Of a DNA stretch of 64,000 nucleotides, positions 1 through 64,000 are shown piece by piece. Where the stretch lies: NCBI RefSeq assembly GCF_018736065.1, contig NZ_CP076128.1, positions 1,736,001 through 1,800,000 on the forward strand, given 5' to 3'. Source of the DNA: Flammeovirga kamogawensis (GTDB taxonomy: Bacteria; Bacteroidota; Bacteroidia; Cytophagales; Flammeovirgaceae). A model generated the notes under the pieces. The model saw only the letters and a program-made list of their open reading frames with translations, had not been told where the DNA came from and did no database searches. The position numbers and the translations under genes were made by a program. Each line of letters opens with the position of its first letter. The stretch's first letter is position 1.

Positions 1-1486
1 CATATTCAATTTTACCTCCTTGATCATCAATAAAAGTTACTCTATCAGTTTCTATCAACTGATTTCTATAAGTTGTATCGAAGTCAACAAAATCTCTAAA
101 TGATAATAAATTATATCCTTTACCAGATACACGCATAGACACGTACCTTACTTTATGTATAGTTTCTTCATTATAAAATTGCTCTGGCATGTTCCTACCT
201 AAAAGCATTCCTTTTAATTCTTGTTCAGGAGAAACTCTCAAACCGTATATTGCTTTTATAGCTTTAAACATTACTATAGATACAATTGCTGTAAATACAA
301 TGCACACTTCAATACCAATTCCTTGAATCAATAATTGCTCCCATCTAGGTAAGAGTAATAATTCTTCTTTTCCAAAAATTGCAACACTAAGGGTACCAAA
401 TATACCTCCAAATCCATGCACTGGAATTGCACCTACGGGATCGTCTAATTTAAAAACTCGTAAAATTAGATCGTATCCAAGGTTATGGATAATACCTGCG
501 ATACCGCCAATAATTAAAGCATTTAATGGAGATACAACATTACAACATGCTGTTATGGCTACTAAACCAGTTAATGCTCCACCGGCCATTTTTTCAATCA
601 CTTCTGAACGATCTTGAAAAAAGTAACAAAAGAAAAATGCAGTTAAACAAGCTCCAGCACCTGCTAGGTTAGTATTTAATATAATACTAAAAACATCCAT
701 TGAGAAAGATAGTGTGCTCCCTCCATTAAAGCCCCACCAGCCAATCCAAAGTAACATTACTCCTAAAATACTGTATGAATAATCAGAAACTTTTACTGGT
801 AAAACATTTCCTTTTGCATCAAAACGACCTAATCTTGGGCCAACCATTATCATACCTACAATACCCACTGTTGCACCTACTGTGTGTACAACCGTTGAGC
901 CTGCAAAATCCATAAAACCCATATCAGCCAACCACGCTCCATTATCAGGGTAATAAAGATTACCCCAAGCCCAGTGCCCAAAAATTGGGTAAATAATAAT
1001 GGCTGTAACCATAGAACCAATAAAGTAAGGTACTAAGCCAGTTCTTCCAGACATTGCTCCAGAAACTATAGTAAGTGCTGTTCCTGCAAATACTAATTGA
1101 AATAAGAAAAATACTACCCCAGGAATACCTAGTGTACCATGTTCAAAATTGTTCCCTAAAAATAGGTCTGTGTCTATTCCAATAACTCCATAGTAAGATG
1201 TACCGAACATTAGTCCAAATCCTACTAAAAAGAAGCCGACAATACCAGCTACGAGGTCTAATAAGTTTTTGCTACCTACACTTGCTCGATGCTCTTTCTT
1301 AACCAATCCTGTTTCTAACGTTTTAAAGCCTGCTTGCATAAAAAAAACCAATACAGCAGATAATAATACCCACAATGTATCCATATTTATGTAAGAAGAT
1401 GGCACTTCAGTCAGTTGTTCCTCAGTAGCAATTGAACACAATGGTGCCATGAGGAAGATAGTAATTAAGGTGAAAAATTTAGTCAT
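1..1486 (-). CDS. amt: Ammonium transporter (Amt family), C-terminus cut by window edge
   Basis: This is a polytopic inner-membrane ammonium channel of the Amt/MEP/Rh family. The start is the ATG at 1486-1484 and 495 codons are visible with no stop before base 1. The N-terminus is a cleavable-looking signal (MTKFFTLITIFLMAPLCS), as is usual for bacterial Amt. Both pore histidines are recognisable: one in the STVVHTVGA segment, the other in IPVHGFGGIFGT. The transmembrane core ends near residue 420 (around AIKAIYGLRVSPEQE). At least 75 further hydrophilic residues follow, including VRYVSMRVSGKGYN and TFIDDQGGKIEY, which is longer than the usual short Amt tail and may begin a fused regulatory domain outside the window. 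No GlnK (PII) gene is visible on this side. Family call is firm; the tail is unidentified. Confidence 0.93.
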   Translation of the reverse strand, partial: MTKFFTLITIFLMAPLCSIATEEQLTEVPSSYINMDTLWVLLSAVLVFFMQAGFKTLETGLVKKEHRASVGSKNLLDLVAGIVGFFLVGFGLMFGTSYYGVIGIDTDLFLGNNFEHGTLGIPGVVFFLFQLVFAGTALTIVSGAMSGRTGLVPYFIGSMVTAIIIYPIFGHWAWGNLYYPDNGAWLADMGFMDFAGSTVVHTVGATVGIVGMIMVGPRLGRFDAKGNVLPVKVSDYSYSILGVMLLWIGWWGFNGGSTLSFSMDVFSIILNTNLAGAGACLTAFFFCYFFQDRSEVIEKMAGGALTGLVAITACCNVVSPLNALIIGGIAGIIHNLGYDLILRVFKLDDPVGAIPVHGFGGIFGTLSVAIFGKEELLLLPRWEQLLIQGIGIEVCIVFTAIVSIVMFKAIKAIYGLRVSPEQELKGMLLGRNMPEQFYNEETIHKVRYVSMRVSGKGYNLLSFRDFVDFDTTYRNQLIETDRVTFIDDQGGKIEY

Positions 1487-1633
1487 TAGTTTGTTTTAAA
1501 TAGATGATAGTAGAAAAGTAATTTCGATGCACACGCTTACAATCGACACACAAATAAAGTAATTATACGTAAATAAAATAAGTAATCTATCGTATTAAAT
1601 CAAGCTATTATTTATAACTCACTAATTTTCAGC

Positions 1634-1672
1634 AACAAAAAAAATCACGTAATAATTAATTACTACGTGATT
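1634..1672 (-). terminator. Rho-independent terminator after the Lys1-like oxidoreductase gene
   Basis: A perfect AATCACGTA/TACGTGATT stem at 1643-1651 and 1664-1672 has an AT-rich interior. Read on the minus strand it is followed by a run of eight T (plus-strand A run at 1637-1644). It lies just downstream of the minus-strand gene ending at 1705 and separates it from amt. Confidence 0.8.
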
Positions 1673-1704
1673 CATCTTATAAATTTAGAAATAATTACTT
1701 ACAA

Positions 1705-2913
1705 TTATTCTTTACCATCTACGTAACCTTGTAAATAGCTAAACTTATCTGTCAATTTTTTATTCTCTGTAATTGTTGCTCCACTTACTACCCCTTTGTT
1801 AGTTACAAAAAGATCTTCTAAAACATTATCAATCATCTGACGTCCAAAAGATTCCGATGCATCTCTTGGTAATTCATTTGGTAAATTATCAACTGCCATT
1901 ACTGTAATGTTTTTATCATTAGATAATGCTTTCTCTACTTTACCTGTAACTGGGTTATAATCATAAAGTGGATCTGCAATTGTAGATGGTTGTAAAGTAG
2001 AAGGTATAGAACCTTCAATATCACATGTTACATCTGCAATTACTTCAATCTTAAAATCATCTTTTAAAATATCCTCTCTAGTAAATAATACAGGGGCTGC
2101 AGGGTGCCAAAATGCCCCCGCAACTAACATATTAGATACTGGAATAAAATCTGTAAAAGTTGATTTAAAATCACCTGGATTAGCAAAGAAATCTTTTATT
2201 TCAAAAGCAGTACCATCTTTCTTTTCATGGTAATCTTTTGATCTTAATTGCACAAAAACTGGATAATCAAAAGTCTGATTTAAATAATCTTCTTTACTTA
2301 CCTTTTTAACTCCTGCAGCTAAAAGTGTTTCAACGGCTCCGTTAGAAACACGACCACTACCCGTTAATACAATTTTAAAATCAGAAGGTAATTTTACTTT
2401 TTTACATTCGATCCATAATTCATTCAAATCATGACATAAATGTGCTGGTTTTAAATCAAAAGATTTATGACGTTTACCATACGCCAATAAACCATTGTAA
2501 GCACCAACTAAACCTGCAAAACGACCAAAAGCAATAACTCTTGAGCCATCTTCTTTAGTCAACACTTCATAATCTGCAATTGATATATTATTATCAAGAA
2601 TCGCATTTAACAATTCTCTATTATATGGCTGCTTTTTGATTGTGTGCGAAAAGAAGAAATACTTTTTATTAGGTATCAGCTCTTTAATAGGTACTTCTTT
2701 AATGCCTAATAATATATCGCAATCTTCTACACTATCTACCACTGCAATACCCATTTCTTCATACTCTTTATCTTCGTAACAACGAATAGGGCTTTTCTGA
2801 ACGTAAATTTCTACGTTTGGGTATTTTTCTAATACTTCTTCACATTGAGCAGGTGTTAGTGCAACTCTTTTATCCTGAGGCACTTTCCCCTCTTTGATAA
2901 TTCCAACTTTCAT
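1705..2913 (-). CDS. NAD(P)-dependent oxidoreductase of the alanine dehydrogenase / saccharopine dehydrogenase (Lys1) superfamily
   Basis: The 402-residue soluble protein starts with MKVGIIKEGKVPQDKRVALTP, the signature N-terminus of alanine dehydrogenase, transhydrogenase and fungal-type saccharopine dehydrogenase (lysine-forming). A Rossmann motif follows in IVLTGSGRVSNGAVETLL (about residues 181-198). The C-terminal half has SNMLVAGAFWHPAAPVLF and VIADVTCDIEGSIPSTLQPSTI, a form seen in the Lys1-like branch rather than in true alanine dehydrogenase. The substrate cannot be fixed from sequence: saccharopine, alanine or another amino acid are all possible. It appears monocistronic, with a strong terminator behind it. 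The ATG start at 2913 gives the correct family N-terminus. Confidence 0.8.
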   Translation of the reverse strand: MKVGIIKEGKVPQDKRVALTPAQCEEVLEKYPNVEIYVQKSPIRCYEDKEYEEMGIAVVDSVEDCDILLGIKEVPIKELIPNKKYFFFSHTIKKQPYNRELLNAILDNNISIADYEVLTKEDGSRVIAFGRFAGLVGAYNGLLAYGKRHKSFDLKPAHLCHDLNELWIECKKVKLPSDFKIVLTGSGRVSNGAVETLLAAGVKKVSKEDYLNQTFDYPVFVQLRSKDYHEKKDGTAFEIKDFFANPGDFKSTFTDFIPVSNMLVAGAFWHPAAPVLFTREDILKDDFKIEVIADVTCDIEGSIPSTLQPSTIADPLYDYNPVTGKVEKALSNDKNITVMAVDNLPNELPRDASESFGRQMIDNVLEDLFVTNKGVVSGATITENKKLTDKFSYLQGYVDGKE

Positions 2914-3111
2914 GTTTATATGGTTTAAATAGTGATGGATTTTCGTTTAGTATAAAGGTAATTTCTGAATTAAAGGTTCAATATTCATCCTATAATACAG
3001 AAATACATAGTATGGTTTCTTAATTCATGTAGTCTGATATGGAATTCATCATGCTACAAATAAGTAATTTTCTGCGAAGATGATAATTTTTGATTAGTAA
3101 GCCAATTTTTT

Positions 3112-3687
3112 TTATAATTCAGGAATATACTTATCCACATATCCTTGTAAACCAATTTTAGTTCCTATACCTGTAGGTATAAACCGCCAACCTTCATCTT
3201 CTCTCCTCATTTTTGCAAATTCAACCTCAGTGTCATCACCATAATCAGCATCTAAATCAAAATTTAAAATCTCCTGACTATTTTTTAAATTCACTACCCT
3301 AATATATGCCTCTTTTAGATTACCAAAATTGTGTCGTCTATTTTGAGCATCATAAATACTAACAACAAACACCAATTCTTTAACCGATGGAGAGATATAA
3401 GGTAAGTTCAATAAAATTTCTTCATCATCACCCTCAGCATCACCTACTCTATTATCGCCTTTGTGTTTTACCATTCCATCTGGCGACTCTAAATTATTAT
3501 AAAACACGAAGTACTCATCACTAGGTAATTTACCATCTTCGCCTAATAAAAATACAGAAGCATCTAAATCTAAATGCCCTCCTTTTCTTAATTCCCAACC
3601 TAACCCAATTTTAATTTTATCAAGTTTAACGTCAGAAACTTCTCTTAAACGAACTCCTTTACCTTTTCTAATGATACTCGTTGCCAT
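3112..3687 (-). CDS. TerD family protein (tellurium-resistance/stress domain)
   Basis: The 191-residue cytoplasmic protein is one TerD domain. It shows the family's acidic, calcium-binding features: LGWELRKGGHLDLDASVFLL near residues 29-48, HKGDNRVGDAEGDDEEI near 75-91, and FVVSIYDAQNRRHNFG near 107-122. The end FIPTGIGTKIGLQGYVDKYIPEL resembles TerD/TerE/CABP1-type proteins. TerD proteins are usually clustered with terZABCEF; none of those is present here, so a tellurite phenotype cannot be claimed. The gene stands alone, divergent from the FAD oxidoreductase (90 bp apart). Confidence 0.9.
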   Translation of the reverse strand: MATSIIRKGKGVRLREVSDVKLDKIKIGLGWELRKGGHLDLDASVFLLGEDGKLPSDEYFVFYNNLESPDGMVKHKGDNRVGDAEGDDEEILLNLPYISPSVKELVFVVSIYDAQNRRHNFGNLKEAYIRVVNLKNSQEILNFDLDADYGDDTEVEFAKMRREDEGWRFIPTGIGTKIGLQGYVDKYIPEL

Positions 3688-3777
3688 AAAATTTTTCTAT
3701 TTATTTAGCGTGATGTTTCTTATTTTGCAATAACATAACAAAAAAACAACCAATTCAGACAATACTACTCAACACAT

Positions 3778-4920
3778 ATGATAAGCTTTTGGGAAAAAGA
3801 CACTTTTACACATTACAACTTAATAGTTATTGGAAGTGGAATTGTAGGCTTGACTACTGCGATAGAATATAAAGAAAAACACCCTAACAACCGTGTTTTA
3901 ATTGTAGAAAAAGGAACATTACCCTCTGGTGCTAGCACAAAAAATGCTGGCTTTGCCTGTTTCGGAAGTCTTACAGAAATTTGTGACGACTTAGAAAGTA
4001 TGCCTAAAGAAGAGGTAATATCAATTGTAGAAAAAAGATTTAAAGGATTAAAGAACCTTAGAAATAAACTTGGTGATAATGCTTTAGACTTCCAACAATT
4101 AGGTGGCTATGAATTGATTACAGAAGAGCAAACACACTACGTTAACCGAATGGAAGAGATTAATGAGATGCTCTATCCTATTTTTAACGACAATGTATTT
4201 TCTGACCGCTCTGAAGATATTGATACATTTGGTTTCAATAAAGAAAAAGTTCAGAAGTTGCTTTTTAATAAGTATGAAGGGCAGATACATACAGGCAAAA
4301 TGATGTCTGCATTACTTAAAATTGTAAGGCAATTAGATATTGAAATTATTACCGGAACAGAGATAGAAGAATTTTATGATCTTGGTGATAGAGTTGTTTG
4401 TTCTAGTTATAACAATAGGAAAAAGATAGATTTCTATGCTGATAAATGCTGTATTTGTGTAAATGCATTTACTCAACAGTTACTGCCTCAGTTAGAAGTA
4501 ATTCCAGGTAGAGGCCAAGTATTAATAACACACCCTATCTCAAACCTTCCGTTTAAAGGCACTTTCCATATGGATAGAGGCTATTATTACTTTAGAAATT
4601 ATGGCGATAGAATTTTAATTGGTGGAGGAAGACATTTAGATTATAAAGGAGAAACAACCACCGAATTAAAAACTACCAAACCCATTATTGAAAATCTTAT
4701 TTCTATATTGAATGAGACAATATTACCAGACATTCCATATAAAGTTGACATGAAATGGGCTGGAATTATGGCGTTTGGTGATAAAAAAATGCCAATCATC
4801 AAATTACTTTCAGACAGAATAGCTATTGGAGTTAGAATGGGTGGAATGGGTGTAGCAATTGGATCTCAAGTTGGAAATGAACTTGCACAAATTATTTCAG
4901 CTTTAGAGTACCAAGACTAA
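3778..4920 (+). CDS. FAD-dependent oxidoreductase, DAO (D-amino-acid oxidase/glycine oxidase-like) family
   Basis: The 380-residue flavoprotein has the FAD dinucleotide-binding GxGxxG in VIGSGIVGLTTAIEY (residues 17-31), then EKGTLPSGASTKNAGFACFGS (about 45-65), where the S-T-K-N-A-G pattern is typical of DAO enzymes such as glycine oxidase, ThiO and sarcosine oxidase. C-terminal landmarks are IPGRGQVLITHP, the YYYFRNYGDRILIGGGRHLD stretch, and MKWAGIMAFGDKKMPII. These enzymes oxidise secondary or primary amines; the substrate is unknown. No thiamine or tRNA-modification genes sit nearby to guide it. There is no signal peptide, so it is probably cytoplasmic. Confidence 0.85.
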   Translation: MISFWEKDTFTHYNLIVIGSGIVGLTTAIEYKEKHPNNRVLIVEKGTLPSGASTKNAGFACFGSLTEICDDLESMPKEEVISIVEKRFKGLKNLRNKLGDNALDFQQLGGYELITEEQTHYVNRMEEINEMLYPIFNDNVFSDRSEDIDTFGFNKEKVQKLLFNKYEGQIHTGKMMSALLKIVRQLDIEIITGTEIEEFYDLGDRVVCSSYNNRKKIDFYADKCCICVNAFTQQLLPQLEVIPGRGQVLITHPISNLPFKGTFHMDRGYYYFRNYGDRILIGGGRHLDYKGETTTELKTTKPIIENLISILNETILPDIPYKVDMKWAGIMAFGDKKMPIIKLLSDRIAIGVRMGGMGVAIGSQVGNELAQIISALEYQD

Positions 4921-5080
4921 CAAAACATTTTCAATTACAGCAAGTTGGAATTATTACAGTGATCTATATCACCAAAACTTCTGTATTTTAAAAAATTATA
5001 ATGCATATTGCAGCCAAATAGATACCGATCAAGTGCGATCACTTTTTTTAATACTAATTAAACGTAACATCTAACAAATC

Positions 5081-5695
5081 ATGGATTTACTTCTTATACA
5101 CAGAATTATTGTTTCGACCTTTTTATTAATCTATATAATTAAGGCTGTACTAATGTTTGTTGGGCAAGATGCTTTTCAAAAATTCGCCAAAGCTATCAAA
5201 GTTCCTGAAATGATTGTTTCATCTTTGTTTTTAGCCACTGGAGTATATTTGTTAACAATTATGCCTACATATACTCCTTTGTTAGGAATTAAATTCGCTT
5301 TAGTTGTTGCATCAATTCCATTAGCTGTAATTGCTACAAAAAAATACAACAAAGTACTTATGGTACTTTCTGTTTTATGCTTAGTTATGGCATACGGAAT
5401 GGCTGAAATGCACCGAGCTAAAGCTAAAAAACTTATGACAGGAGGAACAGAAAGTATTTCAGCTGTTCATAATGGCAAAGAATTATTCACTAAGAAATGT
5501 TCACAATGTCATGGTATTGATGGAGATGCTCAAAGAAGTGATGCTCCAAAATTATCAGAAAGTAAGCTTGATAAAGGCGGAATAGAGCATATTGTTAGAA
5601 ATGGTAAAGGTGTGATGTTTAAATTTAACGAGAAAGATTTATCTAAAGAACAACTTGATGCCGTAGCAGATTATGTTATCAAATTAAGAAATTAA
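5081..5695 (+). CDS. SirB-like four-helix membrane domain fused to a c-type cytochrome
   Basis: The 204-residue protein has two parts. Residues 1-115 hold four hydrophobic helices (starting LLIHRIIVSTFLLIYIIKAVL) and resemble the SirB/invasion-regulator membrane family. Residues about 128-204 are a small class I cytochrome c domain with a single haem motif CSQCHG (C140, C143, H144) and a later methionine in GKGVMFKFN as candidate distal ligand. The haem domain should lie on the periplasmic side for haem attachment. It is likely a membrane-anchored electron carrier; the partner is unknown. The gene is alone and ends in a strong terminator. Confidence 0.8.
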   Translation: MDLLLIHRIIVSTFLLIYIIKAVLMFVGQDAFQKFAKAIKVPEMIVSSLFLATGVYLLTIMPTYTPLLGIKFALVVASIPLAVIATKKYNKVLMVLSVLCLVMAYGMAEMHRAKAKKLMTGGTESISAVHNGKELFTKKCSQCHGIDGDAQRSDAPKLSESKLDKGGIEHIVRNGKGVMFKFNEKDLSKEQLDAVADYVIKLRN

Positions 5696-5760
5696 GAAAA
5701 ACTTATTGCAAAATTGATTGTAATAAGTATCTTTGTGTCAACATCACGAAAAGCATCTAG

Positions 5761-5788
5761 AAGGGAGCAAATTTAGCTCCCTTTTTTG
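5761..5788 (+). terminator. Rho-independent terminator after the SirB-cytochrome gene
   Basis: An AAGGGAGC/GCTCCCTT stem (5761-5768 with 5776-5783) has a seven-base loop and runs straight into TTTTTT. It lies 65 bp after the stop. Confidence 0.88.
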
Positions 5789-5939
5789 TTTGCTTTTTTT
5801 TAATGATGCAGAAAATGATTAATTATACTTAACTGATTTTCAATCAAATAATAAATTAATTACTTTCACACTTTGATGATAGAATTGAATGTTTTTTCAT
5901 CAAAACCTAATTGTTTTCAAATTTGAAGCTGAAAAGTGT

Positions 5940-6413
5940 ATGGAATTAGCCGCACAGATAAAAAAAATCGTTGAGCAACATTTACCGGATGAATCCTTAT
6001 ATGTTGTTAAAGTAGAGGCAAAAGGTGCTCGTCGTTTAAAAGTTTTAATAATTTTAGATGGCGACAACGGGGTCACTATTGAGCAAGTAACTAAAGTATC
6101 AAGAGAAGTAGGTCACGAACTTGATGAGAGAGACTTGATTAAAGACGACGAATATCAATTTGAAGTAACTTCGGCTGGTGTTGGTGAACCACTAGAGTTA
6201 CACAGACAATATGTTAAGAATGTTGATCGTAAAATTACAGTTACGAGAAACAACGAGACAAAATTCACTGGTACTTTGAAAGAAGTAAAAGAAGAAAGCA
6301 TAATAATTGATGCTGAAGTAAAAGAAAAAGGAAAAAAGAAGGTAGAAATTAAAGAAATGGACATCCCATTCAACGACATTGACAACACTGTAGTTGAAGT
6401 TTCTTTCAAATAA
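5940..6413 (+). CDS. rimP: Ribosome maturation factor RimP
   Basis: The 157-residue protein has the two-domain RimP pattern: an N-terminal alpha/beta domain (LIILDGDNGVTIEQVTKVSREVGHELDE, about residues 38-65) with the YQFEVTSAGVGEPL motif at about 74-87, then an Sm-like C-terminal barrel ending IPFNDIDNTVVEVSFK. It binds the 30S subunit and assists its maturation. I chose the ATG at 5940; an upstream in-frame start at 5889 would add 17 residues unlike the family. It is followed 37 bp later by nusA, the conserved rimP-nusA order. Confidence 0.95.
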   Translation: MELAAQIKKIVEQHLPDESLYVVKVEAKGARRLKVLIILDGDNGVTIEQVTKVSREVGHELDERDLIKDDEYQFEVTSAGVGEPLELHRQYVKNVDRKITVTRNNETKFTGTLKEVKEESIIIDAEVKEKGKKKVEIKEMDIPFNDIDNTVVEVSFK

Positions 6414-6450
6414 TTAAACCTTATAAAAATAAAACAAAACAGTTGCAGAT

Positions 6451-8016
6451 ATGAACAGCATGGAACTCATCGAATCGTTTAAGGAATTTGCCAAGATGAA
6501 AGGCATTGACCGTCCTACAATGATTAAAATATTGGAGGATGTTTTTAAAACAATGATTCGTAAACAATATGGTGACGACGCTACATTTGACGTAATTATT
6601 AACGTTGATGCTGGTGACTTGGAAATTTGGAGATACCGTCAAATTGTTGCAGATGATGCAGAAGAATTTGATGCTCAAACTCAAATCCATTTAACTGACG
6701 CTAAAAAAATCGAAGAAGATTTTGAAGTTGACGAAGAAGTTGCTGAAGCTGTAGAAATTGATTTCTTTGGTAGAAGAATGGTACAAACTGCTCGTCAGAC
6801 ACTTATTCAAAAAGTGAAAGACCTAGAGAAAAAAGTACTCTTTGATCAATACAAAGAACGTGTTGGTGAATTAATCATGGGTGAAGTTTACCAAACTTTA
6901 GGCCGTGAGTTAATTATTATGGACCAAGACGACAACGAACTATCTTTACCAAGAACTGAAATGATCTCTAAAGATCGTTACAGAAAAGGTGATCATATAC
7001 GTGCCGTAATTGATAGAGTAGAAATGAATAACAACAATCCAAAGATTGTTTTATCACGTACTTCTCCTCTTTTCTTACGCCTTCTGTTTGAACAAGAAGT
7101 TCCAGAAATTTTTGATGGCTTAATCGCTATTAAAAATATCGTGCGTGAGCCAGGTGAAAGAGCAAAAGTTTCTGTTGAATCATTTGATGATCGTATCGAC
7201 CCTGTTGGAGCATGTGTAGGTATGAGAGGATCACGTATCCACTCTATTGTACGTGAATTACAAAATGAGAATATTGATGTAATTAATTACACTGATAATC
7301 TTGATTTATTAATTAGACGTTCTTTAAGCCCTGCTCACATTAATACAGTTAAGATTAATGAAGATGAAAAACGTGTTGAAGTAGTTTTACCAAAAGACCA
7401 AGTTTCTTTGGCAATTGGTAAAGGTGGCCAAAACATTAAATTAGCTTCTATGCTAGTTGGATACGAAATTGATGTATTCAGAGAGTTACAAGAGCATGAA
7501 GTAGAAGACTTCGATATTGATTTGATGGAATTCAATGATGTATTCGATGATTGGATGCTAATGGAATTAAAGAATATTGGTTTAGACACTGCTAAAGCTG
7601 TTCTAGATCATGAAGTAAATGAATTAGTTACAAGAACAGATCTTGAAGAAGAGATGGTACTTGCAATTATGCATACACTTCGTAAAGAATTTGAAGAAGA
7701 TCACGCTCCTAAAAACGTAGAAAACAACGATGATGAAGAAATCGAAGTTGATTACTCTGGCGACATGGACGATGAGGACTTCGAAACACCTACTCCAACT
7801 CCAACTGCAGCAGAAACTAAAGAAACAGTTGTTGCTGAAGGTGTAGATCTAGGTAACTTTGCCTCTGATATTGAGGAATGGATCATCGATGAATTCAAGC
7901 AAGTAGGTCTTGGAACTGTTGAAGCTGTTCTTGCTATTTCAAGAGAAGAAGTAATTGAAAAAACAGACTTAGAAGATGAGACTGTAGACGAAGTTCTTCA
8001 AGTAATTAAAAAATAA
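6451..8016 (+). CDS. nusA: Transcription termination/antitermination protein NusA
   Basis: The 521-residue protein shows the NusA N-terminal RNA-polymerase-binding domain (1 to about 120), an S1 domain (about 130-200), and two KH domains: VGACVGMRGSRIHSIVREL near residues 252-270 and SLAIGKGGQNIKLASMLVGYEI near 312-333. These bind nascent RNA. The C-terminus has two helical acidic repeats: WMLMELKNIGLDTAKAVLDH... with TDLEEEMV, and WIIDEFKQVGLGTVEAVLAI... with TDLEDETV. A low-complexity acidic/Thr-Pro linker (about 430-465) separates them. They resemble the alpha-proteobacterial/E. coli NusA C-terminal repeats. It is co-transcribed with rimP and ends in a strong terminator, unlike many bacteria where infB follows directly. 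Confidence 0.96.
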   Translation: MNSMELIESFKEFAKMKGIDRPTMIKILEDVFKTMIRKQYGDDATFDVIINVDAGDLEIWRYRQIVADDAEEFDAQTQIHLTDAKKIEEDFEVDEEVAEAVEIDFFGRRMVQTARQTLIQKVKDLEKKVLFDQYKERVGELIMGEVYQTLGRELIIMDQDDNELSLPRTEMISKDRYRKGDHIRAVIDRVEMNNNNPKIVLSRTSPLFLRLLFEQEVPEIFDGLIAIKNIVREPGERAKVSVESFDDRIDPVGACVGMRGSRIHSIVRELQNENIDVINYTDNLDLLIRRSLSPAHINTVKINEDEKRVEVVLPKDQVSLAIGKGGQNIKLASMLVGYEIDVFRELQEHEVEDFDIDLMEFNDVFDDWMLMELKNIGLDTAKAVLDHEVNELVTRTDLEEEMVLAIMHTLRKEFEEDHAPKNVENNDDEEIEVDYSGDMDDEDFETPTPTPTAAETKETVVAEGVDLGNFASDIEEWIIDEFKQVGLGTVEAVLAISREEVIEKTDLEDETVDEVLQVIKK

Positions 8017-8084
8017 GTTCGGTTTTTATATTATGAATACTTCCAAATAGAAGATTTATAATTGATAGAATTGTAATAATATTG

Positions 8085-8115
8085 GGAGGTCATAAATTTT
8101 ATGACCTCCTTTTTT
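8085..8115 (+). terminator. Rho-independent terminator of rimP-nusA
   Basis: The GGAGGTCAT/ATGACCTCC stem (8085-8093 with 8101-8109) has AT pairs closing the loop and is followed by TTTTTT. Confidence 0.9.
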
Positions 8116-8253
8116 GTTATAAAAAGAAGAAAAGCAATCAAAATAATTGTAAACATCTTGCGTTTAAGTGCTCATTTTTGAAGAATAACAATAATAAGTG
8201 CAAAAAGGTAGACATCTATTACAATTAAATTTAAGTTTTATGAAACAAACTTA

Positions 8254-8261
8254 TATCTTTG
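8254..8261 (+). promoter_or_regulatory. Putative infB promoter (-7 box)
   Basis: TATCTTTG matches the Bacteroidota housekeeping -7 consensus TAnnTTTG and is followed by CAC. No clear -33 TTG is visible at the usual spacing. Position after the nusA terminator supports an independent infB transcript. Confidence 0.6.
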
Positions 8262-8283
8262 CACTCTAGGAGTGTTCACGTGT

Positions 8284-8349
8284 ATGGGTTCGTCATTGAA
8301 TTGCTCCTCAAAGCATTTCGCTTATAATTTGATTGCTGTGAAGCAATAA
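8284..8349 (+). CDS. Possible 21-residue leader ORF upstream of infB
   Basis: ATG at 8284 opens a short frame encoding MGSSLNCSSKHFAYNLIAVKQ and ending in TAA at 8347-8349, 30 bp before the infB start. An AGGAG lies at 8268-8272, and a CTCCT inside the ORF could pair with it. It may be a translated leader or chance; I cannot assign a function. Confidence 0.2.
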   Translation: MGSSLNCSSKHFAYNLIAVKQ

Positions 8350-8379
8350 TTACGAACAAAGTATTACGAAAAGGAATAT

Positions 8380-11300
8380 ATGGCAGATCAAAAAATGATC
8401 AGAATAGGCCAAGCGGCCAAAAAATTAAACGTTGGACACTCAACGCTAGTCGAGCAATTGAAGAAGAAGAATATCGCTATCGAATCTTCGTCTCCAAATG
8501 CTAAGATTACGCAGGAGCATTTCGAAATGCTGAAAAAGATGAATGCTAAATCTATGCAAGAGAAAGCAGAAGCATCTCAAATCTCTATTTCGTCTCAAGT
8601 AGGAAATACTGTGATTGAATCTAAGAAAAAGAAAGGTCCAAAAACAGAGAACAAAGAGGACGATCATCTGATCATTAAAAATTCTGCTCCATCTGAAAAA
8701 ACCTCTTCGAATCCTAAGAAAGAAAAACCTGCAGAGCAAAAGCCTGAGCCGGAAGCATTCAGCGGACGTCCAGGTTTAAAAGTTGTTGGTAAAATGGATC
8801 TTGAAACTCCTAAAAAAGTTGAAAAGAAACCTACAGCTAAAAAACCTCAAGCTCCTGCTAAAGATAAACCAGCTCCTGCCCCTAAAGCAGAAGCTACAAA
8901 ACCTGCTGTTAAAGCGGAAAAACCAAAAGTAGAAGCTAAAAAACCGGTTCAAAAAGAAGAACCTAAAGCTTCTCCTGCGAAAGCAACAAAAGCTCAGGAA
9001 ACTAAGCCAGAGCAACCAAAGCAAGAAGTGAAGAAACAAGAAAACAAAGGAAAGCCTGCTCAAAAGGTTGAGAAGGCTAATAAGCCAAAAGAGGCTACTA
9101 CCGAGGTAAAAGCGCCAGCCCCTACTAATGAAGAGGCTACAGCAGGCGAAAACAAAGCAGCTATTAGTGCAAAAGCTGACGAATTGAAAGGACTTACTGT
9201 TGTTGGTAAGGTAGATCTTTCATCTTTTGAGAACCGTCGTAAGAAAAAACCAAAACCGGTTGCTTCTTCTGATGATAAAAACGCTCAAAAGAAACGTAAG
9301 AGAAAACGCGTTCCTGTTGGAAACTCTGACGGTAAAGGACCACAAGGCCAACAAGGTCAAGGTGGTAATCGTCAAGGTGGAAACCGTGGTGGTCAAGGAC
9401 AAGGTCAAGGTGGCGGTAATCGTCAAGGTGGTCAGGGTCAAGGCGGAAACCGTGGACCTGGACAAGGACAAGGTGGAAACCGTGGTGGTCAAGGACAAGG
9501 TCAAGGTGGTGGTAATCGCCAAGGTGGTCAAGGTCAAGGCGGAAACCGTGGACCTGGACAAGGAAATAGAGGACCTGGACAAGGTGGCGGTAACCGTCAA
9601 GGTGGACAAGGTCAAGGACAAGGCACTGGAGAAAAGACATTCCGTAACGCAGATGCTCAATCAAGCAGAAGCGGTAACAATAAGAAAAAAGGAGGAGCTA
9701 AGAAGGGTAAGGTATCTGAAAAAGATATCCAATCTGGAATGAAACGTGCAAACTCTCAATTAAACCAATCAGGGTTTAAATCTACTCGTGGTAAACATAA
9801 GCAAGCTAAACGTAGTAAGCGTGAAGCTGAAAACGAAGCACGTTTACAGAAAGAGGCAGCAGAACAACACATCATTACAGTTACTGAATTCATTTCTACA
9901 AATGATTTAGCAACAATGATGGATATTAGTGTAAGTGATATTATTATGACTTGCATGAACAATGGTATGTTCATCTCTATCAACCAGCGTTTAGATAAAG
10001 AAACAATTGAGTTAATTACTACTGAATTTAACTTTGAGGCTAAATTTACTTCTGCTGAAGAAGAAATTGATGCTCCTCTTGAAAAAGAAGACAAGCCAGA
10101 AGATTTACAGGAAAGAGCTCCAATTGTAACAATCATGGGTCACGTTGACCACGGTAAAACATCATTACTTGATTATATCCGTAACGAAAACGTAGCTGAT
10201 GGTGAAGCAGGTGGTATCACACAGCACATTGGTGCATACGATGTGACTACTAAATCTGGAAAACGTATCGCATTCTTAGATACACCAGGTCACGAAGCGT
10301 TTACAGCAATGCGTGCCCGTGGTGCTAAAGTTACCGATGTTGTAATTATTGTAATTGCAGCAGACGATAATGTGATGCCGCAAACAAAAGAAGCAATCAA
10401 TCATTCACTATCTGCTGAAGTGCCGATTGTAATTGCAATCAACAAAGTTGATAAACCAAATGCGAACGTTGATAATATTAAGAATCAATTATCGCAAATG
10501 AATATACTTGTTGAAGATTGGGGTGGTAAATATCAAGTATTTGAAATTTCTGCCAAATCTGGACAAGGTATCGACGACTTATTAGAAGGTGTTATCTTAG
10601 AATCTGAAGTATTAGAACTTAAAGCTAACCCTAACAAGAACGCTGCTGGTACAATTGTAGAAGCATCTCTTGATAAAGGTCGTGGTTACTTAGCAACAGT
10701 ATTAGTACAAAATGGTACTATGCGTGTTGGTGATGTAATGCTAGCTGGTGGTTACTATGGTAAAGTGAAAGCAATGCTTGACCATAGAGGACACCGATTG
10801 AAAGAAGCTCCACCTTCAACTCCTGTACAGGTATTAGGTTTAAGTGGTGCTCCTCAAGCTGGTGATAAGTTAAATGTTCTTGATTCTGAACGTGAAGCTA
10901 GAGAAATTGCAAACAGACGTGAGCAATTAGCTAGAGAGCAAAGTTTAAGAGCTTCTCAACGTCCTAACCTTGATCTATTCAAGCGTTTAGCACAAGGAGA
11001 ACTTCGTCAGTTGAACTTAATTATCAAGGGTGATGTGGATGGTTCTGTTGAAGCACTATCTGATTCATTATTGAAATTATCTAACGATGAAGTAGAAGTT
11101 AGAATTATCCATAAAGCTGTTGGAGCCTTGACTGAGTCAGATATCCTATTGGCTGCTGCTGATAAGGAAAACCCTACTCTAATCATTGGTTTCCAAGTTC
11201 GTCCAACTAAGAATGCAAGAATACTTGCTGAGAAAGAAGGTATTGAAGTACGTCATTACTCAGTAATCTATAACGCTATCGACGATGTTAAAGACGCTAT

Positions 11301-11655
11301 GGAAGGTCTATTAGATCCAGACTTAGAAGAAAAAATCGTTGGTAATGTTGAAGTACGTGATGTATTCAAAATTACTAAAGTTGGTACTGTTGCAGGTTGT
11401 TACGTTACAGATGGTTACATCAAGCGTAACTCGAAAATACGTATTATCCGTGACGGCGTAGTTATCTACGGCGGTAGCGAAGGTGGTTCTATTGGTGCAC
11501 TGAAACGTTTCAAAGACGATGTGGCTGAAGTTAAATTCGGTTACGAATGTGGTTTGAGTATCGAAAAGTACTCTGACATTAAAGTTGGTGACGTTATCGA
11601 AGCATTCGAGGTTACAGAAACTAAGCGTAAGTTAAAAAGCAATAACAGCAACTAA
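8380..11655 (+). CDS. infB: Translation initiation factor IF-2
   Basis: This 1091-residue GTPase delivers fMet-tRNA to the 30S subunit. Order: a helical IF2-N motif ([21 protein letters not shown], about 7-27), then a long Lys/Pro/Ala/Glu-rich disordered region (about 80-310). A Gly-Gln-Asn-Arg-rich repeat follows (about 320-416), then a second IF2-N-like domain (about 500-550). The G domain has G1 GHVDHGKT at 587-594, DTPGHEAF from 634 and NKVD from 688. Domains II-IV follow to the end. The length is large for bacterial IF-2 because of the N-terminal extension. It has its own promoter and a terminator directly after it. Confidence 0.97.
9381..9572 (+). repeat. 96-bp tandem repeat within infB (two copies plus partial units)
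   Basis: Two consecutive 96-bp units (9381-9476 and 9477-9572) encode a 32-residue Gly/Gln/Asn/Arg block, with [10 protein letters not shown] at the start of each unit. The two copies differ only near the end of the second. Shorter [16 protein letters not shown] pieces flank them to about 9625. It is typical slippage or recombination-prone low-complexity coding DNA. Confidence 0.85.
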
Positions 11656-11675
11656 GTTTGCTTGCTAAAATATAT

Positions 11676-11708
11676 AAAGGTCACTATTTAACGATAGTGG
11701 CCTTTTTT
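11676..11708 (+). terminator. Rho-independent terminator of infB
   Basis: AAAGGTCACTAT pairs with ATAGTGGCCTTT (one G-U pair) over a short loop, followed by a T run, just after the infB stop. Confidence 0.88.
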
Positions 11709-11832
11709 GTTTTAATCATATTTTAAATTAAGGCACATAAAACCTTAAAAGGAAGTGTACTCGTTGTAAACAACAAATTTATATATCCTTCTAATACTCT
11801 ACATACATATTTATTTCACTTAAATTTTAGAC

Positions 11833-11868
11833 ATAAAAAAAGCTACCAAATAAATTGATAGCTTTTAA
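11833..11868 (-). terminator. Terminator at the end of the glucan utilisation operon
   Basis: On the minus strand AGCTATCA pairs with TGGTAGCT (one wobble pair) around an AT-rich loop and is followed by seven T. It lies 17 bp beyond the stop of the last GH16 gene. Confidence 0.82.
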
Positions 11869-11884
11869 GTTAAGGGTCTTAATG

Positions 11885-13708
11885 CTAATTAATTAATAAC
11901 TGAGTTGTATAAGTACCTTGCTGGCCAACAACTCTAATTGCATAAATACCTTTAGATAGATGAGGTAAAACTATTTTATTTTGACTCACCTCTGTATACT
12001 CAATAATCAATCTACCTTGTAGATCAAATAAAGACACATCGCGCACACTACTGCCGAATATTGTTAATGTTTGATTCGATTTTGATGGATTTGGAGCGAT
12101 AACATATTTTGTTTCTATAAAACCACCTGCTGATAATGGAATGTCATCAATACAACCGCATGAATTATCATTTGATATTTGTTCATCATTTTTCACCACT
12201 GTATTAAAGGTAAAATCTGATATTTCTATCCCTCCTCTCATTGCCGAAGAGAAACCATAATTAATATATAATTTAACTCCTCCAACTCTATTTAAATTCA
12301 TAGTAGATGGATCAAAAGAATACGTGTATCTCCATATATTACAATCAACTTGCATAGCATCAGATCTTATTCTAAAATTATCTCCACTAATGTCGTTTCC
12401 ACTCTCATTCAGTAAATCAACTCTCATTTGATCAGGGAATAAACCATCTTTAAATTTTAAATCAATTGTAAAGTTTACATGATCATTTAAATCATAGATT
12501 TCATCAAAAGTATAGAAGATATATGGGTTCACTCCAGGGTCTTCTACATCAAATAAAACGCAGCTTACTGTATCACTTCCATTTAAAGAAAAAGCACCTT
12601 CAAAAGCTTCAGGAACACTCCAAGCTGAAGCTCCATTTTCATTTACTGGAGCAAAAGAAACTTGTGGTGAAGTAGGCATTCCTTGAATTATTTTCACATT
12701 AAATGTAGAAGTATATGTATCACAATTTCCCACTACTGAAGCCTTTAATTCTCCACTCTCGGCACTGTCAGACCATTCTACAGTAATTGTATTAGTAGAT
12801 TGCCCATTTACAATAGAAGCCCCATTTGGCACTTCCCATGTAACAACACCATTTACACCATCAACAGTATAAGTTTCTGTTGTAGACTTATCTGCAAAAG
12901 AGGCCCCTTTAATAGACATTTGAGGAGTTGTATTTTGATAAACCCTCACATAATCAATTTCCATTGTTGCAGGCAAGGCTGTATCATCAGTAGGACCTCC
13001 AACAGAACCCCAATTACCACCCATTGCAATGTTTAAAAGTAAATGAAATTGTTTATCAAATGGCCACTCTTTATAAGTTCCATGTTTTGTAAAAGTAAAG
13101 TAGTTCTCTTCGTCTACAAATAATTTAATTTTATCCTCATCCCACTCTAAAATATAATCGTGGTAATTAGTTGTTGCGTCACTTATATCAATATGTTTAC
13201 CAACTTGAGTGTTTATTGAATGATGATAAGATTCTGTATGTACAGTACCATGAACAACATTTGGATCGTAACCAACATGCTCCATAATATCAATTTCACC
13301 ACTAGATGGCCAGCCACCATATTCCCAATCTGTTGGTAACATCCATATTGCAGGCCAAGTACCCTGCCCTTTTGGTAATTTTGCTCTAACTACAATTTTA
13401 CCATACAACCAATCTCCTTTGCCTTTAGAAACTAAACGGGCAGAAGTATAATATTTACCACCAAAATCTTCTTTCCTAGCCGTAATTTTTAATTTTCCTC
13501 CAGCTACTTGAGCATTGGTTAGGCGATCAGTATAATACTGATCTTCGTTATTACCCCAGCCATCGCCTCCTGTATCATAACCCCACTTTTCAGTGTCAGG
13601 TGCGCCTGAGTAATTAAACTCGTCAGACCATACCATTTCATAGCAATCATCTTGAGCAAAAATGGTTAATGGTAATATAGTAAGTAAAGTTAAAAGTAAG
13701 TTTTTCAT
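11885..13708 (-). CDS. GH16 endo-beta-1,3-glucanase (laminarinase) with T9SS sorting tail
   Basis: The 607-residue secreted enzyme has, in order: signal peptide (1 to about 19, ending IFAQ); GH16 domain (about 24-258) with catalytic GEIDIMEHVG (nucleophile E138, D140, acid/base E143) and flanking WPAIWMLP; an Ig/PKD-like module (about 262-342); a beta-sandwich, carbohydrate-binding-like module (about 348-503); and a T9SS type A C-terminal domain (about 535-607, with APNPSKSNQTLTI, LFDLQGRLI and LPHLSKGIYAIRV). The ExDxxE form with beta-bulge is typical of laminarinases and lichenases. It is the last gene of the locus, 12 bp after the lipoprotein GH16. Laminarin specificity is inferred from family and context. 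Confidence 0.93.
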   Translation of the reverse strand: MKNLLLTLLTILPLTIFAQDDCYEMVWSDEFNYSGAPDTEKWGYDTGGDGWGNNEDQYYTDRLTNAQVAGGKLKITARKEDFGGKYYTSARLVSKGKGDWLYGKIVVRAKLPKGQGTWPAIWMLPTDWEYGGWPSSGEIDIMEHVGYDPNVVHGTVHTESYHHSINTQVGKHIDISDATTNYHDYILEWDEDKIKLFVDEENYFTFTKHGTYKEWPFDKQFHLLLNIAMGGNWGSVGGPTDDTALPATMEIDYVRVYQNTTPQMSIKGASFADKSTTETYTVDGVNGVVTWEVPNGASIVNGQSTNTITVEWSDSAESGELKASVVGNCDTYTSTFNVKIIQGMPTSPQVSFAPVNENGASAWSVPEAFEGAFSLNGSDTVSCVLFDVEDPGVNPYIFYTFDEIYDLNDHVNFTIDLKFKDGLFPDQMRVDLLNESGNDISGDNFRIRSDAMQVDCNIWRYTYSFDPSTMNLNRVGGVKLYINYGFSSAMRGGIEISDFTFNTVVKNDEQISNDNSCGCIDDIPLSAGGFIETKYVIAPNPSKSNQTLTIFGSSVRDVSLFDLQGRLIIEYTEVSQNKIVLPHLSKGIYAIRVVGQQGTYTTQLLIN

Positions 13709-13720
13709 AGCGTAGCTTAA

Positions 13721-14569
13721 TTATTTCTGATATACTCTAACATAATCAATATAAAGTGTCTGTGGCCAGATGGCTTCATCTATACCTTTCAATCCTCCCC
13801 ACATTCCTCCAACAGCAAGGTTAAGAATCATATGGAATCTTTGATCATAAGGCCATTCTTTATACGAATTGTGCTCATTTTTAAAAGTGAAATATTTTTG
13901 ATCATCTACAAAGACACTGTATTCTTCTGGTCCCCATTCTACAATGTATTCATGGAACTCACTTTCAGCATCTTTAATAGCAATTGCTTTCGTTTTATTA
14001 GTCCCTATTGAATGATGATAAGAGGCTGTATGAGCAGAAGCATAAATACTATCTTTCTCATAGCCTACATGCTCCATAATATCAATTTCGCCACTATTGG
14101 GCCATTTACCGTACTTCCAATCTGTAGGCAACATCCATATTGCAGGCCAAGTACCTCTTCCAGATGGTAATTTTGCTCTAATTACAAATTTACCGTATAA
14201 CCAATCTCCTTTATTTTGAGAGACTAATCTAGTTGATGTATAATCAAATGTTTTAGTAGAAATAGGGTCATTATATTTTTCTTTGATAGCGGTAATTTCT
14301 AATACTCCATTAGTAATTTTTACATTTTGAGACCTATTAGCTGTATATGCTTGCAACTCATTATTACCCCATTGCCATTTATTTCCTTCAACATCATAAC
14401 TCCATTTTGTTGTATCAGGCATTCCATCTGTATTAAATTCATCAGACCATACCAAATGATACTCACTCGATGTATCAGAAGCTACATTGTTTACTGTTTT
14501 AGTTTCTTTTTTTTGATTACAGCTCAATAATAAGCTAGCTATTGCAGATAGTAGTAGTATTCTTTTCAT
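13721..14569 (-). CDS. GH16 beta-glucanase lipoprotein
   Basis: The 282-residue protein starts with a lipoprotein signal (MKRILLLSAIASLLLSC, lipobox cysteine C17) and is otherwise one GH16 domain (about 37-282). Catalytic residues lie in GEIDIMEHVG: E161, D163, E166. Substrate-cleft motifs WPAIWMLP and LNLAVGGMWGG are present. It is closely related to the GH16 domain of the next gene but lacks accessory modules and the T9SS tail, so it should be held by lipid on an outer-membrane or periplasmic face. It would produce or shorten beta-1,3-glucan oligosaccharides at the membrane. It is in the operon, 86 bp after GH3 with a hairpin between. Confidence 0.93.
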   Translation of the reverse strand: MKRILLLSAIASLLLSCNQKKETKTVNNVASDTSSEYHLVWSDEFNTDGMPDTTKWSYDVEGNKWQWGNNELQAYTANRSQNVKITNGVLEITAIKEKYNDPISTKTFDYTSTRLVSQNKGDWLYGKFVIRAKLPSGRGTWPAIWMLPTDWKYGKWPNSGEIDIMEHVGYEKDSIYASAHTASYHHSIGTNKTKAIAIKDAESEFHEYIVEWGPEEYSVFVDDQKYFTFKNEHNSYKEWPYDQRFHMILNLAVGGMWGGLKGIDEAIWPQTLYIDYVRVYQK

Positions 14570-14588
14570 AGTATTAATTTAAAACACA

Positions 14589-14622
14589 AAAAGAGGAAGT
14601 TCATTACGAGACCTCCTCTTTT
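14589..14622 (-). terminator. Intercistronic hairpin between GH3 and GH16 genes
   Basis: On the minus strand AAAAGAGGA pairs with TCCTCTTTT (arms 14614-14622 and 14589-14597), ending in T residues. Within an operon this could be a partial terminator or a 3'-end stabiliser. Confidence 0.65.
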
Positions 14623-14655
14623 AATCTATTCATCTGTCTCTAATAGTGTTTCTCT

Positions 14656-17013
14656 TTAGAATGAAACTGATTCAGAAACTTTAAATTCTGTTGATTGATC
14701 TCCAATCATTAATCTAAAATCTCCAGCTTCAACTATTTTTTTATTATCAGCTCCAATAAATGCCAAATCTTTTCCATTCAATTCAAACGTAACTACTTTT
14801 GATTCTCCTGGCTTAAGTGTGATTTTTTCAAATCTTCTTAACCTTTTATTGTCTGGCGTAATAGAAGCATAAAGGTCCTTTGTATACAATTGGACAACTT
14901 CTTTCCCTTCTACTTTCCCAGTGTTCTTTACAGTAACAGATACTGTAAAATCTGCATTTGGAAGAATTGATGCAGAAGAAATTTTAATATCTGAATACTG
15001 GTATGAAGTATAACTTAAACCAAATCCAAATGGATATTGGAATGGTAAAGATGAATTGTAATCATACATACCTTCCATTTTCTCAGAAGCTTCTGACGGC
15101 TTATGGTCATATGTTCCTAATGAGTTAGGATACATTGGGTATGAATAAGGTAATTTACCACTTGGATTTACATCACCTGATAAAATATCAGCTAAAGCAT
15201 CTCCACCAAAATTACCCGGTAAATATGTATGTACAACTGCAGACATATCCCCTTCAAATTGAGAAATTAAACGAGGTCGTCCTTCATTTAATACCAATAC
15301 TACAGGCTTTCCTGTTTTCGCAAGAGCTTCTGCTAACTTTCTTTGATTTTGTGAAATATACAAATCATGTAAGTTACCAGGAGTTTCTGTATATGTATTC
15401 TCTCCTAAACAAAGTAAGATTACATCAACTCCATCAGCTGCTTTTACTGCTGCATCAATATCAATATTTTGCTCTTCGTGATATAAACCATCATGCTTAT
15501 ATTCAACTCCAGAAGCAAATTTCACATTGTCTTTTCCAAATTCATTTTGAACAGACTCTAATATTGTGTTATAATCTTGGGCAAATTCTTCTGTTTTTTC
15601 ACCTTGCCAAGAGTATGTCCACCCGCCGTTCAATGTACGCATTGAATTTGCATTAGGGCCTGTAACTAAAATTTTAGAATCTTTTGATAAAGGTAAAACA
15701 CCCTTATCATTCTTTAATAAAGTGATCGATTCAGAAGCCGCGTTATAAGCAATTTGCTCATGCTCTTTGCTTCCAAATTTAGGATAATCTCCTTTTTTAG
15801 GAGCAGGCTTTTCGAATAAGCCTAATTCCATTTTCACTTTTAATATTCTTTTTACCGCATCGTCAATTCTTGACATTGGTACCTCACCTTCGTTCACTAA
15901 CTCAATAAGGTAAGGAGCAAAATCGAAGTTATATGGAACCATCGACATGTCAATCCCTGCATTAATAGATTGTTTTACTGCTTCTTTATGCGATACAGCA
16001 ACTTTATCTCTATTGTGTAGGTTTTCAATATCTGCCCAATCTGTAACTACTAAACCTTCAAAGCCTAATTCTTCTTTTAAAAGTTTAGTCAACATCTCAT
16101 AACTAGCATGAACTGGCACTCCGTTAATAATTCCAGAATTAATCATGATAGTATGAGCTCCTGCATCAATTGCAGCTTTATACGATGGCAAATAATGCTC
16201 TCTTAATTCAATTTCTGGTAAATACGAAGGTGTTCTATCTTTACCAGAACGTTCGCTACCATAACCAATAAAGTGTTTGATACAAGCAGCTACTTTTGTT
16301 GGATCTGACAAATCATTGTCTTTTCCTTCGTACCCATCAATTGCAGCAATACCCATTTGAGATGTTAAATAAACATCTTCACCGTATGTTTCCCAAATAC
16401 GTGGCCATGCTGGGTTTCTTCCCATATCTAAAACCGGTGAAAAATCCCAAGGAATTGAACTAGCTCTAGTTTCATAAGCAGTTACTGCAGACCCCTGACG
16501 GTTTAATTCAGGGTTCCATGTTGCCGCCATACCAATTTGTTGTGGAAAAAATGTTGCTCCAGCCGTATACGTAGTACCGTGAATTGCGTCTACACCATAC
16601 AATACTGGAACTCCAATTTCTTTCATAGCTACCTTCTGAATTTGTGTAATGATTTCATTCCACTTTTCAGGAGTACGAGCTCTGTTATTGGCTGTATTTA
16701 ATACAGAACCAATTTTATATTTTTTGATAGCTTCTTCAAGTAACTTTTTGTCAAGTTCTAAAGGCTCATCACTTACAAATACACTTTCTCCTTTGGTAAT
16801 AACATCTAGAGTTATCTGAGTCATCTGCCCCACTTTTTCCTCTAAAGTTAACTGCATTAATATCTTATCTACTTTTTCTTCGATTGATAAGTTACTATTA
16901 ACTACTATTTCAATATTCTCTTTTTGTTTCTGAGGAACTTCTGGCGAATTAAATCCATAAAGTACAGAACAAAGAGCCGCTGTTGCAAGTCCTTTTACAA
17001 AAATGTTTTTCAT
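14656..17013 (-). CDS. GH3 beta-glucosidase (BglX-like)
   Basis: This family 3 glycoside hydrolase is exported. I prefer the ATG at 17013 (785 residues, MKNIFVKGLATAAL signal); the frame also opens at a TTG at 17028. Domain order is that of BglX: a (beta/alpha)8 domain with VLYGVDAIHG and CIKHFIGYG, the nucleophile aspartate in GFEGLVVTDW (about residue 325 from the chosen start), then an alpha/beta sandwich (LPLSKDSKILVTGPNA, LCLGENTYTETPG) and a fibronectin-III-like C-terminal domain (FTVSVTVKNTGKVEGKEVVQLY). It would release glucose from beta-linked oligosaccharides, probably in the periplasm. It follows the PKD lipoprotein gene with a strong hairpin between. Confidence 0.93.
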   Translation of the reverse strand: MKNIFVKGLATAALCSVLYGFNSPEVPQKQKENIEIVVNSNLSIEEKVDKILMQLTLEEKVGQMTQITLDVITKGESVFVSDEPLELDKKLLEEAIKKYKIGSVLNTANNRARTPEKWNEIITQIQKVAMKEIGVPVLYGVDAIHGTTYTAGATFFPQQIGMAATWNPELNRQGSAVTAYETRASSIPWDFSPVLDMGRNPAWPRIWETYGEDVYLTSQMGIAAIDGYEGKDNDLSDPTKVAACIKHFIGYGSERSGKDRTPSYLPEIELREHYLPSYKAAIDAGAHTIMINSGIINGVPVHASYEMLTKLLKEELGFEGLVVTDWADIENLHNRDKVAVSHKEAVKQSINAGIDMSMVPYNFDFAPYLIELVNEGEVPMSRIDDAVKRILKVKMELGLFEKPAPKKGDYPKFGSKEHEQIAYNAASESITLLKNDKGVLPLSKDSKILVTGPNANSMRTLNGGWTYSWQGEKTEEFAQDYNTILESVQNEFGKDNVKFASGVEYKHDGLYHEEQNIDIDAAVKAADGVDVILLCLGENTYTETPGNLHDLYISQNQRKLAEALAKTGKPVVLVLNEGRPRLISQFEGDMSAVVHTYLPGNFGGDALADILSGDVNPSGKLPYSYPMYPNSLGTYDHKPSEASEKMEGMYDYNSSLPFQYPFGFGLSYTSYQYSDIKISSASILPNADFTVSVTVKNTGKVEGKEVVQLYTKDLYASITPDNKRLRRFEKITLKPGESKVVTFELNGKDLAFIGADNKKIVEAGDFRLMIGDQSTEFKVSESVSF

Positions 17014-17041
17014 CGATTGATTATTCAAAAGGGAAATAAAA

Positions 17042-17075
17042 AATAGCTAGAAGAAGATTACCTCTTCTAGCTATT
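17042..17075 (-). terminator. Strong intercistronic hairpin between PKD lipoprotein and GH3 genes
   Basis: A perfect 13-bp stem AATAGCTAGAAGA / TCTTCTAGCTATT (17042-17054 with 17063-17075) is followed on the minus strand by TTTTTTATTT. It looks like a genuine terminator or attenuator inside the operon. Confidence 0.8.
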
Positions 17076-17088
17076 ATATAATAAGTTT

Positions 17089-18639
17089 TTATTGTTCTAA
17101 TCTAAAATCAGAGATGTAGAATGTACCAGGACGAGTATGTCCTTCACCACCAATTTGGATGATGATTTTGTCGTAGAAAGTGTTATTTATAGCAGGAACT
17201 GAATAACTCCAATCCTTATTAGCATCTGTATTGACAGTTTTGAAATCAAATGTAACTTCAATCCATTCACCACTTTCATCTCTACCTGTAGATTGATCAA
17301 TAATATTATAACTAGATTCAGCACGTGTTCTCCAAGCCTCTTCATCTAAACTATTTTCTAATCTTAAAGCAACCGAAGATGACATAGCAACATCACCTAA
17401 CCAATCTGGAGTACTTGCAGCTGGCGTAGCTGTAGTATAATCATTAGAAGGTAAGAAATAGATTTTCATTTTAAATACATTACGTGTACTTAAATCTAAT
17501 CTAAAAGGAAGTTCAGCTTGATAATTTTGCCACCAACCAGCATCTCCTTCAGATTCTGTTCTCACATATCTACCTACATTTTCAGCATCATTTCCAGAAA
17601 CATCAATATTTGGAAAACCTACTGTAAAATCTAAATCTGCATCTGTAACAAACGTAATATTTGATGAGTCTGCAAAATTATCATAAATATCTTTTACTTC
17701 TAGTGGTTTCTCTATTATTGGTGGCTCAACATCTGCTATTGCCTTAGGAGCAAAACCATAATACCAAGCATTACCATCTGCACCTATAGTTCTTAAATAT
17801 AAATGCTCAGCAGTTAACTCGATAATCTCAAATTCTTTGCTATCACCAACATACCAACTTAAAAAAGCATCACCTTTTAACTCTAAAAACTTTTTACCAT
17901 CTTTTTCTGTAATAGCCCATTTCCAATCTGTAGTGGTTAAATCAGTCGCAATATTAAAACCATCACCACCAGCATCAATTTTTACTGTACCACCATAGTT
18001 TGCCATAAAGAGATCTTTTGCAGCTGGTAATACATGTGAATCTCCATTATTATTTAAATCGTATTTAAAATTATAAAGATTAAAAGTTAACTCGTCATCA
18101 TAGTGACCTAAAGTTGGTTTTTGATTTTTTGCTGATTTCCACCAATCAGGAGTTTGAGTTTCTACCGGTCCTAAACCATTATGTGCAATTACAAAACGCT
18201 CAAATTTCCAAACTTTACCATTAATAGAGTCTATACCCCCTGTTAAATTATTGAAATCTGGAGTATCCAAAAGTGAGAAATCAGTATTTTCTATTACAAT
18301 CGCTTTTTCACTAGTTGCTTGTCCTCCTTTTGAGACAATAGTTAATGTAACTCTATAATTACCCGCTAATGCGAATGGAGCTGTTACAATATCACCTTTA
18401 TCATTCCCTGTAGCTTCTTCAGTAGTATCATTTATAACACTATAATAATTCCAATATGCAATAGAACCAGGAGTAGTGTTTGTAAATTGAATGATGTTAG
18501 GATTGTCTGATGTAGGCTGCATAGTAAACGTTACATCATCAGATGTAGGAGCTGGTCCTACATCTGGTTTATCTTCCGTACAAGCAGTCATTCCTAAAAG
18601 AACAACTAAACTTAAGAATGAATATATATATTTTTTCAT
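17089..18639 (-). CDS. Surface glycan-binding lipoprotein with PKD domain (SusE/F position)
   Basis: The 516-residue lipoprotein has signal MKKYIYSFLSLVVLLGMTAC with C20 as the lipidated residue. Residues about 35-120 form a PKD/Ig-like domain (FALAGNYRVTLTIVSKGG). The remaining segments are unassigned beta-rich domains: about 135-300 with many Trp/Tyr (WKFERFVIAHNG, FLSWYVGDSKEF), and about 315-516 resembling a carbohydrate-binding sandwich (VALRLENSLDEEAWRTRAESSY, FYISDFRLEQ). Position right after susD is where PULs encode surface glycan-binding proteins. Glucan binding is inferred; there is no catalytic motif. Confidence 0.8.
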   Translation of the reverse strand: MKKYIYSFLSLVVLLGMTACTEDKPDVGPAPTSDDVTFTMQPTSDNPNIIQFTNTTPGSIAYWNYYSVINDTTEEATGNDKGDIVTAPFALAGNYRVTLTIVSKGGQATSEKAIVIENTDFSLLDTPDFNNLTGGIDSINGKVWKFERFVIAHNGLGPVETQTPDWWKSAKNQKPTLGHYDDELTFNLYNFKYDLNNNGDSHVLPAAKDLFMANYGGTVKIDAGGDGFNIATDLTTTDWKWAITEKDGKKFLELKGDAFLSWYVGDSKEFEIIELTAEHLYLRTIGADGNAWYYGFAPKAIADVEPPIIEKPLEVKDIYDNFADSSNITFVTDADLDFTVGFPNIDVSGNDAENVGRYVRTESEGDAGWWQNYQAELPFRLDLSTRNVFKMKIYFLPSNDYTTATPAASTPDWLGDVAMSSSVALRLENSLDEEAWRTRAESSYNIIDQSTGRDESGEWIEVTFDFKTVNTDANKDWSYSVPAINNTFYDKIIIQIGGEGHTRPGTFYISDFRLEQ

Positions 18640-18664
18640 TGTCGTAAAATCTAAATAGTTGAGA

Positions 18665-20311
18665 TTAGTAACCTGCGTTTTGCTTTAACATTGAGTGTAA
18701 ATCAACTTCAACCTGTGGAATTGGTAAGAACCCTCTTTTTTCTACATCAAATGTTCTGTTATATGTCTCTGCAGTACCTATATCTCCAGTGAAATTATCT
18801 CCATTATCATTAATATAACTAGGATTATTATCAGTAGGAGGAGTTAAAACATAGTTTGTAACATCTAATTCTGAAGAAACATTTGACATTTGACCATTTG
18901 ACCATCTCAATACATCAAAATATCTATGACCTTCTAATGCCAATTCTACTCTTCTTTCTAACTTAATATCATCTAAAGTAATTTGTGATTTAGAAGCTAA
19001 CCCAGCTCTAGATCTAACTTGATTAAAATACCCTTCAGCTTTTCCTGCATCAGATGTTAAGTTTAATTCAGCAGCTAATAATAAAATATCTGCTAAACGA
19101 ATATAGTGGTAATTTTGAGCCCAGTTCAATGCTGGTTCATTAGAAGCTAGATTCCATGCATGAGTTGTATATTTTCTCGAGTGCATTGATGTAAAATTAT
19201 AATTAGCTACATAAACATCACCTTGCAAATCTATTAACTCTTTAGCATAAACAATTGTACCTGATTTACGAAGATCATTCGCCTCAAAAGAAGTCTCTAA
19301 TTCTCTACTTGGAGACATGAAACCCCAACCATCAGCTAGTAACGTACTCGAATGACTTCTTGGTCCTGACATTTGAGCTAATATATTACCATAAGAATAA
19401 TCACCCCAATCACCTGAACCAGTATTAGCAAAAGGAATTTCAAATAAAACTTCATTATTGTAATTACCACTTTGGTTGAAAAGATCTACATAATTAGTTG
19501 CCAAAGTAGTCCCTGAATTTGCAATAACATCATCTGCGATTGAAATAATATCAGATTTAGAAATTGCAGTACCACCTAAAACAGGTAATTCAGACTTATT
19601 ATATACCCCTGTATAGAACATGAAAATTTTCACCAATTCTGCTTTTGCAGCAAACTGATTTAAACGCCCTTCTTCTCCTTCAGGAATTGCAGTTGCCATT
19701 AATGGAATAGCATCCATAATGTCTTTTGCAATTGTAGCATATGTATTGTCTACTGTAGATTGCTCTATTGATTTCCATTCATCACCTGTTAAAACAGTTG
19801 TAAATACTGGAATATTCTCAAATAGTCTAACTAATTCAAAATAATAATGAGCTCTCAAAAAAGTAGCCTCTCCTTTATATTGATCTTTAATATCTGATTC
19901 ATTAGATGTAAAATCAATATTATCATAATTTGCTAAGAGAGTATTTGCTCTTTGAATACCTCCATAACATTTATTCCAAGCTGCTTGACCTGCTTCATTA
20001 TTTGTTTGTGCCTGAAACTTACTCATTTGTTGAAAGTAAGCCATATCATTACCATCAGGAGAACCTCCAACGTAAGCATCATCTCCCATAGCCATATCAA
20101 ACATTGGTGTACTGTTAGGAGCACCATTGTAATCTGAACGTAATTTCTCGTAGACACCTACTAATGCTTGTCTTGCTTCTGTAGAAGATCTGAAAAAAGT
20201 ATCTGAAGTTTGAGCATTCGTTGGTTGAAGCTCTAAGTAATCTGCACAAGATGTCATTGATAATGAACCAAATACAAGACTACCTGCGATTAATATATGT
20301 TTAATTTTCAT
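18665..20311 (-). CDS. SusD/RagB family nutrient-binding outer-membrane lipoprotein
   Basis: The 548-residue protein starts with a lipoprotein signal (SLSMTSC, C22) followed by the typical DYLELQPTNAQTSDTFF. TPR-like helices are seen in ATFLRAHYYFELVRLFENIPVF (about 148-169) and in the C-terminal LNWAQNYHYIRLADILLLAAELNL and ERRVELALEGHRYFDVLRW segments. The end FLPIPQVEVDLHSMLKQNAGY is the classic SusD close. It forms a lid over the SusC barrel and binds the glycan. It starts 14 bp after the susC stop and is co-transcribed. Confidence 0.97.
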   Translation of the reverse strand: MKIKHILIAGSLVFGSLSMTSCADYLELQPTNAQTSDTFFRSSTEARQALVGVYEKLRSDYNGAPNSTPMFDMAMGDDAYVGGSPDGNDMAYFQQMSKFQAQTNNEAGQAAWNKCYGGIQRANTLLANYDNIDFTSNESDIKDQYKGEATFLRAHYYFELVRLFENIPVFTTVLTGDEWKSIEQSTVDNTYATIAKDIMDAIPLMATAIPEGEEGRLNQFAAKAELVKIFMFYTGVYNKSELPVLGGTAISKSDIISIADDVIANSGTTLATNYVDLFNQSGNYNNEVLFEIPFANTGSGDWGDYSYGNILAQMSGPRSHSSTLLADGWGFMSPSRELETSFEANDLRKSGTIVYAKELIDLQGDVYVANYNFTSMHSRKYTTHAWNLASNEPALNWAQNYHYIRLADILLLAAELNLTSDAGKAEGYFNQVRSRAGLASKSQITLDDIKLERRVELALEGHRYFDVLRWSNGQMSNVSSELDVTNYVLTPPTDNNPSYINDNGDNFTGDIGTAETYNRTFDVEKRGFLPIPQVEVDLHSMLKQNAGY

Positions 20312-20325
20312 TATTGAATCAATTC

Positions 20326-23300
20326 TTAGAATGTAACATTTAAACCAAGTAGATAAGCTCTAGCTTGTGGGTATGAACCATTATCAAAACCTGTCCACGA
20401 ACCTCCATGAGCTACTTCAGGATCCATTCCTGAGTAATCTGTAATAGTAATTAAATTGTTACCTGATACATAAACTCTTAATTTACTCATACCTGCCTTT
20501 TTTGATATTTGCTGAGGTAATGTATAACCGATTTGAAGGTTTTTCAATCTTAAATATGAAGCATCTTCAATGTGTACCATATCGTTTATCCTTGTGAAAT
20601 TTTTATTTTGATCGGCATACGTAAAACGTGGGAATTCATTTGTTGTTCCTTCACCAGTCCAACGATCTAAATATCTTACAGGGTAATTTTGAACTTCTAA
20701 CAGATCTGATGGACGAGTTGTACCATTTACTAACTTTCCACCAGCTTGACCTTGCCAAAACATTGAGAAATCAAAACCTTTGTAATCCATTCTTACATTA
20801 AGACCATACATCCATGAATGCACAGGGCTTCCAATATCAGTTCTATCATTAATATCAATTTTACCATCACCATTAATATCAACATATTTGATATCACCTG
20901 GTTGTGCTTCTGGTTGAATTGGATTACCTTCTTTAGCATGTGCATCAATATCTCCTTGATTTTGGAAGATACCATCCGTTTTGAAACCGTAGAAGTATGG
21001 TAGTGCGTGCCCTTCTTCCATCATTAACTGACCTTCAACCCCAAATAATCCAGGACCATAAACTTTACCGTCTCCATTTGCTATTTGAGTTACTTTATTA
21101 TCATTGTATGATGCATTTGCGGTAATATCAAAATGGAAATCACCATCTCTCTTTGAATATGTAACAGATGCCTCTATTCCTTGATTTGTTACTGTTCCTA
21201 AGTTATATAAAGGCCCACCAACACCTGTGAAACCAGGTACAGGTTGTGTTCCTAATAAATCTTGACGTTCTCTTGAATAAACATCTAAAGTAGTTGTAAT
21301 TTTATCGTCTAAAAAGCCAGCATCAATACCTACATTGATTTCTTCTGCTGCTTCCCATTTTAAATCTGGGTTAGACATTCTTGTAATACCATAACCTGGC
21401 ACCATGTTTTGTGAAGTTCCGATTGGATAAGAAGGTGTGTTACCAAATAATTCTAAGTAACCAAATGAACCAATGTTCTCATTACCCACTCTACCCCAAG
21501 AAGCTCTCAGTTTTAAGAAGTTAACTACATCACTTGATTTTAGGAATTCTTCTTGCGAAAGAATCCAACCTGCTTGAACTGAAGGGAAGAAACCAAACTT
21601 GTTGTTAGGTCCAAAGTTAGATGAACCATCATAACGAGCTGTAGCACTTAAAAGATATTTATCTTTATAATCATAACCTACTTTACCAAAGAATGAAACA
21701 AGACGGTGTTCCCAATTACTACCCCAAGCTTTTTGAGTATCATTATCTGCTCCGTTAGATACCCATGCATTTTCCCAGCCAGGTATTTGCAAATCATTTC
21801 TAGCAGAACCTTGATCTCTTCCTGAGCTATTACGTAATGTAGTACCTGCTAAGAAATTTAATTTATGACCTTCTCCAAGATCCAAATCATAAGTTAATAC
21901 ATTCTCCCATTGGAATGTTAAATAATTGCCAGCTTGTTGATTTATACCTGAAGTCGCTGTTTTAGCTACATCATTATAATAAGCTTCTGGATTATAATTT
22001 CTATTATACCAGTTACCTACATCAATACCAGCATCTGTTCTAAAACGTAAGCCTTTGATTCCTGGAGTGACTTCTATAAAGATATTACCTAAAAATTTAT
22101 TACTAGCATCCTCACTATAAGTATTATTTATTCTAGCCATTGGGTTAGTAATCTCTCTTAATTCTTGATCAGAAATAGCATAGTAACGACCATTCTTATT
22201 AGCTGGCTTAATAGCAAAAGTATCATACAAAGCAATTACAGCTGGATCATCTTGCCATACTGTTGTTAATGGATCATGCAATAATGCATTCTGTAAAACA
22301 CCTCCGAACTGGTTTTGCTCATTAATACCTGCCTTTTCTTCTCTAGAGAAAGTAATATTTGAACCAGCTTTAAAATATTCTGAAATCTTATGAGATGAAT
22401 TTAATCGAACTGTATACCTGTCAAAATTTGATTTCTCAGGTGCTACAATACCTTTTTGACCAAAATAGCCAACAGACGCCATAAATTGAGAATTTTCAGT
22501 ACCACCTGTCATTTGAACATTATGGCTTTGAATTGGTGCTGATTTGAACATTTCATCTTGCCAATTAGTATCAGTCTGGTTATTTGCCATATCATCTGAA
22601 GAGAATCTAGGATTCTTACCACCATTTATAGCACCTTCATTATGAAACATCATGTATTCATTTGCATTCATAACAGGAGTTTTTCTCCAAGGCTCTTGAA
22701 CACCATAGTAACCATCGTAAGAAACGATTGTTCTTCCTTCTTTACCTTTTTTAGTTGAAACTAAAACTACACCGTTTGCTCCACGTGAACCATAAATAGC
22801 TGCAGAAGCTGCATCTTTTAATACTTCAATAGATTCAATATCATTTGGGTTTAGAAAATTGATGTTGTCCATTTGAACTCCGTCAACTACGTATAACGGA
22901 GAGTTAGAACCGTTAGAACCTGTACCACGAACACGAATGTCAATACCTGCACCTGGCTGACCTGATACTGGAGTAACAAGTACACCTGGTGTTTTACCTT
23001 GTAATGATTGTGCTGCGTTTTGTACTGGAGTTTGCGTAATATCTTCAGATTTAACTGATGCAATTGCACCTGTTACAACTGATTTCTTTTGTACTTGATA
23101 ACCTACAACAACAACTTCTTCAAGTTGCTCTACGTCCTCATCTAGCTTTACATTAAATGTAGTTTGCTGACCTATTACTACTGTTTTTGCAGTGTAACCA
23201 ATAAAAGAGAAGATAATTTCTGTAGCGTCTGCATCTAATGATAATTTAAACTGACCATCAAAATCTGTGATAGTACCAGTAGATGAACCTTTAATTTTAA

Positions 23301-23451
23301 CGTTAACACCTGGTAGGGCGCTTCCATCTTTAGAGTCTGTAATTGTACCAGACACGATTCGTTCTTGGGCAGAGACTAAGCCCGCCGACATAAACAACAG
23401 CATACCTAAAAACAAGGCTACTAGTTGTTTTGATTGTAGAAGTAATTTCAT
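20326..23451 (-). CDS. SusC/RagA family TonB-linked outer-membrane transporter
   Basis: The 1041-residue transporter has a signal peptide (1 to about 28, ending VSAQ), a carboxypeptidase-like regulatory domain (about 32-110, SGTITDSKDGSALPGVNV), a TonB box (EEVVVVGYQ, about 111-119), a plug domain with PLYVVDGVQMDNINFLNPNDI and the SusC signature YGSRGANGVVLVSTKKG (about 222-238), then a beta barrel to the aromatic C-terminus (LLGLNVTF). It imports oligosaccharides using TonB/ExbBD energy and pairs with the adjacent SusD. It is the first structural gene of the locus, 317 bp downstream of the regulator-like gene. Confidence 0.97.
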   Translation of the reverse strand: MKLLLQSKQLVALFLGMLLFMSAGLVSAQERIVSGTITDSKDGSALPGVNVKIKGSSTGTITDFDGQFKLSLDADATEIIFSFIGYTAKTVVIGQQTTFNVKLDEDVEQLEEVVVVGYQVQKKSVVTGAIASVKSEDITQTPVQNAAQSLQGKTPGVLVTPVSGQPGAGIDIRVRGTGSNGSNSPLYVVDGVQMDNINFLNPNDIESIEVLKDAASAAIYGSRGANGVVLVSTKKGKEGRTIVSYDGYYGVQEPWRKTPVMNANEYMMFHNEGAINGGKNPRFSSDDMANNQTDTNWQDEMFKSAPIQSHNVQMTGGTENSQFMASVGYFGQKGIVAPEKSNFDRYTVRLNSSHKISEYFKAGSNITFSREEKAGINEQNQFGGVLQNALLHDPLTTVWQDDPAVIALYDTFAIKPANKNGRYYAISDQELREITNPMARINNTYSEDASNKFLGNIFIEVTPGIKGLRFRTDAGIDVGNWYNRNYNPEAYYNDVAKTATSGINQQAGNYLTFQWENVLTYDLDLGEGHKLNFLAGTTLRNSSGRDQGSARNDLQIPGWENAWVSNGADNDTQKAWGSNWEHRLVSFFGKVGYDYKDKYLLSATARYDGSSNFGPNNKFGFFPSVQAGWILSQEEFLKSSDVVNFLKLRASWGRVGNENIGSFGYLELFGNTPSYPIGTSQNMVPGYGITRMSNPDLKWEAAEEINVGIDAGFLDDKITTTLDVYSRERQDLLGTQPVPGFTGVGGPLYNLGTVTNQGIEASVTYSKRDGDFHFDITANASYNDNKVTQIANGDGKVYGPGLFGVEGQLMMEEGHALPYFYGFKTDGIFQNQGDIDAHAKEGNPIQPEAQPGDIKYVDINGDGKIDINDRTDIGSPVHSWMYGLNVRMDYKGFDFSMFWQGQAGGKLVNGTTRPSDLLEVQNYPVRYLDRWTGEGTTNEFPRFTYADQNKNFTRINDMVHIEDASYLRLKNLQIGYTLPQQISKKAGMSKLRVYVSGNNLITITDYSGMDPEVAHGGSWTGFDNGSYPQARAYLLGLNVTF

Positions 23452-23768
23452 TTCAAAAAATTAAAATGCGATAGAATAGATTTAAATAAGTTAAGCGATA
23501 ATTTCCTTATTTTTTCACTATAAAAAATGTAGTTAATACTTGACGTCGTGTATTCTTTACATTTCAAACTTCAACTTATTCTTTCAAAATCACAAATTCA
23601 GCAGTGATTAGTCCAAAAAAAAATATCACTTAAAAAAAATAGAAATTCATCACTGTAAATCAGATAGTTACAGATAAAGCGTACTGAATACACTAAGATT
23701 TATTATCACTTAAAAAAATGTAATTTTAACATTAAAATGCATAACAAATCTAAAAATAGACAACCTTT
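23452..23768 (-). promoter_or_regulatory. susC upstream region with repeated TCACT-type motifs
   Basis: This gap between the regulator-like gene and susC holds a 15-bp direct repeat TATCACTTAAAAAAA at 23624-23638 and 23704-23718, exactly 80 bp apart. Related copies are TCACTATAAA at 23515 and TCACTGTAAA at 23650. A CAAATCTA at 23745-23752 (TAGATTTG on the minus strand) could be a -7 box, but with no -33 element at normal spacing. No terminator was seen after the regulator gene. The motifs are candidate operators; function is inferred. Confidence 0.45.
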
Positions 23769-25655
23769 CTAGTTTAAAATAAGCTCTTCCCAACCTTTTT
23801 GTTTCAGTAAATCTTCAGAACCTAGTGCCTCTTTTTTCAATTCCATAGACTCTTTAATCTTCTTGGAGAACTTCCAACATGTATTCTGTCTCATCTCTAG
23901 TATCTCAGAAAGTTTAGTTGAAGAAATATCTCCATCTTTAGAGAAAACAATGAACACCATATAGAATGCTTTTTGAATAGGGAAATGTAATCTATGAAAC
24001 AAAGTACCAGAAGTAACAGATTCATTATAATTACATTTTTTACATCTTCTAGAATTCACTCCAGTTCCTTTAGCGTAGTCTGTTCCTCCACATTTTTTAC
24101 ACGTGAATCCTTCTTTCCATTTAATTTCTTCTAAATAATTGTAGCACATCTCATCAGAAGGAAACATTTTTTCAAACTCTTCAAAAGTTACTTCTTGCAT
24201 TAAAACCCTTGCTGTTTCTAAATGCCCTACATCTTCTATAAGTTGTTCGTTTTCTACGGTAAGCTTTTTATTTAGGCTTTGAATCTGTAATCGTTGCTTG
24301 TTTAATTCATCGTTTACCCATTCAAGTTCTTTGTTTTTTATATCAATTACTTCTTTCTGTTTTGCTATCTCATTTGTACGCTCTATTACTTTATCTTCAA
24401 TTACTTTTTCTCGTACTTTTAAATCTTCAATTAATTGATGTTGCACTTTCTCCTTTTCTTCTTTCAGAACTTTAAATTTTTCAAACTGAGAAAGCGTCAT
24501 AAATAGGCCTGTTAAAAGGAGACCTAGATTAAATGCATAAACAATAATTATATTATCAGAAATAAAGATTCCATAAACACGTAATACTTGAAGTGTAAGC
24601 CCCGAAATAATTACAACGTAACCAATAAGGAAATAAGTAATTTTAGTTTCCTCTCTTCTTATATCTTTAAGTAAATAGATAAAAATTGCTATAAATGGAA
24701 TTAGGAAAGTAGGTAAAGACCAAATAGACTCATTTATTCCTTTAAAAATTAAAAAGTAAAGTGCGTTAACTATAGTAATAGCCCAAATAGACATATAAGC
24801 ATTAAAATACTTATCACGCATCTTTAAAAAGTGGGTTGATAAAAGAACAATCGAAAGCATACTTAACGTGGAAGCATACTTCATTAATAAATAATTTAAT
24901 TCCGGATAGTTTACAAATAAGTATTGAGAACCTAGATTATCTTCTGTTAAACCTACAAGGATACTTGTTAAGAGAAAACCAACAAGATAAATCAAGGTTT
25001 TTTCTCCAATACTAAAATAAAGAAGTATACTTGATAAAATCAGACAGATTAAAATTCCATAATAAAGTCCCAATAATAAATATTCTGTATTTGAATAAGA
25101 GAGAAAAGTATTGACTTTACTTAATTTATAAAAGAGAACATTCCTAAATTTCGATTCATATTTTAAGTAAATGGTTACAACCTCTCCATTATTAACATTA
25201 ATATTATCTATTGGGAATATTATGTTTTTATGTTGATACTTTCGTTTAGAAAACTTATGATCATAACCTGCAGCTTCTAAATAAACGGTAGGTCTGCCAT
25301 CTACACTCATAAATGCTGTTACACTTCCTAAGTGACTATCTGGAATTTCAAATAACCATCTATCTTTTGATAATGCATTTCCAGTTAATTGTACTTTCAC
25401 CCAAAAAAACTCTGCCTCATCAGACAAAAATATCATGTCTTTAGACATAGATTCAAATTTCAAAGAGTCAGCAATTACTTGCTTTAATGTCATTGTATTT
25501 GAAGGGTCTTTTAAAACCAAAATAGAAGAAGAGGGTATAAATACCTTTTGCTGTAACATAGGTATTTCAACAATATTATTAGTGTTCTCTGCTTTTAATA
25601 CGGTAGATAGAACACAAATAAAAACAATTGATAGTTTTATAAAGGATAGTTTCAT
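23769..25655 (-). CDS. 7TM-DISM membrane sensor fused to an IS1595-transposase-like zinc-ribbon/helical domain; putative PUL regulator
   Basis: The 628-residue protein reads, in order: signal peptide (1 to about 22); an extracytoplasmic beta-rich 7TMR-DISMED2-like domain (about 28-185, with AEFFWVKVQLTGN and DRWLFEIPDSH); seven hydrophobic helices (about 190-390); and a charged coiled coil (about 393-485). Then comes a zinc ribbon with C519-x2-C522 and C538-x2-C541, and a segment VTSGTLFHRLHFPIQKAFY...ISSTKLSEILEMRQNTCWKFSKKIKESM (about 547-604). The last part closely resembles the N-terminal zinc ribbon plus helix-turn-helix of IS1595/ISXO2-type transposases. The catalytic DDE/DNxK domain is absent; the protein stops about 25 residues later. 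No kinase, GGDEF or AraC domain is present. Direct upstream position to susC suggests a membrane-tethered regulator of the glucan locus. Domain calls are by eye. Confidence 0.75.
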   Translation of the reverse strand: MKLSFIKLSIVFICVLSTVLKAENTNNIVEIPMLQQKVFIPSSSILVLKDPSNTMTLKQVIADSLKFESMSKDMIFLSDEAEFFWVKVQLTGNALSKDRWLFEIPDSHLGSVTAFMSVDGRPTVYLEAAGYDHKFSKRKYQHKNIIFPIDNINVNNGEVVTIYLKYESKFRNVLFYKLSKVNTFLSYSNTEYLLLGLYYGILICLILSSILLYFSIGEKTLIYLVGFLLTSILVGLTEDNLGSQYLFVNYPELNYLLMKYASTLSMLSIVLLSTHFLKMRDKYFNAYMSIWAITIVNALYFLIFKGINESIWSLPTFLIPFIAIFIYLLKDIRREETKITYFLIGYVVIISGLTLQVLRVYGIFISDNIIIVYAFNLGLLLTGLFMTLSQFEKFKVLKEEKEKVQHQLIEDLKVREKVIEDKVIERTNEIAKQKEVIDIKNKELEWVNDELNKQRLQIQSLNKKLTVENEQLIEDVGHLETARVLMQEVTFEEFEKMFPSDEMCYNYLEEIKWKEGFTCKKCGGTDYAKGTGVNSRRCKKCNYNESVTSGTLFHRLHFPIQKAFYMVFIVFSKDGDISSTKLSEILEMRQNTCWKFSKKIKESMELKKEALGSEDLLKQKGWEELILN

Positions 25656-25724
25656 TTTTTAAATAAATGATTGGGACAAAAAAGTATTTACACAACAGGT
25701 CTATTTTTTCGAAAACGGTAGTGA

Positions 25725-25760
25725 TAAAAAAAGCTGTCTCACTTCTGAAACAGCTTTTTT
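25725..25760 (-). terminator. Terminator of the A-type Fe-S carrier gene
   Basis: AAAAAAGCTGT/ACAGCTTTTTT arms surround TCTCACTTCTGAA; on the minus strand the hairpin follows the gene ending at 25775 and runs into T residues. It separates this gene from the regulator. Confidence 0.8.
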
Positions 25761-25774
25761 GATAATTTTTTAAA

Positions 25775-26101
25775 TTAAATTGAAAAGCTTTCGCCACATC
25801 CACACGTTCTACTAGCATTCGGGTTTACAAATTGAAACCCTTTGCCGTTTAAACCGTCTGAAAAATCTAAAGTTGTTCCGGCTAAATAAAGTAAACTCTT
25901 TTTGTCTACGAATATTTTAACCCCTTTATCTTCAAATATATCATCAGTATCTTTTGTTTCTGCATCGAATGATAGATCGTACATTAAACCTGAACAACCA
26001 CCACCTTTAACAGATACACGAACATTCTGATCGTCACTCCTGCCTTCAGCTTCTCTTAAATCAATTATGCGCTTTGCAGCTTCATCTGTTACTTGAATCA
26101 T
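25775..26101 (-). CDS. Iron-sulfur cluster assembly A-type carrier (HesB/IscA/ErpA family)
   Basis: The 108-residue protein matches A-type carriers over its whole length. The three conserved cysteines are C36 (GGGCSG), C100 and C102 (TCGCGESF). It binds and passes on Fe-S clusters or iron to client apoproteins. There is no isc or suf operon next to it; it stands alone between the M3 peptidase gene and a terminator. Whether it is IscA-, SufA- or ErpA-like cannot be told from sequence alone. Confidence 0.95.
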   Translation of the reverse strand: MIQVTDEAAKRIIDLREAEGRSDDQNVRVSVKGGGCSGLMYDLSFDAETKDTDDIFEDKGVKIFVDKKSLLYLAGTTLDFSDGLNGKGFQFVNPNASRTCGCGESFSI

Positions 26102-26163
26102 AATTTATATCTTTAGAATAAAGAATTACTCTTTATTTGTTTAAACAATTTTTGTAATATCTG

Positions 26164-26171
26164 CAAAGATA
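26164..26171 (-). promoter_or_regulatory. Putative promoter (-7 box) of the A-type carrier gene
   Basis: CAAAGATA on the plus strand reads TATCTTTG on the minus strand, the same Bacteroidota -7 box as for infB, about 60 bp upstream of the start. An 8-bp hairpin AATAAAGA/TCTTTATT (26117-26124 with 26130-26137) lies in the leader. Confidence 0.55.
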
Positions 26172-26188
26172 CTACATTTTTTTCAAAA

Positions 26189-28228
26189 CTACTTCAATAA
26201 ACCCGCTCTTCTTAACAAAGCATCTACTTTTGGTTCTTGTCCTCTAAAGCGTTTATAAAGAACCATTGGGTCTTCAATCCCTCCTCTTGATAACACATTT
26301 TCTTTAAAACTGTTTGCTGTTTCTTTATCAAAAATGCCTTTTTCTTTAAAAAGTTCGAATGCGTCAGCATCTAACACCTCTGCCCACTTATAAGAATAAT
26401 AGCCCGCAGCATATCCTCCTTGGAAAATATGAGAAAATGCTACACTCATGTTCACTCCTTCTACTTTTGGTAATGCTTTTATTGATGTTGAAGACATTGC
26501 CATTTCTTCAAATTGAGAAACATCAGCTACTTTTCCGTCTGCTAATCTATGATAAGACATATCTAACAAACCAAAACTTACTTGTCTTAGTGTTTGATAA
26601 CCTTCTAAGAAAGTAGCTGCTGCTTTAATTTTATCAATCATCTCTTGAGGGATCGCCTCTCCTGTTTCGTAGTGTTTTGCAAACATATCTAATGTTTCTC
26701 TTTCAAAACACCAATTTTCTAACACTTGAGAAGGTAATTCTACAAAATCCCAAAATACAGACGTTCCCGTTAAGCTTTCGTAACGTCCTTCTGCCAACAT
26801 ACCGTGTAATGCATGGCCAAATTCATGAAATAGAGTTGTTACTTCATTAAAGGTTAATAACGAAGGTTTTGTTTCAGTTGGTTTTGTAAAATTACAAACA
26901 ATAGAGACGTGAGGACGTTGCTCTTTTCCATTAACAAAAGATTGGCCTCTAAACGACGTCATCCAAGCACCACCTCTTTTTTCTGCTCTAGGGAAGAAAT
27001 CTGCATAAAAAACAGATATATGACGACCATTTTCGTCCGTTACTTCATAAGTAACGACATCTTCATGATAGACTTCAATGTCTTCACGTTTTTTAAATGA
27101 TAAACCATATAATTTTTGAGCCACATCAAATACTCCCTGCAAAACATTTTCTAATTTAAAATAAGGTTTTAATGCCTCATCATCTATTGCAAAACGTTCT
27201 TTCTTCAATTTTTCTGACCAAAATCCCCAATCCCAACGTTCTACTTCTTCAGCACCTTGAGCTTTTGCATAAGCAATAACATCTTCTACTTCTTTTTCTG
27301 CAGCTGGGTGTGCTTTTGCTTGTAAATCATTCAAGAAATCAATCACTGCATCTGGAGAAGGTGCCATTCTTTTTTCTAAAACATAATCTGCATAAGAATC
27401 AAACCCTAAAATTTTAGCTTTATGATTTCTAAGTAAAACAATCTCTCTTACTGTTTCTTGATTATCATTTTCTCCACCATCAAAACACCTAGAACCAAAC
27501 GCTCTAAACATTTTTTCTCTTAACGCTCTATTTTCAGCGTAAGTCATAAATGGAATATAACTTGGATATTGAAGTGTAAACACCCATTTCCCTTCTTCTC
27601 CAACTTCTTTAGCTGTCATTGCCGCTGCTTCTTTTACAGCTTCAGGTAAACCAGCCAATTCATTTTCATCTTCAACAACCATCTGAAAAGCATTTGTTGC
27701 AGCTAAAACGTGCTCTCCAAATGTTAATGATAATGTTGATAATTTTAAATCTACTTCTCTTAGTTTATCTTTTTCTTCAGCAGATAATTCAGCTCCGTTT
27801 AAAGTAAAATCTTTATATGTTTTTTCTAATAATCGAGCATCTTCAACAGATAAATCTAAAACTTCTTTTTGCTTATAAATTGATTGAACTTTACTAAAAA
27901 TCTTATCATTTAATAAAATATCATTGGATAAAGCACTTAATTTTGGCGAAACTTGTTGGGCAATTTCTTGAATTTTCTCGTTAGTTTGAGCCGAATTCAA
28001 ATTAAAAAATATACCACTAACTTTCCCTAAAAGATCAGAACAATGCTCTAATGTTACAATTGTATTTTCAAAAGTTGGAAAGTCAATACTTTCTTCAATT
28101 TTCTTAATATTTTCATGTGCTTCCTCTATGGCTTTATCAAAAGCAGGAATAAAATGCTCTTCTTTAATTTCGCTAAAAGGGGCCGTTCCAAAAACACCTT
28201 TAAATGACTGTAATAATGGATTACTCAT
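26189..28228 (-). CDS. M3 family metallopeptidase (oligopeptidase A / peptidyl-dipeptidase Dcp-like)
   Basis: I start at the ATG at 28228 (679 residues, MSNPLLQSFKGVFGTAPF), which matches the family N-terminus; a further in-frame start at 28258 adds ten residues. It is a zinc metallopeptidase with HEFGH at about 468-472 inside TLFHEFGHALHGML, and the downstream glutamate region FWDFVELPSQVLENW. There is no signal peptide, so it is cytoplasmic, degrading short peptides including cleaved signal peptides. The C-terminal YAAGYYSYKWAEVLDADAF and DPMVLYKRFRGQEP segments are family-typical. Confidence 0.95.
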   Translation of the reverse strand: MSNPLLQSFKGVFGTAPFSEIKEEHFIPAFDKAIEEAHENIKKIEESIDFPTFENTIVTLEHCSDLLGKVSGIFFNLNSAQTNEKIQEIAQQVSPKLSALSNDILLNDKIFSKVQSIYKQKEVLDLSVEDARLLEKTYKDFTLNGAELSAEEKDKLREVDLKLSTLSLTFGEHVLAATNAFQMVVEDENELAGLPEAVKEAAAMTAKEVGEEGKWVFTLQYPSYIPFMTYAENRALREKMFRAFGSRCFDGGENDNQETVREIVLLRNHKAKILGFDSYADYVLEKRMAPSPDAVIDFLNDLQAKAHPAAEKEVEDVIAYAKAQGAEEVERWDWGFWSEKLKKERFAIDDEALKPYFKLENVLQGVFDVAQKLYGLSFKKREDIEVYHEDVVTYEVTDENGRHISVFYADFFPRAEKRGGAWMTSFRGQSFVNGKEQRPHVSIVCNFTKPTETKPSLLTFNEVTTLFHEFGHALHGMLAEGRYESLTGTSVFWDFVELPSQVLENWCFERETLDMFAKHYETGEAIPQEMIDKIKAAATFLEGYQTLRQVSFGLLDMSYHRLADGKVADVSQFEEMAMSSTSIKALPKVEGVNMSVAFSHIFQGGYAAGYYSYKWAEVLDADAFELFKEKGIFDKETANSFKENVLSRGGIEDPMVLYKRFRGQEPKVDALLRRAGLLK

Positions 28229-28255
28229 CTTTATTTTATTTGTTTTATTAGTTAT

Positions 28256-28293
28256 CAAAAAGATAGCCTTTAACTTTTTAAGCTAAAGGCTAT
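28256..28293 (-). terminator. Terminator after yqgE
   Basis: A perfect 10-bp stem ATAGCCTTTA/TAAAGGCTAT (28263-28272 with 28284-28293) is followed on the minus strand by CTTTTTGAT. It lies between yqgE and the M3 peptidase gene. Confidence 0.8.
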
Positions 28294-28321
28294 ACAATAT
28301 CGTTGTATCAATAATAAAAAT

Positions 28322-28894
28322 CTAATTCAAACGTAAATTCTTTGCAGCATTGGCAAATACTTTATACTTCCCACCCATCTCCTGGAGGGTTTCTTTCCAT
28401 AAATCGTCTGCTGGTTGTTCTAAAATTCCTTTTAATCTTGCATTAGAAACTACCCAAGAATTTTCTTTAAGTTCTGTTCTCAATTGATGATCAGTCCAAC
28501 CTGCATAGCCCATAAAAAACCTGCAGTTTGTATCTGTTAATTTACCTTGAGCATTTAAAGCTTGAATTTCTTCATAATTACCACCCCAATAAAGTCCATC
28601 TTTTAACGGAACCGTATTTGTGATATCTTTAAATTTATGAATATAATGAAGTGTATCTTGTTCTACAGGACCACCTACATAAATTGGACTATCTATTGAA
28701 AGTCGGCTTTCGACTTCTTCTATCGTAACCATTGATGGCTTATTAATAATAAGGCCAAAGGAACCCTTTTCCTCATCGTGTTGACACATGAGAATGACTG
28801 CACGACCAAAATGCTGATCTTTTAAGAATGGTTCGGAGAGTAATAAATCTCCACTTTCGATAGGACGTTGTCCAAAATTGATACTGAAATCCAT
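28322..28894 (-). CDS. YqgE/AlgH family protein
   Basis: The 190-residue protein matches the YqgE/AlgH (DUF179) family along its length. Landmarks are GDLLLSEPFLKDQHFGRAVILMCQH (about 16-40), GSFGLIINKPS (about 46-56), the IYVGGPVEQDTLHYIH segment, and FFMGYAGWTDHQLRTELKENSWV. The molecular function of the family is poorly defined. It is alone, divergent from pcrA. Confidence 0.93.
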   Translation of the reverse strand: MDFSINFGQRPIESGDLLLSEPFLKDQHFGRAVILMCQHDEEKGSFGLIINKPSMVTIEEVESRLSIDSPIYVGGPVEQDTLHYIHKFKDITNTVPLKDGLYWGGNYEEIQALNAQGKLTDTNCRFFMGYAGWTDHQLRTELKENSWVVSNARLKGILEQPADDLWKETLQEMGGKYKVFANAAKNLRLN

Positions 28895-29197
28895 AACAAA
28901 ATCGTTTTCTAACTCAACATCGTTACTTTGATAAATAATTAAACTGATTTTCTTTTAAGAAATTTTAATAACCTTAATTTCAAAATATCATTGTGAAAAG
29001 CAAAAATATTTGACGAAAAATTAGAAATGTACTATCATTTTCTATCAAAAAACCAACTATTATCATTTTTAGAAGTTATAACTGTCTACTGTTGGAAAAT
29101 GTTTGCGTAACTTTTTAACGAAAAATGCCAAATTGTATAAAAAAGTAACAAACTGATTGTAAATTGGCATCTCATAATTGGAGAGATATAAGAGAAG
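28895..29197 (+). other. Divergent intergenic region yqgE-pcrA
   Basis: This 303-bp AT-rich gap must hold promoters for both genes. The only structure seen is an imperfect 9-bp inverted repeat, TGCCAAATT at 29126-29134 and AAATTGGCA at 29161-29169, 28 bp before the pcrA start. No clear TAnnTTTG box. Confidence 0.4.
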
Positions 29198-31438
29198 ATG
29201 GATTATTTAGAAGGATTAAACCCACCTCAGCGTGAAGCTGTAGTAAATATGGAAGGCCCTATGATGATTATTGCAGGTGCCGGCTCTGGAAAAACAAGAG
29301 TTTTAACATATAAAATTGCTCACCTGATAGCAAATGGTATCGAACCATTTCAAATATTATCACTCACATTTACAAATAAAGCTTCTAGAGAAATGAAGGA
29401 GCGTATTGTTGATGCTGTAGGTGATGAGGCTAAAAACCTATGGATGGGTACTTTCCACTCTGTTTTTGCTAAAATTCTACGCTTCGAAGCTGATAAATTA
29501 GGGTATCAATCCAATTTCACAATTTATGATTCAGAAGATGCCAAATCCGTTATTAAAGGTGTGGTGAAAGATTATAAATTAGATGATAAACTATACAAAC
29601 CCAATGTGGTGCTAAGTAGAATTTCATCAGCAAAAAACAACCTGATTTCGTGGCGTTCTTATGAAGCCAATAATGATATGCGCCTTGAAGATGAAGCACA
29701 AGGTCGTCCAAAAATATTTGAAATATATAAGGAATATGCAATTCGTTGCTTTAGAGCAAATGCAATGGATTTTGATGACCTTCTTTTCAATACAAATGTA
29801 CTTTTCCATCAGCACTTAGATGTTCTGAACAAATATCAGCATAAATTTAAGTTTGTAATGATTGATGAGTTTCAGGATACCAATATCTCCCAATATTATA
29901 TCACTCGTAAACTAGCAGCCAAAAATAGAAACATTTGTGTTGTTGGTGATGATGCCCAATCAATTTATGCATTTAGAGGTGCTAATATTCAGAATATCTT
30001 AAATTTTGAGAAAGATTATCCAGAATTAAAAGTCATTAAACTCGAGCAAAATTACCGTTCTACTCAAACAATTGTAGAAGCTGCGAACTCGGTAATTAAG
30101 CACAATAAAAATCAACTTGAAAAAAGTACTTTTACTCAAAATGGAATTGGTGACAGAATAGAAGTTATTCGTTCAGGATCTGATTTAGACGAAGCAAAGG
30201 CTGTTGCACAAAGTATTCAAACAGCAATTATGAGGGATCGTATTCACCCTCAAGATATTGCTATTTTATACCGTACCAATTCGCAATCTAGAGCACTCGA
30301 AGAAGCCCTAGTTAAGTTATCTATTAAAGCACAAATATTTGGTGGACTATCCTTCTACCAGAGAAAAGAAATTAAGGACATGGTTGCTTACCTAAAGTTT
30401 GTAACTAACCCTAAAGACGAAGAAGCTTTTAAACGTGTTATCAATTACCCGAAAAGAGGAATTGGACCAACAACTGTAAACAATTTATTTGTAAAAGCAG
30501 CTGAAAATAAATTGGGTATTTGGGATGTTGTATCTAACATCAGACGCTTTTTTGGTGGTAGAATAGCAACTCAAGTAGAAAACTTTGCCAACATGATCAA
30601 GGTTTTCCAAATGCAAGCAGAGCAAAAAAATGCTTTTGAGGTAGCTTCATTTATTGCCAAAGGTTCTGGTATACTACGTGAGTTATATGAAGATAAAACT
30701 CCAGAAGGAAAAAATAGATACGACAACCTTCAAGAACTTCTTAATGGTATTCAAGGTTTCTCAGATGATCCCTCAAAAGAAGACAAAAGCTTGGTGACTT
30801 ATTTAGAGGAGATTTCATTAATTACATCTTCAGAAAAAGAAGATATGAGTGATGCAATTACACTTATGACGATCCATATGTCAAAGGGTCTTGAATTTGA
30901 TTACTGTTACATTGTTGGTATGGAAGAGAATCTATTTCCTTCTCAGATGATGTTAGAAACTAGAGAAGATTTAGAAGAAGAAAGAAGATTATTTTATGTA
31001 GCAATTACACGTGCTAAAGTAAAAGTATTCTTAACATATGCATTACAGCGTTATAGATTTGGAAAGCAAATATCTTGCGAACCAAGTAGATTTATTGATG
31101 AAATTGCTCCTCAATATATCAGCATGAAAAGAAATTCTATTAGTGATGATCTTGGTCCTGGAAACACGCCTGGTTTTTCTAATTACCGTTCTTTGCGTCA
31201 AGCTCCTTCTAATTTTATAAAAAAAGCAGTAAAGCCAAAAGACGACAGACCTTTTGTACCATCAAAAGCAGATGATTTATCTGTTGGACTCACGGTTAGA
31301 CACATGAAATTTGGCGATGGAAAAGTTGTCAAAATTTCTGAAGAGGGATTAGATAAAAGAGCCGATATTCAATTTGAAGAGGTAGGTAAAAAAACATTAA
31401 TATTAACTTTTGCTAAATTGATGATCATTGAAGATTAA
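29198..31438 (+). CDS. pcrA: UvrD/PcrA-type superfamily 1 DNA helicase
   Basis: The 746-residue ATP-dependent 3'-5' helicase has a Q-motif and Walker A at the start (LNPPQREAVVNMEGP, then GAGSGKT at 27-33), motif Ia LTFTNKASREMKER, motif II IDEFQDTN (about 221-228), motif III VVGDDAQSIYAFRGA, motif IV LEQNYRS, motif V VTLMTIHMSKGLEFDYCY-like and motif VI VAITRAK. The C-terminal KFGDGKVVKISEEG stretch matches the PcrA/UvrD RNA-polymerase-binding tail. It acts in nucleotide excision and mismatch repair and in clearing conflicts. Monocistronic with a strong terminator. Confidence 0.96.
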   Translation: MDYLEGLNPPQREAVVNMEGPMMIIAGAGSGKTRVLTYKIAHLIANGIEPFQILSLTFTNKASREMKERIVDAVGDEAKNLWMGTFHSVFAKILRFEADKLGYQSNFTIYDSEDAKSVIKGVVKDYKLDDKLYKPNVVLSRISSAKNNLISWRSYEANNDMRLEDEAQGRPKIFEIYKEYAIRCFRANAMDFDDLLFNTNVLFHQHLDVLNKYQHKFKFVMIDEFQDTNISQYYITRKLAAKNRNICVVGDDAQSIYAFRGANIQNILNFEKDYPELKVIKLEQNYRSTQTIVEAANSVIKHNKNQLEKSTFTQNGIGDRIEVIRSGSDLDEAKAVAQSIQTAIMRDRIHPQDIAILYRTNSQSRALEEALVKLSIKAQIFGGLSFYQRKEIKDMVAYLKFVTNPKDEEAFKRVINYPKRGIGPTTVNNLFVKAAENKLGIWDVVSNIRRFFGGRIATQVENFANMIKVFQMQAEQKNAFEVASFIAKGSGILRELYEDKTPEGKNRYDNLQELLNGIQGFSDDPSKEDKSLVTYLEEISLITSSEKEDMSDAITLMTIHMSKGLEFDYCYIVGMEENLFPSQMMLETREDLEEERRLFYVAITRAKVKVFLTYALQRYRFGKQISCEPSRFIDEIAPQYISMKRNSISDDLGPGNTPGFSNYRSLRQAPSNFIKKAVKPKDDRPFVPSKADDLSVGLTVRHMKFGDGKVVKISEEGLDKRADIQFEEVGKKTLILTFAKLMIIED

Positions 31439-31475
31439 CCATCTTTATAGTTAAGATATATATTGTACTATTTAT

Positions 31476-31509
31476 AAAAAGAGACGTTATATTTTTAACG
31501 TCTCTTTTT
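31476..31509 (+). terminator. Terminator of pcrA
   Basis: AAAAAGAGACGTTA pairs perfectly with TAACGTCTCTTTTT around a short T-rich loop. The T tract completes a canonical terminator 37 bp after the stop. Confidence 0.92.
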
Positions 31510-31552
31510 GTTTGTAACTTCACTTAAAAGAGACACATCATACAATTGTAAT

Positions 31553-32659
31553 ATGAAAACATATTTACTAAGTATTCTAACATACCTACTACTCGGTACT
31601 GCTTGTTTTGCACAAGAAGACATTACCGCTCCTCCTTATTTTTTAGAATTTATGGAGAAGAACCCAAAAAAATTTCACTTAACATATTATGATAATCTCG
31701 GAAGGTTAATCAAATGGCAAGACAATGAGCTTTCTTCGGTTGGAGGAATGGTGTATTGGTTGTATGCTTTAGAATATGTAAGACAGATTGAAAACGGCAA
31801 TTTTTCTCCAACAGAAAGGGTTCCTTTAAAAGAAATATCAAAGTTTGATGCCAATAGTAACAAGATGACAATTTGGTCAGACTACTTAAATCAGACAAGA
31901 AGATTATTGAATAATAAGGTTAGAATGAGAGAAATTGTAAGCGGTTTACTCACGTTTACTAACGATGCCAACGGAGATTATTTAATGACTCGTTTAGGTG
32001 TAGATTCTCTATCTTCTGCTGTTCAAACTTTTAAAATGTATAATACAACAGCACTATTCCCTATTTCTTCTGCAATAATTTATGCACATAATCCATTTCA
32101 GGAAGATGAAACTACTTTTATAAATAGAGTGAATAACGAAAATCTTAATGAGTTTAGGGCACATACATTTTCTATGTACGATACTTTAATTAATGATCAC
32201 TCCGGATTAGTTAAAAGTAGTTTTAGGTTTCGCTCTGATAAACATAAAAAATACGCAACATTATTAACAGATAGACTACCAATGGGTATTGTTTCCGATT
32301 ATAATTTATTACTTCAGAAAATAAACGAAAGAACTATTTTTGAAGGAAACATGGCTACAGAATGGGAAAAAGCTGTAGAGGCTCCTTTAATGACTTCTAA
32401 AATAATTCAGGAACATTACAAACACTGTGGTCGTTTAGTCTACTCTACTGTAAATTCTGTATCAATTACATTGTATGGTACTTTTAAAGATGGTAGAAGA
32501 GTACAAATGTCGGCTACTTTTGATAACCTTACTGAGACAGAACATATCGACCTTGCACTTTCTATAAACGATTTTGGGTTCTCTATGCTCGAAAACAAAG
32601 AGTACATGGAACAGGTTAAACGTAAAATCGATTTAATCAAAATGAAGGAAAAAAAATAA
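31553..32659 (+). CDS. Exported beta-lactamase-fold (serine hydrolase-like) protein with degenerate active site
   Basis: I start at the ATG at 31553 (368 residues), giving a clean signal peptide MKTYLLSILTYLLLGTACFAQ. The mature part resembles class A beta-lactamase-like serine hydrolases: the helix LSSVGGMVYWLYALEYVRQIENGNFSPTERVPL lines up with the family's catalytic SxxK helix and the KLYVLYALAEQV pattern that follows it. LLTFTNDANGDYLMTRLG sits where SDN would be. The SxxK lysine is missing and SDN reads TND, so normal catalysis is unlikely. It heads an apparent operon with the YpdA-like gene (7 bp gap) and an SDR. Fold call by pattern only. Confidence 0.6.
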   Translation: MKTYLLSILTYLLLGTACFAQEDITAPPYFLEFMEKNPKKFHLTYYDNLGRLIKWQDNELSSVGGMVYWLYALEYVRQIENGNFSPTERVPLKEISKFDANSNKMTIWSDYLNQTRRLLNNKVRMREIVSGLLTFTNDANGDYLMTRLGVDSLSSAVQTFKMYNTTALFPISSAIIYAHNPFQEDETTFINRVNNENLNEFRAHTFSMYDTLINDHSGLVKSSFRFRSDKHKKYATLLTDRLPMGIVSDYNLLLQKINERTIFEGNMATEWEKAVEAPLMTSKIIQEHYKHCGRLVYSTVNSVSITLYGTFKDGRRVQMSATFDNLTETEHIDLALSINDFGFSMLENKEYMEQVKRKIDLIKMKEKK

Positions 32660-32666
32660 TTGAATA

Positions 32667-33668
32667 ATGTCAACAATCTATGATACATTAATTATCGGAG
32701 GCGGACCTATTGGTTTAGCTTGTGGTATAGAAGCTAAGAAAAAAGGGTTATCCCATATTATTTTAGAAAAAGGATGCCTTGTTAATTCTTTATTTAATTA
32801 TCCTGTTAATATGACTTTTTTCTCCACTTCAGAGAAATTAGAAATTGGAGGAGCTCCTTTTGTATCTAACAATCATAGACCAATAAGAAGAGAAGCTTTA
32901 GAATATTATAGACGAGTACAAACTACTTGGAATCTTAATGTTCACCTTTTTGAAGAAGTTATTAATGTTCAAAAAGAAAACAATAACGATGCATTATTTA
33001 CAATTTCGACCTCAAAGGGTTCTTATCTTGCTAAAACTATAGTTGTTGCCACTGGCTTTTATGATATTCCAAACTTAATGAATATCCCAGGTGAAGAACT
33101 ACAAAAGGTAAAGCATTATTACGATGATCCTCACCTATACGCCTTTACAGATGTTACTGTAATTGGAGGTGCAAATTCTGCAATTGATGCTGCACTTGAA
33201 ACCTATAGAAAAGGTGCAAATGTAACATTAGTTATTAAAGATGCTGAAATAAGCGACAGAGTAAAATATTGGGTGAAGCCAGATATTGAAAATAGAATTA
33301 AGGAAGGAAGTATTAAGTGCTACTTCCAAAGTCGTGTTACTGATATCACTGCAAAAACAGTAACTATTCAATCTATCCAAAATGACGATGAGGTTGTTAT
33401 ATCAAATGATTTTGTTTTAGCCATGACAGGGTATCAACCTAACTTTAAATTCCTGTCAAAAATTGGTATTCAATTATCTGATGATGCGTTAAAAAAACCA
33501 TTTTATAATGACGAAACGCATGAGAGCAATATTGAAAACCTTTATCTGGCAGGCGTTGTATGCGGTGGCATGAAAACAAACTCTTGGTTTATTGAAAACT
33601 CAAGGGTTCATGCTGAAATGATTTATCAAAATATTGAAGAAAAATTAAAAAATAAAACGGCAATTTAA
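32667..33668 (+). CDS. ypdA: YpdA family FAD/NAD(P)-dependent oxidoreductase (putative bacillithiol disulfide reductase)
   Basis: The 333-residue flavoprotein has an N-terminal FAD motif IIGGGPIGLACGIEA (9-23) and a second nucleotide-binding motif in VTVIGGANSAIDAALE (about 166-181). YpdA-like features are NYPVNMTFFSTSEKLEIGG and the IENLYLAGVVCGGMKTNSWFIENSR end. In Firmicutes YpdA recycles oxidised bacillithiol. There is no thioredoxin-reductase CxxC. It lies between a degenerate beta-lactamase-like gene and an SDR whose ATG follows its stop immediately. Confidence 0.85.
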   Translation: MSTIYDTLIIGGGPIGLACGIEAKKKGLSHIILEKGCLVNSLFNYPVNMTFFSTSEKLEIGGAPFVSNNHRPIRREALEYYRRVQTTWNLNVHLFEEVINVQKENNNDALFTISTSKGSYLAKTIVVATGFYDIPNLMNIPGEELQKVKHYYDDPHLYAFTDVTVIGGANSAIDAALETYRKGANVTLVIKDAEISDRVKYWVKPDIENRIKEGSIKCYFQSRVTDITAKTVTIQSIQNDDEVVISNDFVLAMTGYQPNFKFLSKIGIQLSDDALKKPFYNDETHESNIENLYLAGVVCGGMKTNSWFIENSRVHAEMIYQNIEEKLKNKTAI

Positions 33669-34376
33669 ATGAGTAATATATTTATTTCAGGTACAAGCAG
33701 GGGACTCGGTTATGGGTTTGCAGAATACTTTTTAGATAAAAGTGATGATGTTTATGGAATTAGTCGTTCTTCAAATGACGTGTTAAATGCTTTTGATAAG
33801 TTTCATTACAACGAAGTTGACCTTACTAAATTAGCTGAAATTGAAAGTAAAGTTACCGCTGCTTTAGAAGGTGTAACCAAAATTCAATTAGTGATACTAA
33901 ACGCTGGTGTACTCGGTAAAATAGAAAGTATGGAAGATGCTTCTATAGAAGAAATGAATGAGGTATTAAATGTAAATCTTTGGGCCAATAAATTAATACT
34001 TGATGCCATTTTTAAGCAAGGCATTAAAGTAAATCAAGTAATTGCTATTTCTTCGGGAGCATCAATAAATGGAAACAAAGGCTGGTCGGGCTATTCTATT
34101 TCCAAAGCTGCTTTAAACATGATGGTAAAGTTGTATGCAGTAGAGCAAACAAAAACACACTTTACAGCATTAGCTCCTGGCCTTATAGACACCACAATGC
34201 AAGATTACCTATGTAATGTAAATAGTGCTGAGTTTCCTAGCGTTGGTAGGTTAAAAGACGCAAGAGGAACAGATGCAATGCCTAAGCCTTTAGAAGCCGC
34301 AAAACATATTGCCGATATTTTCCCTGCATTACTTTTAATGCCATCAGGAAACTACCAAGACGTTAGAAAACTATAG
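33669..34376 (+). CDS. Short-chain dehydrogenase/reductase (SDR) family oxidoreductase
   Basis: The 235-residue SDR has the cofactor motif ISGTSRGLGYGFAEYF (6-21; TGxxxGxG pattern), LNAGVLG (about 78-84) and the catalytic YSISK (Y-x3-K in GWSGYSISKAALNM, about 140-153), with SSGAS giving the catalytic serine. Substrate unknown. It is likely NADP(H)-using because of the Arg after the first glycines. The start abuts the YpdA stop (zero gap), so the two are translationally linked. Confidence 0.9.
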   Translation: MSNIFISGTSRGLGYGFAEYFLDKSDDVYGISRSSNDVLNAFDKFHYNEVDLTKLAEIESKVTAALEGVTKIQLVILNAGVLGKIESMEDASIEEMNEVLNVNLWANKLILDAIFKQGIKVNQVIAISSGASINGNKGWSGYSISKAALNMMVKLYAVEQTKTHFTALAPGLIDTTMQDYLCNVNSAEFPSVGRLKDARGTDAMPKPLEAAKHIADIFPALLLMPSGNYQDVRKL

Positions 34377-34385
34377 ACATAAAAA

Positions 34386-34412
34386 AAAGGCACGTAAAAC
34401 ATGCCTTCTTTT
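34386..34412. terminator. Bidirectional terminator between the SDR gene and tRNA-Gly
   Basis: AAGGCA/TGCCTT arms with a 9-base loop are flanked by eight A on one side and TTCTTTTT on the other. It serves the plus-strand operon and the minus-strand tRNA. Confidence 0.75.
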
Positions 34413-34445
34413 TCGCTATTTCTCATTGCTACTTTCTACTATGAG

Positions 34446-34518
34446 AGCGAAAAACGGGGTTCGAACCCGCGACCTCAACCTTGGCAAGGTTGCGCTCTAC
34501 CAGCTGAGCTATTTTCGC
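34446..34518 (-). tRNA. tRNA-Gly (anticodon GCC)
   Basis: On the minus strand a complete cloverleaf is seen: acceptor GCGAAAA/TTTTCGC, D arm GCTC-AGCTGGTA-GAGC, anticodon stem CAACC/GGTTG with loop TTGCCAA (anticodon GCC), and T arm CGGGG-TTCGAAC-style loop GGTTCGAACCCC. The discriminator is U73, as in glycine tRNAs. CCA is not encoded. Confidence 0.95.
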
Positions 34519-35098
34519 TTATAAACAACATCTAAATCATTACATAACCTCGATGTCATTACAATAATACAAACTACATATTCGTAATTCTAGTATTTTC
34601 AATTGATGAATTGCTAACAAATTTAAATTCGAGTAAAAAAACAACTCAAATCACTAAAAAACAATGCATTACAACCTTTTTTAAGGAATGTGAAAAATGT
34701 TTAATATTTGTAATAAATAGTAAACAAATGCAACTCATAACATATACCATAAAAACAGTTAAGTGATTTTTTAGAATGAATGAAAATTTATCAAAAAATT
34801 CCACAAAAATTTTCATATTTTTTTAAGTAATCAGTGTTGTGAGAACAAAATAATTACTTTTAAAATAAGATATGTTAAAAGCTAAATAAACTGTAAAACA
34901 TTCGTTTTATTTGCAACAAGTTGATTTATGAATCACTTACTTTAAAAAGGCTATCTCCTACTATGAAAATATCGAAAAATAATTTTATTTAAAATCAACC
35001 TTTTTATAAAATAAAGGATCTTGTATCAAGGAGAATAAGTTGTAATTTAGAAGCCGAGTAGAGAAATCAACTATATCTATAGATATAAAGAATATAAT
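34519..35098 (+). other. AT-rich intergenic region before the two-component genes
   Basis: This 580-bp gap has no convincing ORF. It must contain the tRNA promoter (minus strand) and the kinase promoter (plus strand); neither shows a clear TAnnTTTG. A perfect 16-bp palindrome TATATCTATAGATATA lies at 35072-35087, 11 bp before the kinase ATG. Otherwise nothing seen. Confidence 0.5.
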
Positions 35099-36745
35099 AT
35101 GACAAGAAGACGACTCATAACCATCATTACACTTATGTGTATTGCAATGTTTGGTTTAGCATCTCTCCAGTACTATTGGATTAAAGAAGCTATTACAGAA
35201 CGTAAAGGACATTTTGAGCAAGAAATTGGGGAAACACTTACCAATGTTGTAAAAAGATTGGAACAACAAGAGGTACTTCAAGTAACTAAAAGATTTCTTG
35301 ATGATATTTCTGTCACCAATAGTAATGTCGCTGTTCATTATGATTCGGCCAAACAACAGGCTTATTGGACTAGTAAACAAAACATTAATATAAGTCAGAC
35401 AATAAGTTCTGATAAATTGGCAAAGCAAGGTATTGCCTATAAAGTGCAGGAAAAGGCTGAAATTAAAAAGTCTGGAACAGCAACTAAAACAGTATTATCT
35501 GATATCGAAGGATCAAAATATGGTATCAATGATTCTACAAATGCAGGGTCAACGTTAGTAAGTAACATTACGAACGATTCTACTGCTAGAAAGCGTTTGG
35601 ACATTGCTATGGACCTTATCATGAAGAAAACAGATCTTGTTAACCAAGTGGTTTCTGAAATGATTATGGCAGAGAACACAATGCTACAAGATCGTGTCAA
35701 CTTTGAAATGCTCGACTCATTGTTAGTACAAGAAATGGAAAGTAAAGGCATAAAAACAAATTATGAATTTGCTGTTGTTCAGAAAGAAGGCGATAGAGAG
35801 ACGGTTATTATGAGTAGTAACGTCGAAAAAAATGCAGAAATAATTAAGAGTAATTATCATATTACACTATTTCCAAAAGATATTTTTGATAATTCTAACA
35901 CATTATACCTGCAATTTCCACAAGAAAATAAGTTCTTAATCAGTAAAATGAGGTTTGTCTTATTTTCATCTTTAGGATTTATTTTGTTAACACTTCTTAC
36001 TTTCGTCTTTGCTGCCCGAACAATTATTGAACAGAAACGTATTTCAGAAATAACGAATGACTTCATAAGTAATATGACGCATGAGTTAAAAACCCCAATA
36101 TCTACTGTGGCATTAGCTACAGAGGCATTAATGGACCCAGATGTTCAGAAAATGCCAAGTATAACGGGTAGATATTTAGGTATTATAAAAGATGAAAATC
36201 AACGCCTTAGTCGTCAGGTAGAGAGAGTATTACAAATTGCTAGAATTGAAAGAGGAGATTTGAAACTTCGTAAAGTTGAAGTTGATATGCATAAAATAAT
36301 GCAAACCGCTTTTGATAACACATTGATAAAGATTGAAGACCGTGGAGGTAAACTTTCTTTCAATTGGGCAGCTGGTGATACAATTGTTAAAGGAGATGAG
36401 TTACATTTGTCTAATATTATTTTTAACTTGTTAGATAATGCAAATAAGTATTCTCCGGATACACCAAAAATTGATCTTTCAGCAGTCTGTAAAAAAGATA
36501 TGCTTGAAATTAGGATTAAGGATGAAGGACAAGGAATACCTAAAGAACATATTAGTAAGATTTTTGATAAATTTTACAGAGTGCCAACAGGAAATGTACA
36601 CAATGTAAAAGGCTTTGGTTTAGGCTTAAGTTATGTCAAAAATATTGTAGAGGCTCACAACGGCACTATAAAGTGTAAAAGTGAACTCGAAAAAGGAAGT
36701 GAATTTATTATACAACTACCAATATCTCAAGATGGACAAAACTAG
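35099..36745 (+). CDS. Sensor histidine kinase (RprX-like)
   Basis: The 548-residue inner-membrane kinase has a TM helix near 7-27, a periplasmic sensor region (about 28-275) with no recognised domain, a second TM (about 283-305), then HisKA with the phospho-accepting H328 in NMTHELKTPIST. The HATPase follows: N box NIIFNLLDNANKYS, G1 IKDEGQGIP, F box FDKFYRVPTGN, G2 GFGLGLSYV. It phosphorylates the response regulator whose start codon overlaps its 3' end by 14 bp. It resembles the RprX/RprY type of Bacteroidota; the signal is unknown. Confidence 0.93.
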   Translation: MTRRRLITIITLMCIAMFGLASLQYYWIKEAITERKGHFEQEIGETLTNVVKRLEQQEVLQVTKRFLDDISVTNSNVAVHYDSAKQQAYWTSKQNINISQTISSDKLAKQGIAYKVQEKAEIKKSGTATKTVLSDIEGSKYGINDSTNAGSTLVSNITNDSTARKRLDIAMDLIMKKTDLVNQVVSEMIMAENTMLQDRVNFEMLDSLLVQEMESKGIKTNYEFAVVQKEGDRETVIMSSNVEKNAEIIKSNYHITLFPKDIFDNSNTLYLQFPQENKFLISKMRFVLFSSLGFILLTLLTFVFAARTIIEQKRISEITNDFISNMTHELKTPISTVALATEALMDPDVQKMPSITGRYLGIIKDENQRLSRQVERVLQIARIERGDLKLRKVEVDMHKIMQTAFDNTLIKIEDRGGKLSFNWAAGDTIVKGDELHLSNIIFNLLDNANKYSPDTPKIDLSAVCKKDMLEIRIKDEGQGIPKEHISKIFDKFYRVPTGNVHNVKGFGLGLSYVKNIVEAHNGTIKCKSELEKGSEFIIQLPISQDGQN

Positions 36746-37439
36746 AATTTTACTTGCGGAAGACGATCCTAATTTAGGAATGTTACTTACAGAGTATTTA
36801 GAAGTTAAAAACTTTGATGTTACTCGCGCACAAGACGGAGAGGAAGCATTAAGGGCATATCAAGATGGAGATCATGACTTATGTATTTTTGATGTAATGA
36901 TGCCTAAAATGGATGGGTATACATTAGCTGAAAGAATCCGTAAATCTGACGTTGATATTCCAATTTTCTTCTTGACTGCAAAGTCTATGAAAGAAGATAC
37001 TTTAAGAGGTTTTGAAGTTGGAGCAGATGATTACATTACTAAGCCTTTCTCTATGGAAGAGCTTTTAGCACGTATTACATCTATTTTAAGAAGAACTAAG
37101 AGTAAAACAGATTCAAAAGAAAAACAAACGATTTTCGAAGTCGGTAAATTTACTTTTGATTTCAATGCTCAAATGCTACGTTACAATGATGATGGTTCAG
37201 AACAACGTTTAACGTCTAAAGAATCTGCATTATTACGTTTATTGGCTATTCATAAGAACGAAATTATGGATAGATCTTTAGCCTTAAAGAAAATTTGGTT
37301 AGATGATAACTACTTCAACTCAAGAAGTATGGACGTTTATATCACAAAGCTTAGAAAATTCTTAAAGCCTGATGATAATTTACGTATTGTAAATGTTCAC
37401 GGTCAAGGATTTAAACTTGTTGAACTAGGTACAGAATAA
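36732..37439 (+). CDS. OmpR-family response regulator (RprY-like)
   Basis: The 235-residue regulator starts at the ATG at 36732 (MDKTRILLAEDDPNLG); a longer frame upstream lies inside the kinase and lacks homology. The receiver domain has acidic pocket E10-D11-D12 (AEDD), phosphorylation site D54 (FDVMMPKMDGY) and K in DYITKPFS (about 101-108). The C-terminal winged-helix DNA-binding domain follows (TSKESALLRLLAIHKNEI ... SMDVYITKLRKFL). Overlapping start with the kinase implies coupled expression. A strong terminator follows. Confidence 0.95.
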   Translation: MDKTRILLAEDDPNLGMLLTEYLEVKNFDVTRAQDGEEALRAYQDGDHDLCIFDVMMPKMDGYTLAERIRKSDVDIPIFFLTAKSMKEDTLRGFEVGADDYITKPFSMEELLARITSILRRTKSKTDSKEKQTIFEVGKFTFDFNAQMLRYNDDGSEQRLTSKESALLRLLAIHKNEIMDRSLALKKIWLDDNYFNSRSMDVYITKLRKFLKPDDNLRIVNVHGQGFKLVELGTE

Positions 37440-37464
37440 GTTCTATCTCTAGTAATCAACTTTT

Positions 37465-37498
37465 AAAAAGCCATTTCTTAACTGAAATGGCTTTTTTT
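37465..37498 (+). terminator. Terminator of the two-component operon
   Basis: AGCCATTTC/GAAATGGCT stem (37469-37477 with 37484-37492) with flanking A/T pairs and a T7 run, 30 bp after the regulator stop. Confidence 0.9.
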
Positions 37499-37646
37499 AT
37501 TTGAGTCTTTTTTTAATTAAAATAGTGTTAAATACAGCCATATTTCAAACAAATGTGACCCGTTTCACATTTGGTGGATAGATACTTTCTTAAAATTGCA
37601 GTAGATTATAAGAAACACTACATAAACCTAGAAAGAAGAATACATT

Positions 37647-38576
37647 ATGAAAAAGTTACTCATATTACTATTAGTCACAATTAGTTGTCAATTTATATAC
37701 GCTCAAAATATGGAAAATCAACTTCCTTCTTGGAATAAACTTACAGACTTTGAAAAATATGTAATTGTAGATAAAGGAACAGAAAGACCTGGAACTGGAA
37801 TATATAATGCACATTTTGAAGAGGGAACATATACTTGTAAACGTTGCAATAGCCCATTATATACATCTGCAGATAAGTTTGATGGACATTGTGGATGGCC
37901 TAGTTTTGATGACGAAATAGAAGGGGCTGTAAAAAGAAAAACTGACGCTGATGGTAGAAGAACAGAAATTCTTTGCGCTAACTGTGATGCTCACTTAGGT
38001 CATGTTTTTGAAGGAGAACACCTAACAGATAAAAATGTAAGACATTGCGTTAACTCAGTATCTTTAAATTTTGAACCTGTAACTGTTGCAGAAGAGAACG
38101 TTGCAATATTTGCTGGTGGGTGCTTTTGGGGAGTAGAATATTACTTTGCTGAATTACCAGGGGTATTGAAAACAGAAGTTGGCTATACTGGAGGAAAAAA
38201 GAACAACCCTTCTTACAGAGAGGTCTGTTACACAGATACAGGGCATGCAGAGGCATTACAAGTAACCTATGACCCATCAAAAGTTACTTATGAAGAGTTA
38301 GCAAAATTATTCTTCGAAATACACGATCCTACACAAGTAGATAGACAAGGTCCTGATGTTGGTACACAATACAGATCTGAAGTATTTTATACTAATAATA
38401 ATCAAAAAGAAATTGCAGAGAAATTAATTGCTGAATTAGAAGAAAATGGATATAAAGTAGCAACAAAAGTTACAGAAGCTTCTACTTTTTGGGATGCGGA
38501 AGAGTATCACCAAATGTATTACTTCAAGAAAAACAAAACCCCATATTGTCATATCAAAACAGAGCGATTCAAATAA
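37647..38576 (+). CDS. msrBA: Exported peptide methionine sulfoxide reductase MsrB-MsrA fusion
   Basis: The 309-residue bifunctional repair enzyme has signal peptide MKKLLILLLVTISCQFIYAQ, then MsrB (about 25-145) with zinc-binding CxxC pairs (CKRC and CANC), SGYNAH-like TGIYNAHFEEG, CGWPSF and catalytic C134 in RHCVNSVSL. MsrA follows (about 151-309) with catalytic C159 in GGCFWG and EVGYTGG. MsrB reduces R- and MsrA S-methionine sulfoxide. The B-then-A order and the signal peptide imply a periplasmic or envelope role, needing an envelope thiol reductant not seen here. Confidence 0.95.
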   Translation: MKKLLILLLVTISCQFIYAQNMENQLPSWNKLTDFEKYVIVDKGTERPGTGIYNAHFEEGTYTCKRCNSPLYTSADKFDGHCGWPSFDDEIEGAVKRKTDADGRRTEILCANCDAHLGHVFEGEHLTDKNVRHCVNSVSLNFEPVTVAEENVAIFAGGCFWGVEYYFAELPGVLKTEVGYTGGKKNNPSYREVCYTDTGHAEALQVTYDPSKVTYEELAKLFFEIHDPTQVDRQGPDVGTQYRSEVFYTNNNQKEIAEKLIAELEENGYKVATKVTEASTFWDAEEYHQMYYFKKNKTPYCHIKTERFK

Positions 38577-38599
38577 ATTAGAATCCTATTTACAAAAAC

Positions 38600-38636
38600 A
38601 AAGGTTGTAATAAATATTTTTATTGCAACCTTTTTT
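38600..38636 (+). terminator. Terminator of msrBA
   Basis: AGGTTGTAATA pairs with TATTGCAACCT (one G-U) and is followed by TTTTTT, 25 bp after the stop. It overlaps any longer start of the next gene, supporting the start at 38659. Confidence 0.85.
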
Positions 38637-38658
38637 ATATTCACTCAAAAAAAAGATT

Positions 38659-39222
38659 ATGATGCATTTAGTTATTAATTGTGGCAGTAGTAAAACCGTT
38701 CACATTGGTGAGTTATTGACAAGTTTAGGATTGAAAAATAAAACTATTGAACTTGAACAACTAACCAAAAAAGATTACCAAGATGTAGATAAGATCATTA
38801 TTAGTGGTGCTCCTATTTTACTTTCAAAAGTTGACAATGGTATATATATTCAAAAACTTAAATTTTTACTTCATTTAAATGTACCTGTATTGGGTATCTG
38901 TTTTGGGCATCAAATGCTAGGGGTTTTAGAAGGAGGAAAAGTAACTTTAACTACAGAAGCACGTGAGAAAGAAGTAATACAACAACTAAAACCTAACGAT
39001 AAAATATTCACTAATATCCCACAGCACAGTGCGTTTGAAGAAGATCATTGCGAAAGCGTCTCATTAACAAGTGCATTTGAACTACTTGCTAATTCTCGTT
39101 CCTGTAACAATGAAGTAATGAAACATAAAACACGTTTATGGTATGGGGTACAATTCCATCCTGAAGTTACCGATGTTGTTGGAAAACGTTTAATTGAAAA
39201 TTGGTTGAATCTTTGCTATTAA
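38659..39222 (+). CDS. Class I glutamine amidotransferase (GMP synthase subunit A-like)
   Basis: The 187-residue single-domain amidotransferase has C81 in the nucleophile elbow GICFGHQ, and H167 and E169 in QFHPEV. The frame also opens at a TTG at 38623, but that lies in the preceding terminator, so I use 38659. It resembles stand-alone GuaA-type glutaminase subunits and related small GATases, but there is no synthetase partner nearby, so the acceptor is unknown. Confidence 0.85.
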   Translation: MMHLVINCGSSKTVHIGELLTSLGLKNKTIELEQLTKKDYQDVDKIIISGAPILLSKVDNGIYIQKLKFLLHLNVPVLGICFGHQMLGVLEGGKVTLTTEAREKEVIQQLKPNDKIFTNIPQHSAFEEDHCESVSLTSAFELLANSRSCNNEVMKHKTRLWYGVQFHPEVTDVVGKRLIENWLNLCY

Positions 39223-39293
39223 CTGTGCTAGTAAATTATTTATACTAACACAATTACGTATTGCAAACATATTTATCCTTCTTAATCAAAATT

Positions 39294-41522
39294 ATGCTCG
39301 TATTAAATGTATTGAGCATATCTACTTTCGTATACGCGGATCAGGTAGAAAGCTCTAGAATTGAGCAAGTATACAATATGCCCGATAACGAGGATAAAGT
39401 AAACATTCTTGCCTCAATGGCTATTATTGAGACAGAAAGAAACCCTTCTAAGCATACACCTCCATTTAAATTAGTAAATGACGCAATAAAGGTGGCCAAA
39501 AGGATAAATAATAAAGTAGCACTAACCAATGCCTTAAATACAAAGGCAATCATTTTTAGAAAATTCTCTACTTTCGATCAAGCCATCGATTACCATTTAC
39601 AAGCCATTAGTCTTGCAGAAAAATCGTTAGATGAGACTGAAAAAGTAGACCTCTTAATGGATTTAGGCTGTACATATAGGGTAAGTTTAAATTATCAGAA
39701 AGCTAAAGAATGTTTTAATCAAGCAAAAACATTAGCTCATGATTTACAACTCTACGAAAGAGAAAGTATTTGTATGCTAAATAATGCCTATTTATATATT
39801 TCTATTAACGAACAAAAAGAAGCATTAGCCTATTTTAATGAGGCAATTCAACTTTCTGAAGATAAAAAAATTACGGACTCTTATATTTTAAGTACACTTG
39901 GTAAAGGGATTGCTTATACTATAGAAAAGCCCAACTTTAAAGTCTCAAAAAAATATTTTATCGCTACAATTACATCTTCTAAAAAGAAAAAGAGAACGTT
40001 TTACGAAGGTATTGCCAAAATATATTTAGGGAGAACATATCTCCGTTCAAATAATTTAAGTAGAGCTTATAAGTATTTTGTAGAAGCAGTTGCAATACTC
40101 TCTCCTTTAAAAGACTCTTACCATATTCTAGAAAGCTACAAGAGTTTAGATGATGTTCTAAATTTTAGAGATTTTTATGCTGAAGCATTATCATATAAGA
40201 ACTCATTAAAATATTATAGAGGAGAATTGTCTCAAAGCCAGTATAATGCTGCTGTAAAAGAGGAATTAGAATTATTTGGCAACCCAGATAAAGAAGAACT
40301 TGACCATTTAAGGAATGCTCTTTCTGAACTTAAAATGCATTACTCTTTTCTTGACAGTATAAACACTCTTGATGAAGAAGAGGCCGCATTTTTACTTAAA
40401 AACTATCTTGATAATCAGAAAAAGAAATTAAATAACTTAGAAAGTGACCGTTCGTATTTAAGTCATTTATTAAAGGAGACGGAAAAATCTGCAAAACAAA
40501 AAATAGAATTATTAGAACAGAAAAACTTACTACAAAGAACTCTGATTTCTAAACAATATTGGATTGGTATTGCCTTAATATTAATTGTAGTATTTATAAG
40601 TTCTATGGGCATTATGCAGTTTAGAGTTGCCAAACAAAAGAAAAAAACTAACCTAACCCTACAAGCACAGAATTTAAAAATCTCTGAACAAAATATTGAG
40701 ATTCAAACCACAGCAGATCAACTTCAAGAAACACTTGTAAAACTTCAATATCAAAATAAAAAGACAGAAGAAAGTATTCAGGCAGGTTGGAAGATTCAAA
40801 ATGCAATGTTACCAACTACATCTGAGTTTGAAGATGTTTTTTCTGATTACTTTGTGTTTTACCAACCAAGAGATATTGTGTCTGGTGATTTTTATTGGGT
40901 AGGAAAAAAAGAAGACGGACACATTATTGTAGCCGCTTTAGACTGTACAGGACATGGTATACCAGGCGCTTTTATGTCTATGATGGGTAATGCGCTCATT
41001 CATCAGGTTGTGCAAGTAGAAGGCGAAATAGACCCTAGTATTATTTTACAAAAAATTGATAATTATATATCAAAAGCTTTACATCAAGGAAGAAATACAG
41101 ATTCTAGAGAAGGAATGGATGTTTCTATTTGTGTAATAAACCCAAGTAAAACACACCTAGAATTTTCTGGAGCTAAGAACCCGTTACTAATCATTAGTCA
41201 TCAAGAACCTACTTTTTATAAAGGAACAAATAGACATGTGGGCGGAAATAGATCGTCTAAGAAAACAGCTATCACCTTCGATAAAAGTAAAATTGAAATT
41301 AGACCAAGTGACCGCTTCTATATTTATTCAGATGGGTATCAAGATCAATTTGGTGGGCCAGAGAATAAAAAATTCATGAGAAAACAACTTATTGAAAAGC
41401 TATGCAAGACATCTACTCTATCTATGGCTGAACAAAAAGAGGTAATGAAAACTACGTTCCTAGAATGGAAAGGAGAACAAAAACAACTAGATGACTTATT
41501 ATTAATTGGCTTTAAATGCTAA
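39294..41522 (+). CDS. TPR sensor protein with SpoIIE-type PP2C phosphatase domain
   Basis: The start at 39294 gives 742 residues with a signal peptide (MLVLNVLSISTFVYA); a TTG further upstream is the only alternative. Tetratricopeptide repeats fill about 60-330 (e.g. LLMDLGCTYRVSLNYQKAKECFNQA). A coiled coil, one TM helix (WIGIALILIVVFISSMGIM, about 422-440) and a second coiled coil follow. A SpoIIE/RsbU phosphatase domain ends the protein (about 500-742) with the metal-binding aspartates in SGDFYW, LDCTGHGIPGAFMS, EGMDVSIC and LDDLLLIG. It probably dephosphorylates an anti-sigma antagonist or similar target; no partner switch genes are visible nearby. Confidence 0.9.
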   Translation: MLVLNVLSISTFVYADQVESSRIEQVYNMPDNEDKVNILASMAIIETERNPSKHTPPFKLVNDAIKVAKRINNKVALTNALNTKAIIFRKFSTFDQAIDYHLQAISLAEKSLDETEKVDLLMDLGCTYRVSLNYQKAKECFNQAKTLAHDLQLYERESICMLNNAYLYISINEQKEALAYFNEAIQLSEDKKITDSYILSTLGKGIAYTIEKPNFKVSKKYFIATITSSKKKKRTFYEGIAKIYLGRTYLRSNNLSRAYKYFVEAVAILSPLKDSYHILESYKSLDDVLNFRDFYAEALSYKNSLKYYRGELSQSQYNAAVKEELELFGNPDKEELDHLRNALSELKMHYSFLDSINTLDEEEAAFLLKNYLDNQKKKLNNLESDRSYLSHLLKETEKSAKQKIELLEQKNLLQRTLISKQYWIGIALILIVVFISSMGIMQFRVAKQKKKTNLTLQAQNLKISEQNIEIQTTADQLQETLVKLQYQNKKTEESIQAGWKIQNAMLPTTSEFEDVFSDYFVFYQPRDIVSGDFYWVGKKEDGHIIVAALDCTGHGIPGAFMSMMGNALIHQVVQVEGEIDPSIILQKIDNYISKALHQGRNTDSREGMDVSICVINPSKTHLEFSGAKNPLLIISHQEPTFYKGTNRHVGGNRSSKKTAITFDKSKIEIRPSDRFYIYSDGYQDQFGGPENKKFMRKQLIEKLCKTSTLSMAEQKEVMKTTFLEWKGEQKQLDDLLLIGFKC

Positions 41523-41738
41523 TAAAATTATATTATTCAAATAATAGTTTTTCTTTAACGAAGTATTTAAGCTGATTATACAGGTAAATTACTCCTTTTT
41601 TTAGTTATTAGGCATTCATAATTTATACTTTGATACTCTGAGACTTACATCTCTTAGATAAAAATATTATATCGATTCACATCAGTAGGGCTGCTTCATT
41701 AATTGGAGTGGCCTTAGTTGTTTAATATTCTACCTCCC

Positions 41739-42359
41739 TTAAGTATAAAGGTAAATACTTAAAAACATAAGCACACTTCCTAAAAGAACAAACAAGTGCC
41801 AAATGGCGTGATTGTATTTTAACTTTTCCCAAACAAAAAAGACAACACCTAAAGAATAGGCAATACCACCTGCAATCAACAACCAAAACCCATTGGCCAA
41901 TTCAGTATGCAATTCACTCATTTTAAAAACAGCTACCCATCCCATTGCTAAGTAAGCAACATTTGATAACCACTCGTACTTAATTTTGAAAAATAACTTA
42001 TAAGTCATTCCCAAGAACGCAATTGACCAAACCACAATACCTAACCACATACCACCTTTATTTTCTAAAGCTAAAAAGGCAAAAGGTGTATAAGTACCCG
42101 CAATTAAAAAGAAAATACCACTATGATCTAATTTCTGCAACATACTTTTTATATGCTTATCTGCAATTAAATGATACATAGTAGATGATAAATATAAACT
42201 TATCATGCTTACACCAAAAATGATGTATACTATATATTCTAATGTAGAGTTAGCTTTAACTAAAAGTAAAATTAAGCCTATACTACTTAATACAACTCCT
42301 ATTGCGTGGGTAATTGTATTCCAAACTTCTTCCCTATCTCTTACAGTTATTGTATACAT
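41739..42359 (-). CDS. Hemolysin III / PAQR family membrane protein
   Basis: The 206-residue seven-helix membrane protein shows the family pattern: N-terminal EVWNTITHAIGVVLSSIGLILL, then SSTMYHL (about 58-64), LDHSGIFFLIAGTYTPF (about 77-93) with metal-ligand Asp/His, and the C-terminal HAIWHLFVLLGSVLMF containing the HxxxH-type pair. These proteins are related to adiponectin receptors; the haemolysin name is historical. Stand-alone gene with a -7 promoter box 36 bp upstream. Confidence 0.92.
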   Translation of the reverse strand: MYTITVRDREEVWNTITHAIGVVLSSIGLILLLVKANSTLEYIVYIIFGVSMISLYLSSTMYHLIADKHIKSMLQKLDHSGIFFLIAGTYTPFAFLALENKGGMWLGIVVWSIAFLGMTYKLFFKIKYEWLSNVAYLAMGWVAVFKMSELHTELANGFWLLIAGGIAYSLGVVFFVWEKLKYNHAIWHLFVLLGSVLMFLSIYLYT

Positions 42360-42394
42360 ATTCTTGGTAGAATTTAATTAAGTGAATAACCATT

Positions 42395-42402
42395 CAAATA
42401 TA
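42395..42402 (-). promoter_or_regulatory. Putative promoter (-7 box) of the hemolysin III family gene
   Basis: Plus-strand CAAATATA reads TATATTTG on the minus strand, a perfect TAnnTTTG match, placing the transcript start about 30 bp before the ATG. No clear -33 box. Confidence 0.5.
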
Positions 42403-42456
42403 AAACAACTTAAGAGGAGTTTTGGTGACAGTAATTCCGTTAAAAATCAATAAAAC

Positions 42457-42490
42457 ATAAAAAAAGAGGTTATCCCAAAGAATAACCTCT
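42457..42490 (-). terminator. Terminator of nqrF
   Basis: AGAGGTTAT/ATAACCTCT stem (42465-42473 with 42482-42490) with a T run on the minus strand, just past the nqrF stop. Confidence 0.88.
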
Positions 42491-42517
42491 CTTAATATCT
42501 ATAATTAATGCATTTGA

Positions 42518-43828
42518 TTAACCACCGAAGTCGTCAAATAATACATTTTCTTTCGGTACACCGAAATCATCAGTCATCTTAATTACTGCTGCGTTCATCA
42601 TTGGAGGTCCACAGAAGTAGAATTCGATTTCTTCTGGTTCTTCGTGCTTACCTAAGTAATTGTCGATAAGTGCTTGGTGTACAAATCCAGTGAAACCATC
42701 ACCTTCTCTGTCTTCCATGCTTGTTTTATTCGTCCAATTATCTTCTGGTAAAGGCTCAGAAAGAACTTTGTAGAAACGGAAGTTAGGGAATTCATCCTCA
42801 ATTTTTTGGAAGTCTTCTTCGTAGAATAATTCACGACGAGAACGTCCACCATACCAGAACTGAACTTTACGGTCAGTTTTTAAAGTATGGAATAAGTGGA
42901 ATAAATGCGAACGCATTGGAGCCATACCAGCACCACCACCTACATAAATCATTTCAGCACCAGTATCTTTGATGAAGAATTCACCATAAGGACCTGAAAT
43001 TGTAACTTTATCACCTAATTTACGAGAGAACACGTAAGAAGAACAGATACCTGGATTTACATCCATCCAACCGTTTTTCGCTCTATCCCATGGTGGAGTT
43101 GCGATACGGATGTTCAACATCACGATGTTTCCTTCTGCAGGGTGGTTAGCCATTGAGTAAGCACGGAAGATTTCTTCCTCATTTACCATCTTAAGATCCC
43201 AAAGACCAAACTTATCCCAATCTGGTTGGAATTCGTCTGCCTTTTTACCCATACGAGGGTGAGCAGTAATGTCCATATCCTTGAAGTTCACTGTTACTTC
43301 AGGAACGTCAATTTGAATATATCCACCAGCTTCAAAATCAAGTATCTCACCTTCTGGAAGTTGAACTACGAATTCTTTAATGAAAGTTGCTACGTTATAG
43401 TTAGATATAACTTCACATTCCCATTTTTTGATTCCGAAGATTTCTTCTGGTATTTCTACTTCCATGTCTTGTTTTACTTTAACCTGACATGCAAGGCGGA
43501 CGTTTTCGTGTTGTTCGGCACGGCTAAGGTGACCTACTTCGGTAGGGAGAACATCTCCACCACCATCTGTAACGCGACATTTACACATCGCACAAGTACC
43601 ACCACCACCACAAGCAGACGGCAAAAATATTTTTTGCGCTGAAAGTGTAGATAAAAGTGTAGAACCCGCTGCCACAACAACTGGGTTTGACTCATCACCG
43701 TTTAAAACGATTTTTACGTCACCACTTTGCACTAACTTCATCTGTGCGAATAGGAGTACTAAAACCAAGAACAGCATTAAGACCGTAAAGGCCACAATCG
43801 CTGCTGGTACTACTACTGATAATTCCAT
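42518..43828 (-). CDS. nqrF: Na+-translocating NADH:quinone reductase subunit F
   Basis: The 436-residue membrane-anchored flavoprotein has one N-terminal TM helix (5-28), a plant-ferredoxin-type 2Fe-2S domain with C73, C79, C82 and C114 ([14 protein letters not shown] ... LAC), an FAD domain with RAYSMANHP, and an NADH domain with [15 protein letters not shown] and the terminal VLFDDFGG. It takes electrons from NADH and starts the sodium-pumping chain. Unusually, no nqrA-E genes flank it: its own promoter lies upstream and a terminator downstream, so it is monocistronic here. Confidence 0.97.
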
Positions 43829-43877
43829 AATAAAATTTGGAAAGATAAGTTTAAAATTTTTCCTTTAAAATCAACTG

Positions 43878-43908
43878 CAAATATAAAAGGCATCTTCCCT
43901 TTTCAAAA
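43878..43908 (-). promoter_or_regulatory. nqrF promoter (-33 TTTTG, -7 TATATTTG)
   Basis: On the minus strand TTTTG (43904-43908) is followed after 18 bp by TATATTTG (43878-43885), a near-ideal Bacteroidota vegetative promoter. The start would lie about 40 bp before the nqrF ATG. It overlaps the terminator hairpin of the preceding ABC operon. Confidence 0.75.
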
Positions 43909-43925
43909 GGAAAATGCCTTTAAAT
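43883..43925 (-). terminator. Terminator of the ABC exporter operon
   Basis: AAAGGCAT/ATGCCTTT outer arms (43886-43893 with 43914-43921) plus an imperfect inner stem CCTTTT/AAAAGG, ending in T residues on the minus strand. It overlaps the nqrF promoter. Confidence 0.65.
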
Positions 43926-44055
43926 AATTTAAAATTTATGTATTAAATCAAGTATTATCATTTTTATAATGCTTCTAAATATAAAACGGCTGTTCGTTTA
44001 CGTTTATAAACATACAAATCAGCTTTTTTGTTTCATTCAAGCATTAAAACAACTC

Positions 44056-45369
44056 TTAATCTTTTCTAAACATCCATTTAAAAATTTCTCCATATGTTGG
44101 TTTTTTACCGTAAGTAAGTAAGCCAATTCTATATATTCTACCTGCTACCCAAAGTGCTGTTAAGAAACCAACAAACAACAAGACCATAGATAAAATAACC
44201 TCGTACCCAAAACCAATAAATGGCAAGCGGATCATCATTACAACTGGAGATGTAAGTGGAATTATTGACAACCAAAAAGCCAAACTTCCTTGTGGGTCTG
44301 ATACGATTCCTCCGGATAAAGCTATAGCCAAAATTAATGGCATTGTTACAGGCAACATAAATTGTTGCGAATCTGTTTCGTTATCTACACTTGCACCAAT
44401 TGCTGCAAATAATGAGGAGTACATTAAATAAGCAAATATAAAATAGTAGATAAATGCTAAGATTGTGCCTATAAAATCAAAATTATGCATCATATAATAC
44501 ACCTTTGACAACCCATCTACTTCTAGTTGAGGTTGACCTACAGGCTGCATTTGAGCAACTTTTGCTTCTTGTATTTGTTCGTATGGTATTTCAACAAAGT
44601 TGGCTAAAACAGTTACAGAGATTGCTCCAAGTATTATCCATAATAATAACTGTGTTAAACCTACAGCACCTACACCAATTATTTTCCCTAGCATTAACTG
44701 AAATGGCTTTACCGAAGAAACAATTACCTCTACTACCCTACTCGTTTTTTCTTCTAATACGCCTTTCATTACCATAGTAGAATACATAAACACAAAGAAG
44801 TAAATTATTAAACCTCCTACAATACCCACTACACTAGATATCGCCACATTACTGTCAGATTCTTCTCCCGTTTCGGTTAAACTAATGGTTCTAATCGGAA
44901 TTCTTTCTTCTAATTTATTCAGCTGAGCCTGTGTTACTCCTAATTGTGGTAAACGTAAATCTCTTACTCTGGAAAGTAAGTTTCTTTGTAAATCAGAAAC
45001 AGCCTTTGCCCCAAGCCCTTTCGATTCAAATAAAAGTACACCATCGGTATTTTTTTCTGTAAAAGATGCAGGAATATATAATATCCCATCAATGTACCCA
45101 TTATTTAGGCTCTCTTTCCCTGCCTCTAATCCTCCTTCTATTTTAACAAAAGAGAATGCAGAATTTTCTTGATCAAATGCATCTTCAAATAAATTTGATT
45201 CATCTAAAACAGCAATTTCCTTATGTTCGCCTTCAGAGATACTTGCCCAAATAATTATTCCGTAAAAGCCAATAATTAATAAAGGTCCTAGAATAGACAT
45301 TACTATAAAGGATTTTTTCCTTACTCTAGTAATATATTCTCTTTTTATAATTAGTAATATCTTATTCAT
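44056..45369 (-). CDS. ABC-2 family transporter permease (NatB-like)
   Basis: The 437-residue permease has an N-terminal TM (about 19-40), a large extracytoplasmic domain (about 45-175), and five or more further TM helices from about 178 (VVGIVGGLIIYFFVFMYSTMVMKGVLEEKTSRVVEVIVSSVKP is the ABC-2 signature region). It pairs with the ATPase gene that overlaps its start by 8 bp. Such pairs export sodium, drugs or lipids; the cargo is not apparent. Confidence 0.9.
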   Translation of the reverse strand: MNKILLIIKREYITRVRKKSFIVMSILGPLLIIGFYGIIIWASISEGEHKEIAVLDESNLFEDAFDQENSAFSFVKIEGGLEAGKESLNNGYIDGILYIPASFTEKNTDGVLLFESKGLGAKAVSDLQRNLLSRVRDLRLPQLGVTQAQLNKLEERIPIRTISLTETGEESDSNVAISSVVGIVGGLIIYFFVFMYSTMVMKGVLEEKTSRVVEVIVSSVKPFQLMLGKIIGVGAVGLTQLLLWIILGAISVTVLANFVEIPYEQIQEAKVAQMQPVGQPQLEVDGLSKVYYMMHNFDFIGTILAFIYYFIFAYLMYSSLFAAIGASVDNETDSQQFMLPVTMPLILAIALSGGIVSDPQGSLAFWLSIIPLTSPVVMMIRLPFIGFGYEVILSMVLLFVGFLTALWVAGRIYRIGLLTYGKKPTYGEIFKWMFRKD

Positions 45370-46336
45370 TTACTTTTTCTTCTACTGTCTTCACATTTCC
45401 ATTCTGAACCGCCTCAATAAAAATATCATGCATATTAGGTATATTCTCTTGCATACCTATTACTGTAGATTTTTCAGTTGCCTCTTTTAATAAATCATTT
45501 GGGCTAGCAGAATGCAATCGTATTGTTTGTTTATAACCGTACATAACTTTTTCTGAAGCTGTAACAAGTTCATGAGGTGTTTGGGTTATTGTAACTGGAG
45601 TGGTAGTAGTTAAATCAAACTGATTATTTCTATACGCACTTTTTATATCGTACTGTGTTCCTTCTAGTACTTTTTGAGATTGATTTATTAAAGCAATTCT
45701 ATCACATAATTGCTCTACAGATTCCATTCTGTGAGTAGATAGAATAATAGTAGCTCCTAAATCTCTCAACCTAAAAATTTCATCTCTAATTAATTGAGCA
45801 TTCACAGGGTCAAAACCAGAAAAAGGCTCATCTAAAATTAATAATTTTGGCTCGTGTATTACTGTAGAAATAAACTGTACTTTCTGTTGCATTCCTTTAG
45901 AAAGGTCTTCAACATTACTTTTGTACCAAGGTTTTAGTTCTAATCTATCTAACCAAAATTTAGTACGCTCCTTTGCTTCTTTAGAAGATAAACCTTTTAA
46001 TTGAGCTAAATATAAAATTTGCTCTGCTACTCCCATCTTCTTATACAAACCTCGTTCCTCTGGTAAATACCCCATTGCATATACATCTTCTGGAGATAGA
46101 GGTTTACCATTAAAGAAAATCTCTCCTTCTTCTGGAGTAATAATCTGTGTAATTGAACGTATAAGTGATGTTTTACCTGCTCCGTTTGGTCCTAATAAAC
46201 CATATATGCATTGTTCTGGAACCGATAGAGAGACATTGTTAAGGGCCGTATGATTTGCGTATCGTTTAGTTATTCCTTTTACCTCGAGTATATTCAATTT
46301 TTCCGTTTCTTTTATTTTATCAAGAAAATATTGCAT
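45362..46336 (-). CDS. ABC transporter ATP-binding protein (NatA-like)
   Basis: The 324-residue ATPase has Walker A GPNGAGKTSL (about 53-62), signature LSKGMQQKV (about 147-155), Walker B LLILDEPFSGFDP (about 168-180) and H-loop STHRMES. A C-terminal extension of about 90 residues matches the DUF4162 type found on ABC-2 exporter ATPases. A TTG-initiated frame beginning near LNILEVKGITKRY would be more typical; the annotated ATG adds about 14 residues. Operon with the permease (8-bp overlap). Confidence 0.95.
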   Translation of the reverse strand: MQYFLDKIKETEKLNILEVKGITKRYANHTALNNVSLSVPEQCIYGLLGPNGAGKTSLIRSITQIITPEEGEIFFNGKPLSPEDVYAMGYLPEERGLYKKMGVAEQILYLAQLKGLSSKEAKERTKFWLDRLELKPWYKSNVEDLSKGMQQKVQFISTVIHEPKLLILDEPFSGFDPVNAQLIRDEIFRLRDLGATIILSTHRMESVEQLCDRIALINQSQKVLEGTQYDIKSAYRNNQFDLTTTTPVTITQTPHELVTASEKVMYGYKQTIRLHSASPNDLLKEATEKSTVIGMQENIPNMHDIFIEAVQNGNVKTVEEKVNE

Positions 46337-46456
46337 CTAATATAAAACATTATGCGTCAACGGACACATTTTTATGCAAAGAACATTAATTACATACACC
46401 AATTAGTTCAATTACAATAGATTACGTAAATTGTATTAATCAATTATCACAATAAG

Positions 46457-46513
46457 TTCTTGATCAACCTAAGTCAAGAATTACTATCTAGAAACTCTAA
46501 ATTGATAGAGTTT
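46457..46513 (+). other. Two short hairpins in the leader of the 66-residue protein gene
   Basis: TTCTTGA/TCAAGAA at 46457-46463 with 46474-46480 and AAACTCT/AGAGTTT at 46492-46498 with 46507-46513 lie in tandem, 29 bp before the start codon. They may be a leader structure or operator sites. Confidence 0.35.
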
Positions 46514-46541
46514 AAATAACAATAACCTAATTTTTACTATT

Positions 46542-46742
46542 ATGACCAGATCTTTAAAAGCACGCTACGGTTTTCAACGTACAGAATCAAAGCCAAAAGT
46601 GAACAGTGAGCTTGAGGGCTTTGATATTAAAATCAATAGCTCTGGAGAAATTGAAAGTTCCTATACCGTAGATCAGTTGAATGAGTTCTTAAATAGAAAT
46701 GTATATGACAAGAAGTTAAAAAATGAAGGGGAGATTGAATAA
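46542..46742 (+). CDS. Small protein of unknown function (66 residues)
   Basis: I do not recognise this family. It is a soluble, charged protein with no signal peptide or TM segment. Its first part is basic (RSLKARYGFQRTE) and the C-terminal part is acidic/helical (VDQLNEFLNRNVYDKKLK). A perfect terminator right after it, isolation from neighbours and structured DNA upstream argue that it is a real expressed gene. Confidence 0.65.
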   Translation: MTRSLKARYGFQRTESKPKVNSELEGFDIKINSSGEIESSYTVDQLNEFLNRNVYDKKLKNEGEIE

Positions 46743-46764
46743 CCTTCATGTACTATATTTTAAG

Positions 46765-46794
46765 AGCCTTCATTTTAAGATGAAGGCTTTTTTA
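46765..46794 (+). terminator. Terminator of the 66-residue protein gene
   Basis: A perfect 9-bp stem AGCCTTCAT/ATGAAGGCT (46765-46773 with 46780-46788) is followed by T7. Confidence 0.9.
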
Positions 46795-46873
46795 TTTTTA
46801 AATAATTTTAAATAAATCTAACTATATAATAAGTAGCGTCGTTACTTAAATACACTATAAAAAATTTAACTTT

Positions 46874-47467
46874 ATGAAGATCACTATCAATTTTTCTCTA
46901 AGCATTTTATTTTCATTGTTTATTTCATCAGCTGTTATAGCTCAAGAAAAACACACTTTACAAAGAGGTGATAAAATTGAGAAAGTTGATATTAGAGACC
47001 TTCACAATAAACCAGCTGTAACTCCAGGCATTGGAGAAAAAGTAACATTAATATTTTATCCTGATCCGGACAGCCCTTCTCAAAACGATGTTTTTGTTGA
47101 TGAAATTAAAAGATGGAAATTTCCTGAAGAAGAATACATGGCTTATGGTATTGTCAACTTAGCAGACTCTCCCTATCCAAATTCTGTAATTCGTTTTATG
47201 ACAAGAATGGTGCGTAAGCGTTCTAAGCAAGAAGCAGACGCTTTGATTTTAACAGATCCAAAAAGTTTAGTGCAAGAAGCATGGAATACAGGAGATTGTA
47301 ACAATAGTTTTGCAATACTTTTAGTTGATGCAGATGGAAAAGTACTGTTTTGGAAAGCAGGAGCTTTAGAAGCCGATGAAATTACTTTTATAATTGACGA
47401 AATAAAAAGTAATGTATCGGAATCTCACAAATATACAGAGCAAGAAATGCAAGCATTTGATTTGTAA
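46874..47467 (+). CDS. YtfJ-like exported thioredoxin-fold protein
   Basis: The 197-residue protein has a signal peptide (1 to about 23, SSAVIAQ). The rest resembles the YtfJ family: GEKVTLIFYPDPDSPSQND (about 55-73), GIVNLADSPYPNSVIRFMTR, then FAILLVDADGKVLFWKAGALEADEITFIIDEI (about 146-177). It lacks a thioredoxin CxxC, so redox catalysis is doubtful. YtfJ proteins are periplasmic with no settled function. Monocistronic, closed by a bidirectional terminator shared with rluD. Confidence 0.75.
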   Translation: MKITINFSLSILFSLFISSAVIAQEKHTLQRGDKIEKVDIRDLHNKPAVTPGIGEKVTLIFYPDPDSPSQNDVFVDEIKRWKFPEEEYMAYGIVNLADSPYPNSVIRFMTRMVRKRSKQEADALILTDPKSLVQEAWNTGDCNNSFAILLVDADGKVLFWKAGALEADEITFIIDEIKSNVSESHKYTEQEMQAFDL

Positions 47468-47489
47468 GCATTCAAAATGATATAAAAAA

Positions 47490-47526
47490 AACAGCCACCC
47501 ATTTAACCAATGAGTGGCTGTTTTTG
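47490..47526. terminator. Bidirectional terminator between ytfJ-like and rluD-like genes
   Basis: ACAGCCAC/GTGGCTGT arms (47491-47498 with 47514-47521) extend inward through CAT/ATG, flanked by A8 and T5. The converging genes share it. Confidence 0.88.
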
Positions 47527-47556
47527 TATTTAATAACAATAGATTTTACGCTATTG

Positions 47557-48723
47557 TTATCCAAAACGCAAGAAATCTTCCCAACGTCTTAAAAGCTCTT
47601 TCATATCCTGTGGGATTTCAGAATTAAACTGCATCCATTTTTTTGTAACTGGGTGTTCAAAACCCAATGATCTAGCATGAAGTGCTTGTCTATGGCAGAT
47701 TTTGAAATTATTTTCTACAAATGTTTTATACTTTCCAGTACTAACACCTTTTAGAATCTTATCACCACCGTACATAGCATCGGAGAATAACGGGTGACCA
47801 AGGTGTTTCATGTGAACACGAATTTGGTGCGTTCTTCCAGTTTCTAGTTTACACTCTACTAAAGATACATACCTTAAATTCTTTAGTACTTTATAGTGTG
47901 TAATTGCATGTTTACCTCGGGTAGCACCATCTTCTAAAACTGTATAAACTCTTCTGTCACTATCAGAACGTCCAATCATAGAGCGTACAGTACCTTCTTC
48001 TTCCTCATCAAAAACACCCCAAACAATGGCATTATAAGTTCTTTCTATCGTGTGATCATAAAATTGCTTAGAAAGATGCGTTAATGCATGTTCTGTTTTA
48101 GCAATCACCAATAAACCAGAAGTATCTTTGTCAATTCTATGAACTAACCCTGGCTTATCACTACCATTAAAAGAAGTAGGTAAATCTTGAAAATGATACA
48201 CAAGTGCATTTACCAAAGTACCTGATGTATTATTAAAACCTGGATGTACTACCATGCCTGGTTTTTTATTGATAATCATTAGGTCATCATCTTCAAAAAC
48301 AATATCCAATGGTATGTTTTGTGCTTCTAGTTCGGTAGATCTTGGTTTAGGCATAAATACCATTACCACATCTCCTGCTGCCACTTTGTAATTTGGTTTA
48401 CTAGGTAGGCCGTTTACAAGAAAGTGACCTTGTTTTAGTCCTTCTTGTATTCTATTTCTTGATAAATTTGGTATTCTATCTACCAAAAATTTATCTATAC
48501 GTAATGCTGTCTGTTTAGGATCAACTTCTATTCTTAATTCATCAAATTCTGCTTCAGATCTAAGATCTTCTTCTGATAAATTAAAATCTTCTGGCCTGTA
48601 GTAGCCAAAATTATTATCATCTTTTTCGTTATCAAGTTGATTTTGTAAGGATTCTTCCCCAGACATTATATTAGTATTTTGAATATTAACTTTATTCTTG
48701 TTCAAATTGCTCGTTCCGCTCAT
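47557..48723 (-). CDS. rluD: RluA/RluD family 23S rRNA pseudouridine synthase
   Basis: The 388-residue enzyme has an acidic N-terminal extension (1 to about 65), an S4 RNA-binding domain (LRIDKFLVDRIPNLSRNRIQEGLKQGHFLVNG), then the RluA catalytic domain with HRIDKDTSGLLVIAKTEHA containing the catalytic aspartate and the LVECKLETGRTHQIRVHMKHLGHPL motif. It isomerises uridines in the large-subunit rRNA. A start at the internal Met20 (48666) is possible. It has no operon partners. A 12-bp palindrome CGGTAATTACCG lies upstream at 48771-48782. Confidence 0.95.
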   Translation of the reverse strand: MSGTSNLNKNKVNIQNTNIMSGEESLQNQLDNEKDDNNFGYYRPEDFNLSEEDLRSEAEFDELRIEVDPKQTALRIDKFLVDRIPNLSRNRIQEGLKQGHFLVNGLPSKPNYKVAAGDVVMVFMPKPRSTELEAQNIPLDIVFEDDDLMIINKKPGMVVHPGFNNTSGTLVNALVYHFQDLPTSFNGSDKPGLVHRIDKDTSGLLVIAKTEHALTHLSKQFYDHTIERTYNAIVWGVFDEEEEGTVRSMIGRSDSDRRVYTVLEDGATRGKHAITHYKVLKNLRYVSLVECKLETGRTHQIRVHMKHLGHPLFSDAMYGGDKILKGVSTGKYKTFVENNFKICHRQALHARSLGFEHPVTKKWMQFNSEIPQDMKELLRRWEDFLRFG

Positions 48724-48965
48724 CTTTTTTGATCATCAAGTGTGGTTTAATAGTGCTTTAAAAGGGATTTCGGTAATTACCGTTAGCTATCAATACTAGT
48801 TTCTTTTCTTATAATTAGCGTTTAATACATTCTCATAACATACAACGCTATCTAATATAGAATAAACCTATCAACTAATAAAAACACACCTGAACTTTTA
48901 CTAAAAAGTAGCATTAATTCTTATTTCAATTCAATGAATTATCAAATTAATATGATTTAATGTAC

Positions 48966-49724
48966 TTAATCTTCCTGTTTTGGAAGCTTAAAACCATTTT
49001 TTATAAAAGCTATGAACTCAGAAAACATTGATTTATCTGTAAAAACACTTTTTACAATACTCCAATATCCACCTTTAACATTATGTTGCTCTGCCTTTGC
49101 TTGTGCTAAAGCGGCTTTTTCCTGAATTATTTGACGTTGCTTTTCTTCCTGAGCAGCTTTTTCTTTTTTCCAATCGTCTAATAATTCAGTTACTTCTTGT
49201 TTATCGGTATTAATACCTTCGTAACCAACAAGTTCATTAGATTTTTTATAATGCTCTTGTGCTTTATCCCACGCCCCTCTTTGCTCTTGTATAATACCTA
49301 AGTTATTATGTGCAATAGCATCATCAGGATCGAGTTCAATTGCCTTTCTATAATCTTCAATTGCACCATCAACATCTTTCATGTTTGCTTTAATAAAAGC
49401 TCTACTAGAATACCTAAAAGGATTTTCAGGTTCTAATTTCTGTGCTTTATCAAAGTCTAACAAGGCACGTTTAGAATTGCCTTGCATGTGCAACACAACA
49501 CCACGGTGCGAAAAGAAGTCGGCATTTAATGGGTTAAGGTCTATTGCTTTATTAATATCCCCAATTGCACCATCAAAAGCCTTCATTTTGTAACGTGCTA
49601 CAGATCTATGATAAAAAGCACCTACATTTTTATTATTATTTGCAATAACTGCATTAAAGTAAGCAACGGCTTCGGTATACTCACCCGATTTTATTAATTC
49701 TAATCCTTGACTGTACTCTTCCAT
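48966..49724 (-). CDS. Tetratricopeptide repeat protein
   Basis: I use the ATG at 49724 (252 residues, MEEYSQGLELIKSGEY); a longer frame adds nine hydrophobic residues without a good signal. Five TPR units fill about 1-165 (e.g. AVAYFNAVIANNNKNVGAFY, AIEDYRKAIELDPDDAIAHNNLG), followed by a charged helical region (LLDDWKKEKAAQEEKQRQIIQEKAALAQAKAE, about 180-211). It ends with KGGYWSIVKSVFTDKSMFSEFIAFIKNGFKL. It is a probable protein-protein scaffold in the cytoplasm. It follows tyrA by 83 bp and may be co-transcribed. Confidence 0.85.
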   Translation of the reverse strand: MEEYSQGLELIKSGEYTEAVAYFNAVIANNNKNVGAFYHRSVARYKMKAFDGAIGDINKAIDLNPLNADFFSHRGVVLHMQGNSKRALLDFDKAQKLEPENPFRYSSRAFIKANMKDVDGAIEDYRKAIELDPDDAIAHNNLGIIQEQRGAWDKAQEHYKKSNELVGYEGINTDKQEVTELLDDWKKEKAAQEEKQRQIIQEKAALAQAKAEQHNVKGGYWSIVKSVFTDKSMFSEFIAFIKNGFKLPKQED

Positions 49725-49807
49725 GATAATTATTTCTGTGTAATAACACACACATCGAGTTAAACCCTTTATTCTATTGTTCTAACTATTTGACAAATAG
49801 AGTTGTT

Positions 49808-50683
49808 CTACAAATCTCCAAGTTTCTGACTCAATTTTTGCATTAAGTGAGAAGAAACTTCTATATCTTGTCTGTTTTGATCAAAGAACCCTTGCATTTC
49901 TGTGATGTAATCCATGAATAAATCTCTATCTCTTGTTTGAATGATATCAAATAATTTATTCATTTCGTCTCTAAAAATGCGAACAACTTCATATACATAT
50001 TCATTGCGCATTTGAATATCTGCATACAACATAGGGTTCTGCATTACATATCTAGTATAGAAAACGATAAAGATACGATATGGAGGTGATGCAACACTCT
50101 TAATATCTTCAAAATCTTCGTTATAACGAGCCATTGTCTTTGCAGAAACAAAAACATTAAAGTGATTTAGCCCTTGAACGAGTCCCATCAGCTTATCGTG
50201 CTTTATGTATTCAACATCTTTAACAACTCCTTTATCCTGAATAAAAAGGTTTTTCAAGGCTTTTTCTAAATCATCGGCTCCATCATTGTAATTAAACAAG
50301 ACTACGTTTCCGTCAAAGCTTTTGATCTGTGGACTAAACATTGGGTGAATAGAACAATATTTTGGCAATACCTCAGAATAAATTTGTCGTAAAGATTGAT
50401 ATTTTTCTACAACAAATTTTTTCACTGAACAGACCTCTATCAGATACTTATCATCTAATGCCGGGAACACTTCTTCCATCACATTAGACATGGCTGAAAT
50501 AGGCACTGCAAGTACCACAATATCAGCCCAATCAGCTAACTGAATATTTGATTCAAATTCACTTTTTTCATCATTAGAAGAGAAGCGTGTTTCTATACCT
50601 TGAGCGCGAAAATATTTCACTACCCAACTACCTAAACCTTGGCTTCCTCCAATAACTCCTATTTTTTGCTTGATCAGTTCCAC
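49808..50683 (-). CDS. tyrA: Prephenate dehydrogenase (TyrA family)
   Basis: The 291-residue NAD(P)-dependent enzyme of tyrosine synthesis has nucleotide-binding IGVIGGSQGLGSWVVKYF (8-25), DIVVLAVPISAM (about 54-65) and SIHPMFSP (about 112-119), which carries the substrate-site histidine. It has no chorismate mutase or ACT domain. The frame starts at GTG (50683); there is no nearby ATG, so GTG is probably real. A TACTTTTG box 84 bp upstream is a candidate promoter. Confidence 0.9.
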   Translation of the reverse strand: MELIKQKIGVIGGSQGLGSWVVKYFRAQGIETRFSSNDEKSEFESNIQLADWADIVVLAVPISAMSNVMEEVFPALDDKYLIEVCSVKKFVVEKYQSLRQIYSEVLPKYCSIHPMFSPQIKSFDGNVVLFNYNDGADDLEKALKNLFIQDKGVVKDVEYIKHDKLMGLVQGLNHFNVFVSAKTMARYNEDFEDIKSVASPPYRIFIVFYTRYVMQNPMLYADIQMRNEYVYEVVRIFRDEMNKLFDIIQTRDRDLFMDYITEMQGFFDQNRQDIEVSSHLMQKLSQKLGDL

Positions 50684-50766
50684 AATTATCTCACTCAGAT
50701 TTTATATATTCGTTAAATTACTCCGTATTTGAAGTATCAAACGCATTACTTTTTGCAATCAAGGTG

Positions 50767-50774
50767 CAAAAGTA
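50767..50774 (-). promoter_or_regulatory. Putative tyrA promoter (-7 box)
   Basis: CAAAAGTA on the plus strand reads TACTTTTG followed by CACC on the minus strand, a perfect TAnnTTTG match; no clear -33. Confidence 0.5.
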
Positions 50775-50821
50775 CGTATTTCATTTATTATTTGGGAGTA
50801 GAAGTAACGTGAAGTGGCATA

Positions 50822-52126
50822 ATGGCGATGACTTTTGATTATTTTATGCCTGTAGACTGTACAGGAAACACATTAGATGAGTACTTATCAGAGGCTTGGT
50901 TTAGAGATGGACCAATGATGTCTAGGTATGAGATGATTTATTTTAGAGATCATGTCTATTCTATTGTGCCCATTCGTGTTGAATTGAAAAACTTCAAATT
51001 CTCTAAAAATCAAAGGAAACTAATTCGAAAGAATAAAGATTTTACTGTTAAAATACAGCCTTTAGATATTACTCCAGAAAAAGAGAAGATGTATGCAGAA
51101 CACAAAGGCAGGTTTCAGTCTCCTAATTCTCCTACATCATTAAAAAATTATTTTCTTGAAGAAGGAAATGAAGATTCTCCTTTCGAAACATGGGAATTAC
51201 AAATTCTTGATGGCGAACACTTAGCTGCAATTTCTTTTATAGACATTGGAGAAGAAGCTATTTGTAGTATTCTTGCTCTTTTTGACCCAGAATATAGCAA
51301 GCAAAGTTTAGGTATTACAAGTATGCTTTTTGAAATAGAGTATGCCCAAATGTCTAATAAAAAGTTTTATTACCCTGGCTATGTTCTTGATGAGGACTCT
51401 GTATTTGATTACAAAAAAAGATTAGATAGTCTTTTCTATTATTCTTGGGATGATTTTAAATGGCACAAATGGGATAAGTTCGACATGAACAAATCTCATA
51501 ATACCATTCTTCGTTCCAAGCTAAATGATATTGTTATTGCTAGTAATAAACTAAGTGATAACAAATTAGAACTTATTCAAAACGAGGCTTTCTTCTATAA
51601 TATATGGCACAATACTTTTGATGTTTCTAGTGTTATCCCTTCTCCTTTATATTTAGAGTGGGAATCTCCTTGGTTTCATCAAATTACCGTAAATTATGAA
51701 TTTGACCATCAAGAAGAAAAGTATCATTATTTACTAAAACATCATCAACAGGAACTTGGAGAGTCTGAACAGGCTGACGTAATTACCGAGAATTTACAAA
51801 AATGGATGATGAAGATTAGGAACTCTGCCATTATCCAACAACAAAATTTATATTTACTAGAAGAACTTTTATTTGAACAAGGGATACAAACCGATTTTAC
51901 TAAAATGTTTTCTAATGGTAATAAATTAGATGGCTTTATAGAATTGGCCGTAGAAGGAAAACACCTTACTATGTACATTTCTTACTACGTGAATCAAAAG
52001 GTATTTACTATGCAAGCATCTAATGATTTAAGAGATATAACCGTTGATTCTTTTGGTACTGCAAGAGACTGTGCTAGGGCTATTGGTGAGTGGTTCTACC
52101 GTAAAACACTTAGTCTAGTTTTGTAA
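50822..52126 (+). CDS. Arginyl/leucyl-tRNA-protein transferase-like protein (Ate1/Bpt C-terminal GNAT fold)
   Basis: The 434-residue protein's first 240 residues resemble the ATE/Bpt transferase fold: VPIRVELKNFKFSKNQRKLIRKNKD (about 46-70, the PxR-x-S-x-RQRRxxRxN-like block), LAAISFIDIGEEAICSILALFDPEYSKQSLGITSMLFEIEYAQ (about 139-181, the donor-site block) and KFYYPGYVLD. The N-terminal cysteine-rich block of Ate1 is absent. The remaining 190 residues have no recognised domain. It may transfer an amino acid from tRNA to protein N-termini, or it may have another GNAT-like role. Confidence 0.7.
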   Translation: MAMTFDYFMPVDCTGNTLDEYLSEAWFRDGPMMSRYEMIYFRDHVYSIVPIRVELKNFKFSKNQRKLIRKNKDFTVKIQPLDITPEKEKMYAEHKGRFQSPNSPTSLKNYFLEEGNEDSPFETWELQILDGEHLAAISFIDIGEEAICSILALFDPEYSKQSLGITSMLFEIEYAQMSNKKFYYPGYVLDEDSVFDYKKRLDSLFYYSWDDFKWHKWDKFDMNKSHNTILRSKLNDIVIASNKLSDNKLELIQNEAFFYNIWHNTFDVSSVIPSPLYLEWESPWFHQITVNYEFDHQEEKYHYLLKHHQQELGESEQADVITENLQKWMMKIRNSAIIQQQNLYLLEELLFEQGIQTDFTKMFSNGNKLDGFIELAVEGKHLTMYISYYVNQKVFTMQASNDLRDITVDSFGTARDCARAIGEWFYRKTLSLVL

Positions 52127-52208
52127 GGCAGGTTAATTGATGTAATTTTATAGTATTGATCTAAAAGAAATGGAATACCATTATTCCTTTGTCCTGAAAT
52201 ACTGTACT

Positions 52209-54251
52209 ATGAAAAAGAAGATACACTGTCTATTATTTTTAGCTTTTACTTTATTGGTAAGTTGTGATAAACAACAAGAACAAAATGTATCTTCTGAAGA
52301 TCCTATTAAGCTTTATGACTTAGATAGTACGGTTGCTCCTCAAGACAATTTTTATCTTTATGCAAATGGTGGGTGGCTAAAAAATGCTGATATCCCTAAA
52401 GACAGAGGTAGTTGGGGAAATTATACCTCTTTAAGGTTAAGAAATAATTTATTACTCAAAAACCTTCTTGAAACAGGTTATAATTCTAGTACATACACAA
52501 AGGGATCTAACCAAGAAAAAGCCATAAAGTTCTTTCATGTGGGGATGGACTCTGCACAAATTGAACAAAAAGGTAAAGACTATTTACTTGCTCTTTTAGA
52601 AAAAATTGAAGGTATAGAAACGTATTTTGACCTACAACATGTAATTACTCTTTTGCATCAACACCAAATAAACCCATTCTTTAAGCCTACCGTTTTTCAA
52701 GATTTACACTCCAATAAACGTCTTGTTTTATATTTAGAACTTTCTGGCATCAGTATTCATAATACAGATTTTTATGCGCTACAAGATTCAAACTCTATTC
52801 ACTTAAGAGTAGATTATGTAAAGCACATCAGTAATATGTTTAAATTAATTGGATATACTGATAAAACAGCTTTGAATACTGCTAAAACGGCTTATATGGT
52901 AGAAGAAAACATTGCCGAACAATATAATTTATCCGTAAAAAACCATAACCATAAACAGTACTACAACCCTAAATCGACAAAAGAACTTACAGATATTTGT
53001 CAGACTATTATCTGGAAAGAATACCTTAAAGATATTGGCTCTGAAACTGATACTGTTGTTGTTACTAATACTACTTATTTTTCTAGTATTGATGCTATCA
53101 TTTTAAAAAATGGATTACCTAAAATAAAGAATTATCTAAAATGGAGACTAATTCATTTTTCGGCTCCTTACTTACCTTATGCTTTTGTAGAAGAAGATTT
53201 TAGGTATTTCGGGAAAAAGAGAGATGGTTTACTAAAACAACCTCCAAGATGGAAATCTGTTTTAGCAGCAACAAATAAAAGTGTGGGTTTTGCTGTTGGA
53301 GAAATGTATATCGAAAAACATTTTAACCCAGACTCTAAGGTAATTATTGGTGAAATGATCCAGAATATTAAACAGTATGCTTATAACTATTTTGATAAAG
53401 TTGAATGGATGGACCCTTTGACCAGAAAAATGGCAAAGAAGAAAGTAAAAGCATTAACTGTAAAGGTAGGCTATCCAGATAAATTCCCTTCTTATAAAGC
53501 ATTAGAACTCTCTAACAATTATTTAAAAAATGTATTGAAAGGAAATGCTTGGAATTTTAAATCAAAAATTAACCAATCGAATACTGATAGAAGTACTAAA
53601 AAATGGATTATTACCCCACAAACTGTAAATGCTTATTACCATACGCTATACAATGAATTTGTAATTACTGCAGGTATTTTACAACCTCCATTCTTTTATA
53701 TTGATGCAGATATAGCCATTAATTATGGTGCTATAGGCACAGTAATAGCACACGAAATTACACATGGCTTTGATAATATTGGAAGAGAATACAATGCTGA
53801 AGGAAAGGTCCAAAATTGGTGGAGTGCTAAAGATTATTATGCTTTTAAAGACAGAACTAAAAGGCTTGTAGACCAATTTAATAAATACGAGCCAATTCCT
53901 GGTGTACATGTAAATGGAAACCTTACATTAAATGAAAATATTGCTGATTTGAGTGGCTTATCTCTTGCTTACAATACATTTGAGCAACAATATTCTTATG
54001 AGGTAGCCCCTCCTAATAAAATTAATGGTTTTACTGCAGAACAAAGGTTCTTCTTGTCTTGGGCAACATTATGGCGTTCAAAAACAAGAGCTGAGGTTAT
54101 GAGAACTAAACTATTAACTGAAACCCACTCTCCAGGAGAATTTAGGGTAAATGGTCCGCTTTCTAACTTCACTCCTTTTTATAATGCTTTTAATGTAAAA
54201 AAAGGAAATAAAATGTGGCGTTCTGAAAATGATAGAGTGGTAATTTGGTAA
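52209..54251 (+). CDS. M13 family zinc metallopeptidase (neprilysin/PepO-like), lipoprotein
   Basis: I start at the ATG at 52209 (680 residues), which yields a lipoprotein signal with C19 (FTLLVSC). The N-terminal domain has LDSTVAPQDNFYLYANGGWLKN, the classic M13 start. The C-terminal catalytic domain has HEITH at 515-519 (AIGTVIAHEITHGFDNIGR) and the third-ligand motif ENIADLSGL. The end is GNKMWRSENDRVVIW in place of the usual CxVW. It degrades peptides outside the cytoplasm. No operon partners; no terminator seen. Confidence 0.93.
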   Translation: MKKKIHCLLFLAFTLLVSCDKQQEQNVSSEDPIKLYDLDSTVAPQDNFYLYANGGWLKNADIPKDRGSWGNYTSLRLRNNLLLKNLLETGYNSSTYTKGSNQEKAIKFFHVGMDSAQIEQKGKDYLLALLEKIEGIETYFDLQHVITLLHQHQINPFFKPTVFQDLHSNKRLVLYLELSGISIHNTDFYALQDSNSIHLRVDYVKHISNMFKLIGYTDKTALNTAKTAYMVEENIAEQYNLSVKNHNHKQYYNPKSTKELTDICQTIIWKEYLKDIGSETDTVVVTNTTYFSSIDAIILKNGLPKIKNYLKWRLIHFSAPYLPYAFVEEDFRYFGKKRDGLLKQPPRWKSVLAATNKSVGFAVGEMYIEKHFNPDSKVIIGEMIQNIKQYAYNYFDKVEWMDPLTRKMAKKKVKALTVKVGYPDKFPSYKALELSNNYLKNVLKGNAWNFKSKINQSNTDRSTKKWIITPQTVNAYYHTLYNEFVITAGILQPPFFYIDADIAINYGAIGTVIAHEITHGFDNIGREYNAEGKVQNWWSAKDYYAFKDRTKRLVDQFNKYEPIPGVHVNGNLTLNENIADLSGLSLAYNTFEQQYSYEVAPPNKINGFTAEQRFFLSWATLWRSKTRAEVMRTKLLTETHSPGEFRVNGPLSNFTPFYNAFNVKKGNKMWRSENDRVVIW

Positions 54252-55017
54252 TTGCTACATCCTCCTATAAGTTTTAAACTATAAATTTACACCACTCCTC
54301 GCTTCTAAAAAGAGATATTGAAATAATTAATCTAAAAAAAGTAATTAATAGTATTGATTTTCAAACTTTCTTCAATACTTTTGAAAAAGCAAATAATTAA
54401 AAACTAGACTATTCCAAAAACAGACTAATTAGTATCATGTTACCACAATTAATATTTTTTTTAGAAAATGAAATTTCAAATTCCGTTTTAGCTAAAAGAA
54501 ATTCCCCGTATAAAGTTGTATCAAAAATAAAAAAAACATTTAAAAATGTAAACGTATAGCAAACGATTTCAAAAGATTTAGCAGCTCTTTTAAAACCATT
54601 AAAAATTACTATTTCATAAAACTAAAAACTGATATTCTGACTAGGTTAATCTTATCAATTAATCTTTTTGTAAGCTATAGTAACTAAAACTGAAACTTCT
54701 AAGTTTTCATATTTTATCTGTGTGTATCATTATTAGTACACTTTATTTAGTACTAAAAATAATCCAAGATAAATTAGGCAACCTAATTGGAAGAATAGCT
54801 AAACTATATCAAATTATAAAAACGGAAATCTCTATAATCTATTCTAATAAACGGATTATATCAATTTATGTAACTATTTCATCTCTTTTGGTTTGGTTAA
54901 AACTAGTGGTTAACAAATTGTATTACCACAATCCTTTTACTGTATAAACCAACCCAAACAGAAGTTATAAGTAGCAAAAACAAACAATAAAAATTAATTA
55001 AAATTTCAACATTCATT
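54252..55017 (+). other. AT-rich intergenic region without recognisable genes
   Basis: This 766-bp gap is very AT-rich. The only frame of note is a GTG-started 75-codon one at 54720-54947 that is low-complexity and probably not coding. I see no terminator, tRNA or repeat. The promoter of the next gene must lie here but has no clear -7 box. Confidence 0.5.
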
Positions 55018-56604
55018 ATGAAAACAAGCTTAACTATGTCTTGGCTTTTATGGCTAAGTCTACTAATTCCTACGCTCTCGTATGGCCAGTATACTTTAAC
55101 TGATGACGATGTAGTGGTAGATGAAAATGGTTATATTCAATCTACAACATATACTGCTGGTGGAGATATTATTATCCCTGAGGTGTTAGACGGGCAGACT
55201 GTTTTGGGAATTGCGGATAAAAATTATACAAATGGAGTGTTTCTGAATAAAGGAATAACATCAGTAATTTTTCCTGAAAGTTTAACTTTTATTGGAGCTT
55301 ATGCTTTTATGAATAATAAAATCTCAGGAGAGTTGAAACTACCAGATGGTTTAACTTCTATTGGTATATCTGCTTTTGAAAATAATAAAATCTCAGGAGA
55401 ATTGATTTTCCAAAAAAAAATAATAACTATTGGTGATTATGCTTTTTATAATAATAACATTTCAGGAGAATTAATCTTTCCGGAAGGTATAGAGTATATT
55501 GGGACTAGATCGTTTAGATATAATTCAAATATTTCTACAATTAAATTCCCTATGAGTTTATCTATTTTTGTGATAGGAACATTCCGAGAATTAACTGCCG
55601 AAGGTTATGAACCTTTTGACGGTTGGTACATAGATGTTACTTACGAAACACCAGTAGAAATTACTTTAGAAAATGTCGAAGGAAAAACAATATATGGGAA
55701 ATGGACACCATCCGATTACACGTTAACTTATGAAGGGGGATTTGCAGCACATAATAATCCTTCAGAATATACAATAGAAACCCCTACTATAGAGTTGTCA
55801 AATGAAGGTGACAGAGATGGTTATAAAGTAGAATGGTTTACATCTATCAATTATGATACTTTAGTTTCAGAAATTACAACCGGATCATTTGGAGATACAA
55901 CATTGTATGGTAAGGAAACAATTATAGACTATACCATCAATTACCCAAACGAAGGAATACATACTAATCCTTTTACTTTTACTATAGAAAGTGAAACAAT
56001 CACATTTAAAAATCCAACAGATAGTTTGGGCTATACTTTTGCCGGTTGGTTTACTGATGTAGAATTAACGCAACCTATTACTTCTCTACCAAAAGGTAGT
56101 ACGGGTAATCTTTCTGTTTATGCAAAATGGACACTCCAAGAATTTACAATTTCATACAACGGAGTGGATGATAGCTATACAGGGGTTACATCATTTACTA
56201 TTAATGATGAAAACATCACATTGGTAGGTGTAGATAAAGAAAACTATACATTTGAAGGTTGGTTTACAACATCCGATTTCCAAGAAAACAGTAAAATTGA
56301 AGTAATAGAAACAGCATTACCTCAAGACTATACCCTTTATGCTAAGCTAGTTGAAGCTGAAATTACATCTGTTGAAGGTGGATTACCCCAAGAAATTATA
56401 GTTTATCCTAACCCCGCAAAAGCAAGCTTCCAAATAAATAAAATAGTGGATAGCATACATCTAATTAACAGTGCTGGTATGGAAATTAAAGACTATAGTA
56501 AAGCAACAAGTTTTGATGTTTCTACATTACCAAATGGTATTTATTACATCAAAGGTGAAGCTGAAGGAAAGTCTTTTAATCAGAAAATAGTTGTAAAACA
56601 CTAA
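55018..56604 (+). CDS. Secreted BspA-type LRR / InlB B-repeat protein with T9SS tail
   Basis: The 528-residue protein has a signal peptide (1-24, TLSYGQ), LRR_5/BspA-type leucine-rich repeats (about 50-180; the block YAF..NKISGEL recurs three times), then three or four Listeria-Bacteroides (InlB B, Flg_new-like) repeats (about 180-445) with the FAGWFTD and LYAKWT pattern. A T9SS type A C-terminal domain ends it (about 460-528: VYPNPAKASFQI, LPNGIYYIKGEA). It is a surface-attached or released adhesion-type protein. Ligand unknown; no partners adjacent. Confidence 0.88.
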   Translation: MKTSLTMSWLLWLSLLIPTLSYGQYTLTDDDVVVDENGYIQSTTYTAGGDIIIPEVLDGQTVLGIADKNYTNGVFLNKGITSVIFPESLTFIGAYAFMNNKISGELKLPDGLTSIGISAFENNKISGELIFQKKIITIGDYAFYNNNISGELIFPEGIEYIGTRSFRYNSNISTIKFPMSLSIFVIGTFRELTAEGYEPFDGWYIDVTYETPVEITLENVEGKTIYGKWTPSDYTLTYEGGFAAHNNPSEYTIETPTIELSNEGDRDGYKVEWFTSINYDTLVSEITTGSFGDTTLYGKETIIDYTINYPNEGIHTNPFTFTIESETITFKNPTDSLGYTFAGWFTDVELTQPITSLPKGSTGNLSVYAKWTLQEFTISYNGVDDSYTGVTSFTINDENITLVGVDKENYTFEGWFTTSDFQENSKIEVIETALPQDYTLYAKLVEAEITSVEGGLPQEIIVYPNPAKASFQINKIVDSIHLINSAGMEIKDYSKATSFDVSTLPNGIYYIKGEAEGKSFNQKIVVKH

Positions 56605-56732
56605 TCTTTTTTGAATGAACAGTGATGTCTTTTAGTGTATTTCTTCTATTCCTTTTACATAGAAATAAGGAACCGACAAATAGAAAAATAAACTATTAAG
56701 AATAAAACTCAATTCATTAAGATATTCTCATT

Positions 56733-56756
56733 AGCCCATGACTTAAGTCGTGGGCT
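56733..56756. repeat. Solitary 12-bp-arm palindrome resembling an IS200/IS605-type end hairpin
   Basis: AGCCCATGACTT/AAGTCGTGGGCT is a near-perfect (one mismatch) foldback with no T run, so a poor terminator. GTCGTGGGCT-type foldbacks are familiar at ends of IS200/IS605 elements. No transposase gene is nearby. Confidence 0.35.
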
Positions 56757-56894
56757 TATTAAAACCAATGTAGAAGAGATAGTTCTTATTTTTCTTATCC
56801 AGTGGTCAATATTGATTACTAAATTTATTGATAAATAATCTCATCTTTTATCACTTTACAAACATATTAATGCTTGTATTGTTTTAATTTATTT

Positions 56895-57395
56895 CTACCA
56901 TTCTTCTTCCTCAAGATCGTTATCTAATCTATAAATAGCATCATCTACAGCATTGTAGCATGTTTGAGATTCAAAGCCTTTTCCTGCAAGGTATTGTAAT
57001 GTCTTTCCTTTTACTATATGAGCTTCTTCGCCTTTCTCCCTAAGACGTTCTACTTTTTTGATTGCTAGTTTTAGAGCTACTTCTTGGTATTCTTCATCTT
57101 TAATTTCTGAAAGTGCTTTATTACCTATTTCTTGAGGAACACCCTTTTGATAGAGTGCCATCTTTATTTTTCGTTTCCCCCATTTGTTGCCTCTAAATTT
57201 TCCTCTAACAAAAGAAGCTGCATATCGCTCCTCGTCCCAGAATTTATTGTCTTTTAGCCAAGCAAATACTTCAGGCCAATCTTCATAGGAGTATTCCCAT
57301 TTTATTAACCTATTTTCTATTTCTTGGCGACATCTATCCTGATACGAACAATATGCAGCTATTTTAGGTAAAACTTGTTTAAAAGTATACTCCAC
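56895..57395 (-). CDS. recX: Regulatory protein RecX
   Basis: The 166-residue all-helical RecX family protein has three-helix repeats: AAYCSYQDRCRQEIENRLIKW (about 13-33), FWDEERYAASFVRGKFRGNKWGKRKIKMALYQKGV (about 52-86) and a third C-terminal copy. It binds and restrains RecA filaments. Initiation is at GTG (57395); no ATG precedes the conserved region. It is 14 bp after ppk1 and co-transcribed with it, not with recA. Confidence 0.92.
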   Translation of the reverse strand: MEYTFKQVLPKIAAYCSYQDRCRQEIENRLIKWEYSYEDWPEVFAWLKDNKFWDEERYAASFVRGKFRGNKWGKRKIKMALYQKGVPQEIGNKALSEIKDEEYQEVALKLAIKKVERLREKGEEAHIVKGKTLQYLAGKGFESQTCYNAVDDAIYRLDNDLEEEEW

Positions 57396-57409
57396 TTAAA
57401 AATCTCTTT

Positions 57410-59530
57410 TTATAACAGTTTGGCTTTATTGACAGATTTTTGAGAGACATTATAAAACTCTTTAAAGATATCAAATGCTTTTTCTCCCTCTGTTCTTTTA
57501 GCTTTAGAGTAAGTACCATCTTCGTTCATAATAAAGCTATTCATATTATCTTTTAGGTTGTACTCTAAAATATTAATTGCTTCTTTTCTACACAGTGGGT
57601 CTACTATTTCAAACTGAGATTCAATTCTTCTATCAAAAGAACGGCTCATAGCATCTGCACTACCACCATAAACTATTGGATCGCCATTATTATGGAAATA
57701 GAATAAACGAGTATGTTCTAAATAATCTCCAACAATAGATTTTACAGAAATATTTTCGCTCAAACCTTCTCTACCAGGGCGAATACAGCAAATACCTCTA
57801 ATTATCAAATCTATTTTAACCCCTGCCTGAGATGCTAAATACAACGAATCCATTAGTTTTTCATCTTGCAGAGAGTTAACTTTTATAACTATACGAGAGT
57901 CTAAACCATCTTTTGCATTCTTGGCTTCTTGCTCAATAAGATGTATAAAACCTTTACGCATTTGGCGAGGAGCCGTTAATAACTTATTGTATTTCTTAGG
58001 TTGAGAATGCCCTGTTATGGCGTTAAAAAATTCAGATACATCTTCTCCGTAAGCCTCTTTAGTAGTAATTAGCCCAATATCTGTATATAACTTAGCAGTA
58101 GACTCATTATAATTACCACTACCTAAATGCACATAACGTCTTACTTTATCGCCTTCGTTTCTAACTACAAGCATTAGCTTTGTATGCGTTTTTACTGCAG
58201 ACATACCATAAATTACAAAGCAACCTGCTACTTGTAATTTTTTCGCTTCATTTAAATTGTTTTCTTCATCAAAACGTGCTTTCACTTCAAACAAAGCAGA
58301 AACTTGTTTTCCACTTTCAACTGCTCTAAGTAATGCTTTTGTTACCCTAGAATCTTTTGCTAAACGATAAATTGTCATTTTTATCGCCATTACTTTAGGG
58401 TCGTCTGCGGCAGCTTCCAATAACTCTAACATGGTGTCAGGGCTATTGTATGGGTGATGCAACAGAATATCTTGTTTTTTTAATCTATCAAAAATATTGT
58501 CGCTATCTCCTCTTTTAAAAGATTGTAATGCTACTGGCGTAGAATAGTTTGGAGAAGATGGCTGTAAATAAGCAAATGCTTTATGACCAACAATTTGCCA
58601 AAAACGAGTAAAATCTAAATGTACAGGAGATTCAAAAATATTTTCTTCATCTAAATCAAAGCGTTCCATAAGAATCTCACGCAACATTGGGTTAGGATCT
58701 TTAGTTATTTCCATCCTTACCACTCGTCCCGTTTTTCTTGTACGAAGTTTCGCTTTTAATTCATTTAAGAAGTCAGTATCTAAATCATCGCTTTCGTCTA
58801 GAGTAAAATCTCCATTTCTAGTTATTCTAAAAAGGTCAACAGATTCTATATCAACATTTCTAAATAAACGCGTTATATAAGCTTCTATAATTTCTTCAAT
58901 AGGAACAAATACCCAATAATCTTCTCTTTCTATTTGATAGTATTTTGGAAGTGTTTTTGGTATCTGAACAAACGATATTTTTCTTCTATTTCCTGTTTCT
59001 TCTCTCTTATCGTGTGTAATAACTCCAAAAATGCTTAGAAGGTTATTTAGTACAGGGAAGGCATGGTAAGTATCATAAACCATTGGCGTTAACAACGGGA
59101 AAATCATTTTACTAAAGTAGTTTTCTACTTTATCTTGTTCCTCTTTTGTTAACTCGTTTACTTTAGAAATCTTGAATCCATTGTCTTCAAATTGTGGAGC
59201 CAATTCTTTTTGAATAAGCTCAAACTGCATTTTGGTAAACTCATGAATATCTAAAAATAATTTCTCTTTAAACTGATCTTCACGTAAACCCGAGTAATCT
59301 AACCTACGCTTACCAAAATCAATATAATTATATAATGAACCAATTCTAATCATGAAAAATTCGTCAAAATTGGATGCCGTAATTGCTAAAAACTTTAATC
59401 GTTCGAAAACGGTTCTCGACGACATTTGTGCTTGAGCCAATACTCTATAATTAAATTGAAGCCAACTAAGGTCTCTACTTATGTAGTTACTACTATTTAT
59501 TAATGCGGATATTTTATCGTGATTGACCAT
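57410..59530 (-). CDS. ppk1: Polyphosphate kinase 1
   Basis: This 706-residue enzyme makes inorganic polyphosphate from ATP. N domain: YISRDLSWLQFNYRVLAQA and EFFMIRIGSL. Catalytic C1 domain: LHHPYNSPD, KMTIYRLAKDS and the phospho-histidine in AVKTHTKLMLVVR, followed by HLGSGNYNESTAKLYTD. C2 domain: IRGICCIRPG and VYGGSADAMSRSFDRRIESQFEI. The length matches the family. First gene of a two-gene operon with recX; a TATTTTTG box lies about 50 bp upstream. Confidence 0.97.
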   Translation of the reverse strand: MVNHDKISALINSSNYISRDLSWLQFNYRVLAQAQMSSRTVFERLKFLAITASNFDEFFMIRIGSLYNYIDFGKRRLDYSGLREDQFKEKLFLDIHEFTKMQFELIQKELAPQFEDNGFKISKVNELTKEEQDKVENYFSKMIFPLLTPMVYDTYHAFPVLNNLLSIFGVITHDKREETGNRRKISFVQIPKTLPKYYQIEREDYWVFVPIEEIIEAYITRLFRNVDIESVDLFRITRNGDFTLDESDDLDTDFLNELKAKLRTRKTGRVVRMEITKDPNPMLREILMERFDLDEENIFESPVHLDFTRFWQIVGHKAFAYLQPSSPNYSTPVALQSFKRGDSDNIFDRLKKQDILLHHPYNSPDTMLELLEAAADDPKVMAIKMTIYRLAKDSRVTKALLRAVESGKQVSALFEVKARFDEENNLNEAKKLQVAGCFVIYGMSAVKTHTKLMLVVRNEGDKVRRYVHLGSGNYNESTAKLYTDIGLITTKEAYGEDVSEFFNAITGHSQPKKYNKLLTAPRQMRKGFIHLIEQEAKNAKDGLDSRIVIKVNSLQDEKLMDSLYLASQAGVKIDLIIRGICCIRPGREGLSENISVKSIVGDYLEHTRLFYFHNNGDPIVYGGSADAMSRSFDRRIESQFEIVDPLCRKEAINILEYNLKDNMNSFIMNEDGTYSKAKRTEGEKAFDIFKEFYNVSQKSVNKAKLL

Positions 59531-59578
59531 TTTTTAGCGTGATGTATTTTAAAGAGTGAATATGGGTGATTTCTATGT

Positions 59579-59586
59579 CAAAAATA
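59579..59586 (-). promoter_or_regulatory. Putative ppk1-recX promoter (-7 box)
   Basis: CAAAAATA on the plus strand reads TATTTTTG on the minus strand, a TAnnTTTG match about 50 bp before the ppk1 ATG; no -33 seen. Confidence 0.4.
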
Positions 59587-59692
59587 CAATTTATATTTAT
59601 TTATAATAGTCAGTAAACAGAAGAATTTTCAGATTATTTATACAGACTAGGTATTTGATTTGTAATTTGTGAGCAAATTTAAACTACAAGCG

Positions 59693-61147
59693 ATGAAAAA
59701 AATATTACTATTTCTATTTTTCATTTTACAAATTGGTATTTGTATCGGTCAAAAATCAACCCTAATATTACCTTATACAGCAGAAGAGGAATCTTTGTGT
59801 GATAATTATTTTTATTACAACAATAAGATGGCCATTGCTGCAATAGAAGAAGTCTATAAATACAATGCGTATAGAGTAATTGATACCAAAGCACCAATGC
59901 AAGAAATAAAAGCAAAAAATGCTTGTAGTCTATCCAATAACGAGATACGACAAATGTTACTTGGTGGGTGGCAAAACACATACGTAGAGGTAGCTTACAA
60001 ACTCCATAAAACTACCAAAGGAAATTACATGGATTTATATCTTTTTTATAAAGATGCTGCTACGCATAAAGCCTTAGTAACTTTCAAGAAAACATCAACA
60101 AAGCGTTATTCTTCGGATATTAAATCATTTACTAACGAGATTTTCGAAGCACATTTCAATACTTTTATTAAAGAATGTAGTTGGGCAAAATCAAACGGTA
60201 AAGAAACTGACCTATCTACTTTATTAATACCTTCTATTGCACCTCCTAATGCATCAAAAAAACATGCAAAACCAGTAAAGCAACCAAAAGAAAGTAAAGC
60301 AGAAGAAATAAAGGTAGCTACTGTTGTAACAGAAACATTTCCACTAAGCGATGTGGATCAGAATATACCAAAAAACACAAGAGTAAATGAAAACGCTGTG
60401 GCAGTAGTAATTGGTAACAGAACGTATAGAAATGCAGATGTTCCTGAAGTAAAATATGCCATTAATGATGCCCTAATTGTAAAACAATACCTTATCTCTA
60501 CTTTAGGATTTAAAGAAGGGAATATCATTTTTAAAGAAGATGCTACACAAGCAGATTTTAATGCAATATTTGGTATTAATGGCAATCCAAAAGGTAAACT
60601 TTACAATTATGTAAAGCCAAATGTTTCTGATGTTTATATTTTCTATTCTGGGCATGGCGCTCCCAATCCAGAAACAAATAAAGGCTATTTTGTACCTGTA
60701 GATACAGACCCCTCTTTAATACAATTTAATGGGTACTCTCTAGCTACATTTTATGAGAACCTTGGCGCTGTACCCTACAAAAACCTGACAGTAATTATTG
60801 ATGCTTGTTTTAGTGGTGCCTCTGAAGGCGGAATGTTATTAAAAAGTATATCGCCTGTTTTTATTAAGACAGAAAATAAAGTTTTAAAAGATGAAAATGC
60901 AGTTGTTTTAACATCTGCAGCATCAGAGCAAGTTTCTTCTTGGTACAACGAGAAGTACCATTCTCTATTTACTTATTATTACTTAAAAGGAATACAAGGA
61001 GCGGCAGATAAAAATAATGATGGTATTGTTGATGTAAAAGAAATGAAAGCCTATTTAACCGATAATGTTACTTATATGGCTAGACGTTTAAATAACAGAG
61101 AACAAACTCCTGAAATTATAGGAAGTGAAGAGATTCGACTTAATTAG
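59693..61147 (+). CDS. Secreted caspase-like protease (peptidase C14 / metacaspase family)
   Basis: The ATG at 59693 (484 residues) gives the signal peptide MKKILLFLFFILQIGICIGQ; the GTG at 59669 is unlikely. The N-terminal part (about 25-170) is an unassigned exported domain, followed by a Lys/Pro-rich linker (about 180-225). The caspase domain spans about 235-484: AVVIGNRTYRNADVPEVKYAINDA, catalytic His321 in YSGHGAP and catalytic Cys372 in DACFSGAS, then VVLTSAASEQVSSW. A DKNNDGIVDVKE stretch (about 442-453) resembles a calcium-binding loop. Substrate unknown; the gene is alone, divergent from ppk1. Confidence 0.9.
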   Translation: MKKILLFLFFILQIGICIGQKSTLILPYTAEEESLCDNYFYYNNKMAIAAIEEVYKYNAYRVIDTKAPMQEIKAKNACSLSNNEIRQMLLGGWQNTYVEVAYKLHKTTKGNYMDLYLFYKDAATHKALVTFKKTSTKRYSSDIKSFTNEIFEAHFNTFIKECSWAKSNGKETDLSTLLIPSIAPPNASKKHAKPVKQPKESKAEEIKVATVVTETFPLSDVDQNIPKNTRVNENAVAVVIGNRTYRNADVPEVKYAINDALIVKQYLISTLGFKEGNIIFKEDATQADFNAIFGINGNPKGKLYNYVKPNVSDVYIFYSGHGAPNPETNKGYFVPVDTDPSLIQFNGYSLATFYENLGAVPYKNLTVIIDACFSGASEGGMLLKSISPVFIKTENKVLKDENAVVLTSAASEQVSSWYNEKYHSLFTYYYLKGIQGAADKNNDGIVDVKEMKAYLTDNVTYMARRLNNREQTPEIIGSEEIRLN

Positions 61148-61172
61148 TGGCAATTTTGCATTTTTAAGGAAA

Positions 61173-61180
61173 TACTTTTG
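61173..61180 (+). promoter_or_regulatory. Putative aminotransferase promoter (-7 box)
   Basis: TACTTTTG matches TAnnTTTG. A TTTG at 61155-61158 is upstream but only 14 bp away, shorter than usual. Start would give a leader of about 90 nt containing the next hairpin. Confidence 0.45.
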
Positions 61181-61231
61181 ATATTCTCATAATCCCTACC
61201 CAATTTTGAAGAATATTTAATTATCAACTGT

Positions 61232-61260
61232 CTATACAAGCATGGGCGTGACTTGTATAG
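61232..61260 (+). other. Hairpin in the aminotransferase leader
   Basis: A perfect 9-bp stem CTATACAAG/CTTGTATAG (61232-61240 with 61252-61260) with 11-base loop CATGGGCGTGA ends 15 bp before the ATG. There is no T run, so it is not a terminator. It may affect translation start or be a protein-binding palindrome. Confidence 0.4.
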
Positions 61261-61275
61261 TCTATTTAGTGAGCG

Positions 61276-62574
61276 ATGAGACAAAAATTACTAAGAGACG
61301 GTGCTAATGAACTTAGCTATGAAATCCGTGGTATTGTAAAAAAAGCTGATAAACTGAAAACGTTAGGTCAGAAAATTTATTGGGAGAACATCGGTGATCC
61401 GATCCAAAAAAATGCAGAGATGCCTAAATGGATGCGTGATATTATTGCCGGTCTTCTAAATGAAAATGGCTCTTTTGGCTATTGTCATTCTAAAGGCGTT
61501 CTAGAAACAAGAGAATTCCTTGCAGATAAAACGAATGCTTTAAATGGTACTCAGATTACTGCAGAAGATATTCTTTTCTTTAATGGATTAGGAGATGCAA
61601 TTTCTAAGTTGTATCAATTTTTATTACCAACATCTAGAATAATTGGCCCCTCTCCTGCTTATTCTACACACTCATCTGCAGAAGCCGCCCACGCCAACAC
61701 TACGCCATTAACATACAAACTCGATCCGGAAAACCATTGGTATCCAGATATGGACGATTTGTATCTTCAGATAAAATATAATCCAAACATTGTAGGCATC
61801 TTGATTATCAATCCTGATAACCCTACTGGTATGGTTTATCCTACAGAAATTTTAGAACGCTTTGTAGAAATAGCAAAAGAATTTAATCTGTTTTTAGTAT
61901 CGGATGAAATCTACTCTAATGTAACTTACAATGGTGCTAAAGCTCATATGTTGGCAGAATACATTGATGATGTTCCTGGAATTGCACTTAAAGGTATCTC
62001 TAAAGAGTTTCCTTGGCCGGGTTCAAGATGTGGGTGGATGGAATATTATAATAGAAAAAATGATATTCAATTTGATGCACTATGTCAGACGCTAGATAAT
62101 GCTAAAATGATTGAGGTATGTTCTACAAAGTTGCCACAAATGGCAATTCCAAGAATTATGTCTGATAAGCGTTACTTACCTTATAGAGAAGAAGCCAACA
62201 AAGCAATTGGCCGTAGAGCTGAAATAATTGCTAATTTATTAGGCGATTTACCTCAGCTTACGTTTAATAAAACATACGGTGCCTTTTACAATACTATCAT
62301 CTTTAAAAAAGGGGTATTAAAAGAAGGGCAAAAATTACAAATTAATAATCCTGAAGTTGCAGAAATGCTTTCTACATGGATAGAAGAAGATATGCCTCTT
62401 GATAAACGCTTTGTATATTATTTACTGGCATCAAAAGGAGTATGTGTAGTACCAATTTCATCATTCTGTTCTGAACTCCAAGGATTTAGAGTTACATTAC
62501 TAGAAGAAAATGAGGAATTGCTAGAAGAAACTTTTACACACATCCGAGAGGCTGTGCTCGAATATTGTAACTAA
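61276..62574 (+). CDS. Class I/II pyridoxal-phosphate-dependent aminotransferase (AlaA-like)
   Basis: The 432-residue PLP enzyme opens with LSYEIRGIVKKADKLKTLGQKIYWENIGDP, typical of AlaA/AlaT-like alanine aminotransferases. Landmarks: FGYCHSKGVLETREFLA, FFNGLGDAISKLYQ, INPDNPTGMVYP (about 178-189), LVSDEIYSNVTYNGAK, the PLP-lysine block GISKEFPWPGSRCGWMEY (lysine in SKEF), and RVTLLEENEELLE near the end. It probably converts pyruvate/glutamate to alanine/2-oxoglutarate, but specificity cannot be read from sequence. Monocistronic, with a good terminator. Confidence 0.9.
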   Translation: MRQKLLRDGANELSYEIRGIVKKADKLKTLGQKIYWENIGDPIQKNAEMPKWMRDIIAGLLNENGSFGYCHSKGVLETREFLADKTNALNGTQITAEDILFFNGLGDAISKLYQFLLPTSRIIGPSPAYSTHSSAEAAHANTTPLTYKLDPENHWYPDMDDLYLQIKYNPNIVGILIINPDNPTGMVYPTEILERFVEIAKEFNLFLVSDEIYSNVTYNGAKAHMLAEYIDDVPGIALKGISKEFPWPGSRCGWMEYYNRKNDIQFDALCQTLDNAKMIEVCSTKLPQMAIPRIMSDKRYLPYREEANKAIGRRAEIIANLLGDLPQLTFNKTYGAFYNTIIFKKGVLKEGQKLQINNPEVAEMLSTWIEEDMPLDKRFVYYLLASKGVCVVPISSFCSELQGFRVTLLEENEELLEETFTHIREAVLEYCN

Positions 62575-62604
62575 TAAAAGTTCTCGACTTTATTTAGATG
62601 ACTA

Positions 62605-62637
62605 TCCACTATCGAATTTTCGGTAGTGGATTTTTTT
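62605..62637 (+). terminator. Terminator of the aminotransferase gene
   Basis: TCCACTATCG pairs with CGGTAGTGGA (one G-U) around AATTTT and is followed by T7. Confidence 0.9.
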
Positions 62638-62850
62638 ATGAACAAATCATTAACCTGTTTAAGATTAACCTTTGTTTAATCAACAACAAAACTCACAGTG
62701 TATTTTTAAAAACTTTTGAGATGTATAATCAAAATTTACAGAATAAAAATACTAAATATTAAAAAATACACACATTAAATTCTAAAACACTCTTACTAAA
62801 AAAATATACAACTGTAATCGTTCATTCAAATTAAAGTAACATTCAACCTC

Positions 62851-62858
62851 TACTTTTG
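62851..62858 (+). promoter_or_regulatory. Putative promoter (-7 box) of the TonB-dependent receptor
   Basis: TACTTTTG followed by CAGCG fits the Bacteroidota -7 consensus, about 75 bp before the ATG at 62933. Confidence 0.55.
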
Positions 62859-62932
62859 CAGCGTAAAATAACAAACAAAAGCATTAATCTTATCTAAAGA
62901 TTAAAACCAATTTTTAAAACTTTCAACCAATT

Positions 62933-64000
62933 ATGAAATCAGTTTATTACCTAATTATTATGGTATTCTTGTGCGGAATACCCCTTACACATTACGCTCA
63001 AAATAATGGTAGTATTGAAGGGAAGGTAACAGACCCTTCTGGCGATGCATTACCTTATGCACAGGTTACCTTAGAGAACACAGCCTTTGGTGTAGTAACT
63101 GATGCTGACGGTTACTACTCTATTAAAAATGTTCCGTATGGAGAGTATATTATCTCGGCCTATTACTTAGGGTTTGATAAAGAGAATGTGTCAATTTCAT
63201 TACAGTCTCCCACCTTTAAATTGCAGATAAAAATGCAATCAGACATTACAGAATTGGATGGCGTAACCGTCTATGGTGAGTATACAAAAGGACAGGCTAA
63301 ATCTTTAAACGAACAAAAAAATGCCATTGGTATTAAAAATATTGTATCGTCAGAACAGTTTTCTACAATGCCCGATAGAAATGGTGCAGAAGCATTACAA
63401 AGAATACCTGGTATTTCTATTGTGAGAAACAGAGGAGAAGGCCAAAATATTCAGATTAGAGGTATGGCATCGGAGTACAATCAAGTACAAATGAATGGAA
63501 CGCCAATGCCCGGCGGAGAAGAAAGCAGAGGTGCCGCTTTAGATTTTATGTCAGCAGATATCATGGAATCTATAGAAATAAAGAAAACACTAACACCAGA
63601 TATGGATGGTGGTGCAATTGGTGGTGCTGTCAACTTTTCTTTAAAAGATGCTCCTTCAGAATTATCTATTAAAGGGGTAACAAGTGGCGGTAAAAACTTC
63701 CATGCAGATCCTTTTAACGATGGTTGGGGATTAGGCCAACAAAACCATAGTTTATACATAGGTAACCGCTTCTTTAATGATAAACTTGGCGTATTTGCTA
63801 CAGGTAGTTATTACCAAACAAATAGAGGTACCGTATTGGCAGAATATACATTAAATGATGACGATCAACTTACAAGAAAACGTTGGAATGATTACGATGT
63901 TAGAAGAGTACGTTACGGATATAATGTAGGGATGGACTATAAGTTTAATCAAAACCATACTATTAGAGCATCTTATAATTCTAACTATTTTAATGATGAC
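62933..64000 (+). CDS. TonB-dependent receptor with carboxypeptidase-like regulatory domain (partial, runs off window)
   Basis: The first 356 codons are present with no stop. Signal peptide is about 1-22 (GIPLTHYAQ), then a CarboxypepD_reg-like domain (about 27-100, EGKVTDPSGDALPYAQVTLEN) and a plug domain (about 115-240) with PDRNGAEALQRIPGISIVRNRGEGQNIQIRG-type motifs and the DMDGGAIGGAVNF segment. The start of the barrel follows. The sequence DRNGAEALQRIPG is typical of TonB receptors of the kind annotated TIGR01782-like rather than SusC (no YGSRGANGV block). No SusD is visible before the edge. Cargo unknown. Confidence 0.93.
   Translation, partial: MKSVYYLIIMVFLCGIPLTHYAQNNGSIEGKVTDPSGDALPYAQVTLENTAFGVVTDADGYYSIKNVPYGEYIISAYYLGFDKENVSISLQSPTFKLQIKMQSDITELDGVTVYGEYTKGQAKSLNEQKNAIGIKNIVSSEQFSTMPDRNGAEALQRIPGISIVRNRGEGQNIQIRGMASEYNQVQMNGTPMPGGEESRGAALDFMSADIMESIEIKKTLTPDMDGGAIGGAVNFSLKDAPSELSIKGVTSGGKNFHADPFNDGWGLGQQNHSLYIGNRFFNDKLGVFATGSYYQTNRGTVLAEYTLNDDDQLTRKRWNDYDVRRVRYGYNVGMDYKFNQNHTIRASYNSNYFNDD

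Follow-up and report, generated by a model that had tools for sequence, protein, structure and literature searches.

What a membrane receptor would do with the DNA-binding end of a transposase, and which genes it might control with it, is the question raised by a gene on the reverse strand of the window (the whole 64,000-nucleotide stretch of the Flammeovirga kamogawensis genome analyzed here, contig NZ_CP076128.1, positions 1,736,001 to 1,800,000). This gene (23769..25655) encodes, from an ATG start, a 628-aa membrane receptor that is predicted to be a one-component regulator. The next gene downstream on the same strand, and its predicted first target, is susC (20326..23451; 1041 aa), which, like the susD reading frame that follows (18665..20311; 548 aa), served as seed for the susC and susD profiles used below. 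The rest of the locus, also on the reverse strand, consists of a 516-aa gene with a lipoprotein-like N terminus as judged by eye (17089..18639; no Pfam family at E<=0.001), a GH3 glycosidase (14656..17028), a GH16 (13721..14569), and a GH16 with a secretion tail (11885..13708), the last three assigned by Pfam. Two GH16 genes and one GH3 gene presumably point to a beta-1,3-glucan such as laminarin.

The architecture that an earlier note had read from the letters of this gene was borne out by profile searches and structure prediction (all coordinates on the reverse strand). A hydrophobic N-terminal segment at approximately residues 1-22 (25590..25655), likely the proposed signal peptide and modeled as a helix at residues 2-20, is followed by the beta-rich outer domain, which matches 7TMR-DISMED2 (residues 45-173, 25137..25523; Pfam E 1.1e-16, 61.4 bits against a cut-off of 22) and is a beta domain in the full-length model. 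The seven hydrophobic helices belong to the 7TMR-DISM_7TM domain (PF07695; residues 191-388, 24492..25085; Pfam E 6.9e-23, 82.1 bits against a cut-off of 29), and the long coiled coil corresponds to a single modeled helix, likely a coiled coil, that starts in the last membrane helix (residues 374-469, 24249..24536). The CxxC/CxxC motif formed by Cys 519, 522, 538, and 541 lies within a match to PF12760, Zn_ribbon_IS1595 (residues 499-543, 24027..24161; Pfam E 2.7e-9, 37.3 bits against a cut-off of 25.4), and a helix-turn-helix (HTH) is predicted at residues 560-611 (23823..23978). The Pfam matches at E<=10, from which HMMER filters remove most of those above ~0.1, include no DDE transposase domain (PF12762 among them), in keeping with the missing catalytic domain noted earlier, and no kinase, receiver, or AraC domain, so that the make-up of a hybrid two-component system (histidine kinase, receiver, and AraC HTH) was not found in the receptor in that search.

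In the AlphaFold2 model of the full-length receptor (pLDDT 84.2), an N-terminal helix, the beta domain, and seven membrane-region helices follow each other in this order, the last helix continuing as the helix 374-469 that leads from the membrane domain toward the C-terminal module, with residues 468-487 at low confidence. The model of the module (pLDDT 90.6) comprises two helices, two short zinc-ribbon strands, and then HTH-like helices at its positions 81-93, 100-107, and 111-132. As far as domain and structure predictions go, the sensor and the DNA-binding domain are combined in one membrane protein, as in one-component membrane regulators.

The earlier note had traced the C terminus to the zinc ribbon and HTH of IS1595-type transposases. 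The zinc ribbon is above its Pfam cut-off, and the HTH part, although subthreshold by profile (residues 557-607 score 23.5 bits with the NCBIfam IS1595 transposase model NF033547, whose cut-off is 75), is clear in the alignment with transposases: the module is 37-41% identical to the N termini of the four IS1595-like transposases aligned with it. Complete transposases of this type (L281-L285, 296-311 aa) are found in genomes of the same order. In all five, the Pfam IS1595 DDE domain begins at residue ~129-141, after the zinc ribbon (above the Pfam cut-off in three of them and just below it in two), and the ends of the frame are flanked or overlapped by inverted repeats. In an alignment of 47 proteins, including one true transposase, C504 and F494 are conserved without exception, as are the four cysteines, and several HTH residues vary little or not at all. 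A tree of the module (159 rows and 144 columns, quick search) places 14 transposase rows on one side of a branch with an SH-aLRT value of 93 (the tool's mark being 95) and the rows of the 7TM, Reg_prop, and single-helix proteins opposite them; with few columns, long branches, and some transposase rows cut by contig ends, this split allows a single capture of the module without showing it.

Mobile relatives of the module are also seen close to the source organism. Genome G002 of the same genus (L040-L043, L288, and L289) carries twenty near-identical module matches, of which 14 or more lie at contig ends, and the five copies compared have the common left end TAGGTATCTAAACTTAGATC; judged by their sequences, these copies are a multicopy IS1595-like element, a sister of the captured module. 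In the source genome itself, a module match with two in-frame stops (L005, 1501-1803) is probably a transposase remnant.

The search with four modules returned matches, some of which are transposases, in all 9 genomes of the genus, in 13 of 18 genomes of the family, and, with the best 13 candidates per genome scored, in 124 of 291 genomes and 53 of 115 genera of the order. In a sample of the phylum, where the best 10 candidates per genome were scored, 51 of 395 genomes had a match; among the matches listed, frames of >=600 aa came only from the receptor's own order and two genomes of the same class, and most of the remaining frames were transposase-sized. For closer comparison, a collection of named genomes was searched, and the best 80 of 232 relatives (from Flammeovirga, Flexithrix, Pedobacter, Marivirga, Belliella, and others) were kept, so that the sample tilts to close relatives. 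The module and the 7TM domain lie in a single frame in 80 of these 80 relatives (best 80 of 232); 79 frames are 612-678 aa long, and the one of 475 aa (L111) appears to be split, the preceding frame containing another 7TM match. According to Pfam, 43 of the 47 aligned proteins have the 7TM domain, 43 have DISMED2, and 44 have the zinc ribbon; in one protein, besides the transposase, Reg_prop and Y_Y_Y replace the 7TM domain. When 30 7TMR-DISM genes were fetched from 14 genomes, 14 ended in the module, and 11 of the remaining 16 were kinase-like by eye. Another DNA-binding output is represented by the 7TMR-DISM receptor L174, whose C terminus resembles, by eye, a LuxR-type HTH.

Random placement of the homologs relative to polysaccharide loci was named in the earlier note as a potential refutation, but the placement of these genes relative to susC is nonrandom. 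Among the relatives (best 80 of 232), susC directly follows the receptor gene on the same strand in 34 of 78 loci with a gene downstream; in 45 of 80, it is no more than four genes away. The corresponding counts are 6 of 297 for random genes from genomes of the same set and 0 of 26 for 7TMR-DISM genes without the module, which have susC within four genes in 3 of 26 cases; the Fisher p values (1e-20 against random genes, 5e-6 against 7TMR-DISM genes for the next gene, and 4e-5 for susC within four genes) come from related, nonindependent genomes. The first 20 of the 40 7TMR-DISM control regions were chosen for lacking the module or for an unknown output; 12 of the 40 had no match to our own 7TM profile and were left uncounted, and 2 of the 28 matched regions carried the module (susC next in 0 of 2). 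Linkage to susCD above chance, the mark of a polysaccharide utilization locus (PUL) regulator, is therefore a property of this family.

The coupling of receptor to susC is loose, however, in that 44 of the 78 loci (best 80 of 232) have no susC directly downstream. At least one susC-next case occurs in 10 of 17 genera, a tally of the 45 loci with a genus name, the other 35 of the 80 coming from metagenome bins without one; no such case is seen in Belliella (0/4), Sporocytophaga (0/2), Persicobacter (0/2), or Echinicola, Cyclobacterium, Lunatibacter, and Mongoliitalea (0/1 each). In Flammeovirga, susC is next in 1 of 6 named loci, and 4 of the 5 named loci with the same upstream neighbor as the window gene have, in place of susC, a downstream gene of 802-815 aa on the opposite strand; the one such gene that was scanned, in L071, is patatin-like. 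Another sample of loci, drawn from the order and overlapping in part in species, several contigs being of equal length, gave susC next in 10 of 20 cases (one of them with a Reg_prop protein), and a third, chosen for odd architectures and extra paralogs, in 3 of 19.

Genes for polysaccharide breakdown also flank loci of the other kind. After eight judged near-copies were subtracted from the 35 loci without susC within four genes, the 51 flanking proteins of the remaining 27 gave 16 matches to six glycosidase families (GH81, 4; GH10, 3; GH18, 3; GH97, 2; GH20, 2; and GH3, 2), a rate that stands without a control. The source genome encodes three such receptors, the 628-aa protein included, and one short version, and the three other members adjoin, respectively, a GH81 gene, a GH18/GH19 chitinase gene, and a PfkB sugar kinase gene followed by a sugar-transporter-like gene. 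In the short version (236 aa), a single membrane helix and a coil can be made out by eye ahead of the module. The IS1595 Pfam model does not match its zinc ribbon, yet in the alignment this ribbon is 40% identical to the module. This gene (L004, 1207-1914; L010, 10901-11611) is located ~8.4 kb before the window start, divergent from the GH18/GH19 chitinase gene. A glucan product as the ligand, as suggested earlier, may thus fit the 628-aa receptor, given the two GH16 genes and one GH3 gene of the window, but does not fit the whole family, whose neighbors also include GH18/19, GH10, GH20, and GH97.

Evidence beyond the earlier note is provided by a paired motif shared by the regions upstream of susC. 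The motif was first seen by eye in 44 sensor-susC intergenic regions, the remainder after removal of those with identical last 60 bases. A de novo search that was started from random seeds and covered 32 cluster representatives yielded TTAATGTTTTTTAAGCGT with a likelihood of 157.9, compared to 63.3-76.5 in 12 dinucleotide-shuffled sets. The resulting profile, for which 32 of the 44 scored regions had served as the training set, finds a site of >=10 bits in 38 of the 44, versus 0 of 14 and 0 of 12 controls and 57 such sites in 800,000 random positions; sites of >=8 bits are found upstream of 0 of the 26 control susC genes, which make up a small set. In a leave-one-cluster-out test that began from the eye-derived consensus, p<=0.05 was reached in 22 of 32 regions and in 1 of 15 control susC upstream regions, 11 more of the 26 control regions drawn for this test having been set aside for a sensor in the same locus (4 of these 11 reach p<=0.05, three of them at 18-21 bits). 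The single control match, in L277, turned out to come from a locus that does contain a sensor, downstream of susCD, and was left out when the de novo profile was tested. An earlier profile from an eye-picked training set had reached p<=0.05 in 13 of 32 held-out regions versus 5 of 26 controls. In the L277 locus (8044-13748), the receptor downstream of susCD adjoins a Reg_prop/Y_Y_Y-SpoIIE protein, and susC keeps an upstream motif site of 12.1 bits.

The sites tend to come in pairs. Two or more 6-bit sites are present in 26 of the 44 regions (mean of 1.25 and at most 5 in shuffles), and a direct-repeat pair at 64-66 or 77-81 bp, spacing classes that were chosen after the data were seen, occurs in 21 of 44 regions and 15 of 32 clusters, compared to at most 1 in 100 shuffles and 0 of 14 controls. 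In the window, motif search places the predicted operator copies on the reverse strand at 23706..23723 (TTACATTTTTTTAAGTGA) and 23626..23643 (TCTATTTTTTTTAAGTGA), 80 bp apart, the same spacing as in F. pacifica. The best site of the window is a poor fit to the general profile (6.7 bits; leave-one-out p 0.20), and what speaks for the window's sites is that they are repeated, that they are rare in the genome, and that a paralog has such a site too. The 15-mer TTTTTTTAAGTGATA has 5 occurrences in the 6.97-Mb source genome, two of which are the window pair, and its backward control has none. The 14-mer has 8 (control, 1), four inside reading frames and four outside, the latter being the window pair, one in the intergenic region separating a paralogous sensor from GH81, and one upstream of GH65-GH3 in another susCD locus. 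In four Flammeovirga genomes in which susC is apart from the sensor, each of the four 78-79% susC orthologs, located elsewhere, carries a site of >=7.6 bits at a distance of at most 330 bp; the same search with ten more distant susC genes found one site within 330 bp (8.3 bits) and two further out (7.2 bits).

A second, similar-looking element, TAACTATCTGATTTACAGTGA, is located near the repeats in the window (23650-23679), and its form AACTATCTATTTaACAGgTAGTTAtG, partly an inverted repeat, was seen by eye near the repeats in L095, L106, L124, L126, L132, and L242-L244. Derivation of the operator from the terminal repeats of insertion sequences was also considered but found no support: the core resembled the reverse complement of the sister-element ends, with p values of 0.097-0.997 in a shuffle test on nine ends.

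On this evidence, the proteins described here are most likely membrane-anchored one-component regulators of polysaccharide loci with a transposase-derived DNA-binding domain. They might instead be membrane DNA-binding regulators of something else, such as their own gene, stress, or the cell surface, with the linkage to susCD stemming from the fact that PULs are gene-rich and mobile. Such a reading would account for the loci without an adjoining susC and for the 7 of 17 genera that have no susC-next case; we nevertheless consider it unlikely, because susC follows none of the 26 7TMR-DISM genes of these genomes that have another output, the 26 control susC genes have no upstream site of >=8 bits, and glycosidases recur, albeit at an uncontrolled rate, around the susC-less loci. 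Slightly less probable again is the view that the paired repeat serves a different regulator, the zinc ribbon/HTH acting by protein-protein contact or being vestigial. Binding of the motif by the receptor is a prediction, and the low leave-one-out score of the window's sites leaves some room for that view, but a vestigial module would hardly have kept its cysteines and several HTH residues invariant or nearly so, and the motif follows the sensor family, also at the paralog beside GH81.

A third possibility, that the gene is a receptor joined by chance or only recently to part of a transposase, or else an artifact of a frameshift, could be entertained as long as the reading rested on one sequence, all the more so since IS1595-like elements occur in the genus. 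It is now barely credible: the frameshift that the earlier note had named as a potential refutation is ruled out by the single frame in all 80 relatives (best 80 of 232), 79 of them full length, and the 7TM family is matched by 43 of 47 proteins. None of the three refuting outcomes named in that note was found, and its central proposal, a one-component membrane-tethered regulator made from a captured transposase N terminus, is accordingly supported at the level of sequence analysis.

In such a membrane-anchored regulator, the periplasmic DISMED2 domain would detect a degradation product of the polysaccharide on which the neighboring genes act, and the signal would travel via the seven membrane helices and the long helix to the cytoplasmic zinc ribbon/HTH, the latter presumably taken from the N-terminal region of an IS1595-type transposase whose catalytic part was left behind. 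Upstream of susC, a dimer or a pair of dimers may bind the two ~18-bp direct repeats, whose spacing is often 64-66 or 77-81 bp, and thereby switch the susCD-glycosidase operon; activation is assumed here by analogy with other PUL regulators.

The module is not confined to one type of sensor. A 1068-aa protein from the same GTDB family as the window (L260) combines Reg_prop repeats and Y_Y_Y with the zinc ribbon (Pfam), and its gene immediately precedes susC and susD. Three further Reg_prop/Y_Y_Y proteins that carry the module are encoded in genome G107; our own module profile finds all three, the Pfam zinc ribbon is above the cut-off in one, below it in another, and unlisted in the third, and susC is next in none of the three. 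Reg_prop/Y_Y_Y are the usual sensors of hybrid two-component systems, and the sensors of these module proteins can be likened to them. A tandem pair of zinc-module receptors is found in genome G127 (L273, 9654-13482). A wider reading, to which we give an even chance, is that Bacteroidota captured the IS1595-type module, perhaps once, and have since used it as a general output cassette on sensors of at least three kinds (7TMR-DISM, Reg_prop/Y_Y_Y, and a single membrane helix). These proteins would then form a further major class of polysaccharide-locus regulators beside hybrid two-component systems, SusR, and sigma/anti-sigma pairs, and their binding of two direct repeats at fixed spacing may echo the way in which a transposase holds two element ends.

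Precedents exist for parts of this design. The 7TMR-DISM receptors, reportedly named in a 2003 paper, share the DISMED2 and 7TM domains with the window receptor at the Pfam level and differ from it in output, which in the latter is the transposase-derived zinc ribbon/HTH. The IS1595-family transposases share the 37-41% identical zinc ribbon and HTH, whereas the receptor has no DDE domain and stays below the whole-family cut-off of NF033547. ChiS is a membrane regulator of chitin use. The DNA-binding domain of the ChiS family occurs on signaling proteins, including some with the 7TMR-DISM architecture (PMC8092284, figure 5 legend); this domain, different from the one described here, is a cryptic HTH variant found in Proteobacteria, and the main text of that paper contains neither "transposase" nor "zinc". 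Signaling helices link sensors to HTH domains at low frequency (PMC1592074). The hybrid two-component systems and SusR of Bacteroides PULs resemble the present case in that the regulator gene adjoins susCD (PMC3878776) and differ from it in that the window receptor has no kinase, receiver, or AraC domain; the words "transposase" and "7TM" are absent from the main text of the PUL regulation papers searched for them, PMC3878776 among these. In the titles and the opening parts of the abstracts of the papers searched, the receptor family is undescribed; subscription journals are mostly outside that coverage, and the 2003 7TMR-DISM paper may mention it. With these precedents, the kind of regulator is a known one, and its DNA-binding domain, the origin of that domain, the host group, and the operator appear to be new.

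Polysaccharide loci are the means by which Bacteroidota eat algal and plant glycans, and a regulator family that can be recognized from sequence, together with a predicted operator, would allow regulons and substrates to be proposed from genomes alone, for example in Cytophagales and Pedobacter, groups far from the well-studied gut Bacteroides. In bacteria, the family would also offer a clear example of a transposase whose DNA-binding domain came to serve as the output of a receptor and is reused on different sensors. The results suggest that polysaccharide use is controlled by a type of gene switch that is widespread and has so far escaped description.
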